DNA from: an uncultured Myxococcales bacterium
Lineage (GTDB): Bacteria; Myxococcota_A; UBA9042
Direction: 5' to 3'
Assembly (NCBI GenBank): GCA_903955385.1
Contig: CAJBNH010000025.1
Coordinates: 1 to 47,778 of the forward strand
Length of the DNA: 47,778 bases
Numbering within the stretch: position 1 is the first letter of the stretch; each line of letters begins with the position of its first letter. Made by a program: the position numbers and the translations under genes. Below are positions 1-47,778 of this stretch, one piece after another. The notes beneath the pieces were generated by a model. The model ran no database searches. It was not told the origin of the DNA and saw only the letters and a list, made by a program, of their open reading frames with translations.

Positions 1-2
1 CG

Positions 3-938
3 GAAGAACAGGCGGTTGCCACACCTGAGTCGCCGCCGGGCGGGGCTATTCGCGGCCGGGTCGTCGATGGCGCGGGGGCAGCTGTCTCAGGCGCCGTCGT
101 GCGCGCCGGGCAGGTCAAGGCGACCAGCGATGCGACGGGAGCCTTTGCGCTGCAGGGTCTTGCGGCCGGTGAGTACGCCCTGCAGGTCTACCGCGAGGGC
201 TGGGGCGTGCCGGGACCGGATGGGCGGCGCGCGCGGACGGTCGTGCTCAAGCAGGCGGCGGAAGAGTCGGCGCCCGCCAGCGTCGAGGGCATCGAGGTCG
301 TGGTGCGCAAGCTGGGCAGCGTCAGCGGGCGCGTCGTCGCGGGACCGCGGGCGGTCGCCGGGGCCAGTCTGCGGTTGGCGTGGCAGGGCGAGAACGGTCC
401 CTCCGGACTCGTGCCGGCATGGGCGCAGGACGACGCAGGCCAATCCGGCGCCGACGGCACATTCCGAATCGACGGCGTGATGCCCGGCCCGCTGCTGCTC
501 GAGGCCTTTGCCCCCGACAAGGTGCCCGTGTCGAGCCCGTCGCGGACGCTGGCCGATGGCGGCGAGATCACCGGGCTTGTGCTCGACTTCGGTGATGCGA
601 CGGCGCCCCTTGCCGCCGCCCCGTCCAAGGCCGTGGTGCAGGGGCGGGTGACGACGGCACCGGGTGGCGAGCCGCTGGCAGGCGTGCAGGTGATCCTGTA
701 CGACGGGATGGGAGAGCTGCCGCCCCGCGTCACCACCACCGACGCGACCGGCAACTACCGCCTCGAAGGCGCGCGGCTGGGCAAGAACTCGCTGCGTTTC
801 CATGCCCCGGGATACGCGGTCGAAACCGCGGAAGACATCATGGCCACCGAGGGCTTTCCGTCGATGCGCGACATGCAGCTGCGGCGCGTGACGCCGACCG
901 CGGGCGGCCGAATCCCTGCTGGGGCCGTGGGCCGCTGA
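3..938 (+). CDS. Carboxypeptidase-regulatory-like repeat protein, 5' end outside the window
   Basis: The frame is open from the first bases, so the N-terminus lies upstream; 311 residues are visible. They form three beta-sandwich repeats of the carboxypeptidase regulatory-like type (roughly residues 14-65, 95-185 and 210-290). Each shows the pattern GRVxD...G.pvaGA.V....T...G.F.l.GL..G.Y.L.v, for example TSDATGAFALQGLAAGEYAL and TTDATGNYRLEGARLG. Such domains occur in surface or periplasmic proteins and are usually structural or ligand-binding, not enzymatic. No catalytic motif is visible in this part. It ends with TGA and faces a minus-strand gene tail to tail. The domain type is fairly sure; the role of the whole protein is unknown. 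Confidence 0.75.
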   Translation, partial: EEQAVATPESPPGGAIRGRVVDGAGAAVSGAVVRAGQVKATSDATGAFALQGLAAGEYALQVYREGWGVPGPDGRRARTVVLKQAAEESAPASVEGIEVVVRKLGSVSGRVVAGPRAVAGASLRLAWQGENGPSGLVPAWAQDDAGQSGADGTFRIDGVMPGPLLLEAFAPDKVPVSSPSRTLADGGEITGLVLDFGDATAPLAAAPSKAVVQGRVTTAPGGEPLAGVQVILYDGMGELPPRVTTTDATGNYRLEGARLGKNSLRFHAPGYAVETAEDIMATEGFPSMRDMQLRRVTPTAGGRIPAGAVGR

Positions 939-1025
939 CCCGCTGCGTCGAGTGCCGCGGGGCGAATCAAACCGGTGATGTGGGGCCCTCGTGAGACAGC
1001 TGTCACGGGCGGAGGTTCCTGTCTT

Positions 1026-1056
1026 GGTGGTTTGGCGGGGTCAGCCCCCCATCACC
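1026..1056. terminator. Hairpin between convergent genes
   Basis: Between the stops of the genes ending at 938 (+) and 1064 (-) lies an imperfect stem-loop. GGTG (1026-1029) pairs with CACC (1053-1056), and GGGG (1037-1040) pairs with CCCC (1045-1048) around a TCAG loop. There is no clear T-tract, so use as a bidirectional terminator is an inference from position. A 10-bp palindrome, GACAGCTGTC (995-1004), lies just upstream. Confidence 0.35.
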
Positions 1057-1063
1057 CACCGCC

Positions 1064-1642
1064 CTACATCAGCTTGAGCGAATCCAAGACCATCGCCAGC
1101 CCCGGCTTCTCTTGCTCCGCATCCTCGTCCGGCACCTGCGAGAACAGCACAAACGACCGCGTGGGGGACGTCAGAGTGTAGAGCTCGATGGTGTGCGGCA
1201 CGTCGGTCCCCAACACGCTGATCTGCCAGTGCATGCGCCGACCCAGCCGTGTGCCTCCGGCAATCTCGCGTTGGATCTCGGTGGTGGGGTCATGCTTCGT
1301 CTTGGCCAGATGCACACTGCCCACCGACGTCTTGTCCTGAACCTGCGCCGTCAGCTCGGTCTGCATCCCGGCGGCGAATTCGTTCAGGTCCACCGGGATC
1401 GCGGGCTCGAAGGCGAACAGCATCATCAGGCTGTCGGCCTTGCCCTCGACCGTGACGGTGGTGGTCTGCTGGCCGTCGGCGGTCTCTTTCGTCTGCGCCG
1501 CGGTCCAGTTGCCGGGCACGCGGAACGAGAACCCGGGGCCCGACACGGCCTTGGGGTGGGCCACGTCAGGCGCGCTGGCACACGCCGAGCTGAGCAGCAG
1601 CGCCACGACCACAACGAACCGGTTGCACAGTTGTTTGAACAT
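1064..1642 (-). CDS. Small lipoprotein, possibly PsbP/DcrB-like
   Basis: 192 residues. The chosen ATG at 1642 gives a compact lipoprotein signal (MFKQLCNRFVVVVALLLSSAC, lipobox SSAC) and has a GGAAAGG ribosome site upstream; the frame extends further but only with arginine-rich non-signal sequence. The mature part starts with FSFRVPGNW and continues as alternating beta strands (TTTVTVEGKAD, MMLFAFEP, TIELYTLTS, SFVLFSQVP). That resembles the small PsbP/DcrB-type fold by pattern only. No catalytic residues are evident. It is transcribed divergently from the Cys-rich lipoprotein gene starting at 1802. Lipoprotein status is fairly sure; function unknown. Confidence 0.75.
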   Translation of the reverse strand: MFKQLCNRFVVVVALLLSSACASAPDVAHPKAVSGPGFSFRVPGNWTAAQTKETADGQQTTTVTVEGKADSLMMLFAFEPAIPVDLNEFAAGMQTELTAQVQDKTSVGSVHLAKTKHDPTTEIQREIAGGTRLGRRMHWQISVLGTDVPHTIELYTLTSPTRSFVLFSQVPDEDAEQEKPGLAMVLDSLKLM

Positions 1643-1723
1643 GATGGCCTTTCCGACTGGCCGCAGATGCGGTATCTCCGCGCAGGTTAGCATGGGGGAC
1701 GGCCCGCGCACAGGAACGCTTCT

Positions 1724-1738
1724 CGACCAACCTGGTCG
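1724..1738. promoter_or_regulatory. Inverted repeat in a divergent promoter region
   Basis: CGACCA-ACC-TGGTCG is a 6-bp perfect inverted repeat with a 3-bp centre. It lies between the divergent starts at 1642 (-) and 1802 (+). Its position would suit a shared operator, but its short length makes chance plausible. Confidence 0.25.
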
Positions 1739-1801
1739 GTTGCGGGCACCTTGCAACAGTCGCACGGTCCGACACCGCCTCAGAGGGTGGGGAGTACAAC
1801 G

Positions 1802-3097
1802 ATGAAGTTCAACTGGATTCTGACCATGGTGGCCGCGGGTTCCGTGTTCGTTCTTGGGTGCGACAGCGGCACGGCAAGCTCAGGCGGCGGCTCGCCGACC
1901 GACACCGTCTCCGATACCAGCGACACGACCATCCCCTCCACACTGAACATCGACGAGCTGGGCGCCAAGACCGTCGAAGCGACGTGCGCGTACCTGACAA
2001 AGTGCGGCACGGACACTGGCTTCGCATTCGTCAGCCCCGACAGCTGCGCGCTCATGTTGGCGGCAAACGGCATGGACACCAGCACCGACGACATGAAGCA
2101 GGCCGTCGCCTCCGGCAAGGTGAAGTTCGACGGCGCCAAGGCCGCTGAGTGCCTGCAGTCCTTCCTGAATCGCCCGTGTGAAACGACGGACATGAAGGAG
2201 CCCGAGGCCTGTCGACTCGCATTTGTCGGCTCGCAGGTCGTCGGCACGCCTTGCAGCGACGACGTCTACTGCGCCAGCGGCAAGTGCGCGAAGCCCCAGA
2301 ACAAGAGTGCGTGTGGCGGCACCTGCGCAGACCGCAAGAAGTCGGGCGACCCCTGCGAAACGTCGGACGACTGCGAGGGCACGCTGCTGTGCGCCGCCGG
2401 CTTCTGCGCGACCCAAGCGGCACCGCTGGCGGCCAAGGGCGAGTCGTGCGCGAAGGTGACGTGCGCGGCCGGTCTGTACTGCTCGGGCGGCTTTGACGGC
2501 AGCGTCTGCCAAGACCTGTCCACCGAGGGCCAGCCCTGCGACTTCGGCCCCCAGTGCGCGGGCGACCTGTCCTGCGTCAGCAACGACGGCCCCAACGTTT
2601 GCACCAAGAGTGGCAAGGAGGGCGACTCCTGCACCTCCCCGACGCTGGCCAACACCGGCAAGGACGGCTGTGCGAAGGGCCTGATTTGCGGCACCGAAGT
2701 CACGGTCAAGGGCCCCGCCATGAAGTGCCAGCCGGTCCGCAAGCTGGGCGAGGCCTGCGTGTCCGACTTCCAGTGCGGCGGCATCGACGCGGGCTGTGTT
2801 GCGAGCAAGTGCGCGATCCTGCCCGGCAAGGGCGGGGCCTGCACGCCGTCAGACCCGATGAAGGGCAAGTACTTCGTTTGCCTGCCGTCGCTGGTGTGCG
2901 ACCCGACCTCGCTGAAGTGCGACACGCCCCCGGCCGCCGGCAAGCCGTGCGTCGAAGGCAAGTGCGCCGACGGTCTGACCTGCGTCGAAGACGTCTGCCA
3001 GCCGCTGCCCGTCAAGGGCGACGCATGCGAATTCGAGTGCGCTGAGCCCTTCGAGTGCGACAACGGCACCTGCGTAGACCCGATCTGCCTGCCCTAG
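1802..3097 (+). CDS. Dickkopf-like cysteine-rich lipoprotein
   Basis: 431 residues starting at ATG 1802, preceded by a GGTGGGGA ribosome site; an in-frame ATG further upstream would bury the signal. Lipobox VLGC at about residues 17-20, then a short Ser/Thr/Asp linker. An N-terminal domain (about residues 45-155) has spaced cysteines (TCAYLTKCG, ECLQSF, PCETT). The rest is many short Cys modules of the type G.PC....C...L.C..G.C, like the Dickkopf N-terminal Cys-rich domain often annotated in myxobacterial lipoproteins. The N-terminal domain is shared with the protein at 16243-16857. Probably on the outer membrane surface, binding rather than catalytic. It lies 27 bp before the CapA-like gene on the same strand, so co-transcription is likely. 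Confidence 0.8.
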   Translation: MKFNWILTMVAAGSVFVLGCDSGTASSGGGSPTDTVSDTSDTTIPSTLNIDELGAKTVEATCAYLTKCGTDTGFAFVSPDSCALMLAANGMDTSTDDMKQAVASGKVKFDGAKAAECLQSFLNRPCETTDMKEPEACRLAFVGSQVVGTPCSDDVYCASGKCAKPQNKSACGGTCADRKKSGDPCETSDDCEGTLLCAAGFCATQAAPLAAKGESCAKVTCAAGLYCSGGFDGSVCQDLSTEGQPCDFGPQCAGDLSCVSNDGPNVCTKSGKEGDSCTSPTLANTGKDGCAKGLICGTEVTVKGPAMKCQPVRKLGEACVSDFQCGGIDAGCVASKCAILPGKGGACTPSDPMKGKYFVCLPSLVCDPTSLKCDTPPAAGKPCVEGKCADGLTCVEDVCQPLPVKGDACEFECAEPFECDNGTCVDPICLP

Positions 3098-3124
3098 CCC
3101 GCCCTTCCCCCTCCGGAGCCCCCC

Positions 3125-4117
3125 ATGCGCCTGACCGTCCTGCTGCTGGGGCTCTGCGTGGCGACGCCGACCCTTGCCCAACAGCCCGCCCGTCTGCGTT
3201 TGGTGGCGGTGGGCGATGTCGCTCCCGGCGGTCCACAGGGCGCGCTGCTGGAGAAAGACGCGGCTGACGTGCTGGGCGTGACGGCCCAGGCCATCCGCGA
3301 CGCCGATCTGGCTTTCGTCAATCTGGAGGCGCCCTTGCCCCCGGCCACCGCTGAGTCGTGGCCGCGGGGCAGCCTGCCGCTGCTGGTCGGCAAGCCGTCG
3401 CTGGCGCAGGCGCTGGTCGCGGGGGGCTTCGACGTCGCGTCGCTGGCGAACAACCACGTGTTCGACTACCACCGCGAGGGCGTCGACGGCACGCTGGGGG
3501 CGCTGGCCAAGGCGGGGCTGCCCTCGACGGGCCTGGGCATCACGCGTGAGGCGGCCGAGGCGCCGGTCATCGTCGAGAAGAACGGACTGCGCATTGGCTT
3601 TCTGGCCGCCACCGACCGCAACAACCGCCCGTCGGACCCGGCGCCGCGGCAGGCTTTCGTGTCGTGGCTGCGGCCGGACGAGCTGGCCCAGCGCATCCGC
3701 AAGCTGCGGCCGCAGGTGGACGTGGTGGTGGTGGCCGTGCACTGGGGCCAGTCGTACTCGCTGGACCCGCTGCCGTCGCAACGCCGCATCGCCAAGCAGC
3801 TGGTTGCCGCGGGTGCGGATCTGGTCGTCGGCCACCACCCGCACGTGCTGCAGCCCATCGAGCGCGTGGACGGCGTGCCGGTCGCGTACTCGATGGGCAA
3901 CTTCCTGTTCGGCCAGCAGGAAGGCGACCGCGGCCGAACGGTGGCCCTGCAAGTCGACTTCGCGCGGCAGCCGGGTCAGGCGCGGGTGCAGGCGGTGGCG
4001 GTGCAGTGCGTGCCGGCCGTCGTCAACGCGCAGCGCCGGCTGGTGGCACCGACGTCGGTCGAGGATAAGGCGGCGTTCGCGCGGTGGCTGCAGCGGTCGA
4101 CGGCGTGCGAGCGCTGA
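3125..4117 (+). CDS. CapA-like poly-gamma-glutamate capsule synthesis/phosphoesterase family protein, exported
   Basis: 330 residues with a cleavable signal peptide (MRLTVLLLGLCVATPTLAQ). The family motifs are in order: GDVAPGG near residue 29, NLEAPLP, NNHVFDYHREGVDGT, VVVVAVHWGQ, GHHPHVLQPIE and YSMGNFLFGQ. These are the metal-binding and active-site positions of the CapA/PgsA metallophosphoesterase-like superfamily. Members take part in poly-gamma-glutamate or capsule export, but many stand-alone copies have no proven substrate. There are no pgsB or pgsC genes nearby, so a capsule role is not supported by context. Starts 27 bp after the upstream lipoprotein gene. Family assignment is firm; substrate unknown. 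Confidence 0.9.
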   Translation: MRLTVLLLGLCVATPTLAQQPARLRLVAVGDVAPGGPQGALLEKDAADVLGVTAQAIRDADLAFVNLEAPLPPATAESWPRGSLPLLVGKPSLAQALVAGGFDVASLANNHVFDYHREGVDGTLGALAKAGLPSTGLGITREAAEAPVIVEKNGLRIGFLAATDRNNRPSDPAPRQAFVSWLRPDELAQRIRKLRPQVDVVVVAVHWGQSYSLDPLPSQRRIAKQLVAAGADLVVGHHPHVLQPIERVDGVPVAYSMGNFLFGQQEGDRGRTVALQVDFARQPGQARVQAVAVQCVPAVVNAQRRLVAPTSVEDKAAFARWLQRSTACER

Positions 4118-4153
4118 GCGCCGCCCAACTTGCTGCGCCTGAGCTCTGCCGAC

Positions 4154-5797
4154 CTACGGCCGCCCCAAGCACCCGAGCCAGTCCACCGCCATCAGCAACC
4201 ACGCGTCGGGCCTGCGTTTGGGCGCCGGTTCCGCCGTCATCGCCGCTGGCGCCCTGCCCGACCGCTGCACGCAGGCGGCCGTCGGCAGCCAGACGGAACC
4301 CTCGGCCACCGCGGCAGACGTCGTGGCCTCGGCCGGCAGCGGCACGTCGGGCGGCAACCCCACGCCGTCGATGTCGCGTCCTGCGGGCGTCTGGTACTTG
4401 CCGATGGTCACCTTGACGTAATAGCCCGCCATCAGGTTGGGGCGCTTCACTTCCTGCATCGAGGCCTTGCCGTACGTCTTCGCCCCCAGCAGAGGGCCGC
4501 GGCGGTGGTCCTGCAGCGCCCCCGCCAGCACCTCGCACGCCGAGCCGCAACGCCGGTCCACCAGCACCACCAGCGGCGCCTGCAGGTCCGTGGGCTGCAC
4601 CGTGGCCCGCTGCTCCTCAGCCCGGCCGCGCCACTGCTCGCGCACCACCACGCCGTCGGACAGCAGCATGTCGGCCAGCGCAATCGACTCGGCCAGCAGG
4701 CCGCCGGTGTTGCCGCGCAGGTCGAGGATCAGGCCTTGCAGCGCCTCGGGTTGCTTGACCTTCTTGACGACCAGAGCCCTCGCCACAGCCTGCTGGAACC
4801 GCCCCGCCGTGCCCTTGACGAAGTCGCGGACCGCCACAAGCACGACGCCCGGCGCCAGCCGCTCCGCCTCGACGTCCAGCGTCACCGCCGCTTCGCGCTG
4901 CAGCTTCAGCCGCCGGGTCTTGCCGTTGCGCACGCCCACTACCGACACGGCGACGGCCTTACCGGGCGGCCCCCACAGCAGCAAGCCCAGCTCTTTCGAA
5001 GACTTGCCCTGCGTCGTCTGGCCCGCTACCTGCGTCAGGGCGTCGTGGACCCGCACGTCGGCGCGCCACGCGGGACTGTCCTTGCGCACGTCGGCCACGC
5101 ACCAGGTGTCCGGCGCGGCCAGACACGGTTCCGGCGCAAGGCCGGGGTCGCCCTGCTCGGCGGTCTGCTCGCTGCGGCTGACCTGCTCCCAGAACCGTTG
5201 CGCCACCACGTCGCCGTGCCGGTCCGCGCCCTTCAGGTACCCCGAAGCCGCGTTGATCCACGCCATCCAGACCTGCTCGCGGCGACCTTCCCCCGGGCGC
5301 AGGTCGGCCTCGATCCAGTCCATCGTGCAGCGAAACTGCTTGCGACCAAAGGCGTGCTGCGTCGCCCACTGCCGCCACGCCGCATCCAGCGCCTGCGGGT
5401 CGCGCTGCGAAACCTCTGCGCGCACCAGCCACAGGCCAGACCCCGCTGCAGCGCTTGCGCTCACGCCTGCCGCGGCCGCGTCCGACCGTCGCACGTCACA
5501 GGCAAAGGCCGTGGCCGGCTGCGGCGGAACCCAAGGGTCGCGGGAAAGCGTCGCCAGATGGCGGAGATAGGCGTCCGGTAGCAGCTCGACCGTCGGCGTC
5601 AGGCTCCACAGCGCCATTTCGGCGGCGTGCCGCCACGTCTTGCGCTCGCGGTCGCTGTCGGGCGCCGGCGGCTCCAGCCACTTCTGAGCGGCCTGGGCCA
5701 CGACCTGCTCAAACTGCGCGGGGCCAAACTCGACACCCTGCCAATCCCCAGCGCCACCCAGCACCGCGACGACAACGCCAATCAGGGCAGGATGCAT
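4154..5797 (-). CDS. S41-family C-terminal-processing peptidase with PDZ domain
   Basis: 547 residues starting with a short hydrophobic signal (MHPALIGVVVAVLGGAG). After an alpha-helical N-terminal region comes a PDZ domain (about residues 235-310; SPAWRADVRVHDALTQVAG). The S41 core follows: GLILDLRGNTGGLL, then RRCGSACEVLAGAL and YGKASMQ. The nucleophile Ser (about 417) and general-base Lys (about 442) are 25 residues apart, the usual Ctp spacing. The C-terminus has the typical PAGRDIDGVGLPPDV stretch. Likely a periplasmic or envelope serine protease trimming secreted or lipid-anchored proteins. It follows the 5813-7468 gene by 15 bp on the same strand, so the two probably form an operon. 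Confidence 0.92.
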   Translation of the reverse strand: MHPALIGVVVAVLGGAGDWQGVEFGPAQFEQVVAQAAQKWLEPPAPDSDRERKTWRHAAEMALWSLTPTVELLPDAYLRHLATLSRDPWVPPQPATAFACDVRRSDAAAAGVSASAAAGSGLWLVRAEVSQRDPQALDAAWRQWATQHAFGRKQFRCTMDWIEADLRPGEGRREQVWMAWINAASGYLKGADRHGDVVAQRFWEQVSRSEQTAEQGDPGLAPEPCLAAPDTWCVADVRKDSPAWRADVRVHDALTQVAGQTTQGKSSKELGLLLWGPPGKAVAVSVVGVRNGKTRRLKLQREAAVTLDVEAERLAPGVVLVAVRDFVKGTAGRFQQAVARALVVKKVKQPEALQGLILDLRGNTGGLLAESIALADMLLSDGVVVREQWRGRAEEQRATVQPTDLQAPLVVLVDRRCGSACEVLAGALQDHRRGPLLGAKTYGKASMQEVKRPNLMAGYYVKVTIGKYQTPAGRDIDGVGLPPDVPLPAEATTSAAVAEGSVWLPTAACVQRSGRAPAAMTAEPAPKRRPDAWLLMAVDWLGCLGRP

Positions 5798-5812
5798 CGA
5801 CAGCTCGCTGGG

Positions 5813-7468
5813 TTACGGGGTCACGACAATCGGGGTCGTCTTGGGCTTGTACTTGTTGTCGATCTCGCCATCGACCACCCGCAACGCGTCGCCGCCCCAC
5901 TCGTAGTCGTCCGGGCTGGCCTCTGCCGCCGTCAGCAGGTCCTTGTAGCTGGTCTGCTTGCCGTTCAGCAGTGCCACAATGAAGTTGCCCATCCCCACAC
6001 CGCTGCCCGCCACCCAGGTTTCCAGACCGTTGGTGATCATGTCCAGCTTGGCGGAACCGCCGGTCTTCAGAAGGAAATAGTCCTTCTCGTAGTAGTTGTA
6101 CGACACGCAGGCGTCCACGAACATCAGCTGGTAGGTGGTGGGAAAGTCCGCGGTGGTGAAGTTGCCGGGGTCCAACGGGCCGTAGCCGATGTACGAGTGG
6201 CCGTTGTACAGGAACACGTCGGAATTCTTGATGGCCTTCTTGTGCGGTGCCGAGCTTGAACCTGCGCCGAAGTAGGTATCGATGGTCAGGATGACCGTGG
6301 CCGCCGCCGCCTTGCCGACCTTGACCTGCACCGGCAGCTCAAAACGCAGCCAGTGCTGGTAGACCTTCTTGGCCGCCGCGAGCCGCAGGGCCTTGCGCTG
6401 CGCCGGCAGCACGGTGGAGGGAAAGCCGGTGTTGTAGATCTCCCAGTTGATCAGCGACTGAAAGGTGATGCCGGTGACCTTCTTGGTGCCCACGGTCACG
6501 GTGCTGAGGTCCTCGACCGGGTTCAAACTGGCCAGCTTGAAGCCGGGGCGGGCCTTGAAGACTTGGTTGAGGTGCTCCAACCACAGCACATAACCCTCGT
6601 CGTCGATGATGCTTTTCTGCTCTCCCACCGCCCAGTCGGCCATCATGCCGTAGACGGTGGCCACCACCAGCCGCCCCTTCTGCACGCCGCCACCCCACAG
6701 CTGGTCGTACTCGGGATAGGTCAGCCCCTTGCTGGTGACGGCAGCCTTGAGCTGCACGGTCATCGGGATGTACAGGCGGTCGACCTCCAGCTTGGCCACT
6801 TGCGTCTTCTTGTCGACGATCTTGGCGCGCTCGACGTCGACCAGCTTCTGCTCGGCAGCGATGGTGGCCTTGCACTTGGCCTTGGAGGGGTCGAACACGT
6901 ACCAGATCGCGCTCTCGAATTCCTTCGCCTGCGCATCGTTGCTGGTGCACTCGACCAGGATCTTCTTCGCCTGCAGCTGGTAGTTGCCGTTCAGCAAGCC
7001 CAGCGACAGGCTCGACTTCTGCGCCATCACCTTGGGCACCAGCGCCTTGTCCTTGTAGGTGTACGCCACCCGCAGCATCGACTTACCCTTATCGCCCGCG
7101 ATCTTGGTGTCGATGACGGTCACCGGGACCTTCACGAAGGTCAGCGGGTCCACGTCGCCCAGCTCGCGGCTGTTGACCGCCACGTACGACTCGCGCAGCG
7201 CACCAAACGCCGACTGCGTCTGCTTCTTGACGGTCGCGATGATGCTGGACTGAGATGCCGACGGGTCGACGAACACGTAGCCGGTAAAGGTCAGGTCGCG
7301 AAACGCCGCCGTGTTGCTGGTCAGCAAGGCCTCGTTCTGCTGGAACTCCGCCTCCTCCGCAGACAAACCAGCCTCACCCGGATCGAATTCCGCCGCGCAA
7401 CCGCCTGCCGCCACCGCGAGCGCCGCAAGGCCCCACACGTTCACCGCACGCCGAATCGTCAATCGCAT
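5813..7468 (-). CDS. Lipoprotein with a clan-CD (gingipain/caspase-like) His/Cys signature
   Basis: 551 residues from ATG 7468, with a purine-rich GGGGGGAA site upstream. The signal ends in lipobox AGGC (MRLTIRRAV...AVAAGGC). The middle is a long mixed alpha/beta region with a short Lys-rich helix (KIVDKKTQVAKLEVD). Near the C-terminus, hydrophobic strand-NGHSYIGYG (His about 419) is followed about 35 residues later by LMFVDACVSYNYY (Cys about 454). A strand ending in Gly-His-Ser and a second ending in Asp-Ala-Cys are the dyad layout of clan CD cysteine peptidases; the spacing is nearest to gingipain-type C25. No family match was run, so peptidase activity is an inference. Co-transcribed with the S41 protease gene. 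Confidence 0.75.
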   Translation of the reverse strand: MRLTIRRAVNVWGLAALAVAAGGCAAEFDPGEAGLSAEEAEFQQNEALLTSNTAAFRDLTFTGYVFVDPSASQSSIIATVKKQTQSAFGALRESYVAVNSRELGDVDPLTFVKVPVTVIDTKIAGDKGKSMLRVAYTYKDKALVPKVMAQKSSLSLGLLNGNYQLQAKKILVECTSNDAQAKEFESAIWYVFDPSKAKCKATIAAEQKLVDVERAKIVDKKTQVAKLEVDRLYIPMTVQLKAAVTSKGLTYPEYDQLWGGGVQKGRLVVATVYGMMADWAVGEQKSIIDDEGYVLWLEHLNQVFKARPGFKLASLNPVEDLSTVTVGTKKVTGITFQSLINWEIYNTGFPSTVLPAQRKALRLAAAKKVYQHWLRFELPVQVKVGKAAAATVILTIDTYFGAGSSSAPHKKAIKNSDVFLYNGHSYIGYGPLDPGNFTTADFPTTYQLMFVDACVSYNYYEKDYFLLKTGGSAKLDMITNGLETWVAGSGVGMGNFIVALLNGKQTSYKDLLTAAEASPDDYEWGGDALRVVDGEIDNKYKPKTTPIVVTP

Positions 7469-7696
7469 GTTCCCCCCAACTGAGCTTGCGCCCCGGATTT
7501 GCGTCGAACCAGACGTGTACGACGCCGCGATGGTGCGTGTCAACGGCGACTTTCCCTTGCCGCGCGATGGGTTCTCTTCTGCGGTGGTCGGTTTTCCACA
7601 TTGCCCAAGAACGCGCCGGGACTGCTGCCGGGCTATCGACGCCTCCGTCCCCCGCTGCTATCGTCCGCCTCCCCGATCGGGAGGTCGCTCGTCGCC
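7469..7696. promoter_or_regulatory. Divergent promoter region between a lipoprotein gene and uppS
   Basis: These 228 bp separate divergent starts at 7468 (-) and 7697 (+), so at least two promoters must lie here. I see GC-rich sequence with a GGGAGG element 12 nt before uppS, which is far for a ribosome site. No confident -35/-10 pair or palindrome was found. Confidence 0.4.
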
Positions 7697-8431
7697 ATGT
7701 CCGCATCGCCCCTGCCTCGCCACATCGCCATCATCATGGACGGCAACGGTCGTTGGGCTGCTGCTCACGACCTGCCCCGCAGCGAGGGCCATCGGGCCGG
7801 CGCAAAGGCCGTGCGCAAGGTCGTCACCCAGGCACGGTTGCGCGGCATCGAGGTCCTGACGCTCTATGCCTTCAGCGCACAGAACTGGAACCGCCCCGCC
7901 GACGAGGTTGACCGCCTGATGGCGCTGCTGGTCGAATTCTGCGAGGGCGAGCGCGACCTGCTGATGGACGAAGGCATCCGCTTTCGCACCGTCGGCGACC
8001 GCACACGACTGCCGGCCGAGACACGACAGGCCGTCGAGACGCTGGAAGAGATCACATTCAAGAACGGCAATATGCAGCTGCTGGTGGCCCTCAGCTACGG
8101 CGGCCGGGAAGAGATCGTCGCCGCCGCACGCTCACTCGCCGCGCAAGCCTCCGCCGGAACGCTGGACCCCGCAGCCATCGACGAGACGATGTTCGCCGCG
8201 CACCTGACGACGGCCGGCGTGCCGGACCCCGACCTGCTGGTCCGCACCAGCGGCGAATTCCGCGTGTCGAACTTCCTGCTGTGGCAGATCGCTTACGCCG
8301 AAATCGTCATCGAGTCCAAGCACTGGCCCGACTACGCCGAGGCCGATCTGGACCGCGCCATCGACACTTTCGCCAATCGCGAGCGCAGGTTCGGCGGTCT
8401 GGCCCCCGCCCTGCCCTCCGCCGCACCATGA
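7697..8431 (+). CDS. uppS: Isoprenyl transferase (undecaprenyl diphosphate synthase)
   Basis: 244 residues, normal for the family. The start at ATG 7697 puts the P-loop motif IIMDGNGRW (catalytic Asp) about 13 residues in. Other family motifs are EGHRAGAKAVR, TLYAFSAQNWNRP, LLVRTSGEFRVSNFLLWQIAYAEI and ERRFGGL at the C-terminus. The enzyme condenses isopentenyl diphosphate units onto farnesyl diphosphate, giving the lipid carrier for peptidoglycan and surface glycans and releasing one pyrophosphate per step. The stop overlaps the next start (ATGA at 8428-8431), so translation of the pyrophosphatase-like gene is probably coupled to this one. Identification is secure. Confidence 0.95.
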   Translation: MSASPLPRHIAIIMDGNGRWAAAHDLPRSEGHRAGAKAVRKVVTQARLRGIEVLTLYAFSAQNWNRPADEVDRLMALLVEFCEGERDLLMDEGIRFRTVGDRTRLPAETRQAVETLEEITFKNGNMQLLVALSYGGREEIVAAARSLAAQASAGTLDPAAIDETMFAAHLTTAGVPDPDLLVRTSGEFRVSNFLLWQIAYAEIVIESKHWPDYAEADLDRAIDTFANRERRFGGLAPALPSAAP

Positions 8432-8862
8432 CCCGCCCGTCCGCACCGCCCTCGCCGCACTTGGGCCGCACCGTCAAGGTGTCGGTCGAAGTGCCCGCGT
8501 GGACTTTTGCCAAGCGCCGCGCCGACGGAACGGTCGACTTCGTGTCGCCGCTGCCGTGCCCGTGGGCCTACGGCTCGCTGCCGGGTGAGGCGGGGGGCGA
8601 CGGCGACGACCTGGACGCGCTGGTGCTGGACCAGAGAGGCCCGGCCGGCTCCACGCTGTCGTCGACCGTGCAGGGCGTGGTGCACTTCGTCGACGCCGGG
8701 CGAACCGACGACAAGCTGGTGTGCGCCAAACAGTCGGTCAACAGGCGGCAAAGAGTCGCCATCCGTGCCTTCTTCCGCGTGTATGCCCTGGCCAAGCGGG
8801 CGCTGAACCTCACCCGTCGCCGCACCGGCACCACGCAGGTGGTGGGGTTGGAGTGGCGATAG
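8428..8862 (+). CDS. Diverged family I inorganic pyrophosphatase, translationally coupled to uppS
   Basis: 144 residues starting at the ATG inside the uppS stop overlap. Compared from memory with E. coli PPase, it keeps SVEVPA (Glu20 position), PCPWAYGSLPG (PCNYGYI region), DGDDLDAL (metal Asp65/67/70 pattern, with Asp where Pro or Glu is usual) and the D-x4-D-x-K triad in DAGRTDDKL. A Tyr is kept in FFRVYALAKR, but the Arg43 segment is shortened and the Lys after the Tyr is replaced. It is about 30 residues shorter than the bacterial enzyme. Most simply it hydrolyses pyrophosphate, including that released by UppS. Activity is not proven given the missing residues. Confidence 0.8.
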   Translation: MTRPSAPPSPHLGRTVKVSVEVPAWTFAKRRADGTVDFVSPLPCPWAYGSLPGEAGGDGDDLDALVLDQRGPAGSTLSSTVQGVVHFVDAGRTDDKLVCAKQSVNRRQRVAIRAFFRVYALAKRALNLTRRRTGTTQVVGLEWR

Positions 8863-8877
8863 GGCTCACCGTCGCGC

Positions 8878-8907
8878 TTGGCCCCCCTTCGTCCGCCGTG
8901 CCATACT
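8878..8907 (+). promoter_or_regulatory. Possible sigma70-type promoter for the M3 peptidase gene
   Basis: TTGGCC (8878-8883) and CATACT (8902-8907) are 18 bp apart, about 50 nt before the start at 8957. Each hexamer matches consensus at four of six positions, so this is only suggestive. Confidence 0.3.
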
Positions 8908-8956
8908 GCGCCCCCCAAGGGTTGCGAATGCCGCCCACCTCGCCGAGGAGTCCCTG

Positions 8957-10987
8957 ATGTTCAAGCGCCTTTCGCTGACCGCCGTTGTCGCTGCCGTCGC
9001 CGCCACCGTCATCGCGTGCGGTGCCCCGCAGCAGGCCCCCGCGCCGCCGCCGCCGCCGACTCCTGAGCCCGTGGTCGAGGAAGCGCCGCCCCCGCCGCCC
9101 ATCGACCCGCTGCTGCAGCGCTGCCAGGACCGCATCGCCGCGGCCAAGGTGCAGCGCGAGGCCATCGTCGCCAAGCCGGGCCTGCAGCAAACCCTGGATG
9201 CGTACAACACGCTGCAGATCGAGCTGGGCAACGCAGAGGCCGAGTCGAGCCTGATGCGGGCGGTCCACCCCGAAGCCACGGTGCGCGACGCCGCGTCGGA
9301 GTGCGAGCAGCGTGTGGCTGCGGTGATGACCGAGCTCTCGCTGGACCGGCCGCTGTACGAGGCCTTTGCCGCGCTGGACATGACCGGGCAGGCTGCCGAC
9401 GCCCAGCGGCTGGTGACCAAGACGCTGGAGGACTTCAAGCGTGCCGGCGTGGACAAGGACGACGCGACCCGCGCGCGCATCAAGGCGTTGAACGAGCAGT
9501 TGGTCGACGTCGGGCAGAAGTTCGACAAGGCCATCACCAGCGACGTGCGGTCGATCGAGGTTGAGCCGACGCGACTGAAGGGCTTGCCGCAGGACTGGAT
9601 CGACGCGCACAAGCCGGGCGAGAACGGCAAGGTCAAGGTCACCACCAACTACCCCGACTACATCCCGTTCATGAGCTATGCCGAGGACGACGCGGCGCGC
9701 AAAGAGCTGTACGTCGTGTACCGTCAACGCGCATGGCCAGAGAACGGCGAACACCTCAAGAAGATCCTGGAGATCCGCTACGAGCTGGCGACCATCCTCG
9801 GCTTCCCGAACTGGGCCGCCTACATCACCGCCAACAAGATGATCCAGAACGACAAGAACGCCGCCGACTTCATCGCCCGCATCAGCAAGGCCGCCGGTCC
9901 CCGCAGCAAGCGAGACCTGGGAGTGCTGCTGGCTGCGCTGAAGACGACCGACAAGGCGGCCAAGGTCGTCGAGGATTGGCAGCAGGCCTACCTGTCGAAC
10001 GTGGTCAAGAAGGCCAAGTACGCGTTCGACCCCCAGGAATTGCGTCCGTATTTCCACTTCGACAAGGTCAAGTCGGGGCTGCTGGACCTGACGTCCAAGC
10101 TGTTCGGCATCCGCTATGTCGAGAACAAGGACACGGCCCGCTGGCACCCCGACGTGTCGGTCTTCGACGTGTTCGAGGGCGAAAAGGCCATCGGCACCAT
10201 CTACCTGGACATGCATCCGCGCGAGAACAAGTACAAGCACGCGGCCCAGTTCACCCTGACCAATGGCGTGGCGGGCAAGCAGCTGCCGGCCGGCGTACTG
10301 GTCTGCAACTTCCCCAATCCCCGCACCGGCAACGGTTTGATGGAGTACAAGGACGTCGAGACCTTCTTCCACGAGTTTGGCCACCTGCTGCACCACGTGC
10401 TGGGCGGCGGTCAGCGGTATTCGCGCTTCTCGGGCGTGGCCACCGAGTGGGACTTTGTCGAGGCGCCGTCGCAGATCTTCGAGGAGTGGGCCAGCGACTA
10501 CACCACGCTTGCTGCCTTTGCGAAGAACGACAAGGGCGAGGCCGTGCCCAAGGCGCTGGTCAAGAAGCTGAGGGACTCTGAGGAGTTCGGCAAGGGCCTG
10601 TGGGTGCGCCACCAGATGTTCTACGCAAGCCTGTCGCTGGCGATGCACGACCGCGACCCCAAGGACCTGAACCTGGACCAGCTGGCCGAGCGGCAGATGG
10701 CCGCCCACAGCCCGTACCCGTTCGTGCCGGACACGCACATGCAGGCCTCGTTCGGCCACCTCAACGGCTACTCTGCGATTTACTACACCTACATGTGGTC
10801 GATGGTGATCGCCAAGGATCTGTTCAGCGCGTTCGAGAAGGCCGGTATCCACGATGTCGCGACGTCGATGAAGTACCGCAAAGCGATCCTGGACCCCGGT
10901 GGATCCAAGGACGCAGCCGATCTGGTGCAGGATTTCCTGGGGCGGAAATACGATTTCAAGGCGTTCGAGAAATGGCTGAATCGCTGA
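8957..10987 (+). CDS. M3-family zinc metallopeptidase, lipoprotein (thimet oligopeptidase/Dcp-like)
   Basis: 676 residues starting at ATG 8957 after a GAGGAG ribosome site. Lipobox VIACG (Cys 21) is followed by a Pro/Glu-rich linker (residues 24-50) that would extend the domain from the membrane. The catalytic part has the M3 zinc motif HEFGH (about 472-476) in ETFFHEFGHLLHH and the downstream third-ligand region FVEAPSQIFEEW. NGYSAIYYTYMWS near the C-terminus is also typical. M3 peptidases cleave short peptides within a closed cavity. A lipid-anchored, exported form suggests processing of peptides in the periplasm or outside. It stands alone between uppS-ppa and the kinase gene. Confidence 0.92.
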   Translation: MFKRLSLTAVVAAVAATVIACGAPQQAPAPPPPPTPEPVVEEAPPPPPIDPLLQRCQDRIAAAKVQREAIVAKPGLQQTLDAYNTLQIELGNAEAESSLMRAVHPEATVRDAASECEQRVAAVMTELSLDRPLYEAFAALDMTGQAADAQRLVTKTLEDFKRAGVDKDDATRARIKALNEQLVDVGQKFDKAITSDVRSIEVEPTRLKGLPQDWIDAHKPGENGKVKVTTNYPDYIPFMSYAEDDAARKELYVVYRQRAWPENGEHLKKILEIRYELATILGFPNWAAYITANKMIQNDKNAADFIARISKAAGPRSKRDLGVLLAALKTTDKAAKVVEDWQQAYLSNVVKKAKYAFDPQELRPYFHFDKVKSGLLDLTSKLFGIRYVENKDTARWHPDVSVFDVFEGEKAIGTIYLDMHPRENKYKHAAQFTLTNGVAGKQLPAGVLVCNFPNPRTGNGLMEYKDVETFFHEFGHLLHHVLGGGQRYSRFSGVATEWDFVEAPSQIFEEWASDYTTLAAFAKNDKGEAVPKALVKKLRDSEEFGKGLWVRHQMFYASLSLAMHDRDPKDLNLDQLAERQMAAHSPYPFVPDTHMQASFGHLNGYSAIYYTYMWSMVIAKDLFSAFEKAGIHDVATSMKYRKAILDPGGSKDAADLVQDFLGRKYDFKAFEKWLNR

Positions 10988-11026
10988 GGACCTGACCCGC
11001 ACCGCCACTCGGCCGACGCGATTCGT

Positions 11027-11044
11027 CCCGGCCGCACGGGTTTT
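11027..11044 (+). terminator. Short GC hairpin followed by TTTT
   Basis: CCCG (11027-11030) and CGGG (11037-11040) flank a six-base loop and are followed at once by TTTT, about 40 nt after the M3 peptidase stop. The stem is only 4 bp, so this is a weak intrinsic-terminator candidate. Confidence 0.35.
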
Positions 11045-11094
11045 CGCCGTTCCGCCGCTTAACATGCACGACAACTGTCTGATTCTGCACCACT

Positions 11095-11123
11095 TTGACG
11101 CAGGCGCGGCACGAGTCTAGGCT
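11095..11123 (+). promoter_or_regulatory. Sigma70-type promoter just before the kinase start
   Basis: TTGACG (11095-11100) and TAGGCT (11118-11123) are 17 bp apart. The -10 box ends 8 nt before the ATG at 11132 and no Shine-Dalgarno-like sequence lies between. If used, the transcript would begin at or within a few bases of the start codon, giving a leaderless message. Confidence 0.5.
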
Positions 11124-11131
11124 ACTGGCCC

Positions 11132-12853
11132 ATGGAACGCCTCTGCCCCGAATGCTCCCAGCCCACGGCCGAGAGCACTTGCCCCGTCCACGGTTGCCCG
11201 ACGGTGCTGCGCGTCGCCGACGAATCGCCGCTGCGGCTGGTCGGCCAGACGTTTGGCGGCCGGTACCTGCTGACGGCGATCCTGGGCGAAGGCGGCTTCG
11301 GCACCGTGTTCCGCGCGACCCACACCTCGACCCGGCAAGAGATCGTGGTCAAGGTGCTCAAGCCCGAGTTTTCAAAAGATCCCGTCCATATCCAGCGATT
11401 TCTGAACGAAGGTCGCGCCGCGTCGCGCCTGAACCACCCCAACACCGTGCGCGTGTTCGACTTCGGCCAGACCGACGATGCCCACCTCTATCTGGCGATG
11501 GAGCTGCTGAACGGTCGCGAGCTGTCGCGGGTGCTGCGCGACGTCGGCCGCATGGAGCCGCTGCGGGCCGTGCACATCGCGATTGGCGTGCTGAAATCGC
11601 TGGCCGAGGCGCACCAGGAAGGCATCGTTCACCGCGACCTGAAACCCGACAACGTCTTCCTGTGTCGCATCCACGGCGAGGACGACTTCGTGAAGCTGAT
11701 CGATTTCGGCATTGCCAAGTCGTATCAGAGCGCCGATCAGGACCTGACGGCCGCAGGATTCGCAGTCGGAACGCCCAAGTACATGAGTCCGGAGCAGGCC
11801 CGCGCCGAATCGCTCGATGGTCGCGCCGACCTGTACGCCCTGGGCATCATCCTTTACGAAATGCTCAGTGGAACCGTGCCCTTCCATGCTGCCAGCGCCA
11901 TGGCCACCATGGTCAAGCACTTGCAGGAGCCACCGCGTCCGCTGACTGAGGCTTGCGACCTGCCGCTGCCCGCGGGGCTGCCGGACGTGGTGCACATCGC
12001 CCTTCGCAAGTCGCGCGACGCCCGCTACCGGGACGCCGAGGACATGCGTGCCGCACTGGAGCGGGTGCTCGAGGGCGCCGGAGAGCCCGTGTCGCCCACC
12101 GGTCGCGCGCGTTCGGCCGAAGAACGCGGGCTGCTGCCACCGCCCGCGTCAGAGTTTGCCCCCACGCTGGAGCTGCCCAAGATTCCGGCCAGTCCCGTCC
12201 CCGTCGTACTGACGATGGCCGCGCCCCCAGAGCCGGCCGTCTCGCGCACGCCGCCGCCGGTAGAGGTGATTCCGCCCAAACCGTTGCCACCCGCCCAGCC
12301 TTCGCCGCGCCGACGCAGGCAGAGTACTTGGTCGGACTGGGTGTTGCCGGTGGGCATGCTGGTCGTCATGGCAGCGGCCGGGACCGCGGCGTGGTGGCTG
12401 CTGCAGCAGGACCCGAACCAACCGGCGAGCCAGTCCGAGCGCATTCAGGGTCTGGCGAACCGCGTGACCGGGCTGATGGACGACTGGGCGCGCAAGACGG
12501 TGGCTCCGCCGACGGCAGTCCCGACGCCGCCGGAACCTGAGACGAAGCGATCCATCGGACGCAAGTCATCGTCGCGCAAAGACAAAGTGGGGCGTCTTCT
12601 GGACCACGCCGACGTCATCGCCGCCACCCGCCTTTCGGTTCGCAAGTGCTTTGGCTCCGAGGCCGATCCCGAGAAGGCGGCGGGCAAGGTCACGCTGGAG
12701 GTCCGGGTCGGCGAAGACGGCGTCGCCGACCGCGTGCGATCCCGTGCTGAGCCCGACAACCAGGCCCTTGCCGCGTGCCTGCAGCGTGCATTCGCCGACC
12801 TGCACTTGGCTGAGCCTGCGGGCGACGCAACCTACGAATTCCCGGCGCCTTGA
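11132..12853 (+). CDS. Membrane Ser/Thr protein kinase with N-terminal zinc ribbon and AgmX/PglI-type C-terminal domain
   Basis: 573 residues. An N-terminal Cys knuckle (CPEC at 5-8, CPVHGC at 17-22) looks like a small zinc ribbon. The kinase domain spans about 44-320: LGEGGFGTVF (51-60), the VVKVL lysine (74), HRDLKPDN with Asp169, DFG with Asp191 and SPEQARAE. All key residues are present, so it should be active. A Pro-rich linker, one transmembrane helix (about 400-418) and a C-terminal domain follow. That domain (SVRKCFGSE, GKVTLEVRVGEDG, LAACLQRAF) matches the AgmX/PglI C-terminal type known from myxobacteria. Topology puts the kinase in the cytosol and the tail outside. No partner phosphatase or substrate gene is adjacent. 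Confidence 0.93.
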   Translation: MERLCPECSQPTAESTCPVHGCPTVLRVADESPLRLVGQTFGGRYLLTAILGEGGFGTVFRATHTSTRQEIVVKVLKPEFSKDPVHIQRFLNEGRAASRLNHPNTVRVFDFGQTDDAHLYLAMELLNGRELSRVLRDVGRMEPLRAVHIAIGVLKSLAEAHQEGIVHRDLKPDNVFLCRIHGEDDFVKLIDFGIAKSYQSADQDLTAAGFAVGTPKYMSPEQARAESLDGRADLYALGIILYEMLSGTVPFHAASAMATMVKHLQEPPRPLTEACDLPLPAGLPDVVHIALRKSRDARYRDAEDMRAALERVLEGAGEPVSPTGRARSAEERGLLPPPASEFAPTLELPKIPASPVPVVLTMAAPPEPAVSRTPPPVEVIPPKPLPPAQPSPRRRRQSTWSDWVLPVGMLVVMAAAGTAAWWLLQQDPNQPASQSERIQGLANRVTGLMDDWARKTVAPPTAVPTPPEPETKRSIGRKSSSRKDKVGRLLDHADVIAATRLSVRKCFGSEADPEKAAGKVTLEVRVGEDGVADRVRSRAEPDNQALAACLQRAFADLHLAEPAGDATYEFPAP

Positions 12854-12881
12854 CGCCGGTGACCTGCGACCCCAGCCGAGA

Positions 12882-12908
12882 TCGACAGGACGCACCAGAC
12901 TCTATAAC
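12882..12908 (+). promoter_or_regulatory. Sigma70-type promoter overlapped by a palindrome
   Basis: TCGACA (12882-12887; five of six to consensus) and TATAAC (12903-12908; five of six) lie 15 bp apart, about 70 nt before the ATG at 12977. The spacer is short. The -10 box lies almost wholly inside the 17-bp palindrome at 12904-12920, so a bound repressor would block the promoter. Confidence 0.45.
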
Positions 12909-12920
12909 GCAGTGCGTTAT
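12904..12920. promoter_or_regulatory. Perfect 17-bp palindromic operator-like site
   Basis: ATAACGCA-G-TGCGTTAT is a perfect 8-bp inverted repeat around one central base, 56 bp before the lipoprotein gene at 12977 and 51 bp after the kinase stop. It is AT-richer than its surroundings and symmetric like a TetR-, GntR- or Arc-type dimer site. No regulator gene is adjacent. Confidence 0.55.
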
Positions 12921-12976
12921 CCCGAGTATCCTGACCGCCTTCCACCAGACCCGAGGTCCCGGGTCAGAGGTTCGCC

Positions 12977-14713
12977 ATGAAGTCCATGTGTGCACGCTCT
13001 TTGTTCTGGCTGTTGGTCCTGACGCTGTCGGCCTGCGCAGCGGTCGAGCCCGAATTCACGAGTGATGCCGGGCAAGAGGCGCCGGCAACCGAAGCGACGG
13101 TCAGCGCCTTGACCACCACCAGCGTCCTGACCGCAGCCGAAAACCGAATGCTGTTGTCGCTGGGCAGCGAGAACGGCTGGGACCTGTACGTGACCCCGGG
13201 CGTCCCCGGCGCGAACGAGGCCATCAAGGCGCTGATCGTCAGCATGCCCGGGGTCGGCATCCCGTCGGCGGCCATCGCGCGCATCTCGACCGACGCGTGG
13301 AAGACGTCGAAGGACATCGCCGGAACGACGGTCAAGATCGAGGGACGCAAGGCGTTCCGGTTCCTGCTGGGCGGCCACGCGGCAGGCAAGCAGCTGCAGA
13401 TGGCGTTCCGACTGACGTTTTCGGGGACCGACATCTGGCTGAGCGCCCAGGACAAGAACTACAAGGTCGACATCAAAGCCGACGCCGCGCTGAAGTGGGC
13501 CGGCGACGTCGCAACCGTGCAGGATGGGCTAACGCGGCAGATCCCCGGCGACGTGGCGTACCGCTTCCACCCGCTGACGGTGCGGGTCGACACCTGGCCG
13601 GAAACCCCCAAGGTCGACGCGGTGTTGCACTACACGACCAACGACTTTCAGAAGCTGACTTCGGTGCCGATGACCCTGGATGCCGTCAAGGTGGGCGCCA
13701 CCGGCGACCACTCACGGTGGATCGCCACCCTGCCGGCCACCGCACTGGCGACGGGCGCCAAGCTGGTGTTCTGGGTCGAAGCCAAGACGGCCAGCAGCTC
13801 AGCGTTTGCCAGTCTGGACGGCAAGAACTACACGGCCACCCTGGCCACGCCGCCCGCAGTCTCGTTCGCCAAGGTCGGCAAGTACTCGTTCTCCAAGCAG
13901 TCCGGCTGGTCGTTCGAGTCGACGCTCGACAACCCCTTCGTCTCGATCCCGTCCAGCTACATGCCGCCGTCGATGCCCGCGGTCGAGCTCTACGTCGCCG
14001 GCGTGACCGACCGTGCTGACGCGGGCAACATCGCGCTGGGCGGTTTCGTGCGGGTCGAGGTGTGGTCGCCCTTCTTCTCCGGTTCGCTGGTCGACGGCCG
14101 CTGGATGGACTGGAGGCTCGGCTTTCAGGAGCAAAAGGGCTCGAACTGGCGGATGTCCTGGCCCGTGCGGTCCCACGGCGCCCCCTTCAGCCCCCCCAAC
14201 GGCGTCATCCACATCGTGAACGGGATGCCCTACGCCCCGGCCGGCGACTACCCGTACAAGTTCCGCATCACCAGCGACAACGGCCAGACTTGGCAATGGC
14301 TGGGCACCGGCGCCCTGCCTTGGGGCGGCGACAACCGCACGCTGACATGGACCAACCAGGAGTATCCGCCGCAGCTGACCGTCGCTGGCACGCCGACGTG
14401 GGGCAAAACGCTGCTGAACGTCGCGTCGGTGCACAAGATCGAGCTGGTCAACACCACCAACGACACGCTGGCGATGAGCTCGATTGCCCTGAACAACCCC
14501 AATGGCGTCTTCGCGGTCAAGGTGGTCGGGTGTACTGCCCTCTCGCCATGCACGAAGACCCTGAAGCCCGGCGCGCGCTTGACGATGAACGTGACGTTCA
14601 AGCCCAAGGTCAAGGGGCTGGCCACGGCAGCCGTCACGCTGCAGCTGCAGGCGACGACCAGCCCGTATCTCAAGGGGCCGTATACGGTGGGATTCGAGGG
14701 GACCGGGTACTAA
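12977..14713 (+). CDS. Large lipoprotein with C-terminal ASH-like (choice-of-anchor D type) domain
   Basis: 578 residues from ATG 12977, with a GAGG site upstream. Lipobox LSAC at about residues 15-18 (MKSMCARSLFWLLVLTLSAC). The mature protein looks all-beta. The middle resembles immunoglobulin-like strands (VDTWPETPKVDAVLHYTTND, GAKLVFWVEAKT). Residues about 470-578 (KIELVNTTNDTLAMSSIAL...LTMNVTFKPKVKGLATAAVTL) have the ASH/choice-of-anchor D pattern of extracellular bacterial proteins. The region around 300-460 (FRITSDNGQTWQW) is Trp-rich. No catalytic motif seen. Probably surface-exposed and structural or ligand-binding. Expression may be controlled by the palindrome-covered promoter just upstream. 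Confidence 0.75.
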   Translation: MKSMCARSLFWLLVLTLSACAAVEPEFTSDAGQEAPATEATVSALTTTSVLTAAENRMLLSLGSENGWDLYVTPGVPGANEAIKALIVSMPGVGIPSAAIARISTDAWKTSKDIAGTTVKIEGRKAFRFLLGGHAAGKQLQMAFRLTFSGTDIWLSAQDKNYKVDIKADAALKWAGDVATVQDGLTRQIPGDVAYRFHPLTVRVDTWPETPKVDAVLHYTTNDFQKLTSVPMTLDAVKVGATGDHSRWIATLPATALATGAKLVFWVEAKTASSSAFASLDGKNYTATLATPPAVSFAKVGKYSFSKQSGWSFESTLDNPFVSIPSSYMPPSMPAVELYVAGVTDRADAGNIALGGFVRVEVWSPFFSGSLVDGRWMDWRLGFQEQKGSNWRMSWPVRSHGAPFSPPNGVIHIVNGMPYAPAGDYPYKFRITSDNGQTWQWLGTGALPWGGDNRTLTWTNQEYPPQLTVAGTPTWGKTLLNVASVHKIELVNTTNDTLAMSSIALNNPNGVFAVKVVGCTALSPCTKTLKPGARLTMNVTFKPKVKGLATAAVTLQLQATTSPYLKGPYTVGFEGTGY

Positions 14714-14797
14714 GGTCGCCAACGGAATCAGGTCGATCCCCATCGTCCGTTGCCGCGAGTCCGCATCGGCGATGCTTGGCAACCCAGCAACAGCAGA

Positions 14798-14846
14798 GGC
14801 ACCGACGCAACTGCTTGCGTCCTGCCGAGTTGTTTCTGTCGGTGCC
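14798..14846. terminator. Stem-loops between convergent genes
   Basis: GGCACCGAC (14798-14806) pairs perfectly with GTCGGTGCC (14838-14846), which directly abuts the pgk stop codon. Inside it, GACGCAA (14804-14810) and TTGCGTC (14815-14821) form a competing 7-bp hairpin with a CTGC loop. The lipoprotein gene (+) and pgk (-) converge here, so bidirectional termination is likely, although no long T-run follows either stem. Confidence 0.5.
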
Positions 14847-16106
14847 CTAGGCCCGCTTGTCCAGCACTTCGATCGGCGGCATGGCCTTGCCTTCCAGGTA
14901 CTCGAGGCTGGCGCCGCCACCGGTCGACACGTGGGTCATGCGCTCGCCCAGGCCCATCTGCTCGACCGCGGTGGCTGAGTCGCCGCCGCCGATGACGCTG
15001 ACGGCGCCCCTGTCGGTCGCGCGGGCGACGGACTCGGCCACTGCGCGCGTCCCTGCGGCGTAATCGGGGTTCTCGAAGACGCCCATCGGGCCGTTCCAGA
15101 CCACGGTACCGGCCTTCTCGATCACGTCGGTGAACCGGCGAATCGTCAGCGGGCCGATGTCCATGCCCATCAGGGCGTCGGGAATGTCCACGCCGGTGAT
15201 AGAAACGGGTTTGCCGGCCTTGAAGTCGTCGGTGGCCAAGTGGTCGACGGGCAACAGGATCTTGGTGCCGGCCCGGTCGAGCAGCTTCTGCATCTCGTCG
15301 ACCTGATCCGCCTCGACCAGACTCTTGCCGATGCGCACGCCGTGGGCCGCCAGCAGGGTGTAGGCCATCGCGCCGCCGATCAGGATGGTGTCGACCTTCT
15401 CCAGCAAGTTGGCGATCAGCTTGATCTTGTCCGACACCTTGGCGCCGCCCAGGATGGCCACGAACGGGCGCTTGGGCTCAGCGACGGCCTCGGCCAAGTA
15501 CTTGATCTCCTTCTCGACCAGGAAGCCCGCCACCGCCGCACCGCCGCGCTTCTGAATCGCCTTGGCCACGCTGTACATGCTGACGTGCTTGCGGTGGCAG
15601 GTGCCGAACGCGTCGTTGACGTACGTGTCGCCCAGCCGGGCAAGCTTGGCGGTGAAGCCGTTGATCTTCTCTTCCTGCTCCGGCGTCGGCTTCTTGTCCG
15701 GGTTCTTCTTGGCCTTGTCGATCAGGTCCTCACCCGCGTCGAAGCGCACGTTCTCCAACAGGATCACGTCGCCCGGCTGCATCGCCTGCACGGTCGCGAA
15801 GTCCTTGTCGCCGCCCACGTCGCCATCGCCCAACAGCACAGGGCGCGTCAGCAGCTGCGCCAGACGATCGGCCGCGGCCTTGTTCGAGAATTCCGCCTCG
15901 AAGCCCTTGCCGCTGGGACGCCCCAGGTGGCTCATCAGCACGACACGTGCGCCTTGGTCGACGGCCCGCTGGATGCTGGGCACCGCCTGCACGATGCGGC
16001 GGTCGTTGGTGATGGCGCCGTCTTTCAGCGGGACGTTGAAGTCCACGCGCATCAGCACGGTCTTGCCCGACAGGTTCACGTCCACGATGGTCTTGGTCGT
16101 CGCCAT
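14847..16106 (-). CDS. pgk: Phosphoglycerate kinase
   Basis: 419 residues, a normal length. The ATG at 16106 gives MATTKTIVDVNLSGKTVLMR; the frame stays open upstream but that part is not PGK-like. Motifs seen: RVDFNVPL, SHLGRPSGKG, LLENVRF, YVNDAFGTCHRKHVS, FVAILGGAKVSDKI, VVWNGPMGVFE and the nucleotide-binding VIGGGDSATAV with STGGGASLEYLEG. It transfers phosphate between 1,3-bisphosphoglycerate and ADP in glycolysis, in the cytosol. A Lys-rich insertion (KAKKNPDKKPTPEQEEK, near residue 125) lies just after the LLENVRF segment. No gapA or other glycolytic gene is adjacent; the neighbours are envelope lipoproteins. Identification is secure. Confidence 0.96.
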   Translation of the reverse strand: MATTKTIVDVNLSGKTVLMRVDFNVPLKDGAITNDRRIVQAVPSIQRAVDQGARVVLMSHLGRPSGKGFEAEFSNKAAADRLAQLLTRPVLLGDGDVGGDKDFATVQAMQPGDVILLENVRFDAGEDLIDKAKKNPDKKPTPEQEEKINGFTAKLARLGDTYVNDAFGTCHRKHVSMYSVAKAIQKRGGAAVAGFLVEKEIKYLAEAVAEPKRPFVAILGGAKVSDKIKLIANLLEKVDTILIGGAMAYTLLAAHGVRIGKSLVEADQVDEMQKLLDRAGTKILLPVDHLATDDFKAGKPVSITGVDIPDALMGMDIGPLTIRRFTDVIEKAGTVVWNGPMGVFENPDYAAGTRAVAESVARATDRGAVSVIGGGDSATAVEQMGLGERMTHVSTGGGASLEYLEGKAMPPIEVLDKRA

Positions 16107-16145
16107 GTTCTTGCAGTCCTTTGCCGGGGTTGCGTGGCCCGGCTG

Positions 16146-16161
16146 TTCCCGTTCACGGGAA
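16146..16161. promoter_or_regulatory. Inverted repeat upstream of pgk
   Basis: TTCCCGT-TC-ACGGGAA is a 7-bp perfect inverted repeat 40 bp before the pgk start. It could be an operator, or in RNA a 6-bp stem with a UGAA tetraloop. No T-tract follows on the minus strand, so it is not an obvious terminator for the upstream lipoprotein gene. Confidence 0.4.
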
Positions 16162-16242
16162 GTCGCGCGCGGTTCTACCACCGCAGAAGCTTGCTGTCTG
16201 CCGGACGCCGTGCCGGTGGACAGGTCAGGAGACGAACCGCGC

Positions 16243-16857
16243 TCAGGGAGTCTGGTCGCGGCAGCTGGGCGTCTGCACGGGTGACTCGGCGACGCACACG
16301 CCCGCCTGCTGCGGATCCTCCTCGCCGAACAAGCCCTTGCAGCCGTTGAAACAGTACGGACCATAGCCCTTCGCCACCGGGACGTCCTCGCACTCGAAGT
16401 GGCCGACGCACGCCTGCCCCAAGGCGACCTTGCCCGACACGACCTTGTTGCAAGCCGACAGGATGTCGATCGCCGAGCCGGTGCAGGGGGCGCGAACGGC
16501 GTCCAGACACGCTTGGGCATCGGTGGCGCTATACCGCGACTTGCCAGAGGTGATGGACGCCGCGATGGCCTTGCGCTGGCGGTCCAGGTTGGCGGGAATG
16601 GCCGAGAGGCAGGCCTCCACGGTCTTGTGCCGGGCGCTGTCACCGCAGCGGATCTCGCGGTCGCACTCGGCGGCGGCGTAGGACCCGATGTAGATCGCGT
16701 AGTTGGCAACCTCTGGCGCCTTGCCACCGGGGTCGGCGCTTCCGCCCTTGGTGGAGGCGTCGGAGCAGGCGACCAGCATCGCGCCGGCAACGACCCACGC
16801 CATCGCGTGCAGTGGACTGGACGAACGCGCGGCGCGCTCGGGGGGGCGAGATGGCAT
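16243..16857 (-). CDS. Cysteine-rich lipoprotein, paralogue of the N-terminal domain at 1802-3097
   Basis: 204 residues from ATG 16857; the signal has a longish n-region and ends in lipobox LVAC (AWVVAGAMLVAC). The mature domain has a regular Cys pattern: AECDREIRCG, ACLSAI, SGKSRYSATDAQACLDAVRAPC, SACNKVVSGKVALGQAC, HFEC and YCFNGC. The order and spacing parallel the N-terminal part of the 1802-3097 protein (CAYLTKCG ... SGKVKFDGAKAAECLQSF ... PC ... GSQVVGTPC). The two therefore appear homologous, this one ending after the first following Cys modules. Likely surface-anchored and disulfide-stabilised; function unknown. It lies 136 bp upstream of pgk on the same strand. Confidence 0.75.
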   Translation of the reverse strand: MPSRPPERAARSSSPLHAMAWVVAGAMLVACSDASTKGGSADPGGKAPEVANYAIYIGSYAAAECDREIRCGDSARHKTVEACLSAIPANLDRQRKAIAASITSGKSRYSATDAQACLDAVRAPCTGSAIDILSACNKVVSGKVALGQACVGHFECEDVPVAKGYGPYCFNGCKGLFGEEDPQQAGVCVAESPVQTPSCRDQTP

Positions 16858-17084
16858 CGGGATCAGCGCCTCGAAAGGCTGTCGCGTGCTCGGGGGACCG
16901 TGTGACCGCGCTTCGGGGGGAAAGAGCGGCCAAGCGGCGCGAATCGCGCGAAGGGGGGGACGCCGGCCTGTCGGGGGGACGCCGGCGCAGCCAAGGGTAA
17001 GCCCGGCTGGGCGAGGGAGCAAGCAAGCTTTCACACAGGATCAGACGGCGGCCACATCGCCCTGTGGCGACTGGACTCCCGCCG
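16858..17084. repeat. Intergenic stretch with a 14-bp direct repeat
   Basis: The 227 bp before the 16857 start contain two exact copies of GGGGGGACGCCGGC (16954-16967 and 16973-16986), 19 bp apart start to start. They lie about 100 bp upstream of that start codon. I see no gene here. The repeats could be a tandem binding site or simple-sequence duplication. Confidence 0.5.
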
Positions 17085-19556
17085 TTAGAGGCCGACGAAC
17101 GCCTTGAGCCAGAGGTACCAGCCGTAGGTCGCGGTGTAGGTCTCCAAGCCCGTCGCATCGCCGACGACGAAGCTGCCGCCCGCAAACGACGCCGTGCCGT
17201 AGGTGGGGCCCTTGGCGATGAAGTCGGCCACGCCGAAGTCGCCGGTGAAGGCGCCGGGGCTGCAGTTCTCGTCGGTGATGCCCTCGCAGGTGTCGTCGAT
17301 GCCGTTGCACAGCTCCGTCAACGCGGGGACAACGGCCCCGAGGCACGCCGTCAGCTTGCCATCGTCCTGACACTTCTGGATGCCGTCCTTGCACTTGCCC
17401 TTGCCGCGCGTCTTGGGGTCGCCGGTGTAGCACGCGGTCTTGACCGTGGTGTCGACGGCGTTGCTGCAGCCCTTGACGGCGTCGCAGCTGTCGATCGTGC
17501 AGGGATTGCCGTCGTCACACGACACCGCCGCGCCGCCGACACAAGTGTACAGGCCGCTTGCGGTTTCGACCCCACACGCATCGCCTTTGGTGCACGCGTT
17601 GGCGTCGTCGCAGGACTTCGGGATGGGCACGAACACGCAAGCGGCGTTCGAGCTGTCGCAGCTGTCCTTGGTGCAGGTCTCGCCGTCGTCGCACACCTTG
17701 GCCTTGCCGACCAAGCAGGTGCCGTTGCTGCACACATCCGCCACGGTGCAGGCGTTGCCGTCGGCGTCGCACGGTGAGGTGCTGGCGACGTACTCACAGC
17801 CCGCCTTGGGGTCGCAGCTGTCGTCGGTGCACGGGTTGACGTCATCGCAGACCTGCACACTGCCGGGCGTACACGCACCGTCCTGACACTTGTCGCCGAC
17901 GGTGCACAGGCTGCCGTCCGCGTCGCACCCCAGCCCTGCGGGCTGCTGCGCAACGACACACAGGCCGGTGACTGCGCTGCAGGCGACGGACTGGCACTGG
18001 GTGTTCAGCGAAACGTCGCACACGACGACCGTCGCCTTGTCGACGTTGCAGACCGACTGCGCCGGCTCGTTCTTGTCGCAGAACAGCGTGCCATTGCAGG
18101 GGTTGCCGTCCTCCTGCGCCACGCAGTCGACGTCGGTGACGCACTTGCAGTTGTTCTGGCCGGACACGCACTCGCCCTGACTGCAGAGGTCACCCTCTGT
18201 GCAGGGGTTGCCGTCGTTGCAAGCCACGCCGCTGGCGCCGGCCTTGTCGTGAACGCAACCCTGTGCAGGCAAACAGGAATCCGCCGTGCACGGGTCCTGG
18301 TCGTCGCATGTCGTCGTCACGTCGATGGCCAGACCCAAGCACACGCCTCCCTTGCACGTCTCGCTGTCGGTGCAGCCGTTGCCGTCGCTGCACACCGTGC
18401 CGTCGATGTTGGCGTGCTTGCAGCCGCTGGCTGGGTCACAGCTGTCGGAGGTGCAGGTGTTCAGGTCGTCGCAGCTGACGTTGATGCCGTTGCACACTGA
18501 AGTGACGGTGTCGGTAGCTGCGCACGAGTCGTCGGCCGTGCACGGGCTGCCGTCGTCACAGGCATAGCCGTCGGGCCGCAGCACAAACTTGCAGTTGCCG
18601 GTCGCCTTGTCACAGCTGCCCGTGATGCAGGACTCGCCCGACTCGCACGCCTTCAGCGCGCCAGCCTGACACGTTCCGCCCTGACACACATCGCCGACGG
18701 TGCAGCCGTCGCCGTCCGCGTCGCACGGAGCGACGTTGTCGGTGACCGTACAGCCGATGGCCAGATCACAGACGTCGTCGGTGCAAGGATTGCCGTCGTC
18801 GCACACAAGCACGGGTCCCGCCTTGCACTTGCCCTCGACACAGGTGTCGTTCGCCGTGCAGGCACTGCCGTCGGCGTCACAGGCCCCCGTACGCGGCGTG
18901 AAGGTGCACTCCCCCGTCGGCTTGCACAGGTCATCGGTGCAGGCACTTCCGTCGTCGCACACGGCGTCGTCGGTCTTGCCGTTGCAGTCGTTGTCCTTGC
19001 CGTCGCAGATCTCCGCGCTGGGGGCCGGGGCGCTGCAGGCCGCAAGACCGCCGCCGGACGGAGCACCAGGCTTGCCGGAGGCGAGACAAGCCCGCGTTCC
19101 CGTACACTTTCCTACCGCTGCCGCACTCGAGACGAAGCAAGTCGTCGCCCACTCGTTGGCCATCGCCTCCGCCGAGCACGCGCACTCGCCTCCTGCCTTG
19201 ACGACGCACTGCTTGACGGCCGCGCCGGTGACATCCTTGCTGTCCGCGCAGACGTAGCCGTCGGTACAATCGGTGTCCGTCGAGCAAGCCGCGCCGCAGA
19301 AGGCGCCGAGGTCCCCGTGGTCGACGCAGCGCGCCTCCCCGGAGGTCGGCCCCTGACAATCTGCATTGGCGTTGCAGGGGTTGCAAAGCCCGGCACGGGA
19401 CGCGACGGTGCCGTCGGCCGTGTCCTGAACGACATCGGTGGCAGGGTCGGTCGCCTCGCTGTCGCCGCAGGACGCCAGACCTGCCGCCGTTCCGGCAAGC
19501 AGGCAGGCCAATCGAACGAACCCGGCAATGCCGAGGCCGGAGTGGGTGGTGTGCAT
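17085..19556 (-). CDS. MopE-type/cysteine-repeat surface lipoprotein
   Basis: 823 residues from ATG 19556; lipobox LASC (GTAAGLASCGDS). After an N-terminal Cys region comes one MopE-type motif (EICDGKDNDCNGKTDD). Then about 16 tandem Cys modules follow with the core CDDGNPCTDDSC or CDADGxxCTxxDxC, alternating with short GxC....C turns. A second MopE-type motif (ELCNGIDDTCEGITDENC) sits near residue 750. The Asp-rich cores suggest calcium-stabilised, disulfide-rich rods; that is an inference. Residues about 770-823 are Cys-free with aromatic strands and may be a separate end domain. It starts 14 bp after the P-domain gene, so the two are probably co-transcribed. Not an obvious enzyme. Confidence 0.85.
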   Translation of the reverse strand: MHTTHSGLGIAGFVRLACLLAGTAAGLASCGDSEATDPATDVVQDTADGTVASRAGLCNPCNANADCQGPTSGEARCVDHGDLGAFCGAACSTDTDCTDGYVCADSKDVTGAAVKQCVVKAGGECACSAEAMANEWATTCFVSSAAAVGKCTGTRACLASGKPGAPSGGGLAACSAPAPSAEICDGKDNDCNGKTDDAVCDDGSACTDDLCKPTGECTFTPRTGACDADGSACTANDTCVEGKCKAGPVLVCDDGNPCTDDVCDLAIGCTVTDNVAPCDADGDGCTVGDVCQGGTCQAGALKACESGESCITGSCDKATGNCKFVLRPDGYACDDGSPCTADDSCAATDTVTSVCNGINVSCDDLNTCTSDSCDPASGCKHANIDGTVCSDGNGCTDSETCKGGVCLGLAIDVTTTCDDQDPCTADSCLPAQGCVHDKAGASGVACNDGNPCTEGDLCSQGECVSGQNNCKCVTDVDCVAQEDGNPCNGTLFCDKNEPAQSVCNVDKATVVVCDVSLNTQCQSVACSAVTGLCVVAQQPAGLGCDADGSLCTVGDKCQDGACTPGSVQVCDDVNPCTDDSCDPKAGCEYVASTSPCDADGNACTVADVCSNGTCLVGKAKVCDDGETCTKDSCDSSNAACVFVPIPKSCDDANACTKGDACGVETASGLYTCVGGAAVSCDDGNPCTIDSCDAVKGCSNAVDTTVKTACYTGDPKTRGKGKCKDGIQKCQDDGKLTACLGAVVPALTELCNGIDDTCEGITDENCSPGAFTGDFGVADFIAKGPTYGTASFAGGSFVVGDATGLETYTATYGWYLWLKAFVGL

Positions 19557-19570
19557 CGCGCTCTCCCGGT

Positions 19571-21505
19571 TTACTGCTCGTACCCGCCCGTCGCCGTGTC
19601 GAGGTCGTCGATGAACTCCAAGCCTTCTGGCAACACCAGGCAATCGTTGTAGAAGCCAAGCGTGACCGAGCGGAATTCACCGGTATCGGGAGAGGAGCCC
19701 GAAACGAAGATGACGGTGCTCGTGCGGCTGGCCGGGATGGTCAAGCTCAAGCTCGCGCTGCAGCCGATGCCGCAGTCGTCGTTCGAGGCCCAGGTGTCCT
19801 CGCCGTTCAAGGTGACGGAGGCGAGCTCGCCCCAGCTGGCGAACGAGGTGTACCAGAAGTAGGGCGTCCAGGTGATGTCGCTGCTCGTGTTGTTGCGGAC
19901 GCGGAACAGGGCGCCGGCCATCTTGCCGTTGGTCGACGAATACGCGCGCCAGGACTCGCTCCATACGTTCGAGTTCCTGCGGGCAAATGCGGTCTTGTTG
20001 AAGAGGGCAGATTGGACTTCCTTGTCTCCCGAGATGCTGGCCGCGTGAGCCGCGCCGTCGGTCCACGAGGACGGATTGACGCCGCCAAACAGCGCGGGAT
20101 CGTCGTTGTGCATCCAGCCCGAGCCCTCCCAGTACGTCGACCAGACCGCCCAGCGATAAGTCGGGTGGGGCAGGCCGGTCACAGTACCCTTGATGTTGAG
20201 TGCGCCGTTGATGGTCAGGCCGCCCGAGACCAGCAGGTCACCGGTGACGCCGACCTTCTTGGTCGAAAGCGTCTTGAGCTTGAGGCCCCAACTCTTCACC
20301 GCGCCGTCGATGTTGTTGTCCAGCAGACCGTCGTCGACCACTCGGATGTACCACTTGCCCTTGGCATTCTTTCCGTGTCAGGTGGTCAGGTCGCCGCTGA
20401 TGGTCTTGGTCTTGTCGGGGAAGCTGGTCTTGATCTCGGTGCCGGACGAGCCCTTGTCGTGCAACACGTACTCGTCGCCGTTCGGGTCGAAGGCCGAGAC
20501 CGTCAGCTTGGTGAGGTCCGAGTTCGTCAGTTCCAGCGTGATCACCAGGGACTGCGCGATGCCGAAGTCGGGCAGAATCAGGGTGTCGGATACGCCGACC
20601 GGGCTGTTGTCGGGGATCGGGATGTCCGACTGGCCGTTGTAGACCTCGTCGAACTGCACGTTGACCAAGCCGTTGGAGACCTCGTCGATGCCGTCGGGCG
20701 GCAGGTACTTCGTGTCGATGTACCCCACGTTCGCCTCGATGCAATCCAGCGTGCCGTCGGCCTTGATCCCTTGGACGACCAGACCCGTGCCGCAGCCGAC
20801 GCCCACTGCGACGCTGACGGGAGCGCCCAGCAGATCCGTGTACTTGCCCGTCGTCGCAACCTTGGACAGGGCCGCAGCCTTGGCATAAACGGTCAGGTCG
20901 GGCACGCCGGTCAGGTCCGCGTACGCCCCTGAGGTGGCCGACTTGGCCAGGTCACCGGCCTTGGCGAACACGGTGAGGTCAGCCGACTTGGCGTAGGCGG
21001 CAAGGTCGGCCGACTTGGCGTAGGGCGCCAGCACGTCGTCCGCCAGATGTGACGTCTTGATGCAGCCGGAGCAGTCCAACGACTCGGCCAGCGAGGCGCG
21101 CATCGAGAACGGCACCGAGGCGATGGCCTGGCGCGAGAACTCGGGGTCCGACTCCACCTTCATCGACAGGAACGGCGTCGCCATGTTGGCGAGCGCATCC
21201 GCCGTCAGCGGCGTCTTGCTGCCAATCGCGTAGCTGTACACGCCGTTCTTCACGGCGATGTCCACGGGACCCTCGGTGTAGACCGGGTTGCCACCCACCG
21301 CGCCGGTGAAGACGCTGAAGGTCACCTTGTACGAACCGTCCGCCACGGGTCCGCCGCCGACGGCGAACAGCCCTCCGTGCACGGTCATGACGGAGGGGAC
21401 GGCGGCAAGGGCAAGCCCGGGCAGCGCGACGAGGACCGCGACAGCCAGACCGGACCACAGGCCGAGTCGGCCGGATCGAACGAGAGAGTTCTCCATGAAA
21501 TTCAT
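19571..21505 (-). CDS. Secreted P-domain (proprotein convertase type) protein interrupted by an in-frame TGA
   Basis: 644 codons from ATG 21505 to the stop at 19571, with TGA at codon 376 (20380-20378). Signal peptide about 1-35 (LAVAVLVALPGLALA). Residues 36-130 resemble surface-fibre head regions (ADGSYKVTFSVF, ASVPFSMRASLAES). Then come repeats of YAKSADL (about 150-215), then a P/Homo B domain (about 305-415). The P domain runs ...ISGDLTT-stop-HGKNAKGKWYIRVVDDG...VKSWGLKL, so the stop takes the aromatic position of its F/W-x-G motif while the frame continues unbroken. The C-terminal third (YRWAVWSTYWEGSGWMHNDD...) is a separate aromatic-rich domain. Either a nonsense mutation (TGG to TGA), readthrough, or a base error. 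The 375-residue upstream product is the minimum. Confidence 0.75.
20378..20380 (-). other. In-frame TGA codon inside the P domain
   Basis: Minus-strand codons read ACC ACC TGA CAC GGA AAG, giving LTT-stop-HGKNAKGKWY in one frame with no shift. The base after TGA is C, known as a leaky context. TGA serves as a normal stop for many other genes here (for example 938, 4117, 10987), so general reassignment to Trp is unlikely. Confidence 0.85.
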
Positions 21506-21942
21506 CTTCTTGCGACGTTGGACAGGCCGCGCAATGTGGACGCGGGCCGCGAGCGATTGGCGGCTTTGTACCCGAATCCGCTGACGCTTGCGCGGTCCGG
21601 CGCGAAGATTCGTGACCGGAGTGAGCAGGCCGACACACGGCAACTGTCACCCGCGACCTCCATAACCACTGGTCATGACATGCGAATCACGCCTATTGCC
21701 CCCAATTGTGTAGGTTCTTCACTGTCAATTCTTCACGACCCACCGTCCCGTCCGGGGGCGATCGCCGGTCCGGCCCGGTCGGTGTCCAGGGGTCTGACCA
21801 CTGCCACTGCCACGCTGGGTCCGGCGGCCCTTGCAGAGGCCCCGTGCCGCCCGCCGTGCCGTCGACGAGGATCGCAGGAAAGTGGCCTTCCTTCCGTACC
21901 CTATGTACCCTGCCCTCCGCTTGTCGCGCTGAGGCAGACCGC
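21506..21942. promoter_or_regulatory. 437-bp divergent intergenic region
   Basis: It separates the P-domain gene (-) from the metallophosphoesterase gene (+). It is AT-richer near 21690-21740, where TTCTTCA occurs twice within 20 bp and TTGACA reads on the minus strand (21723-21728), about 200 bp from the minus-strand start. On the plus side TATGTACCCT (21903-21912) could hold a -10 box 30 nt before the start at 21943. No gene is supported here. Confidence 0.35.
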
Positions 21943-23415
21943 ATGTCCGACTTCCCACAAGACCTGATCGTGCTGAGCGACCTGCACATGGGCCGCGGCC
22001 GTAACCACGACAGCGGTCGCCACTTTCGCCTCGAAGCCTTCTTCTACGACGACGACCTGCTGCGGTTCTGCCAGTACCTGTGTGCAGAGGCCGACCGCAC
22101 CCTTCGCCCGTTCAAGCTGATCTTCAACGGCGACGCGTTCGACTTCCTACGCATCGACCCCGAGGGCGCGGCGAGCGAGGCCGACGACACGCCCGACCCG
22201 TCCAGGACGGCCGCAACCGTTCGACGCATTCTGGAAGGTCATCCGCGCTTTCTGGACGCGCTGGCGACCGTGGTGCTTGCCGATCACGACGTGGTGTTCC
22301 TGCCCGGCAACCACGACATCGAGCTGCAGTGGGCGCCCGTGCAGGATGCGGTTCGAGCGGCGGTGCAATTGGCGGCGGTCAAGCTGAGCGGTGACCCGGC
22401 GAAGGCCCTTGCGGCAATGCCCCACCTGTCCTTCCAGCCTTGGTTCTATCACGAGCCCGGTCGCGTCTGGATCGAGCACGGCTGCCAGTACGACCCGGAG
22501 AATGCTTTTCGCTCGTTCCTGCGAAGCGGAGCCCCCGAGGACGCCGAAGCACTGGCCGCCACCGAGCTCGACATGCCACTGGGCAACTTCTTTCAGCGGT
22601 ACCTGTACAACGGCTTCGGCCCGATCACCTTCATCGTCCCGACCACGCGCGCCAACTTCCGATACGGCAAGTGGTTATTGATGAACGACCCACGGCTGCT
22701 GGTCAGTGCCTTCACCCGCCACGGCCCCTTCGCGTGGGAGTGGATGAAGCGCATGACGCGGCGGCAGCTGGAGGTTCAGGGCACGCAGAAGCTCAAGGAC
22801 CTGCACGCCAAGGAGTTGCGCGACTTGGGCGAGAAGACCGGTCTGCGCGACAGTCTGGAAGCCATCGACATGCTCAAGAGCTTGCGCGGTGACGTGGTGT
22901 CGGCCGTGCGGTCGATGCTGCGGGACCTGCTGCGGACGGGCGGCGCGGCGCTGGCGATTGGCCTGCTGGTGGCGACGCTGTGGTACCTGAGCTTCGAGGC
23001 GATGCGCGAGACCTCGCTGGGGTTGCGCGTGGTCCTGTTCCTGACGCTGAACTTCGTGTTCATGGCGGCGGGGATGACGGCGGTGGGCGTCGAGCTGTTC
23101 CGGGAGCGGCCGTCCAAGGGACTGTCGCCCATGGTCGAAGCGGCCCAGCAGATCTCGCAGCGGATGCAGGTCCCTATCGTCGCGTTCGGACACACGCACG
23201 AAGAGGCCGTGCAGCGTCTGGATCTGCAGAAGGCAGGGCGAAGCTGGTACTTCAACACCGGTACGTGGATCGCCGTGTTCACGCACGACGTGCTGCTGCC
23301 GCGCGAACGGGTGCAGTTCACGTTCCTGCGCATCCGCGGCGACCAGGCCGAATTGCTGCACTGGAGTCCCGTGCTGCGAGAGCCGGCTCAGGTGGTGCTG
23401 ATCGATGAGGCTTGA
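21943..23415 (+). CDS. Membrane-associated calcineurin-like metallophosphoesterase
   Basis: 490 residues from ATG 21943, with a GAGG site upstream; the frame extends further back without sensible protein. All metallophosphoesterase motifs are present in order: LSDLHMGRG (residues 10-18), NGDAFDF, LPGNHDIE and, far downstream, FGHTHEEAV (about 410). Before the last motif there are two transmembrane helices (about 328-348 and 352-380; ALAIGLLVATLWYL, VLFLTLNFVFMAAG). The enzyme domain would therefore be tethered with both halves on one side. Substrate cannot be told: LpxH-like lipid, nucleotide and phosphoprotein roles are all possible. No lipid A gene is nearby. Confidence 0.85.
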   Translation: MSDFPQDLIVLSDLHMGRGRNHDSGRHFRLEAFFYDDDLLRFCQYLCAEADRTLRPFKLIFNGDAFDFLRIDPEGAASEADDTPDPSRTAATVRRILEGHPRFLDALATVVLADHDVVFLPGNHDIELQWAPVQDAVRAAVQLAAVKLSGDPAKALAAMPHLSFQPWFYHEPGRVWIEHGCQYDPENAFRSFLRSGAPEDAEALAATELDMPLGNFFQRYLYNGFGPITFIVPTTRANFRYGKWLLMNDPRLLVSAFTRHGPFAWEWMKRMTRRQLEVQGTQKLKDLHAKELRDLGEKTGLRDSLEAIDMLKSLRGDVVSAVRSMLRDLLRTGGAALAIGLLVATLWYLSFEAMRETSLGLRVVLFLTLNFVFMAAGMTAVGVELFRERPSKGLSPMVEAAQQISQRMQVPIVAFGHTHEEAVQRLDLQKAGRSWYFNTGTWIAVFTHDVLLPRERVQFTFLRIRGDQAELLHWSPVLREPAQVVLIDEA

Positions 23416-23443
23416 CGGGGCGGAGTAGTACGGCAGTGGCGAA

Positions 23444-23462
23444 GTTCGATCCCGGATCGAAC
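23444..23462. terminator. Perfect 19-bp hairpin between convergent genes
   Basis: GTTCGATCC-C-GGATCGAAC is a 9-bp perfect inverted repeat in the 62 bp between stops at 23415 (+) and 23478 (-). A second perfect palindrome, GCGTACTAGTACGC (23473-23486), overlaps the minus-strand stop codon. Position suggests bidirectional termination; there is no T-tract. Confidence 0.5.
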
Positions 23463-23477
23463 TCGAGGTTTGGCGTA

Positions 23478-24308
23478 CTAGTACGCGCGCTCCCACAGGC
23501 GTGGAATCTTCTCGGGGAAGCGCCAGAGGTACGACGACGTGGCGTTGCCGACGTAGATGCCGCCGTGCGCTTCGCGGTCGTAGCCGATCCAGGCCGAGAT
23601 CGGCACGCGGTTGAAGGCGTCGCCGATGACGATCGACTTGGTCTTCTTCTTCAGGTTGGCCGTCAGCTCAGCGCGGGCGGTGTCGAGGATGTTCAGCGCC
23701 GCAAGGTGCACGCCGGGGTTGCCGCGCAGCTCTGTGAAGGCGACCTGACGCATCTTCTTGCCTTCGCGGTGCGTCGCGTACCAGACGTACTCAGCGGGCG
23801 TCAGGTTCGACAGCACGACGATCTCGATCGGGCTGAAGATCATGTACAAGCGCGGGCGACGGTGCGGCGGACGCTCCAGACCGGCGGCCTGAGCGATGTC
23901 GTCCGGGGTCATGCCGTCGACGCAGACGCCGTCGCGGAAGCGGAAGGGCTCGCCTGTCGACTCCATCTCCAACAGCTCGCCACCGGTCTTGACCAAGTGG
24001 ATGGACTTCCACGCATCGATCGGCGTGCAGCTGAAGGCGTTGTTCGAGAGCGCGGTCTTGGTCCGGTTGCCGGCGCCAGTCTTCTCGAGCGCGGCGACGG
24101 AGTCCCGGTGGGCGTCGCGCCAACCACCCTCGTCCAAGTACTCGAACGCAGGCTTGTTGTTCTCGAGGGCGAGGTCGACGAGGATCGACCGACCCTGGAA
24201 GTACTTGCCCGAGCCGGGGCTCCGGTGGGCAGCAAATTCCTCGAGGCCGAGGCTGGTGGCGGTCACGATGCCCTGGGGAAGGCTGAGGATCAGCTGGTTC
24301 TGTACCAT
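23478..24308 (-). CDS. Unknown protein, 276 residues
   Basis: The ATG at 24308 follows AAGGAG at good spacing; an upstream in-frame ATG adds only an arginine-rich stretch. There is no signal peptide or transmembrane segment. The sequence starts MVQNQLILSLPQGIVTATS, has mixed alpha/beta composition with KKKTKSIVIGDAFNRVP near residue 225, and ends in WRFPEKIPRLWERAY. I recognise no family. Codon use and the ribosome site support a real, cytosolic protein. It is divergent from hppA and convergent with the phosphoesterase gene, with the palindromes at 23444-23486 at its end. Confidence 0.7.
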   Translation of the reverse strand: MVQNQLILSLPQGIVTATSLGLEEFAAHRSPGSGKYFQGRSILVDLALENNKPAFEYLDEGGWRDAHRDSVAALEKTGAGNRTKTALSNNAFSCTPIDAWKSIHLVKTGGELLEMESTGEPFRFRDGVCVDGMTPDDIAQAAGLERPPHRRPRLYMIFSPIEIVVLSNLTPAEYVWYATHREGKKMRQVAFTELRGNPGVHLAALNILDTARAELTANLKKKTKSIVIGDAFNRVPISAWIGYDREAHGGIYVGNATSSYLWRFPEKIPRLWERAY

Positions 24309-24780
24309 GGGTGAGACTCCTTGCGAGGGGCGCCTGAGCAAGCCAGGAACGCGCAGGAAACTTAGCCGCATCTTGCGCGGAGAGCAACGTCTGCACGCCG
24401 GATTCGCGTCCGTGAACGGCGAGACTTCCGAAGTGGCCCACTTCGACGCAGGACTGCGGAACTCGTCGCCTCCCGCAACCCCCTGATCTCGATCGCGATC
24501 TACCCGGCACCCGCTGTTCTGGACAGGACGGGGGCGATGCCGGACGTGCCCTCAACCATCGCTCAGTCGCGACTTGACCCCCCACGTCACAAGCGTACTG
24601 TCTGCGTGCATCGACCGCAGAACTCGGAACGACCGAGCCAAGCGGCAGATGGACTGGCGTCAGGGTTCCGGTGCGAGGCAGTGGCAGGCGGTCGCCCACT
24701 GAACTTCCGGGCTCCGCGGCCTCACCCGCCTGGGTTCGACCAGGTGCCTCGACTTCCGTGCCCTATCACGGAGGTATTGC
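24309..24780. promoter_or_regulatory. 472-bp divergent region upstream of hppA
   Basis: No protein is supported; reading frames across it do not match hppA or any family I know. It holds the palindrome GATCGCGATC (24491-24500). A TTGACC/TACTGT pair with 16-bp spacing (24574-24601) has a good -35 and a weak -10, 180 nt before hppA. The 3' end carries a strong ACGGAGGTA ribosome site for the TTG start of hppA. Confidence 0.35.
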
Positions 24781-27021
24781 TTGAATATCCCCCCGATTTT
24801 CTGGTTGGCCCCATTGGGTTCGATCTGCGCACTTGTGTTCGCGTGGGTCTTCTACCGCACCATGATGAAGGCAGATCCCGGCACTGCAGACATGCAGCGC
24901 ATCGCCGGATACGTCGAGCGTGGCGCGCTCGCCTACCTGAAGCGCCAGTACCGCGTCGTCACGATCGTCTTCCTGGTCGTGTTCGTCCTGTTCGCCTTCA
25001 TGGCCTATGTGCTGGGCACGCAGAACGCTTGGGTGCCGTTTGCGTTCATCACGGGCGGTTTCTTCTCTGGTCTCGCGGGCTTCCTTGGCATGCGAACGGC
25101 CACCAAGGCTTCGAACCGCACGGCTGCGGGCGCCATCAAGTCGCTGAACCAAGGCCTGCAGGTGGCGTTCCGCTCGGGCGCCGTCATGGGTCTGGTGGTC
25201 GTCGGTCTGGCGCTGCTCGACATCTCGCTTTGGTTCCTGATTCTGCGTGAGTTCTCCCCCGCCGGCGCAGACTCGAACGAGACGCTGGCCGTCATCACTA
25301 CCACCATGCTGACGTTTGGCATGGGCGCGTCGCTGCAGGCGCTGTTCGCTCGCGTGGGCGGCGGCATCTTCACCAAGGCGGCGGACGTGGGCGCGGACCT
25401 CGTCGGCAAGGTCGAAGCCGGCATTCCGGAAGACGATCCGCGCAATCCGGCGACCATCGCGGACAACGTGGGCGACAACGTGGGCGACGTGGCCGGCATG
25501 GGCGCGGACCTCTACGAGTCGTACGCGGGTTCGATTCTGGCAACCGCTGCGCTGGGCGTTGCGGCTGGCTACGGCATCGGCGGCGTCGTTGCACCGATGG
25601 CGCTGTCGGGCATCGGCGTGCTGTTCTCGATTGCGGGTGTGTACTTTGTCCGGTCAGGCGAGAAGGCGACCCAGGGCGAGCTGCTGAAGGCGCTGGCGCG
25701 CGGCGTCAATGCCTCGACCCTGCTGACGCTGATCGCTTCGTTCGGTGTGCTGTACTACTTCCAGGAGGCGTTCCAGGGCCGCTACATCGGCCTGTTCGGC
25801 GCGGTCGTGACCGGTCTGATCGCGGGTTGGGTCATCGGCAAGATCACCGAGTACTACACGTCGCAAGAGTATCGACCGACGCAGTACATCGCGGAGCAGT
25901 CCAAGACTGGACCTGCCACCGTGATCATCTCTGGTCTGGCCACCGGCATGCAGTCGACCGGCTATCCCGTGATGGTGATCGCCTTGGCGATCATCCTCAG
26001 CTACGCGTTTGCCGGCGGCTTCTCGGCCGACCCCAACGCGATGAACCTGGGTCTGTACGGCATCAGCCTCGCATCGGTGGGCATGCTGTCGACGCTGGGC
26101 ATCACGCTGGCGACCGACGCCTATGGCCCGATCGCCGACAACGCGGGCGGCAACGCAGAGATGACGCACCAACCGCCCGAAGTGCGACAGCGCACCGACG
26201 CGCTGGACGCCCTGGGCAACACCACGGCAGCAACCGGCAAGGGTTTTGCCATTGGTTCCGCAGCGTTGACTGCAATGGCGCTGCTGGCTGCGTACATCGA
26301 AGAGATCAAGATCGGCTTCCTGCACATGGGGCAGACCTCGATTCTGGTCGACGGGGTGTCGAAGGCCGTTCGCGACACGCACTTGGGCGACTGGGTCAAG
26401 TACTACGACATCACGCTGCTGAACCCGCGCGTGCTGGTGGGTCTGTTCCTGGGCAGCATGATGGTGTTCGTGTTCTGCGCCTTGACGATGAAGGCGGTGG
26501 GGCGCGCGGCCGGCAAGATGGTCGATGAGGTCCGTCGGCAGTTCCGCGAAATCGTTGGGATCATGGAAGGCACGGCTGAGCCGGAGTACGCGCGCTGCGT
26601 CGAGATCAGCACCGCCGCCGCCCAGAAAGAGATGATGATCCCGTCGATCATGGCGATCCTCGTTCCTGTGGTCACCGGCCTGCTGTTCGGCGTGGCCGGC
26701 GTGATGGGCCTGCTGGCGGGCGGTCTGGCGACAGGCTTCTCGATGGCCGTGTTCCTGAACAACGCGGGCGGCGCGTGGGACAACGCCAAGAAATACATCG
26801 AGGAAGGCAACCTGGGCGGCAAGCGCCTGCCCGACGGGTCCAAGAACCCGAACCACGGCGCGGCCGTCATCGGCGACACCGTGGGGGACCCCTTCAAGGA
26901 CACCGCTGGCCCGGCGCTGAACATCCTGGTCAAGCTGATGTCGATGGTCTCGGTCGTGTTCGCCGGCCTGATCGTGGCTTATGGCGACCTGATGCAGAAG
27001 GTCATCGACCTGTTCAAGTAG
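24781..27021 (+). CDS. hppA: Membrane-bound ion-translocating pyrophosphatase, K+-dependent type
   Basis: 746 residues. The start is TTG at 24781, chosen because GGAGG lies 7 nt before it and the first helix begins at once (MNIPPIFWLAPLGSICALVF). About 16 hydrophobic helices are spread along the protein. Diagnostic motifs: DVGADLVGKVEAGIPEDDP with NPATIADNVGDNVGDVAG (about 201-245), GNTTAATGKGFAIG (about 479-492) and GDTVGDPFKDTAGPALN near the C-terminus. Ala at the position where K+-independent enzymes carry Lys, with Gly three residues later, marks the K+-dependent class. It couples pyrophosphate hydrolysis to H+ or Na+ transport; which ion cannot be read safely. Stand-alone gene. Confidence 0.95.
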   Translation: MNIPPIFWLAPLGSICALVFAWVFYRTMMKADPGTADMQRIAGYVERGALAYLKRQYRVVTIVFLVVFVLFAFMAYVLGTQNAWVPFAFITGGFFSGLAGFLGMRTATKASNRTAAGAIKSLNQGLQVAFRSGAVMGLVVVGLALLDISLWFLILREFSPAGADSNETLAVITTTMLTFGMGASLQALFARVGGGIFTKAADVGADLVGKVEAGIPEDDPRNPATIADNVGDNVGDVAGMGADLYESYAGSILATAALGVAAGYGIGGVVAPMALSGIGVLFSIAGVYFVRSGEKATQGELLKALARGVNASTLLTLIASFGVLYYFQEAFQGRYIGLFGAVVTGLIAGWVIGKITEYYTSQEYRPTQYIAEQSKTGPATVIISGLATGMQSTGYPVMVIALAIILSYAFAGGFSADPNAMNLGLYGISLASVGMLSTLGITLATDAYGPIADNAGGNAEMTHQPPEVRQRTDALDALGNTTAATGKGFAIGSAALTAMALLAAYIEEIKIGFLHMGQTSILVDGVSKAVRDTHLGDWVKYYDITLLNPRVLVGLFLGSMMVFVFCALTMKAVGRAAGKMVDEVRRQFREIVGIMEGTAEPEYARCVEISTAAAQKEMMIPSIMAILVPVVTGLLFGVAGVMGLLAGGLATGFSMAVFLNNAGGAWDNAKKYIEEGNLGGKRLPDGSKNPNHGAAVIGDTVGDPFKDTAGPALNILVKLMSMVSVVFAGLIVAYGDLMQKVIDLFK

Positions 27022-27071
27022 GCCTTTTGCCTTAGCTTTTTCTCTCCGCCCCTTCTCACCGCCGCGCAATT

Positions 27072-27111
27072 CCCACAACGTGTCGCTTCGCACGGCAGCG
27101 ACGCCTGTGGG
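27072..27111. terminator. Two-part stem-loop after hppA
   Basis: CCCACA (27072-27077) pairs with TGTGGG (27106-27111), and GTCGCT (27082-27087) pairs with AGCGAC (27097-27102), giving a bulged 12-bp stem 50 nt after the hppA stop. No T-run follows. It may terminate hppA or shape the leader of the gene at 27160. Confidence 0.4.
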
Positions 27112-27159
27112 CGAAACCGCGACTTCACCGCAAAACCGCAAGACACGCAGGGGGTTGGG

Positions 27160-27861
27160 ATGCAACACAAGGCATGGGTCGCGGGTGCCACCGGTTTTGT
27201 CGGTCAGGCCGTCGTCGCCGAGCTGTTGCGGCTGGGCGTGACCACCGTCGCCCACGTGCGGCCCGATTCGCTGGAGCTGGAGACGTGGCGCGAGCGGTTC
27301 GGACAACAGGGCGCCGTGGTCGATGCCACGCCTTGGGAGCCGGACGGGCTGGCGAGCGCCCTGCAAGCCCACGGGATCACCCATGTCTTCTGCCTGATCG
27401 GCACCACCCGCGCACGCAAGCAGCTGGCCTCGCAACCCGCGGCAGAGACCTACGAGGCCATCGACTACGGCCTGACCCGCATGTTGGCGCAGGCGGTGAA
27501 ACAGGCCGGCGGCGTGCAGCGGCTGGTCTACCTCTCCTCGATGGGGGTCAGCGCGACCGCGCCGGGCGCGTACATGCAGGCGCGGTGGAAGGCAGAGACG
27601 GCGGTGCGCGAGTCCGGCGTGCCGTGGACCCTTGCAAGGCCTGCCATCATCACGGGAAACCGGCAAGAGCGGCGGGTGGGCGAGCACGTGGCGGCGGTGG
27701 TGTCGGACGGCTTGCTGGCGGCGCTGGCGCTGCTGGGGGCCAAGGCGGCCCGCGAGCGGTACCGGTCGACGACGGACCTGGTGCTCGGGCGGGCGCTGGT
27801 GCGGCTGGCCTTTGACCCGCAAGCGGCCGTAACGGTGCAGGAATCGGAGTGTCTGCGGTAG
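27160..27861 (+). CDS. Atypical SDR / NAD(P)H-binding protein
   Basis: 233 residues with a G-rich ribosome site (AGGGGGTTGGG) before the ATG. The N-terminus has the Rossmann glycine motif WVAGATGFVGQAVV (residues 6-19). VFCLIGTTRARK, the strand VYLSSMGVSA and ARPAIITGNRQE follow in the order of atypical SDR (NmrA/HSCARG-like, SDR_a5-type) proteins. A Tyr/Lys pair is present in AYMQARWKAE but not in strict YxxxK spacing. It probably binds NADP(H); oxidoreductase or redox-sensing roles are both possible. Tail to tail with the receiver gene, only 6 bp between stops. Confidence 0.8.
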   Translation: MQHKAWVAGATGFVGQAVVAELLRLGVTTVAHVRPDSLELETWRERFGQQGAVVDATPWEPDGLASALQAHGITHVFCLIGTTRARKQLASQPAAETYEAIDYGLTRMLAQAVKQAGGVQRLVYLSSMGVSATAPGAYMQARWKAETAVRESGVPWTLARPAIITGNRQERRVGEHVAAVVSDGLLAALALLGAKAARERYRSTTDLVLGRALVRLAFDPQAAVTVQESECLR

Positions 27862-27867
27862 ATCCGG

Positions 27868-28350
27868 CTACGCGACACGCCCTGCGATGCCCGCCAGCAA
27901 CCGCGCGCGGATCTCGTCCGGCGTCACCGCGTCGGGCACCCAGTCCAGCCCGGGACTTTGCTGCTTGAGGAACTCGAACCGCGCCAGCTCGCGCGAGAAG
28001 TCGTACGCCACGATGACCGACAGGTGCGCGAACCCCGCTTGCCGCAGCGCCGCCAGCACGTACAGCCCTTGGTGGTTGGCCAAATAGCGCCAGCCACGCT
28101 CCGGGTCACCGTTGTTCTCGCGTGTCGCCTGCGCGTGGTCGCCCAGCAGCTCGGCGCGAGGGATGCGGTCGAAACGCATGTCCAGATACAGCAGGTCGAC
28201 GGCGCGCTCTGCAAGAATCCCCAACGCCTGCGCGCCGTTGTGTGCCTGCAAGTAATGCGGTCCATGAACGAACCGCCCCAGATTGTCCAGGTACTCGTCG
28301 CCGTCCTCGACAATCAGCACGGTCGCGTCTTCCAGCCGCTTGCCTGACAT
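27868..28350 (-). CDS. Stand-alone atypical response-regulator receiver
   Basis: 160 residues from ATG 28350. It has the receiver elements VLIVEDGDEY (acidic pair 15-16), LLYLDMRFD (phospho-acceptor Asp57) and strand VIVAYDFS. The usual C-terminal Lys before Pro is replaced (LDWVPDA). Right after the Asp there is an insertion of about 30 residues (RFDRIPRAELLGDHAQ...HQGLYVL) that is absent from CheY-like domains but resembled by the sigma-54 activator at 33413-35071 (VSFDVPEDRLLPLD...FQGVAIL). There is no output domain. It lies 12 bp downstream of the TPR kinase gene, so it is likely its partner or a phosphate shuttle in the same cluster. Confidence 0.82.
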   Translation of the reverse strand: MSGKRLEDATVLIVEDGDEYLDNLGRFVHGPHYLQAHNGAQALGILAERAVDLLYLDMRFDRIPRAELLGDHAQATRENNGDPERGWRYLANHQGLYVLAALRQAGFAHLSVIVAYDFSRELARFEFLKQQSPGLDWVPDAVTPDEIRARLLAGIAGRVA

Positions 28351-28362
28351 CGCCGGGTCCTC

Positions 28363-31239
28363 CTACGCCGCCTCGTCGGCCGGGGGGTGGGCCAACGGCA
28401 GCTTGACGACCACCGCCTTGGTCCAGGCCCCGGTCTCCTCACGCACGTCCAGCGTCCCCTCGTAGCGGGCGACCAGATCCGCTGTCAAACCGATACCTTC
28501 CTCAATGTAACGGCCGCGCAACATCTCGGTCGTCAGCACCTCGGCCGACCCGTCGCGCACGGCAAAGACCGCACGCTCCAGCCCCGTGACCGGCGACACC
28601 TCGGTCTCGACCGCAAGCCCCACACGACCGCCGCCCCCGTGAGCCAGCGACGACTGCAGCGCATTGCGCAAAAGATTCGTGAGGATGTCCTCGAAGGCCG
28701 GACGCGGCACCAGCACCCACACCGGCAGCTCGACAGAGGGCGCGATGGCCAGCGTCGGGATGGCCAAGGACGCGAACGCGGGTTCCTGCCGCACGCGGTC
28801 GAACACCCCTTGGAGAACCACCCGGTCCACGCCCAATAACCGCAGCGAGTCCAGCAGGTTGCGAACGGCTTCGTAACCGTCTGCATTCAACAGGCGCGCC
28901 GCTTCCCCCAGATGCCGCAGCAGCCGCGCCTTGGCACGGGGCCCCAGAGAGGCCACGCGCGCCAACGGGCCGTCCACCGCACGCAACTCAGCAAAGCCAT
29001 TCAGAAGTGCCGAGATCGCCCGGTCGCGCCGACGCAGGTTCAGCCGCACGCCGCGGGCCTGTCCCAGCTGCTGCAGCTCGCGCACATAACCCGCCAGCTG
29101 CTGCGCGACCGACACGTCCTTGCCGCCGCCCAACAGACGGGTGCGCGCATGGGCCGCCAGCTCGGGCGCCTGCGCCTGCCCCGCCGCGATCGCCTCTGCC
29201 AGCCCCGTCAGAACCGTCGTGTTGTGCTTGAGCACCTCGTGGCGGATACCGGCGAGGATGCGCTGCACCTCAGGCCCCGTCTCCGGGTGGTGCTGGATCA
29301 GCCAGGCGAGGTCGCGCCCACCGTGCCGCCGCCACAGCACGCCCAACGTGCCGAGCATCAACAGGATCACCGCCGCCAGCACGACCAGCGCGCCCTGCCG
29401 CAGTCGCCGCACCAGAGACTCGCGCAGCTCGCGGGCGGCCTTGACGTCGGCATCCGGCGCGGGCGGCGTCTGGCGCGCTTGATCCAGGTAGTCGTCCAGA
29501 CTGGAGATCGCGTCCTGCAGGTCCTGTCGGCGGATCAGGTCGGCCAGCAGCGCGCGCACGCCCTGCCCCTGCGGTGCCGTCTCGACCTGCAGCCGCTCCA
29601 CCGTCGCCACCGCAATGCCCAGCTCTTCAGCCCGCATCAAGTGCGGCAAGGCCTGTTCCGGACGACCCAGGCGTGCCAGCCAGCGCCCCAGCTCCAGATG
29701 CACCGCCGGCTGCCGGTCGTTGGCCTGCAGCGAGCCCCGCAGAGCCGCCATCGCGCCCTCGACGTCGCCCAGACCGTGCAGGTACTGCGCCAGATCATTG
29801 TGCAGGTCAGGACCGGCCTTGGCGTGCGTCAGGTAAGCCCGCAGCACCTCGGCGGCGTCGGCATAGCGGTCCTGACCGGCCAAGCTGCGCGCGGCCTCGC
29901 GGGCGGTCTGTTCAGGGCTGCGGTCTTTCGGAGTCGCGTCCTCCTCCGGCAGGGGGTCGGCGGCCGCCCCCAGCGTCGCGGCCAGCGACTTGCGCAACGC
30001 CACGGCGTCGCGGCGCTGCTCGGGACTACCCGCCATCGGGGATTGCAGATATCGCTCCAACTGTGCCAATGCCTTACGCAATTGACCCGAGTGCCGATAC
30101 GCCTGCACAAGGTCCCAGCGCAGGTCCGGCCGCGTGGGTTCACGCCGCACGGCCTCGGCCAGCAGCGCCGCTGCCTCGGCGTACCGCGGCGTGTCTGGCC
30201 AGCGCAGGTACAGCCGCCCCAGACCCGCCTGCGCCCTCGCCGTCAAGCGGTCGTCACCCAGCCCCAGATGCAGGGCGCGCGACCAGGCCAACTCAGCCTC
30301 AGCAAAGCGTTTGTGATGGGCCAGCCACTCGCCGGACGCCGCGTGCGCGATGCCCGCGTCGGGGGCCATGCGCAGGGCCTCCAGCAGCAGCTTCTCGGTC
30401 TCAGGTCCGAAGTCCGCCTTGTCCAGCCGCTCCAACGCCTGCAGCGCTCGCCCGCGTGCGTCCTGCAAATCCAGCTGGTGGTCCGGGGTCGCGGGCACCT
30501 CGCTCTTGCGCGCCGCGGCATCCAGCTGCGCCACCTTGGCCGCCACGTCCTGCTGCAGCGACTCAGCGTCCTGGTAAGCCTTGCGCGCCGCGTCGAAGTC
30601 CCCTTCGGCAAACCAGCAGTCGCCCAGCAGCCCCGCCAGCTCGCCCAGCGCCTTCTGCCGGGCCAGCTTCTTCTGCGGCGCTTTTCGACAAGCATCCCGG
30701 AGGGTTGCCGCGTCCACACACAGGTTGCGCAGCGCCGCGACCCGCGCTTGGGCACACGCCACGGTCGGGTCGCGGTCGGGCAGCAGCGCGCTCTGCGTCA
30801 GGTGCTCGGCAGCCAGCGCAAGGTCGCGGTCGGGGTCGCGACCGGGGGTGCGCTCGATGGCGCGATCCTGCAAGAACGACGCGTAGTTGGCGTGGGCCAC
30901 CGCCCGCTTGCCGTCCAGCTCCAGCGTCTTGCCGTACCAGTACTCGGCCAGCAGGTGCAACCCTTGGAGCTGATAAAGGAACGCGAGATTGTTGGCGAAC
31001 TCGGGGTGCAGCGGGTTCAGGGCGACGGCGACCTGAAAGGCGGCGGTGGCTCCGGCCAGGTCCTTGGCCTGATGCAGCAATTTCCCCTTGTCGTTCCAAG
31101 CGCCAGCCACGGCAGCGGCAGACGCGGGCTGCTGCAGTACGGCAACGCACGCGCCCACCGGGTCGGTCGCATCGGTGGCGGTTGGGGTCCCCGGCAGGGT
31201 CAGGGCGAGGGTCCAGACGGTAAGCAGGCCAAGCGTCAT
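28363..31239 (-). CDS. TPR-repeat transmembrane histidine kinase
   Basis: 958 residues from ATG 31239. A signal-like hydrophobic N-terminus (MTLGLLTVWTLALTLPG) is followed by many TPR-like helical hairpins (about 45-600; AGATAAFQVAVALNPLHPEF, PDLHNDLAQYLHGLGDVEGA). One transmembrane helix lies at about 620-640 (VVLAAVILLMLGTLGVLW). The cytosolic part has a candidate phospho-acceptor in IRHEVLKHNT (about 665) and a HATPase domain (about 840-950): N box EDILTNLLRNALQSS and G2 box GIGLTADLVARYEG. The G1 box is degenerate (VRDGSAEVL instead of DxGxG). The TPR array should face the periplasm and sense protein or peptide. The preceding hybrid-kinase gene ends 49 bp upstream; the receiver gene follows by 12 bp. 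Confidence 0.85.
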   Translation of the reverse strand: MTLGLLTVWTLALTLPGTPTATDATDPVGACVAVLQQPASAAAVAGAWNDKGKLLHQAKDLAGATAAFQVAVALNPLHPEFANNLAFLYQLQGLHLLAEYWYGKTLELDGKRAVAHANYASFLQDRAIERTPGRDPDRDLALAAEHLTQSALLPDRDPTVACAQARVAALRNLCVDAATLRDACRKAPQKKLARQKALGELAGLLGDCWFAEGDFDAARKAYQDAESLQQDVAAKVAQLDAAARKSEVPATPDHQLDLQDARGRALQALERLDKADFGPETEKLLLEALRMAPDAGIAHAASGEWLAHHKRFAEAELAWSRALHLGLGDDRLTARAQAGLGRLYLRWPDTPRYAEAAALLAEAVRREPTRPDLRWDLVQAYRHSGQLRKALAQLERYLQSPMAGSPEQRRDAVALRKSLAATLGAAADPLPEEDATPKDRSPEQTAREAARSLAGQDRYADAAEVLRAYLTHAKAGPDLHNDLAQYLHGLGDVEGAMAALRGSLQANDRQPAVHLELGRWLARLGRPEQALPHLMRAEELGIAVATVERLQVETAPQGQGVRALLADLIRRQDLQDAISSLDDYLDQARQTPPAPDADVKAARELRESLVRRLRQGALVVLAAVILLMLGTLGVLWRRHGGRDLAWLIQHHPETGPEVQRILAGIRHEVLKHNTTVLTGLAEAIAAGQAQAPELAAHARTRLLGGGKDVSVAQQLAGYVRELQQLGQARGVRLNLRRRDRAISALLNGFAELRAVDGPLARVASLGPRAKARLLRHLGEAARLLNADGYEAVRNLLDSLRLLGVDRVVLQGVFDRVRQEPAFASLAIPTLAIAPSVELPVWVLVPRPAFEDILTNLLRNALQSSLAHGGGGRVGLAVETEVSPVTGLERAVFAVRDGSAEVLTTEMLRGRYIEEGIGLTADLVARYEGTLDVREETGAWTKAVVVKLPLAHPPADEAA

Positions 31240-31288
31240 GGTCGGCGAGGCTAACCCCGCGACTCCCCTGCCCGCAAGCCCGGCGCGG

Positions 31289-33262
<1,974 letters not shown>

Positions 33263-33412
33263 GGCCTGTGACTCTTTCGGGGGCGGGGTCGGTGGAACGC
33301 GAAACAGGAACTTGTTCGTGACAGGCCAAGGAGATTCCCACTTCCTCACGGTTCGGGCAAGTCGATGCTGCCGCTGCTGAACATGGCGATCTCGCGTCGG
33401 CCTCGCGTGACG

Positions 33413-35071
33413 CTACCCCCGCAATTCTCGCACCCGCAAGCCCAGTTGATTGAAGCGCAACCGCACGGCGCGCGCCCGGCCGGCGTCGCCCAGCAGCCGG
33501 TCGGCCATCCCCCCAAAGTCGCCGCCCGACTCGCGGAACAGGCGCTGCATCACCTGCTTTTCCAGGTCGCGCGCCAGATCGTTCAGGCTCTCGGCCGGCC
33601 CCACGTGCAGCGTCATCGCATCGGGGTCGTCGTCGCTTGCCTGCGCCCTGCCCTGGTCCAGCGCCCGCACCGGCACCTGCGCCGTGCTGGCCAGCAGTTG
33701 CTGCACAAGGCCCGGGTCGACTTGCAGCCGCGTGGACTCCAGCGACAGGCCACTGCGGATCGCGTCCACCGCGGCAAACAGCGTAAAGGTCACCAAGTTC
33801 TCCAGAACCATCCCCAATTCTCGCATGTTGCCCGGCCAAGGGTGCCCCCGCAGCGCGTCCCAGGCCGACTGGTGCAGCGCCAGCTCGAGCACGCCATCCG
33901 CCGGCTTGGCCCGCAGGTCCGCCCCCATCACCACGACCGTCCTGACGCCCGCCCGCAGGCCCACCGCCCGCGCCACCAGGTCGCGCAGCTCGGACAGCTC
34001 GGGCCGCTCCAGCGCCACGTCGGCCAGCCGCCGCACGAAGAACGCCAAATCGTCCAACCGCTCGCGCAGGGGCGGGATCCGCAAGCGCGACGGCGGCGAC
34101 AGGCGCATGTACAGGTCGCCGCGAAAACGCCCCAGGGCCACCGCTTGGGCCAGCGGCTCGTTGCTGGCCACCACCACCTTGACGTCGACCGGCACGTCGC
34201 GGGTCGAACCAACCGGCTGCACCCGCCCCTCTTGCAGCACCCGCAGCAGCTGCTTCTGCGCGTCGAGCGGGATGTTCTGCACCTCGTCGAGAAACAGCGT
34301 GCCCCGGTGCGCCGACTCGAACGCGCCCTTGCGGTCGGCGACCGAGCCCGTGTACGCCCCGCGCACGGCGCCGAACAGCAGCGCGGGCACCAGATCCGCA
34401 GGCACCGCGGCCAGATCCACGGACAGGAACGGCCCCTTGCGCCCGCTGTTCTCGTGCAGAAAACGCCGCGCCAGGTACGACTTGCCGGTGCCCGTCTCGC
34501 CCTCGAGGATCACCGGCAGCGCACCCCGCGCCAACACCGCCAACCGCCTGCGCAAAGCCCGCATGGCAGGCGCGCGGCCCCACAGCACGTCGGCCTCTTC
34601 CAGCGTCAGGCTGGCCTCTTGCAGCGCCGCGTGGCAGCGGATGCGCAGCGTGTCCAGGTCGCCCGCACCCAAGAAGTACGTCATCGACTCGGCCGACACG
34701 TCGTGCGAGGCATCGGCCAGCGACAGGTCTTCCAGCGCCGTCAGCAGCACCACCGGCAACCCCGGACAGCGCTTGCGGATCTCGCGCAGGATGGCCACGC
34801 CCTGAAACCGACGGGTGCGCTTGGGCGGCGCGGGCGGATCCAGGGGCAGCAGGCGGTCCTCGGGCACGTCGAACGACACGTCGAGCAGCACGACGTCGAC
34901 GCGCTTGGCGTGGTCCTGCAGGAACGCGAGCGCGGCGGGGCCGTCGGGCAGCCGTCCTTCCGAGCCGAGGGGCGACGGGTCGACCAGCTCGAACTCGGGC
35001 AGGTGCGCCGCCACCGCGCGGGCGTAGTCCAGACCGTCGTCGATCACCAACAGGCGGGGCTTGCGGGGCAT
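33413..35071 (-). CDS. Sigma-54-dependent response regulator with atypical receiver
   Basis: 552 residues from ATG 35071. Receiver (1-150): LLVIDDGLDY (Asp11-12), VVLLDVSFD (Asp64) and VVLLTALED. A Pro-rich insertion follows Asp64 (VPEDRLLPLDPPAPPKRTRRFQG), and no Lys occupies the usual switch position. AAA+ domain (about 160-400): Walker A GETGTGKS (191-198), the sigma-54 contact loop as GAYTGS (238-243, usually GAFTGA), Walker B GTLFLDEV (257-264), and WPGNMRELGMVLENL. The C-terminal Fis-type helix-turn-helix contains GGMADRLLGD and RLRFNQLGLR. It should open sigma-54 promoters when phosphorylated. First gene of the signalling cluster; 150 bp precede the hybrid kinase gene. Confidence 0.93.
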   Translation of the reverse strand: MPRKPRLLVIDDGLDYARAVAAHLPEFELVDPSPLGSEGRLPDGPAALAFLQDHAKRVDVVLLDVSFDVPEDRLLPLDPPAPPKRTRRFQGVAILREIRKRCPGLPVVLLTALEDLSLADASHDVSAESMTYFLGAGDLDTLRIRCHAALQEASLTLEEADVLWGRAPAMRALRRRLAVLARGALPVILEGETGTGKSYLARRFLHENSGRKGPFLSVDLAAVPADLVPALLFGAVRGAYTGSVADRKGAFESAHRGTLFLDEVQNIPLDAQKQLLRVLQEGRVQPVGSTRDVPVDVKVVVASNEPLAQAVALGRFRGDLYMRLSPPSRLRIPPLRERLDDLAFFVRRLADVALERPELSELRDLVARAVGLRAGVRTVVVMGADLRAKPADGVLELALHQSAWDALRGHPWPGNMRELGMVLENLVTFTLFAAVDAIRSGLSLESTRLQVDPGLVQQLLASTAQVPVRALDQGRAQASDDDPDAMTLHVGPAESLNDLARDLEKQVMQRLFRESGGDFGGMADRLLGDAGRARAVRLRFNQLGLRVRELRG

Positions 35072-35139
35072 GGGACTCCAGGCGACGGGCCGGGGCCGGG
35101 CGCGCGGTCAATGTCCTCTGGTTGCGGGGGGGTGGTCAA

Positions 35140-35163
35140 GGGTGGGTGGGGTGTCAGGGAGGG
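35140..35163 (+). other. Potential G-quadruplex tract
   Basis: Plus-strand G-runs GGG (35140-35142), GGG (35144-35146), GGGG (35148-35151), GGG (35157-35159) and GGG (35161-35163) are separated by loops of 1, 1, 5 and 1 nt, meeting the G3+N1-7 rule. A further run of seven G lies at 35126-35132. It is 70-90 bp upstream of the sigma-54 activator start; the G-rich strand is that gene's template strand. Confidence 0.55.
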
Positions 35164-35194
35164 TGTCAGGACTAGACACTTGACATCTTTCCGC
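35161..35194 (+). repeat. 34-bp repeat, copy A
   Basis: Begins GGGTGTCAGGACTAG and ends ATCTTTCCGC. It is identical base for base to copy B (36372-36405), with three further shared bases on its 5' side. It lies 90 bp upstream of the minus-strand start at 35071. Resembles the ends of REP-associated tyrosine-transposase (RAYT) elements; no transposase gene is present. Confidence 0.8.
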
Positions 35195-35292
35195 ACGCGA
35201 GCAGCAGTCGCAGCCATCTGATTTCAAGCACTTGGCCGCGGGTCTCTCAACCGCGAACCCATACCCCGTTCTCGTGCAGCGCCTGGCATGTC

Positions 35293-35547
35293 TCAGGGCT
35301 CTGAACACTCAGGCTGAAAGGCGGGCTGAAGGCAGGTCGCTCCGAAACAAGTTGCGCACGTCCACGCATCACCTTCGCCGCACTGAGGGTTCGGCGGCTT
35401 GAAACAACCGATCGCGGTGGCGCAGGCGGGCTCGACCTTGCTCACCCACTCCGGCAGCGAGGGTCCAGGCGATTCCATCATGGCGGGAAGGTAGACTGCG
35501 TTGGCTTGGGGCGAGCACTCTCCCTGGTACCGCGTCAGCGCCTTCAT
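35293..35547 (-). pseudogene. Cysteine-rich gene remnant
   Basis: 84 residues from an ATG at 35547, but the same frame stays open upstream (ASTSRFVWTDTD before the Met) to the toxin gene's stop at 35626, and there is no signal peptide. The sequence EPACATAIGCFKPPNPQCG and WTCATCFGATCLQ has the Cys spacing of exported myxobacterial lipoproteins. It therefore looks like the 3' end of a longer secreted-protein gene that lost its 5' part, perhaps when the toxin-antitoxin pair was inserted. It could instead be a small real protein; the start lacks a good ribosome site. Confidence 0.4.
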
Positions 35548-35625
35548 GTCGGTGTCGGTCCAGACGAAACGCGACGTGGATGCTGGACTGGAGGACCGTA
35601 CGCGCCAAGTCCGTGCCGCTTCCCC

Positions 35626-35995
35626 CTACTCGGCCTTCGCGCCAAACCGCTCCTGCTTCAACTGCTCCAGCAAGAGCTGCAACGCCGGAAGAGCGGCTGG
35701 CACACGGCTGGCCGTGATCTCCCAAAGCTCCTCGGCATCGACATGGAAATAGACGTGCGCCAGGAGGTCGCGAAGCCTTGCCAAGCCGCGCCAGTCCACA
35801 TCCGGGGGCACGAGCCTTCACCGCATCCGGCACGTTCTTGGCTGCTTCACCCGCGATCGTGAGCGACCGCTCTACAGCCGCCCGCAGCATGGCATCTGCA
35901 ACGAATTGTCGCGGTCCAACGCCTTCGGTCCACGTCAGGATCGACAGGAAAGCATCGACGACATCGGCGACCAGCAGCACGGGCTCACGCGACAT
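35626..35995 (-). pseudogene. hepT: HepT-type (HEPN, DUF86) toxin with a one-base frameshift
   Basis: From ATG 35995 the frame reads MSREPVLLVADVVDAFLSIL to KARAP, then goes off frame in a run of five G on the plus strand (35804-35808). Removing one base restores a 122-residue HepT ending at 35626. The restored part carries RDLLAHVY, the RX4HXY active site of HepT RNases, whose Tyr is the AMPylation target of MntA. The start overlaps the 3' end of the mntA-like gene by 11 bp, the usual tight arrangement. The lesion, if real, would remove the catalytic motif and silence the toxin. A homopolymer read error, or slippage switching, would look the same. Confidence 0.8.
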
Positions 35996-36278
35996 GCACG
36001 CGCTCCTGCTCGATGACTCGCCACGCCAGGGGCTTCACCGTCGAAGTCAGCACCACGTCGACCCTCCGGCCGAGTGCCTGCTCTAGCGCGTCTTGAATCG
36101 CGAAATGACGACCGAGCTTGTCTGGGCCGGGCGCGAGCTCGACCAGAACGTCGACGTCGCTGTCCTCGCTCGCCTCGTCGCGCGCCACCGATCCGATCAG
36201 GTCGAGACGAAGGACGCCCAGCTTCCGCAGAGGTTCCCGCAGGAGAATCAGGATGGCGATGGCTTCGGCGCGGCGCAT
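35985..36278 (-). CDS. mntA: MntA-type minimal nucleotidyltransferase antitoxin
   Basis: 97 residues from ATG 36278. The nucleotidyltransferase signature is intact: LIGSVARDEASEDSDVDVLVEL, that is, GSx2Rx6SDxDxxV with both metal-binding Asp residues. The C-terminal half (RRVDVVLTSTVKPLAWRVIEQE) matches MNT-domain proteins. Known homologues AMPylate the Tyr in the RX4HXY motif of HepT and so neutralise it. It is upstream of and overlaps hepT by 11 bp. The gene is complete while the toxin frame is broken, the combination expected when a toxin decays first. Repeat copy B and a G-rich tract lie about 95 bp upstream. Confidence 0.88.
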   Translation of the reverse strand: MRRAEAIAILILLREPLRKLGVLRLDLIGSVARDEASEDSDVDVLVELAPGPDKLGRHFAIQDALEQALGRRVDVVLTSTVKPLAWRVIEQERVHVA

Positions 36279-36344
36279 CCGACTTCCGTCCGCGCCGGCA
36301 AAGGCGCCTGGGCAGGATAGCGTGCACGGGTGGGAAGTCCAAGC

Positions 36345-36374
36345 GGGGCGGAGGGGGCGGAGGGTGGCGGAGGG
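36345..36374 (+). other. Potential G-quadruplex tract next to repeat copy B
   Basis: G-runs GGGG (36345-36348), GGGGG (36353-36357), GGG (36362-36364) and GGG (36372-36374) are separated by loops of 4, 4 and 7 nt. It is built from tandem GGCGGAGGG units and lies 67-96 bp upstream of the mntA start, on that gene's template strand. Confidence 0.5.
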
Positions 36375-36405
36375 TGTCAGGACTAGACACTTGACATCTT
36401 TCCGC
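36372..36405 (+). repeat. 34-bp repeat, copy B
   Basis: Identical to copy A (35161-35194) in the same orientation, 1,211 bp away. The two direct repeats enclose the mntA/hepT pair and the Cys-rich remnant. Recombination between them would delete this cassette. It is 94 bp upstream of the mntA start. Confidence 0.8.
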
Positions 36406-36712
36406 GAAGCACTCCCCCGCCCAGTCACCGGCATCGAATATCGAACTCCAATCCATACGCATTGTTGCGTCGCCTGCCCCCACAGCATTCAGCCAGACCG
36501 GACTATCCATCAGCCGGCCACAGCCCAACCTCAGCACGCAACGGCAGATCGGAACCCCGCGCGTCGACGGCGACCCGATTTCGGACTGGATGCGTCCGGG
36601 CCCAATCTGGCGCCATCGTCATTTCAAGCACTTAGCCGCGAAACAGTGAACTGCGAATCCCTGCCCCCCTCCTGCCCGCGACGAACGCCAGATGCGTTCC
36701 CGGCCTTGGATT

Positions 36713-36746
36713 GCGGAAAGGTGTCAAATGCCTAGTCCTGACACCC
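36713..36746 (-). repeat. 34-bp repeat, copy C (reverse orientation)
   Basis: The reverse complement matches copies A and B at 31 of 34 positions. It forms an inverted pair with copy B around 307 bp. It lies 111 bp upstream of the muiA-like start at 36858, in the same orientation relative to its downstream gene as copies A and B. Confidence 0.75.
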
Positions 36747-36857
36747 TCCTCACCCTCCTCTAGATCCTTCCGCCCCGCCGCGCGTCCACACCCAGGGCCG
36801 CACGGCCGGTCGAAGGGACCCGTCCGCCCGCCCTTTCCCCCAAGCCAGGAGTTCGCC

Positions 36858-38642
36858 ATGAAGCGTGGGTGGGTCGTGCTGTTGGGTCTGCTGCCCGCGG
36901 TGGTCGCGCAGGCGCAAGAATCGCAACCGGTGGCGTCGCGCATCCAAAAGGTGACCGTGTACTCCGACCGGGCGCAGGTGACGCGCGGCGCGGCGGTGGA
37001 GGTGGACGCCTCGGCGTCGGTGTGGGCGTTCCCGAACCTGCCCGGCTGGGTCGACGAGGGGTCGGTGCGCGTGACCCTGCAGCCCGCCGACGTGGGGCAG
37101 ATTGCCGACGTGCGCGTTCAGCGCGAGTACCTGGCGCGGTCGAACGATGCCGAGCTGCGCAAGGCAGAGGCGGCGGCGCAAGAGATCGCAAACCAGATCG
37201 CGGTGTTGGACGACGAGGTGCGCATCCTGGCGGCGCAAGAGAAGCAGGTCGAGACGATCCGCGCGTTCTCGCTGGAGAAGATCGGCAAGGACTCGGTGAT
37301 GGGCACCGTACAGGTCGCGACCTATGGCGAGGTGGTCAAGTTCCTGGGCGACGCCCTGCGCGACCTGGCGACCCGGCGGCGCGCGGTGCAGCAGGCCAAG
37401 GCGGCGCTGGAGCCGGAGCGGCTGGCGCGGGCGCGGCGCGTCGAGGACCTGCGCGGCCTGGGGCAACTGGAGGAAACGACTGTGTTCGTCAGCATCGATG
37501 GGCGGCGCAAGGCCCAGGCGCGCGTCGAGCTGACGTACATGCTGCCGGGGGCGACGTGGGAACCGGCGCACGAGCTGCGGGTGGCGGGGACCAAGCCGGG
37601 CGCGGCGACGCTGGCCTCGTACGCCGTCGTCAGCCAGGCGACGGGAGAGGACTGGGAAAACGCCGAGATTGCGTTCTCGACCCAGTCGGCGACCGAGAGC
37701 ATCCGCATCCCCGAGCTCGAGTCGCTGACGCTGGGCGACACGAAGCCGACATCGCGCTTCATGGCCAGCCGGACGACGTCGTTCAGTCGCGCGCAGAAGG
37801 CCTACGAGGGGCAGAACCGCATGTGGAACCAGCGGCGGTCGACCAAGGTGCAGGTGCAGAGCGAGGAGGTGTACGAAGAGAGCTACCACGACCTGCAGAC
37901 GGTGCAGAGCAAGACGGTCGAGGTCTTTCGCACGCTGCAGGTCCGCGGCACGACGACGCATTTTCGCGGCGAGGGGCGAGCGACGGTGCGTGGCGACGGT
38001 CGCCCGGCGCGCCTGCGGATCGGCCAGTGCACGCTGACGCCGTCGCAGCGGGTCGTCGCCGCGCCCGAGCAATCGCTGAATGCCGCCCGCATCCTGGAGA
38101 TGACGAACGGCGGTGGCCAGCCGCTGCTGCCGGGCAAGGTGGCGCTGTTTCAAGAGGGGGCGTTTCTGGGCATGACCGACCTGGGCTTCGTGGCCGAGCA
38201 GGAGAAGTTCTCGCTGTTCCTGGCCGTCGCCGACGAGGTCAAGTTGTCGCGGGTGCTGGACAAAACCCGCAGCTCGCTGGTGCGCAAGGCCCGCACGCGC
38301 ATGGTCGTGTCGTTCGAGGTTGGGGCCGAAAACCTGTCGGACCACGACGTGACGGTAACGCTGGCGGACCGGATCCCGGTGTCGGAGGACAAGGAGATCC
38401 GCATCGACCAGGTCAGCGTCGAGCCCGCCGGCGCGCCCGACGACAAGGGGTTGATCACGTGGACGCTGCAGCTCAAGCCGCGCGAGAAGCGGGTGTTCCG
38501 CATCAGCTATCGCGTCGAGTACCCGCCCGCGCTGGTGCTGGAGATGAAGCGCGCCGGGCGCCCGAGTCGCGCCGCATCGCCTGCGCCCGCGGCCGATGCG
38601 CCGATTGGCGAGCAGTTGATGGACTTGGAGTCGAATTTCTGA
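36858..38642 (+). CDS. MuiA-like exported protein (DUF4139/DUF4140)
   Basis: 594 residues from ATG 36858, with AGGAG at good spacing. Signal peptide 1-19 (WVVLLGLLPAVVAQAQ). The N-terminal beta domain (KVTVYSDRAQVTRGAAVEV, residues 30-100) fits DUF4140. A helical coiled-coil-like stretch (about 100-195; EAAAQEIANQIAVLDDEVRIL) and the DUF4139 domain (about 205-570; VELTYMLPGATWEPAHELRV, SYAVVSQATGEDWENAEIAFST, KRVFRISYRVEYPP) follow. Proteins of this kind are annotated as mucoidy inhibitor MuiA family; the molecular function is unknown. It stands alone, facing a minus-strand gene 30 bp after its stop. Confidence 0.9.
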   Translation: MKRGWVVLLGLLPAVVAQAQESQPVASRIQKVTVYSDRAQVTRGAAVEVDASASVWAFPNLPGWVDEGSVRVTLQPADVGQIADVRVQREYLARSNDAELRKAEAAAQEIANQIAVLDDEVRILAAQEKQVETIRAFSLEKIGKDSVMGTVQVATYGEVVKFLGDALRDLATRRRAVQQAKAALEPERLARARRVEDLRGLGQLEETTVFVSIDGRRKAQARVELTYMLPGATWEPAHELRVAGTKPGAATLASYAVVSQATGEDWENAEIAFSTQSATESIRIPELESLTLGDTKPTSRFMASRTTSFSRAQKAYEGQNRMWNQRRSTKVQVQSEEVYEESYHDLQTVQSKTVEVFRTLQVRGTTTHFRGEGRATVRGDGRPARLRIGQCTLTPSQRVVAAPEQSLNAARILEMTNGGGQPLLPGKVALFQEGAFLGMTDLGFVAEQEKFSLFLAVADEVKLSRVLDKTRSSLVRKARTRMVVSFEVGAENLSDHDVTVTLADRIPVSEDKEIRIDQVSVEPAGAPDDKGLITWTLQLKPREKRVFRISYRVEYPPALVLEMKRAGRPSRAASPAPAADAPIGEQLMDLESNF

Positions 38643-38672
38643 GGCGTGGGGGGGGGGAATCGCCGCCCCGCC

Positions 38673-39116
38673 CTACCCCTCCATCACGTCCTTCTTGCCG
38701 TCCGGTCCCTCGAACTCCGCGAACCGATACACCGACATGCCCGAATCGTTGACCAGCACCTGACAGGCCCCCTGCCGCTCGAGCTCCTCCAGCGCCGCGC
38801 GGGCCTGGTCGAAGCCCATCCCTAGCGCTGCGGCGACCTCGACGGCGGTGATGCGACCGCCCTCAGCCTCAGCCAGACGGAACAGGCGGGCGTCCAGCGT
38901 CGGCTCGGGCGGCACCAGTACGGCGGCGGCCCGGCCAGCGGTCAGTCGGGCACGTCGCACCAGCAGACCGCCGCCCAACAGGCACAACCCGCCGAGCACA
39001 AAGCCGAAGACCGTGTGGTCGGACGTGCCCCCGGCCGTCCCGTCGATCTCGACCGCCACGAACAGCAGGCCCATGACCACGAGGATCCAGCCGAAGATCT
39101 TGCCGATGGTTGCCAC
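38673..39116 (-). CDS. Two-helix membrane protein with winged-helix-like tail
   Basis: 147 residues from GTG 39116, chosen because GGGAGG lies 5 nt before it and the next residues form a membrane helix at once (ATIGKIFGWILVVMGLLFVAVEI). A second helix follows (VFGFVLGGLCLLGGGLLV). Residues about 75-147 (ARLFRLAEAEGGRITAVEVAAALGMGFDQARAALEELERQG) look like a winged-helix/ArsR-like module with a short beta wing. This could place a DNA- or protein-binding domain at the inner face of the membrane. Last gene of the minus-strand envelope group; target unknown. Confidence 0.75.
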   Translation of the reverse strand: MATIGKIFGWILVVMGLLFVAVEIDGTAGGTSDHTVFGFVLGGLCLLGGGLLVRRARLTAGRAAAVLVPPEPTLDARLFRLAEAEGGRITAVEVAAALGMGFDQARAALEELERQGACQVLVNDSGMSVYRFAEFEGPDGKKDVMEG

Positions 39117-39211
39117 GTCGCCTCCCTGCCGATGTCGATGATCAGACGGGCGCATTCGACCACGCTTGCCGGTCGGCGGGCAAGGCTTCCGATTGCGTCC
39201 CCTTGCGCCGA

Positions 39212-39832
39212 CTACAGCGTGAAGGCGCCTGCGCCACCGAGTCCGACGCCCAGCTCGAAGCCCGTCGCGGGGTCGAAGCGCAGGTACCACTCGAAGGTGC
39301 CGATGGCGTACGCCACGCGCAGTCTGCCTTCCAGCCCGAACGGTCCGCCGCCGGCGGTCTCGAGGTAGGTCAGGGCGGCCACCTCCCAGAAGACGTGCAT
39401 GTCTCCGTTGCCGATGTATTGGGAGTAACCGAAGATCGGGCCACTCGCGTTGCCATACCCGCCGTGGCCGTCAAGGACATCGTGGACGTTGCGATAGCCC
39501 ACAAAGAACTGGCGCAAATTCAAGTCACCGCTGGGAATCAAGGCCCAACCCACCGTGCCGCGCAGGATATTCGTGTGCACGTCGGGCGGCGTCATCAGGA
39601 ACTGGTCGTAACGCGCCCCGACCATGAAGCCCATTTCGTCGCCCGTCCCAGCAAGGTAGTCGCTGCTGAGGTGGAACGCCCCAGAGAAATCGTACCGCGG
39701 CACCTTCTTGTTGCCCAAGTAGGCGCGACCGCCCAAGTCCATGAAAACGGCCGAGTCGTCGGCACGGGCCGAACCCGCGAACACCGTGACCGTGGCGACA
39801 AAAATGCAAGCGAGCAAGGCGACATGGCGCAT
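39212..39832 (-). CDS. Exported protein, possible small outer-membrane barrel
   Basis: 206 residues from ATG 39832. Signal peptide MRHVALLACIFVATVTVFAGSARA. The mature part is rich in aromatic and glycine residues with alternating strands (AVFMDLGGRAYLG, MGFMVGARYDQFLM, GTFEWYLRFDPATGFELGVGLGGAGAFTL). This suggests a small beta-barrel, about eight strands at most. No family is recognised. It lies 95 bp upstream of the two-helix protein gene and may be co-transcribed. Surface location is inferred from composition only. Confidence 0.65.
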   Translation of the reverse strand: MRHVALLACIFVATVTVFAGSARADDSAVFMDLGGRAYLGNKKVPRYDFSGAFHLSSDYLAGTGDEMGFMVGARYDQFLMTPPDVHTNILRGTVGWALIPSGDLNLRQFFVGYRNVHDVLDGHGGYGNASGPIFGYSQYIGNGDMHVFWEVAALTYLETAGGGPFGLEGRLRVAYAIGTFEWYLRFDPATGFELGVGLGGAGAFTL

Positions 39833-39907
39833 CTGTAGTGGCCCCCCTTTTGAGCGGCGCACGATACCTTCCGAATTCCCGGGATTCAAGCGCAGGGCCT
39901 CTCGTGC

Positions 39908-40295
39908 TCACCTCGGCTCGCCAATCAACTCAAACGCCGCCCACTGAGCCGGCCCAGGATACTTGACGCGCGTCGCCAGCATCGCCTGGGCTGGTGCCAG
40001 GAAGGGCAGCGAGTCAGCCGCCCTGCCCTGATACAGAAACGCCACGCCCTGCCACGCCTGACCGATGGCGCGCAGCTCAGGCTCGTCCAACCTCTCGCCC
40101 AGCGCCTGAATCCGCTCGCCCGGCTTGCGCAATTCCCCTGTTCGCGCAGGCCCTTCGACCTGTTTGACCGCGGTGTCCAGCAGCCTGCCGGTGGTCGCGG
40201 CGTCGCGGCGCTTCAGCAGGTCGCGGTGGCGGGCCACGACGCTGGGGCAACGGCAGCCAGCACGCGAGCAGGAACATCAGGCGGGCAAGTGACAT
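39908..40295 (-). pseudogene. Small exported protein with a frame break after the signal peptide
   Basis: ATG 40295 has GGAG at ideal spacing and encodes a good signal (MSLARLMFLLACWLPLP). That frame then turns arginine/proline-rich and runs on without sense. A different frame, open from about 40250 to the stop at 39908, gives plausible protein: VVARHRDLLKRRDAATTGRLL, GERIQALGERLDEPELRAIG, WQGVAFLYQGRAADSLPFL. This looks like a helical (TPR-like) periplasmic protein of about 125 residues. A one-base change near 40237-40250 would join the two parts. Alternatively, translation starts at GTG 40237 and gives a 109-residue cytosolic protein. Real lesion or base error unknown. Confidence 0.5.
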
Positions 40296-40464
40296 GGACG
40301 ACTCCACCGGCGGCCGGGGGCGAAAACGGGCGATAGGCGGGCCTGGATTCCGACGATGCGGCGTGCGCGTCCAGGGGGTTGGGGGCGACGGCTGGGGGGA
40401 TTGCGAACGGCTGGCGGGTGGCTGCGCCGTTGTGCGGAATCGGGCGCGTGAGCATGGCCGGCAA

Positions 40465-40926
40465 CTACTTGGAAACGGCTGGCAATCGCCGCTCGCCCGC
40501 CACCGCGTCACAGGCGTCCAGGATCACCTTGGCCGACGAGCGATGTCCCAGCGGTCGGTCCGTGCGGTGGGCCGCGAACCGCCGACGCAAGGCCTGAATC
40601 TCGGCGTCGTTCAGGCTGGCGAAGCAGTGGTCGTCGGCAACCGTGTAGGACTCGTCCCAAGCCATCGCCTCGCGCCGCTGGACCAGACAGCCGCGTTCGT
40701 CAAGCGCTGCGGACAGTTGCGCCTCGTCGACCTGCGCGATGACCGATACCAAGGCCGCGCTGGCCTCGGGCGACCGCTGAGCTTGCGGAGTCGCCAGGGG
40801 TGCAAGACGGGCGTCAAGCTGAAACGGCGGCGCAAGCCACGCCCACACGACCACGGCGACCGCAACGCCCGCCATCGCGACCGTCAGCAAGCCGCCAACC
40901 AGACTTCCGCTCGACTTGTCCGCCAT
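40465..40926 (-). CDS. Small protein with an N-terminal membrane anchor
   Basis: 153 residues from ATG 40926, 15 bp after the stop of the Cys-rich lipoprotein gene, so very likely in its operon. One transmembrane helix (about 9-32; GGLLTVAMAGVAVAVVVWAWL) and a soluble C-terminal part with two cysteines (ERGCLVQRRE, DDHCFASL) and a basic helix (EIQALRRRFAAHR). The end has ILDACDAVAGER. No family recognised. The soluble part is probably periplasmic. Confidence 0.65.
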   Translation of the reverse strand: MADKSSGSLVGGLLTVAMAGVAVAVVVWAWLAPPFQLDARLAPLATPQAQRSPEASAALVSVIAQVDEAQLSAALDERGCLVQRREAMAWDESYTVADDHCFASLNDAEIQALRRRFAAHRTDRPLGHRSSAKVILDACDAVAGERRLPAVSK

Positions 40927-40941
40927 TCGCGCGCCCCCGGG

Positions 40942-42162
40942 TCAGCCCCCAACCAGACAAGTCACCTGCTCTTTCTGGCAGAACTTGGCATGGCAAGCCT
41001 CGCCGCACCCGTCGGGACCCGCGCAGTTCGAGCAGTGGACGAACATGCAGTCCCACAGCGCGTTGAGTTGCGCCTGGCCCTTGGGGCTACCCTGGCCGAA
41101 ACACTCGAAATTGCAGAGGTCGTCGCCCTTTGCGCAACCTTGCGTGCACTGGATGATGCCGAGGCAGGACACGGACCCGCTGCCATAGCACGCGCTGAGT
41201 TGGTCGAAGCACGTCTCTGACTTGGGCGGCTGTCCGCAGCTGAAGAACGCGGCCAGCTGCTTCTGCGCCGGGGCGGTGGCGGTGGCGAAACACTTGCTGG
41301 CGATGCTGATGATCTTGTCCTTGTACCCTTGCAGGCACTCGAACGTGGCGGGGCAGTCGTTGGTGCCGGTCTCACCCTGCGACAGGCAGGCGAACAGGGG
41401 AAAGCTGCAGTGTTTGCCCATGCATTGCTGGATGCACTGGAACGTGTCGCCCGACGCGCCCATGCAACCGGGGACACACAGGGAAGTGGCGCACTCGCGC
41501 AGCGGCTGAAAGAGGTATTGGGTGTAGAGCGACGCATCCTGAGCCGCCGAATTCACGCACGCCGTGCTGAGGTCTTTGCCCCAGCACGCCTCTTGAAACA
41601 CATAGGCATAGGCGTTGAAGCAGCTGGTGATGGCACCACCGTACACGTCTGCACCATCGGGCCAGGACGAGTCCGGATAACCCTCCCAATCCGGTGACCA
41701 CGCGGCGTCGGGCAAAAGGCCGTCGGCAACGGTCTCGGCTACGTCCTGGATATCGCCATCGGAGATTTCTGCGCCGTCGGAAATGTCCCAAACATCGGGC
41801 GCATCCGGCAAAATCGGCACGTCGCCTGCGTCTGCAGCATCGCCTGCGTCCTGCGTTTCCGCCGAACCGTCCAACCCATCGGCGTCCGCGTCCACAACGC
41901 CATCCGGGGCATCCCAAGCGGCATCGTCACTGTCTGCAACGTCCGGCAGCACGACGTCGCCCGGCAGCACGTCGGTGGCAACGCCATCTGCGGTGGCACC
42001 GTCGGCCAGCTGGTTGGCACCGTCGGTGGCGGTCGCGTCGGCGGTTTCGCCCGCCGGACCCTCGACGGTCGTGCTGCCCGTGCAGCCCGCCATCGACAAG
42101 CAAGCCCAGGCGACCCACCCGATCAACCACTTGCCTTTGCTGGTGTTTTGTGGATACGACAT
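40942..42162 (-). CDS. Lipoprotein with acidic linker and cysteine-rich domain
   Basis: 406 residues from ATG 42162 (AGGGG upstream). Lipobox MAGC at about residues 24-27. Residues 30-165 are an extended Asp/Ala/Gly-rich linker (DVLPGDVVLPDVADSDD), suited to span a surface layer or to bind calcium. Residues about 170-406 contain more than 20 cysteines with repeated patterns such as CIQQCMGKHCSFPLFACL, CLGIIQCTQGC and CDLCNFEC-like turns (DDLCNFECF). They differ from the Dickkopf-like and MopE-like proteins elsewhere in the window. Such acidic-linker Cys-rich lipoproteins are common in myxobacterial genomes. Divergent from the sialidase gene, and it heads the run of minus-strand envelope genes down to 38673. 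Confidence 0.75.
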   Translation of the reverse strand: MSYPQNTSKGKWLIGWVAWACLSMAGCTGSTTVEGPAGETADATATDGANQLADGATADGVATDVLPGDVVLPDVADSDDAAWDAPDGVVDADADGLDGSAETQDAGDAADAGDVPILPDAPDVWDISDGAEISDGDIQDVAETVADGLLPDAAWSPDWEGYPDSSWPDGADVYGGAITSCFNAYAYVFQEACWGKDLSTACVNSAAQDASLYTQYLFQPLRECATSLCVPGCMGASGDTFQCIQQCMGKHCSFPLFACLSQGETGTNDCPATFECLQGYKDKIISIASKCFATATAPAQKQLAAFFSCGQPPKSETCFDQLSACYGSGSVSCLGIIQCTQGCAKGDDLCNFECFGQGSPKGQAQLNALWDCMFVHCSNCAGPDGCGEACHAKFCQKEQVTCLVGG

Positions 42163-42189
42163 GCGAAACCCCTGTGAACCGGCGGTCGT

Positions 42190-42217
42190 GTGACGTCAAC
42201 CGAGAACGCGGTAGTAT
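42190..42217 (+). promoter_or_regulatory. Possible promoter of the sialidase gene
   Basis: GTGACG (42190-42195) and TAGTAT (42212-42217) are 16 bp apart, 88 nt before the sialidase start. The -35 overlaps the 8-bp palindrome TGACGTCA (42191-42198). Hexamer matches are partial. Confidence 0.3.
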
Positions 42218-42304
42218 GGCCCGCCTGCGAGGTGCGCGCCATGCCAGCGTCGCGTCGCGCCTGCCTCCCGGGGAGAGGCGACGGCCTTGTGAGGGGGGGG
42301 GAAG

Positions 42305-43600
42305 ATGCAGGGCAAGTGCCAAGGTCGAGGCCAACCGCCAAGGCCCCGTTCCAGCCCGGATCTTGTTGCTGGACTGCTGCGAGCGGACGCCGGTTGTCTG
42401 GCCCTGCTGGCCACACTGGCGTTTGCCGGATGCGGTCAGCCCGCCGACCCGGAACCGACGACACCCGCTACGCGCTGCGGGGTGCTGCCGCTGGCGCAGC
42501 CAACGAGCATCGAAGACGCCATCGCCTTTCAAGGCAGCGTGGGCGACCCGGGCGCGGACGGCTATCCGGTGTTTCGCATCCCGTCGGTGGTCACCACGAC
42601 CAGCGGCGTGCTGGTGGCGTTTGCTGAGGGGCGGCCTTCGCTGCTGGACCCCGGCTCGGGCCAGATCGACCTGGTGATGAAGCGCAGCCTGGACTGTGGG
42701 CGCACCTGGTCTGCCCTGCAGGTGCTGGCCGACAACGGCAGCGGCGACGCGCACAACCCGGTGGCGGTGGTGGTGCCGCAGGGTAACAGTACGTCGCGCC
42801 TGTGGATCTTCTACGCGCAGCGGCCGGTCAGCACGGGCGGCGAGCTCGACATCGCCCCCGGCCTCGGCAGCGACTCGGACACCCTGTGGGCCCGCACCAG
42901 CGACGACGACGGCCAGACCTGGAGCCCCCCGCGCGACCTGACCGCCGACGTCAAGGACGCCACCTGGGGCATCATCGCCCCCGGACCGGGCCGCGGCATC
43001 GTGACCCGCTGGGGCCGCGACGGAGTGGCCGCCGGGCGCATCGTGGTCCCCGGCTGGTACACGGTGGGCGCGCAGACAGGCAGCTTCGTGTTCTACAGCG
43101 ATGACGGCGGAAACACGTGGCACCGCGGTGGCTTGCCCACGCCGGGCACCGACGAGAGCCAAGTGGTCGAGCGCACCGACGGCACCCTGCTGCTGGACGG
43201 CCGACAGGGCGACAAGGACCCGAACCGAAAGTGCTTTCTCAGCCACGACGGCGGGCAGACCTGGTCCGGTGCCACCCCGGGCCTGACGATGGTGCCGGTG
43301 ATGTCCAGCGTCGTCCGCATCAGCGCCAGCCGCGACGGCCAAGACCGCGACCGCCTGCTGCACACCGGCGTCAGCCCGACCGCCCGCGCCGACGCCCGGG
43401 TCTGGCTGAGCCACGACGAGGGCGCCACCTGGGACCACGAGACCGTCTTGGTCCCCGGCTTTGCGCAGTACACGGTCGCGACCGTGCTGGACGACGCAAC
43501 CGTGGGCATGGCCTACGAATCCCTGGGAACCGACGCCGCGGGGGTGACGGGGTTCAACGTGCACTTTGCGCGGTTTTCGTTGGCGGTCTTGGGGGAGTGA
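42305..43600 (+). CDS. Sialidase (neuraminidase, GH33-like) lipoprotein
   Basis: 431 residues from ATG 42305, right after a GGGGGGGGAAG ribosome site. The n-region is long (about 27 residues) before the hydrophobic stretch and lipobox FAGC (CLALLATLAFAGC). The catalytic domain begins with YPVFRIPSVV, the FRIP motif with the first Arg of the triad. Five Asp-boxes follow: SLDCGRTW, SDDDGQTW, SDDGGNTW, SHDGGQTW and SHDEGATW, the blades of a six-bladed propeller. The acid/base region (LVAFAEGRPS) is also present. It should release terminal sialic acids or related sugars outside the cell. No sialic-acid transport or breakdown genes lie nearby, so it may act on host, prey or matrix glycans. Confidence 0.92.
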   Translation: MQGKCQGRGQPPRPRSSPDLVAGLLRADAGCLALLATLAFAGCGQPADPEPTTPATRCGVLPLAQPTSIEDAIAFQGSVGDPGADGYPVFRIPSVVTTTSGVLVAFAEGRPSLLDPGSGQIDLVMKRSLDCGRTWSALQVLADNGSGDAHNPVAVVVPQGNSTSRLWIFYAQRPVSTGGELDIAPGLGSDSDTLWARTSDDDGQTWSPPRDLTADVKDATWGIIAPGPGRGIVTRWGRDGVAAGRIVVPGWYTVGAQTGSFVFYSDDGGNTWHRGGLPTPGTDESQVVERTDGTLLLDGRQGDKDPNRKCFLSHDGGQTWSGATPGLTMVPVMSSVVRISASRDGQDRDRLLHTGVSPTARADARVWLSHDEGATWDHETVLVPGFAQYTVATVLDDATVGMAYESLGTDAAGVTGFNVHFARFSLAVLGE

Positions 43601-43997
43601 GGGGCCGGTCCGCCATCACCCCCCAACCCACCGACAACCACGCAACATCAGGTCACAAACGCCTCGGAATTGGCCTTCCGGCCGTCACCCTTCCCAAGGC
43701 CTCCGCTCAGTCCATCGCCCCCGAGGTCGCATCACCCCGCCTGATCCTGTTGCCGCGCGGGCGAGGGGTCAGGTATTCCCATTTCGCACTTTCCGCGCGG
43801 GGCGGGACCAGCCGCAAATGGTGAACAGTCAATACCTGACCCCGTCACCCCAGCAGATAGGGCAGGGTCTGCACGAGCTGGGTGGGCAGGGGCGTGCCGG
43901 CGGCCCGGATCTGGGCCGACAGCCCGTCGGCTCGAGCGCACGGTGGGCTTGCCCGCCCTTGCCACGGCCTCGACGAACGAGGGCTCGACCCACCACG
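43601..43997. other. 397-bp convergent intergenic region with a REPIN-like element
   Basis: Lies between the sialidase stop and the stop of the 43998-45629 gene. Apart from the element at 43765-43843 I see no gene and no T-tailed hairpin. The flanks are GC-rich with no coding signal. Confidence 0.5.
43765..43843. mobile_element. 79-bp REPIN/MITE-like element
   Basis: GGGGTCAGGTATT (43765-43777) and AATACCTGACCCC (43831-43843) are perfect 13-bp inverted repeats. Both arms continue inward with a CATTT core (43780-43784 and, reversed, 43816-43820) and GC-rich inner sequence. Paired inverted GGGGTCAGG...ATTT ends are typical of non-autonomous elements mobilised by REP-associated tyrosine transposases. 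No transposase is present. The inner left arm shares ACTTTCCGC with the 34-bp repeats at 35161 and 36372 (CTTTCCGC there). Confidence 0.7.
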
Positions 43998-45629
43998 TCA
44001 GTCGGGCACGGAGACGACCAGCGCCACGCGGGCAAGGGGCGGGGCCACGAAGAGCAGCTTGCGCTGCCGGTCGTAGGCGAACGTGTCACCATCGACGGCC
44101 CCAAGGGCAATCGCCTCCTTGTCGCCGGGCGCGAGCGGCAATTCCAAGGTCCACGATTCAGGCCAGGCTTCACCAGTCAGGTGGACGACCGCGCGGAACT
44201 CGCCTGCGCTTGCCTTGCGCTCGCCCAGGATTGCGAAGCTTCGTCCGCTTGGCGCAACGAACAAGTCTCTGGGCTTGGCCGCAGGGAACGGCCAGCCGCG
44301 CCCCTTCGCTAGCAGGGTCGCGGTCTTCTGGCTTGCCTTGACGATGCCGTCGCTGCGTAGTTGCCAGAGGAAGCCGGCTGCGGCGACCCAGACCGGGGGG
44401 CCGGGACCGTCGGCAGAACTGGCTTCGTCCGCCCATGTCAGGCCGCCCGGGTCGAACGGACGTCCGTCCTTCACGACGACCGGCCGAGCGAAGGCCACGC
44501 CCGGGCTCTCCGGGCGGATCCGTCGGAGGGTCTCGCCGTCTGCACTGACCGCGAACACGGGATAGGGCCGCGGCGGCACGGGCAAGTAGTCGGCCATGAC
44601 GAGGTAGACGTCGCCCGTGTGCGCGTCGACCAGGAACCGAGCGCCGACGCCCGGAGACAAGCGGACGCTATCGTTCCACTCGAGCTGGACCCGCGCGTTC
44701 CTCACGCGACGCTCAGGGTCGGCCATCTCGGTTTCGGTATTGCCCCCGCTATCACCGGCCGTGCGGGTTCCAGGCGATGGCGGTGTTCCAGGGTCTTTGC
44801 TTCCCCAGCCACCGTCCCGCGCTTCCTTGACGGGGCTTCCGGCCGGGAACCTCCACTCACGGACCAGCGCAAGGTCTGGAAGCGTGCGTGTCTGCACCAC
44901 CTTCTCCCACGACAGTTCGTCGTCGCCGCCGCCGATGCCGGTGCCGCGCACGAAGTACAGCACGACCCTGCGGCCGTGGCGAAGTGGCGCGGACATCAGC
45001 CCATGGACGGTTTTCGACGAGACCCGTGCGGTTGCGATGTTGGGGTAGCGCGGAAAGACCGACAGGTCGAGTACCGCCAATGGCCTGCCGAGACTCGCGT
45101 CGGACGTCCCGCCCCACGGGTACCGGAGGATGGCCGCGCGTCCTGCGACGAATTCAGTGGACTCGTCATCAGGCGATGTGCCGGGGAGTGTCACGTTCCC
45201 CAACGCGCGGCGTTGCGCCAAGTCCAAGAACGCAACGTGTTCCTCGTCCCCGAGGCGGTGGACCACCCCAGCAACGCCGGGCCAAGCCAGCGCGGCGGAC
45301 AACGACACCGCGCCGGTTCGCAGGCTGGGCCCATTCAGGAGCCCGCTTTCGTCAAGCCACCGCGTCTGGCCGTCCTCGAGGACCAGCAGGACGCGCCCGA
45401 CGTTGGCGTCGGTCACGGCGGCGGCCTTGACCCCGCCGAGCGCTACTGCGCGTATCGGGGACTCGGTGCCGGCTCGAAGCGGGTGAACGGTCGCGGCGGT
45501 CACTTCGAGGTGCGAGGCAGTGCCGCCGGCGACAGGCAAGGTGCTTAACGGCACGGGCTCTAAGGGAAAATGCGCGGATCGGATCAGGGACAGGAGCCAC
45601 CAGAGCGTCAGAAGAGTCGGCGTGTTCAT
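43998..45629 (-). CDS. Exported protein of unknown function, possibly propeller-like
   Basis: 543 residues from ATG 45629. A hydrophobic signal (MNTPTLLTLWWLLSLIRSAH) without lipobox. The rest is short beta strands and turns with recurring patterns such as GRVLLVLEDGQTRWLD, GRPLAVLDLSVFP, FLVDAHTGDVYLVM, FAVSADGETLRRI and FLWQLRSDGIVK. These fit a beta-propeller fold, but no named repeat family was recognised. A low-complexity hydrophilic loop (about 270-305; Gly/Ser/Thr/Asp-rich) interrupts it. No catalytic motif seen. It stands alone and faces the sialidase gene tail to tail. Confidence 0.7.
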   Translation of the reverse strand: MNTPTLLTLWWLLSLIRSAHFPLEPVPLSTLPVAGGTASHLEVTAATVHPLRAGTESPIRAVALGGVKAAAVTDANVGRVLLVLEDGQTRWLDESGLLNGPSLRTGAVSLSAALAWPGVAGVVHRLGDEEHVAFLDLAQRRALGNVTLPGTSPDDESTEFVAGRAAILRYPWGGTSDASLGRPLAVLDLSVFPRYPNIATARVSSKTVHGLMSAPLRHGRRVVLYFVRGTGIGGGDDELSWEKVVQTRTLPDLALVREWRFPAGSPVKEARDGGWGSKDPGTPPSPGTRTAGDSGGNTETEMADPERRVRNARVQLEWNDSVRLSPGVGARFLVDAHTGDVYLVMADYLPVPPRPYPVFAVSADGETLRRIRPESPGVAFARPVVVKDGRPFDPGGLTWADEASSADGPGPPVWVAAAGFLWQLRSDGIVKASQKTATLLAKGRGWPFPAAKPRDLFVAPSGRSFAILGERKASAGEFRAVVHLTGEAWPESWTLELPLAPGDKEAIALGAVDGDTFAYDRQRKLLFVAPPLARVALVVSVPD

Positions 45630-46407
45630 CTCGTCACGACCTCAACGCGATCGCCCGGTCCAGGAAGCTGTCTGCCAAGCGAAGCCAGCGGTCCTTGGGT
45701 CTCTTATCAAACGATCTCAGGTGCGTAGACGGGTTGTAGGCGGAAGCGACCACCCCTCGTCATCACGCCCCGCGCCAGCTACCCGCACGCCGGCCCCAGA
45801 CCCTCCGAAGGCGCCGACAAGGTGTGCTCCGCCGTCTACGCCCACGCCCGCCACCGGTCAAGCTGTCGATTTTCCGCTGTCTGAACAAAGGCATCCCATC
45901 CAGCGCGCCCACCGACACGCCGGACCTGCCCTTGCCCCGAAACCGCCCCCGCGCCCTGCCCTTTGACAGCGCCACCACCCCAACCCCAAGCTCGTTCTTG
46001 CCCGCGTTTGACGCCGGGATCGTCGTAATCGCGCAGTCCAGACTGTCTGGACTCCTCAAAAGCTCGCATCCCGCCACCGCCCGCTCACGATCAGGTCGCC
46101 GGCCTTGCGTCGGCAGATCGGCGCGTCCTCGTCCAGAGACGGCCAAATGCCCGGGGCGTCGAGTTGCGCCTGGATCGCGTTGTTGACGGCTTTGCATTCC
46201 CGCGCGGTTCCGGCGTTTCCCGCCGACATGGCCGTTCGCAGGGATTCTCTCCGCATTCCAAGGTATTACGATGGTCCCGCTCGAGCCACTGATCGCAAGT
46301 CGGTCGTCGTGTCACACGGAAACACGAGTGAGACCAGGAACTTCAATGGCGGCGCCGTGGCCGGCGGATAGCGCCGGTCTTCAGCGGTATTGCGAAGCCG
46401 CTCACAC
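45630..46407. other. Gene-poor 778-bp stretch
   Basis: No gene is supported. Two minus-strand stretches read somewhat like protein, one at 46056-46256 (AIQAQLDAPGIWPSLDEDAP) and one near 45830-46030 (NELGVGVVALSKGRARGRF). They are in different frames and have no ribosome site, signal or known motif, so a decayed gene is possible. A perfect inverted repeat, AGTCCAGA-CTG-TCTGGACT (46035-46053), lies between them. Confidence 0.4.
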
Positions 46408-47367
46408 TCAGGTGACCACGACGAGCTTGCCGGCAATTTCGCCGCGGCCCATCCGGCCAAGTGCCTCGGCCGCCTCGGCAAGTGGCGCGACCTCGCCGAC
46501 CAGCGGCGTCAGCTTCCCGGCGACCACCATCGCCATCAGCTCCGCCAGTCGGCTGGGCCCTTGCTCCACGACCAAGAGCCCCGCCCGGCGGTCCGAGCCC
46601 AGCGCGAGCAGCGAGCCTACGACGAGGAGGTTCAACAGCACGGGCACCGGCCCGCCAACGAACAGGTAGCGTCCGCCGGGCGCGAGCACACGCCGCACAC
46701 GGCCGGCGCTCCGCGTCCCGAAGAGATCCAGCACCAGATCGAAGCGCTCCGGTCGCTGCGTGAAGTCCTCCACGCGGTAGTCGATCACGCGGTCCGCCCC
46801 GATGCGGCGCAGAACGTCGAGCTTGGCCGCGTTGTCCACCGCCCACACCTCGGCGCCCGCGGCCTTCGCCATCTGCAGCGCAAGCGGGCCGCTGCCGCCC
46901 CCCGCGCCGTTGATCAAGACGCGCATCCCCGCACGTACTCGGTCGCCGACGCCGGTCAGCGCGATCGTACCCGACTGCGGAAGCGTCGCGGCGACGACCG
47001 CGTCCATCCCTGGCGGCCGCTTCACCCAGAGCTTCGCCGGCGCGACGACTCGATCGGCGAAGCCCCCGAACGTCCCGAAGATGTCGCCGAGGACGGCGTC
47101 TCCCACCGCGAGACCCGTCACGCCGTCGCCGACAGCGTCTACGATCCCAGCGACGTCCGACCCGAGGGTCCGGCCCTTGGGCCGCAACAGACCGGCGACG
47201 CTGCGGGCGTAGGCTGGTCGGCCAGTCACGAACTCCCAGTCGCTCGCGTTGGCGCCGCAAGCCTCCACCCGCACTCGGAGCTCGTTGGGGCCGGGTTCGG
47301 GCACCGCGACCTCTTCGACCGTCAGATCGCCCTGGCTACCGTAGCGATGTTGCATGAGCACGCGCAT
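46408..47367 (-). CDS. Zinc-independent MDR dehydrogenase (quinone oxidoreductase-like)
   Basis: 319 residues from ATG 47367, with GAGGAG upstream. GroES-like N-terminal domain (RVRVEACGANASDWEF, TLGSDVAGIVDAVGDGVTG). Rossmann domain with INGAGGGSGPLALQMAKAAG (about 143-162), and a C-terminal EIAGKLVVVT typical of medium-chain reductases. The structural-zinc cysteine cluster is absent and catalytic-zinc ligands are not in place, pointing to the quinone oxidoreductase/NADPH-dependent reductase group. VLLNLLVVGSLLALGS (about 235-250) is an unusually hydrophobic stretch. Preferred substrate unknown. It follows the truncated reductase-like gene at 47420 on the same strand. Confidence 0.9.
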   Translation of the reverse strand: MRVLMQHRYGSQGDLTVEEVAVPEPGPNELRVRVEACGANASDWEFVTGRPAYARSVAGLLRPKGRTLGSDVAGIVDAVGDGVTGLAVGDAVLGDIFGTFGGFADRVVAPAKLWVKRPPGMDAVVAATLPQSGTIALTGVGDRVRAGMRVLINGAGGGSGPLALQMAKAAGAEVWAVDNAAKLDVLRRIGADRVIDYRVEDFTQRPERFDLVLDLFGTRSAGRVRRVLAPGGRYLFVGGPVPVLLNLLVVGSLLALGSDRRAGLLVVEQGPSRLAELMAMVVAGKLTPLVGEVAPLAEAAEALGRMGRGEIAGKLVVVT

Positions 47368-47390
47368 TCTCGCTCCTCGAGGTCGCGTGG

Positions 47391-47416
47391 GGCACGGCAA
47401 CGTGCGGGCTCGTGCC
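47391..47416. repeat. Inverted repeat upstream of the MDR gene
   Basis: GGCACG (47391-47396) and CGTGCC (47411-47416) are inverted, with a further CACG/CGTG pair inside. It lies between the stop at 47420 and the start at 47367, so it could be a terminator stem or an operator. Confidence 0.3.
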
Positions 47417-47419
47417 AGC

Positions 47420-47632
47420 CTACCCCCGCTTCACCGCATACTTCACCTGTACCATCCCGCCCGGAAACTCCCGCACGGCCACGAGCTGCAGCCGGTGCTC
47501 GCCCGCCTCAGGCCCGAACAGCCGCCGCCCCTCGCCCAGGACGACGGGCACGATCGACAGCGTCAGTTCGTCGATAAGGTCAGCGGCCATGAACTGTCGG
47601 ACCTGTTGCGTTGCGCGCCCCCAGTCGCCCAC
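47420..47632 (-). pseudogene. 3' part of a dihydrofolate-reductase-like (RibD C-terminal) gene
   Basis: The readable part, VRQFMAADLIDELTLSIVPVVLGEGRRLFG and LQLVAVREFPGGMVQVKYAV in segments, is the conserved C-terminal third of the DHFR/RibD-C family. The frame opens with GTG 47632 and continues upstream without stop, but the upstream translation (PFRSSDPQGRGRNG) is arginine-rich and shows none of the expected N-terminal strands. No ribosome site precedes the GTG. It is therefore probably a truncated gene, or one with a frameshift near 47640; the window ends 136 bp further on. Confidence 0.6.
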
Positions 47633-47778
47633 CGATGCAAACGAAATGGCACAGGAGCGCGTTCCGTTCCGACCGCGCCCCTGGGGATCGCTGGAACGGA
47701 ACGGTCGGTTGAGGGTAGGCCGTCGAGAGGGCGCGACGCGGGTTGGGCGTGTTCGGGCCGGCCCAAGAGGGGCGCGGC

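What the first reader, a model, noticed from the sequence alone, without database searches (positions are those of the whole stretch)
20378..20380. In-frame TGA exactly at the aromatic position of a P domain
The frame runs unbroken from 21505 to 19571 except for one TGA. Upstream and downstream parts together make a complete P domain and a further C-terminal domain, and the stop replaces the aromatic residue expected before x-G. A TGG-to-TGA change explains it. The stop is followed by C, a leaky context, so readthrough giving two product lengths is possible. TGA is a normal stop elsewhere in this window.
Basis: partly seen in the sequence, partly recalled or inferred. Interest (0 to 1): 0.7.

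Follow-up and report, generated by a model that had tools for sequence, protein, structure and literature searches.

The report
Nonsense mutation in duplicated surface gene
One of about 65 related secreted-protein genes in an uncultured freshwater Myxococcota genome carries a single-letter change that turns an always-present tryptophan codon into a stop, most likely an ordinary recent loss-of-function mutation with no sign that the cell uses it for anything special.

Summary
The minus-strand frame 21505..19571 is open over 645 codons except for one TGA, codon 376, at 20380..20378. Read through, it gives a complete P domain (PF01483) plus a C-terminal module. All 66 paralogues in the same genome with a residue at that column carry Trp; relatives from other genera carry 45 Trp and 1 Tyr. 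A motif scan of 52 genomes finds the TGG version 65 times in this genome and in 16 others, the TGA version only here.

The organism has RF2, one tRNA-Trp (CCA, without known UGA-reading mutations) and no UCA tRNA except tRNA-Sec. SelB and tRNA-Sec are present, so selenocysteine was tested: homologues carry Trp, never Cys, and no convincing SECIS follows. Of 59 complete paralogous frames 19 end in TGA, 8 of them TGAC, so the 'leaky' context is ordinary. The downstream part is not decayed and has no second stop: the lesion is young, or an error, or partly read through.

Best reading: a recent TGG-to-TGA nonsense mutation in one member of a large redundant family, truncating the P domain. A consensus error cannot be excluded without reads. 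Programmed readthrough has no positive evidence. Interest is low.

The parts
19571..21505 (-). whole frame: secreted P-domain protein of a large paralogue family, interrupted at codon 376; ends with TAA
   Evidence: translation; paralogues 45-56% identical
21401..21496 (-). probable signal peptide, codons 4-35
   Evidence: read from the sequence: positive start, hydrophobic core, ALA end; no predictor run
21071..21400 (-). conserved head, codons 36-145
   Evidence: profile score typical of the family, rank 31 of 69 from the bottom
20816..21034 (-). YAKSADLA-type repeat stretch, about codons 158-230; extra copies of it in some paralogues
20264..20659 (-). P domain (PF01483 at codons 320-410; modelled sandwich codons 283-414), split by the stop
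20378..20380 (-). in-frame TGA at a position that is Trp in all paralogues
19574..20179 (-). C-terminal module, codons 443-644, shared with 18 paralogues; not decayed
17085..19556 (-). downstream partner gene, probable lipoprotein with Dicty_CTDC repeats (PF00526); starts 15 bases after the end of the interrupted frame

Best explanation
A recent point mutation (TGG to TGA, codon 376) has inactivated one member of a family of about 65 secreted P-domain proteins in this uncultured freshwater Myxococcota genome. Ribosomes stop inside the P domain and make a 375-residue product that lacks the last two strands of the P-domain sandwich and the whole C-terminal module; it is probably misfolded and degraded, and the loss is tolerated because many paralogues remain. 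Shown: the stop, the invariance of Trp, its uniqueness among relatives, TGA as a normal stop, and no decay downstream. Inferred: that the base is real and not a consensus error, that little full-length protein is made, and that redundancy makes the loss tolerable.
For: 66/66 paralogues have Trp at the column; relatives 45 Trp, 1 Tyr; TGA version of the motif only here among 52 genomes, TGG version 65 times in the own genome and in 16 others. RF2 present; 19 of 59 family frames end in TGA; no suppressor tRNA. The stop removes two modelled P-domain strands and the C module. 28 of the 38 one-step transition routes to a stop in this gene are at TGG codons, so a Trp position is the expected place. 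No second stop downstream and profile score within the family range, as expected for a young lesion. Copies beside the same partner gene in other genera are open with Trp.
Against: A young nonsense mutation, a consensus error and a tolerated readthrough all leave the downstream frame intact, so the lack of decay does not separate them. No reads, transcript or protein data. No genome of the same genus was held.
Confidence: 0.65

Rival explanations
1. Assembly or strain-consensus error: the real codon is TGG in all or most cells of the population.
For: The genome is a fragmented draft (201 contigs); the copy is intact in every other respect; a single-base difference is enough.
Against: The copy has no close duplicate (nearest 53% identical protein), so it cannot easily be a chimera of paralogues. 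From general knowledge, single-base consensus errors are rarer than real nonsense mutations in a redundant family.
Confidence: 0.17
2. Functional leaky stop: near-cognate tRNA-Trp reads part of the UGA codons, so that a truncated and a full-length surface protein are both made.
For: Downstream frame intact and not decayed; Trp, the residue expected from near-cognate reading, would restore the family residue; low-level UGA reading by Trp and Cys tRNAs is known in E. coli (PMC5373646); C follows the stop.
Against: No other copy or relative has a stop here; TGAC also ends 8 genuine family frames; the tRNA-Trp has five anticodon-stem pairs, A9 and G24, so lacks the changes listed in PMC13092985; the short product would hold an unfinished P domain.
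Confidence: 0.12
3. Selenocysteine insertion at the UGA.
For: SelB and tRNA-Sec are present in the genome; a weak hairpin follows the codon.
Against: Homologues have Trp, never Cys; the hairpin is within the range of shuffles (z -0.91 over 41 bases, +1.17 over 64) and similar in energy to the same stretch in paralogues that have TGG; no redox motif at the site. Published searches require Sec/Cys pairs plus a SECIS (PMC1088965).
Confidence: 0.01
4. Two separate genes: the part after the stop is translated on its own from an internal start.
For: In-frame GTG codons at 20341 and 20299.
Against: Neither has a ribosome-binding sequence upstream; the product would start inside the P domain and lack a signal peptide; no homologue is split there.
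Confidence: 0.02

Closest known systems
Recent pseudogene / nonsense allele in a multigene family
   Same: Single in-frame stop at a position that is a sense codon in all relatives; rest of the frame intact; many paralogues remain.
   Different: Nothing found that differs; whether the base is real is untested.
P-domain proteins (PF01483; furin, Kex2, Aeromonas ASP)
   Same: Sequence match over profile positions 4-86 of 86 and structural match of the model to P domains of furin, Kex2 and ASP.
   Different: No protease domain was found in the paralogues scanned; here the P domain sits between a repeat-bearing head and swapped C-terminal modules.
UGA-to-Trp reading by altered tRNA-Trp (PMC13092985)
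   Same: UGA stands where Trp is expected; Myxococcota are among the phyla where 4-bp-stem tRNA-Trp is more prominent.
   Different: One codon only; RF2 present; TGA widely used as a stop; tRNA-Trp here has five stem pairs and neither A9C nor G24A.
Bacterial selenoproteins
   Same: In-frame UGA in a genome that has SelB and tRNA-Sec.
   Different: Homologues have Trp, not Cys; no convincing SECIS; no redox motif.

Membership tests
Nonsense-interrupted gene (pseudogene allele) | Homologues have a sense codon at the stop and continue in frame | tested here: met
   66/66 paralogues Trp, frames of 578-1118 aa apart from one headless copy
Nonsense-interrupted gene (pseudogene allele) | Stop present in the organism's DNA, not a consensus error | not testable with these tools
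   No reads available
Nonsense-interrupted gene (pseudogene allele) | Loss of function of the product | not tested
   Inferred from loss of two P-domain strands and the C module
P domain PF01483 | Profile match above the curated cut-off over the whole domain (stop read as Trp) | tested here: met
   29.2 bits against 21, positions 4-86 of 86
P domain PF01483 | Fold of furin/Kex2 P domain | tested here: met
   Foldseek probability 1.00 to furin, Kex2, ASP chains, over 144-156 columns for most; TM by query length is low because the model is long
UGA=Trp recoding | Repeated in-frame TGA at Trp positions | tested here: not met
   TGA at this motif only in this copy, 52 genomes; 59 other family frames uninterrupted
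[quoted passage not shown]
   One tRNA-Trp, CCA, five-pair stem with G-U on top; only UCA is tRNA-Sec; draft genome 95.6% complete
Selenoprotein | Sec machinery in the genome | tested here: met
   SelB and tRNA-Sec over their cut-offs
Selenoprotein | Cys in homologues at the UGA | tested here: not met
   66 Trp; 45 Trp and 1 Tyr
Selenoprotein | SECIS hairpin after the UGA | tested here: inconclusive
   Weak hairpin, z -0.91 over 41 bases and +1.17 over 64; no dedicated SECIS model was run

The most novel reading that the evidence does not exclude
The UGA is a selected leaky stop: a small Trp-inserting readthrough fraction gives full-length surface protein while most product is a truncated head, a translational dial on one member of a diversified surface-protein family.
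Probability: 0.06. Interest if true: 0.5.

Novelty: new member of a known kind. Interest (0 to 1): 0.15.

Why it matters
As a mutation it matters little: it shows turnover in a large multigene family. It is a useful caution that a stop at a conserved aromatic position is the expected outcome of random nonsense mutation in a Trp-bearing, GC-rich gene (28 of 38 transition routes to a stop are at TGG codons), not by itself a sign of recoding. The wider context, a freshwater Myxococcota genome with about 65 secreted P-domain proteins that share a front part and swap C-terminal modules, deserves its own study.

Tried and rejected
Selenocysteine: tested because SelB and tRNA-Sec are present; rejected on Trp homologues and lack of a convincing SECIS. 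UGA reassignment or a suppressor tRNA: the tRNA genes found were typed, none fits. Separate downstream gene: no start with a ribosome-binding site. Recurrence of TGA at the same site: none in 52 genomes of the class. Plasmid search with the C part: no match. First genome-contig scan with the C part alone: nothing. Dating the stop by dN/dS: not possible, nearest copies are about 50% identical. Literature on such a P-domain family in Myxococcota: one unrelated paper. Foldseek rows with TM about 0.1 and rmsd over 20 (for example Cry proteins) are not used; only the P-domain matches are.

Full report
Observation. The minus-strand frame from 21505 to 19571 is 645 codons long with one internal stop, TGA, at 20380..20378. 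Read with TGA as Trp, the protein has a complete Pfam P domain at residues 320-410 (29.2 bits, cut-off 21). Neither half passes alone. A model built on 18 sequences puts two further strands of the P domain (383-391, 399-414) and a confidently modelled C-terminal module after the stop. Foldseek places the P domain with those of furin, Kex2 and the Aeromonas protease ASP.

A large paralogue family. The window lies in a 5.30 Mb draft genome of 201 contigs that holds about 65 further copies of the front part, mostly at 45-56% protein identity. Named relatives are mainly lake and groundwater MAGs labelled Myxococcales or Deltaproteobacteria. Copies share a signal peptide, head, repeats and P domain and differ in the C-terminal module: 27 of fibrinogen/COLFI type, 19 of the window's type, 9 of a type with a weak tail-collar match in the one member scanned, and several others. 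For 60 copies, the nearest neighbour by head sequence has the same module type in only half, which points to module swapping.

The residue at the stop. In all 66 paralogues with a residue at that column it is Trp. In relatives from other genera it is Trp in 45 and Tyr in one; five further rows are mis-picked segments outside the P domain. A degenerate DNA motif for this stretch with TGG occurs 65 times in the own genome and in 16 others; with TGA it occurs once, here. Copies beside the same downstream partner gene in four other genera, and two on contig C2 of the own genome, are open through the site with Trp.

Is TGA read as an amino acid? The genome has RF2, and 19 of 59 complete paralogous frames end in TGA. 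The 44 tRNA hits include one tRNA-Trp with anticodon CCA; the only UCA anticodon is on tRNA-Sec. The tRNA-Trp has a five-pair anticodon stem with G27-U43 on top, A9 and G24 (numbering is mine). It therefore lacks the 4-bp stem and the A9C and G24A changes linked to UGA reading in PMC13092985. Because SelB and tRNA-Sec are present, selenocysteine was tested: homologues never have Cys, and the hairpin after the TGA is within the range of shuffles and similar in energy to the same stretch in TGG-bearing paralogues. Published selenoprotein searches rest on Sec/Cys pairs plus a SECIS (PMC1088965); the first fails and the second is not convincing.

Is it leaky? Low-level reading of UGA by Trp and Cys tRNAs is known in E. 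coli (PMC5373646), so a trace of full-length product is likely in any case. The TGAC context is shared by 8 of 19 genuine TGA ends in this same family, so it is not a special signal. A product that ends two strands short of a finished P-domain sandwich is not a credible second isoform (inference).

Age of the lesion. The downstream 268 codons have no second stop. In simulation 25% of copies gain one at 0.01 neutral substitutions per site, 75% at 0.05 and 91% at 0.10. The downstream profile score (338.9 bits) is within the family range (mean 345, sd 65), and the C module ranks high (15 of 18 from the bottom). The P-domain remainder ranks low (3 of 44), but so does the part before the stop (7 of 64), so this looks like subfamily divergence and not decay. 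Codon composition is alike on both sides (GC3 0.91 and 0.88). The stop is young, or an error, or partly read through; the data cannot separate these fully.

Why at a Trp? Of 38 one-step transition routes to a stop codon in this gene, 28 are at its TGG codons. A new stop landing on a conserved aromatic is what random nonsense mutation predicts here.

Verdict. The likely consequence is plain loss of one member of a redundant family. Readthrough as a regulated feature is possible but has no positive evidence. Whether the base is real needs reads.

Noticed in passing
own genome, about 66 loci, for example L059-L117: About 65 paralogues in one 5.3 Mb genome share signal peptide, head, repeats and P domain but carry different C-terminal modules (fibrinogen/COLFI-like, window type, weakly tail-collar-like and singletons). 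Head and module types correlate only loosely, which suggests module swapping in a lectin-like or adhesin-like surface repertoire.
   Followed up: partly
L107:1017-2995 (contig C145): A headless copy: a probable lipoprotein gene ends at TGA and the P domain plus C module follow directly in another frame, with no head or signal peptide. It may be a deletion remnant, a silent cassette or an assembly join.
   Followed up: partly
window 17085-19556; C2 of the own genome; G003, G006, G008, G012, G014: A probable lipoprotein with Dictyostelium-type CTDC repeats lies next to copies with the window's C module, in the own genome and in other genera, suggesting a functional pair. Long proteins with such repeats number over a hundred matches per genome in this family.
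   Followed up: partly
Ends of contigs such as C8, C9, C68, C88, C107, C118, C131, C135, C144, C193: Many contigs end inside copies of this family, so the repeats break the assembly and the true copy number may be higher.
   Followed up: no
L121 (SelB), L123 (tRNA-Sec): The genome has selenocysteine machinery, so some other in-frame TGA codons in it may be real Sec codons; none were looked for.
   Followed up: no
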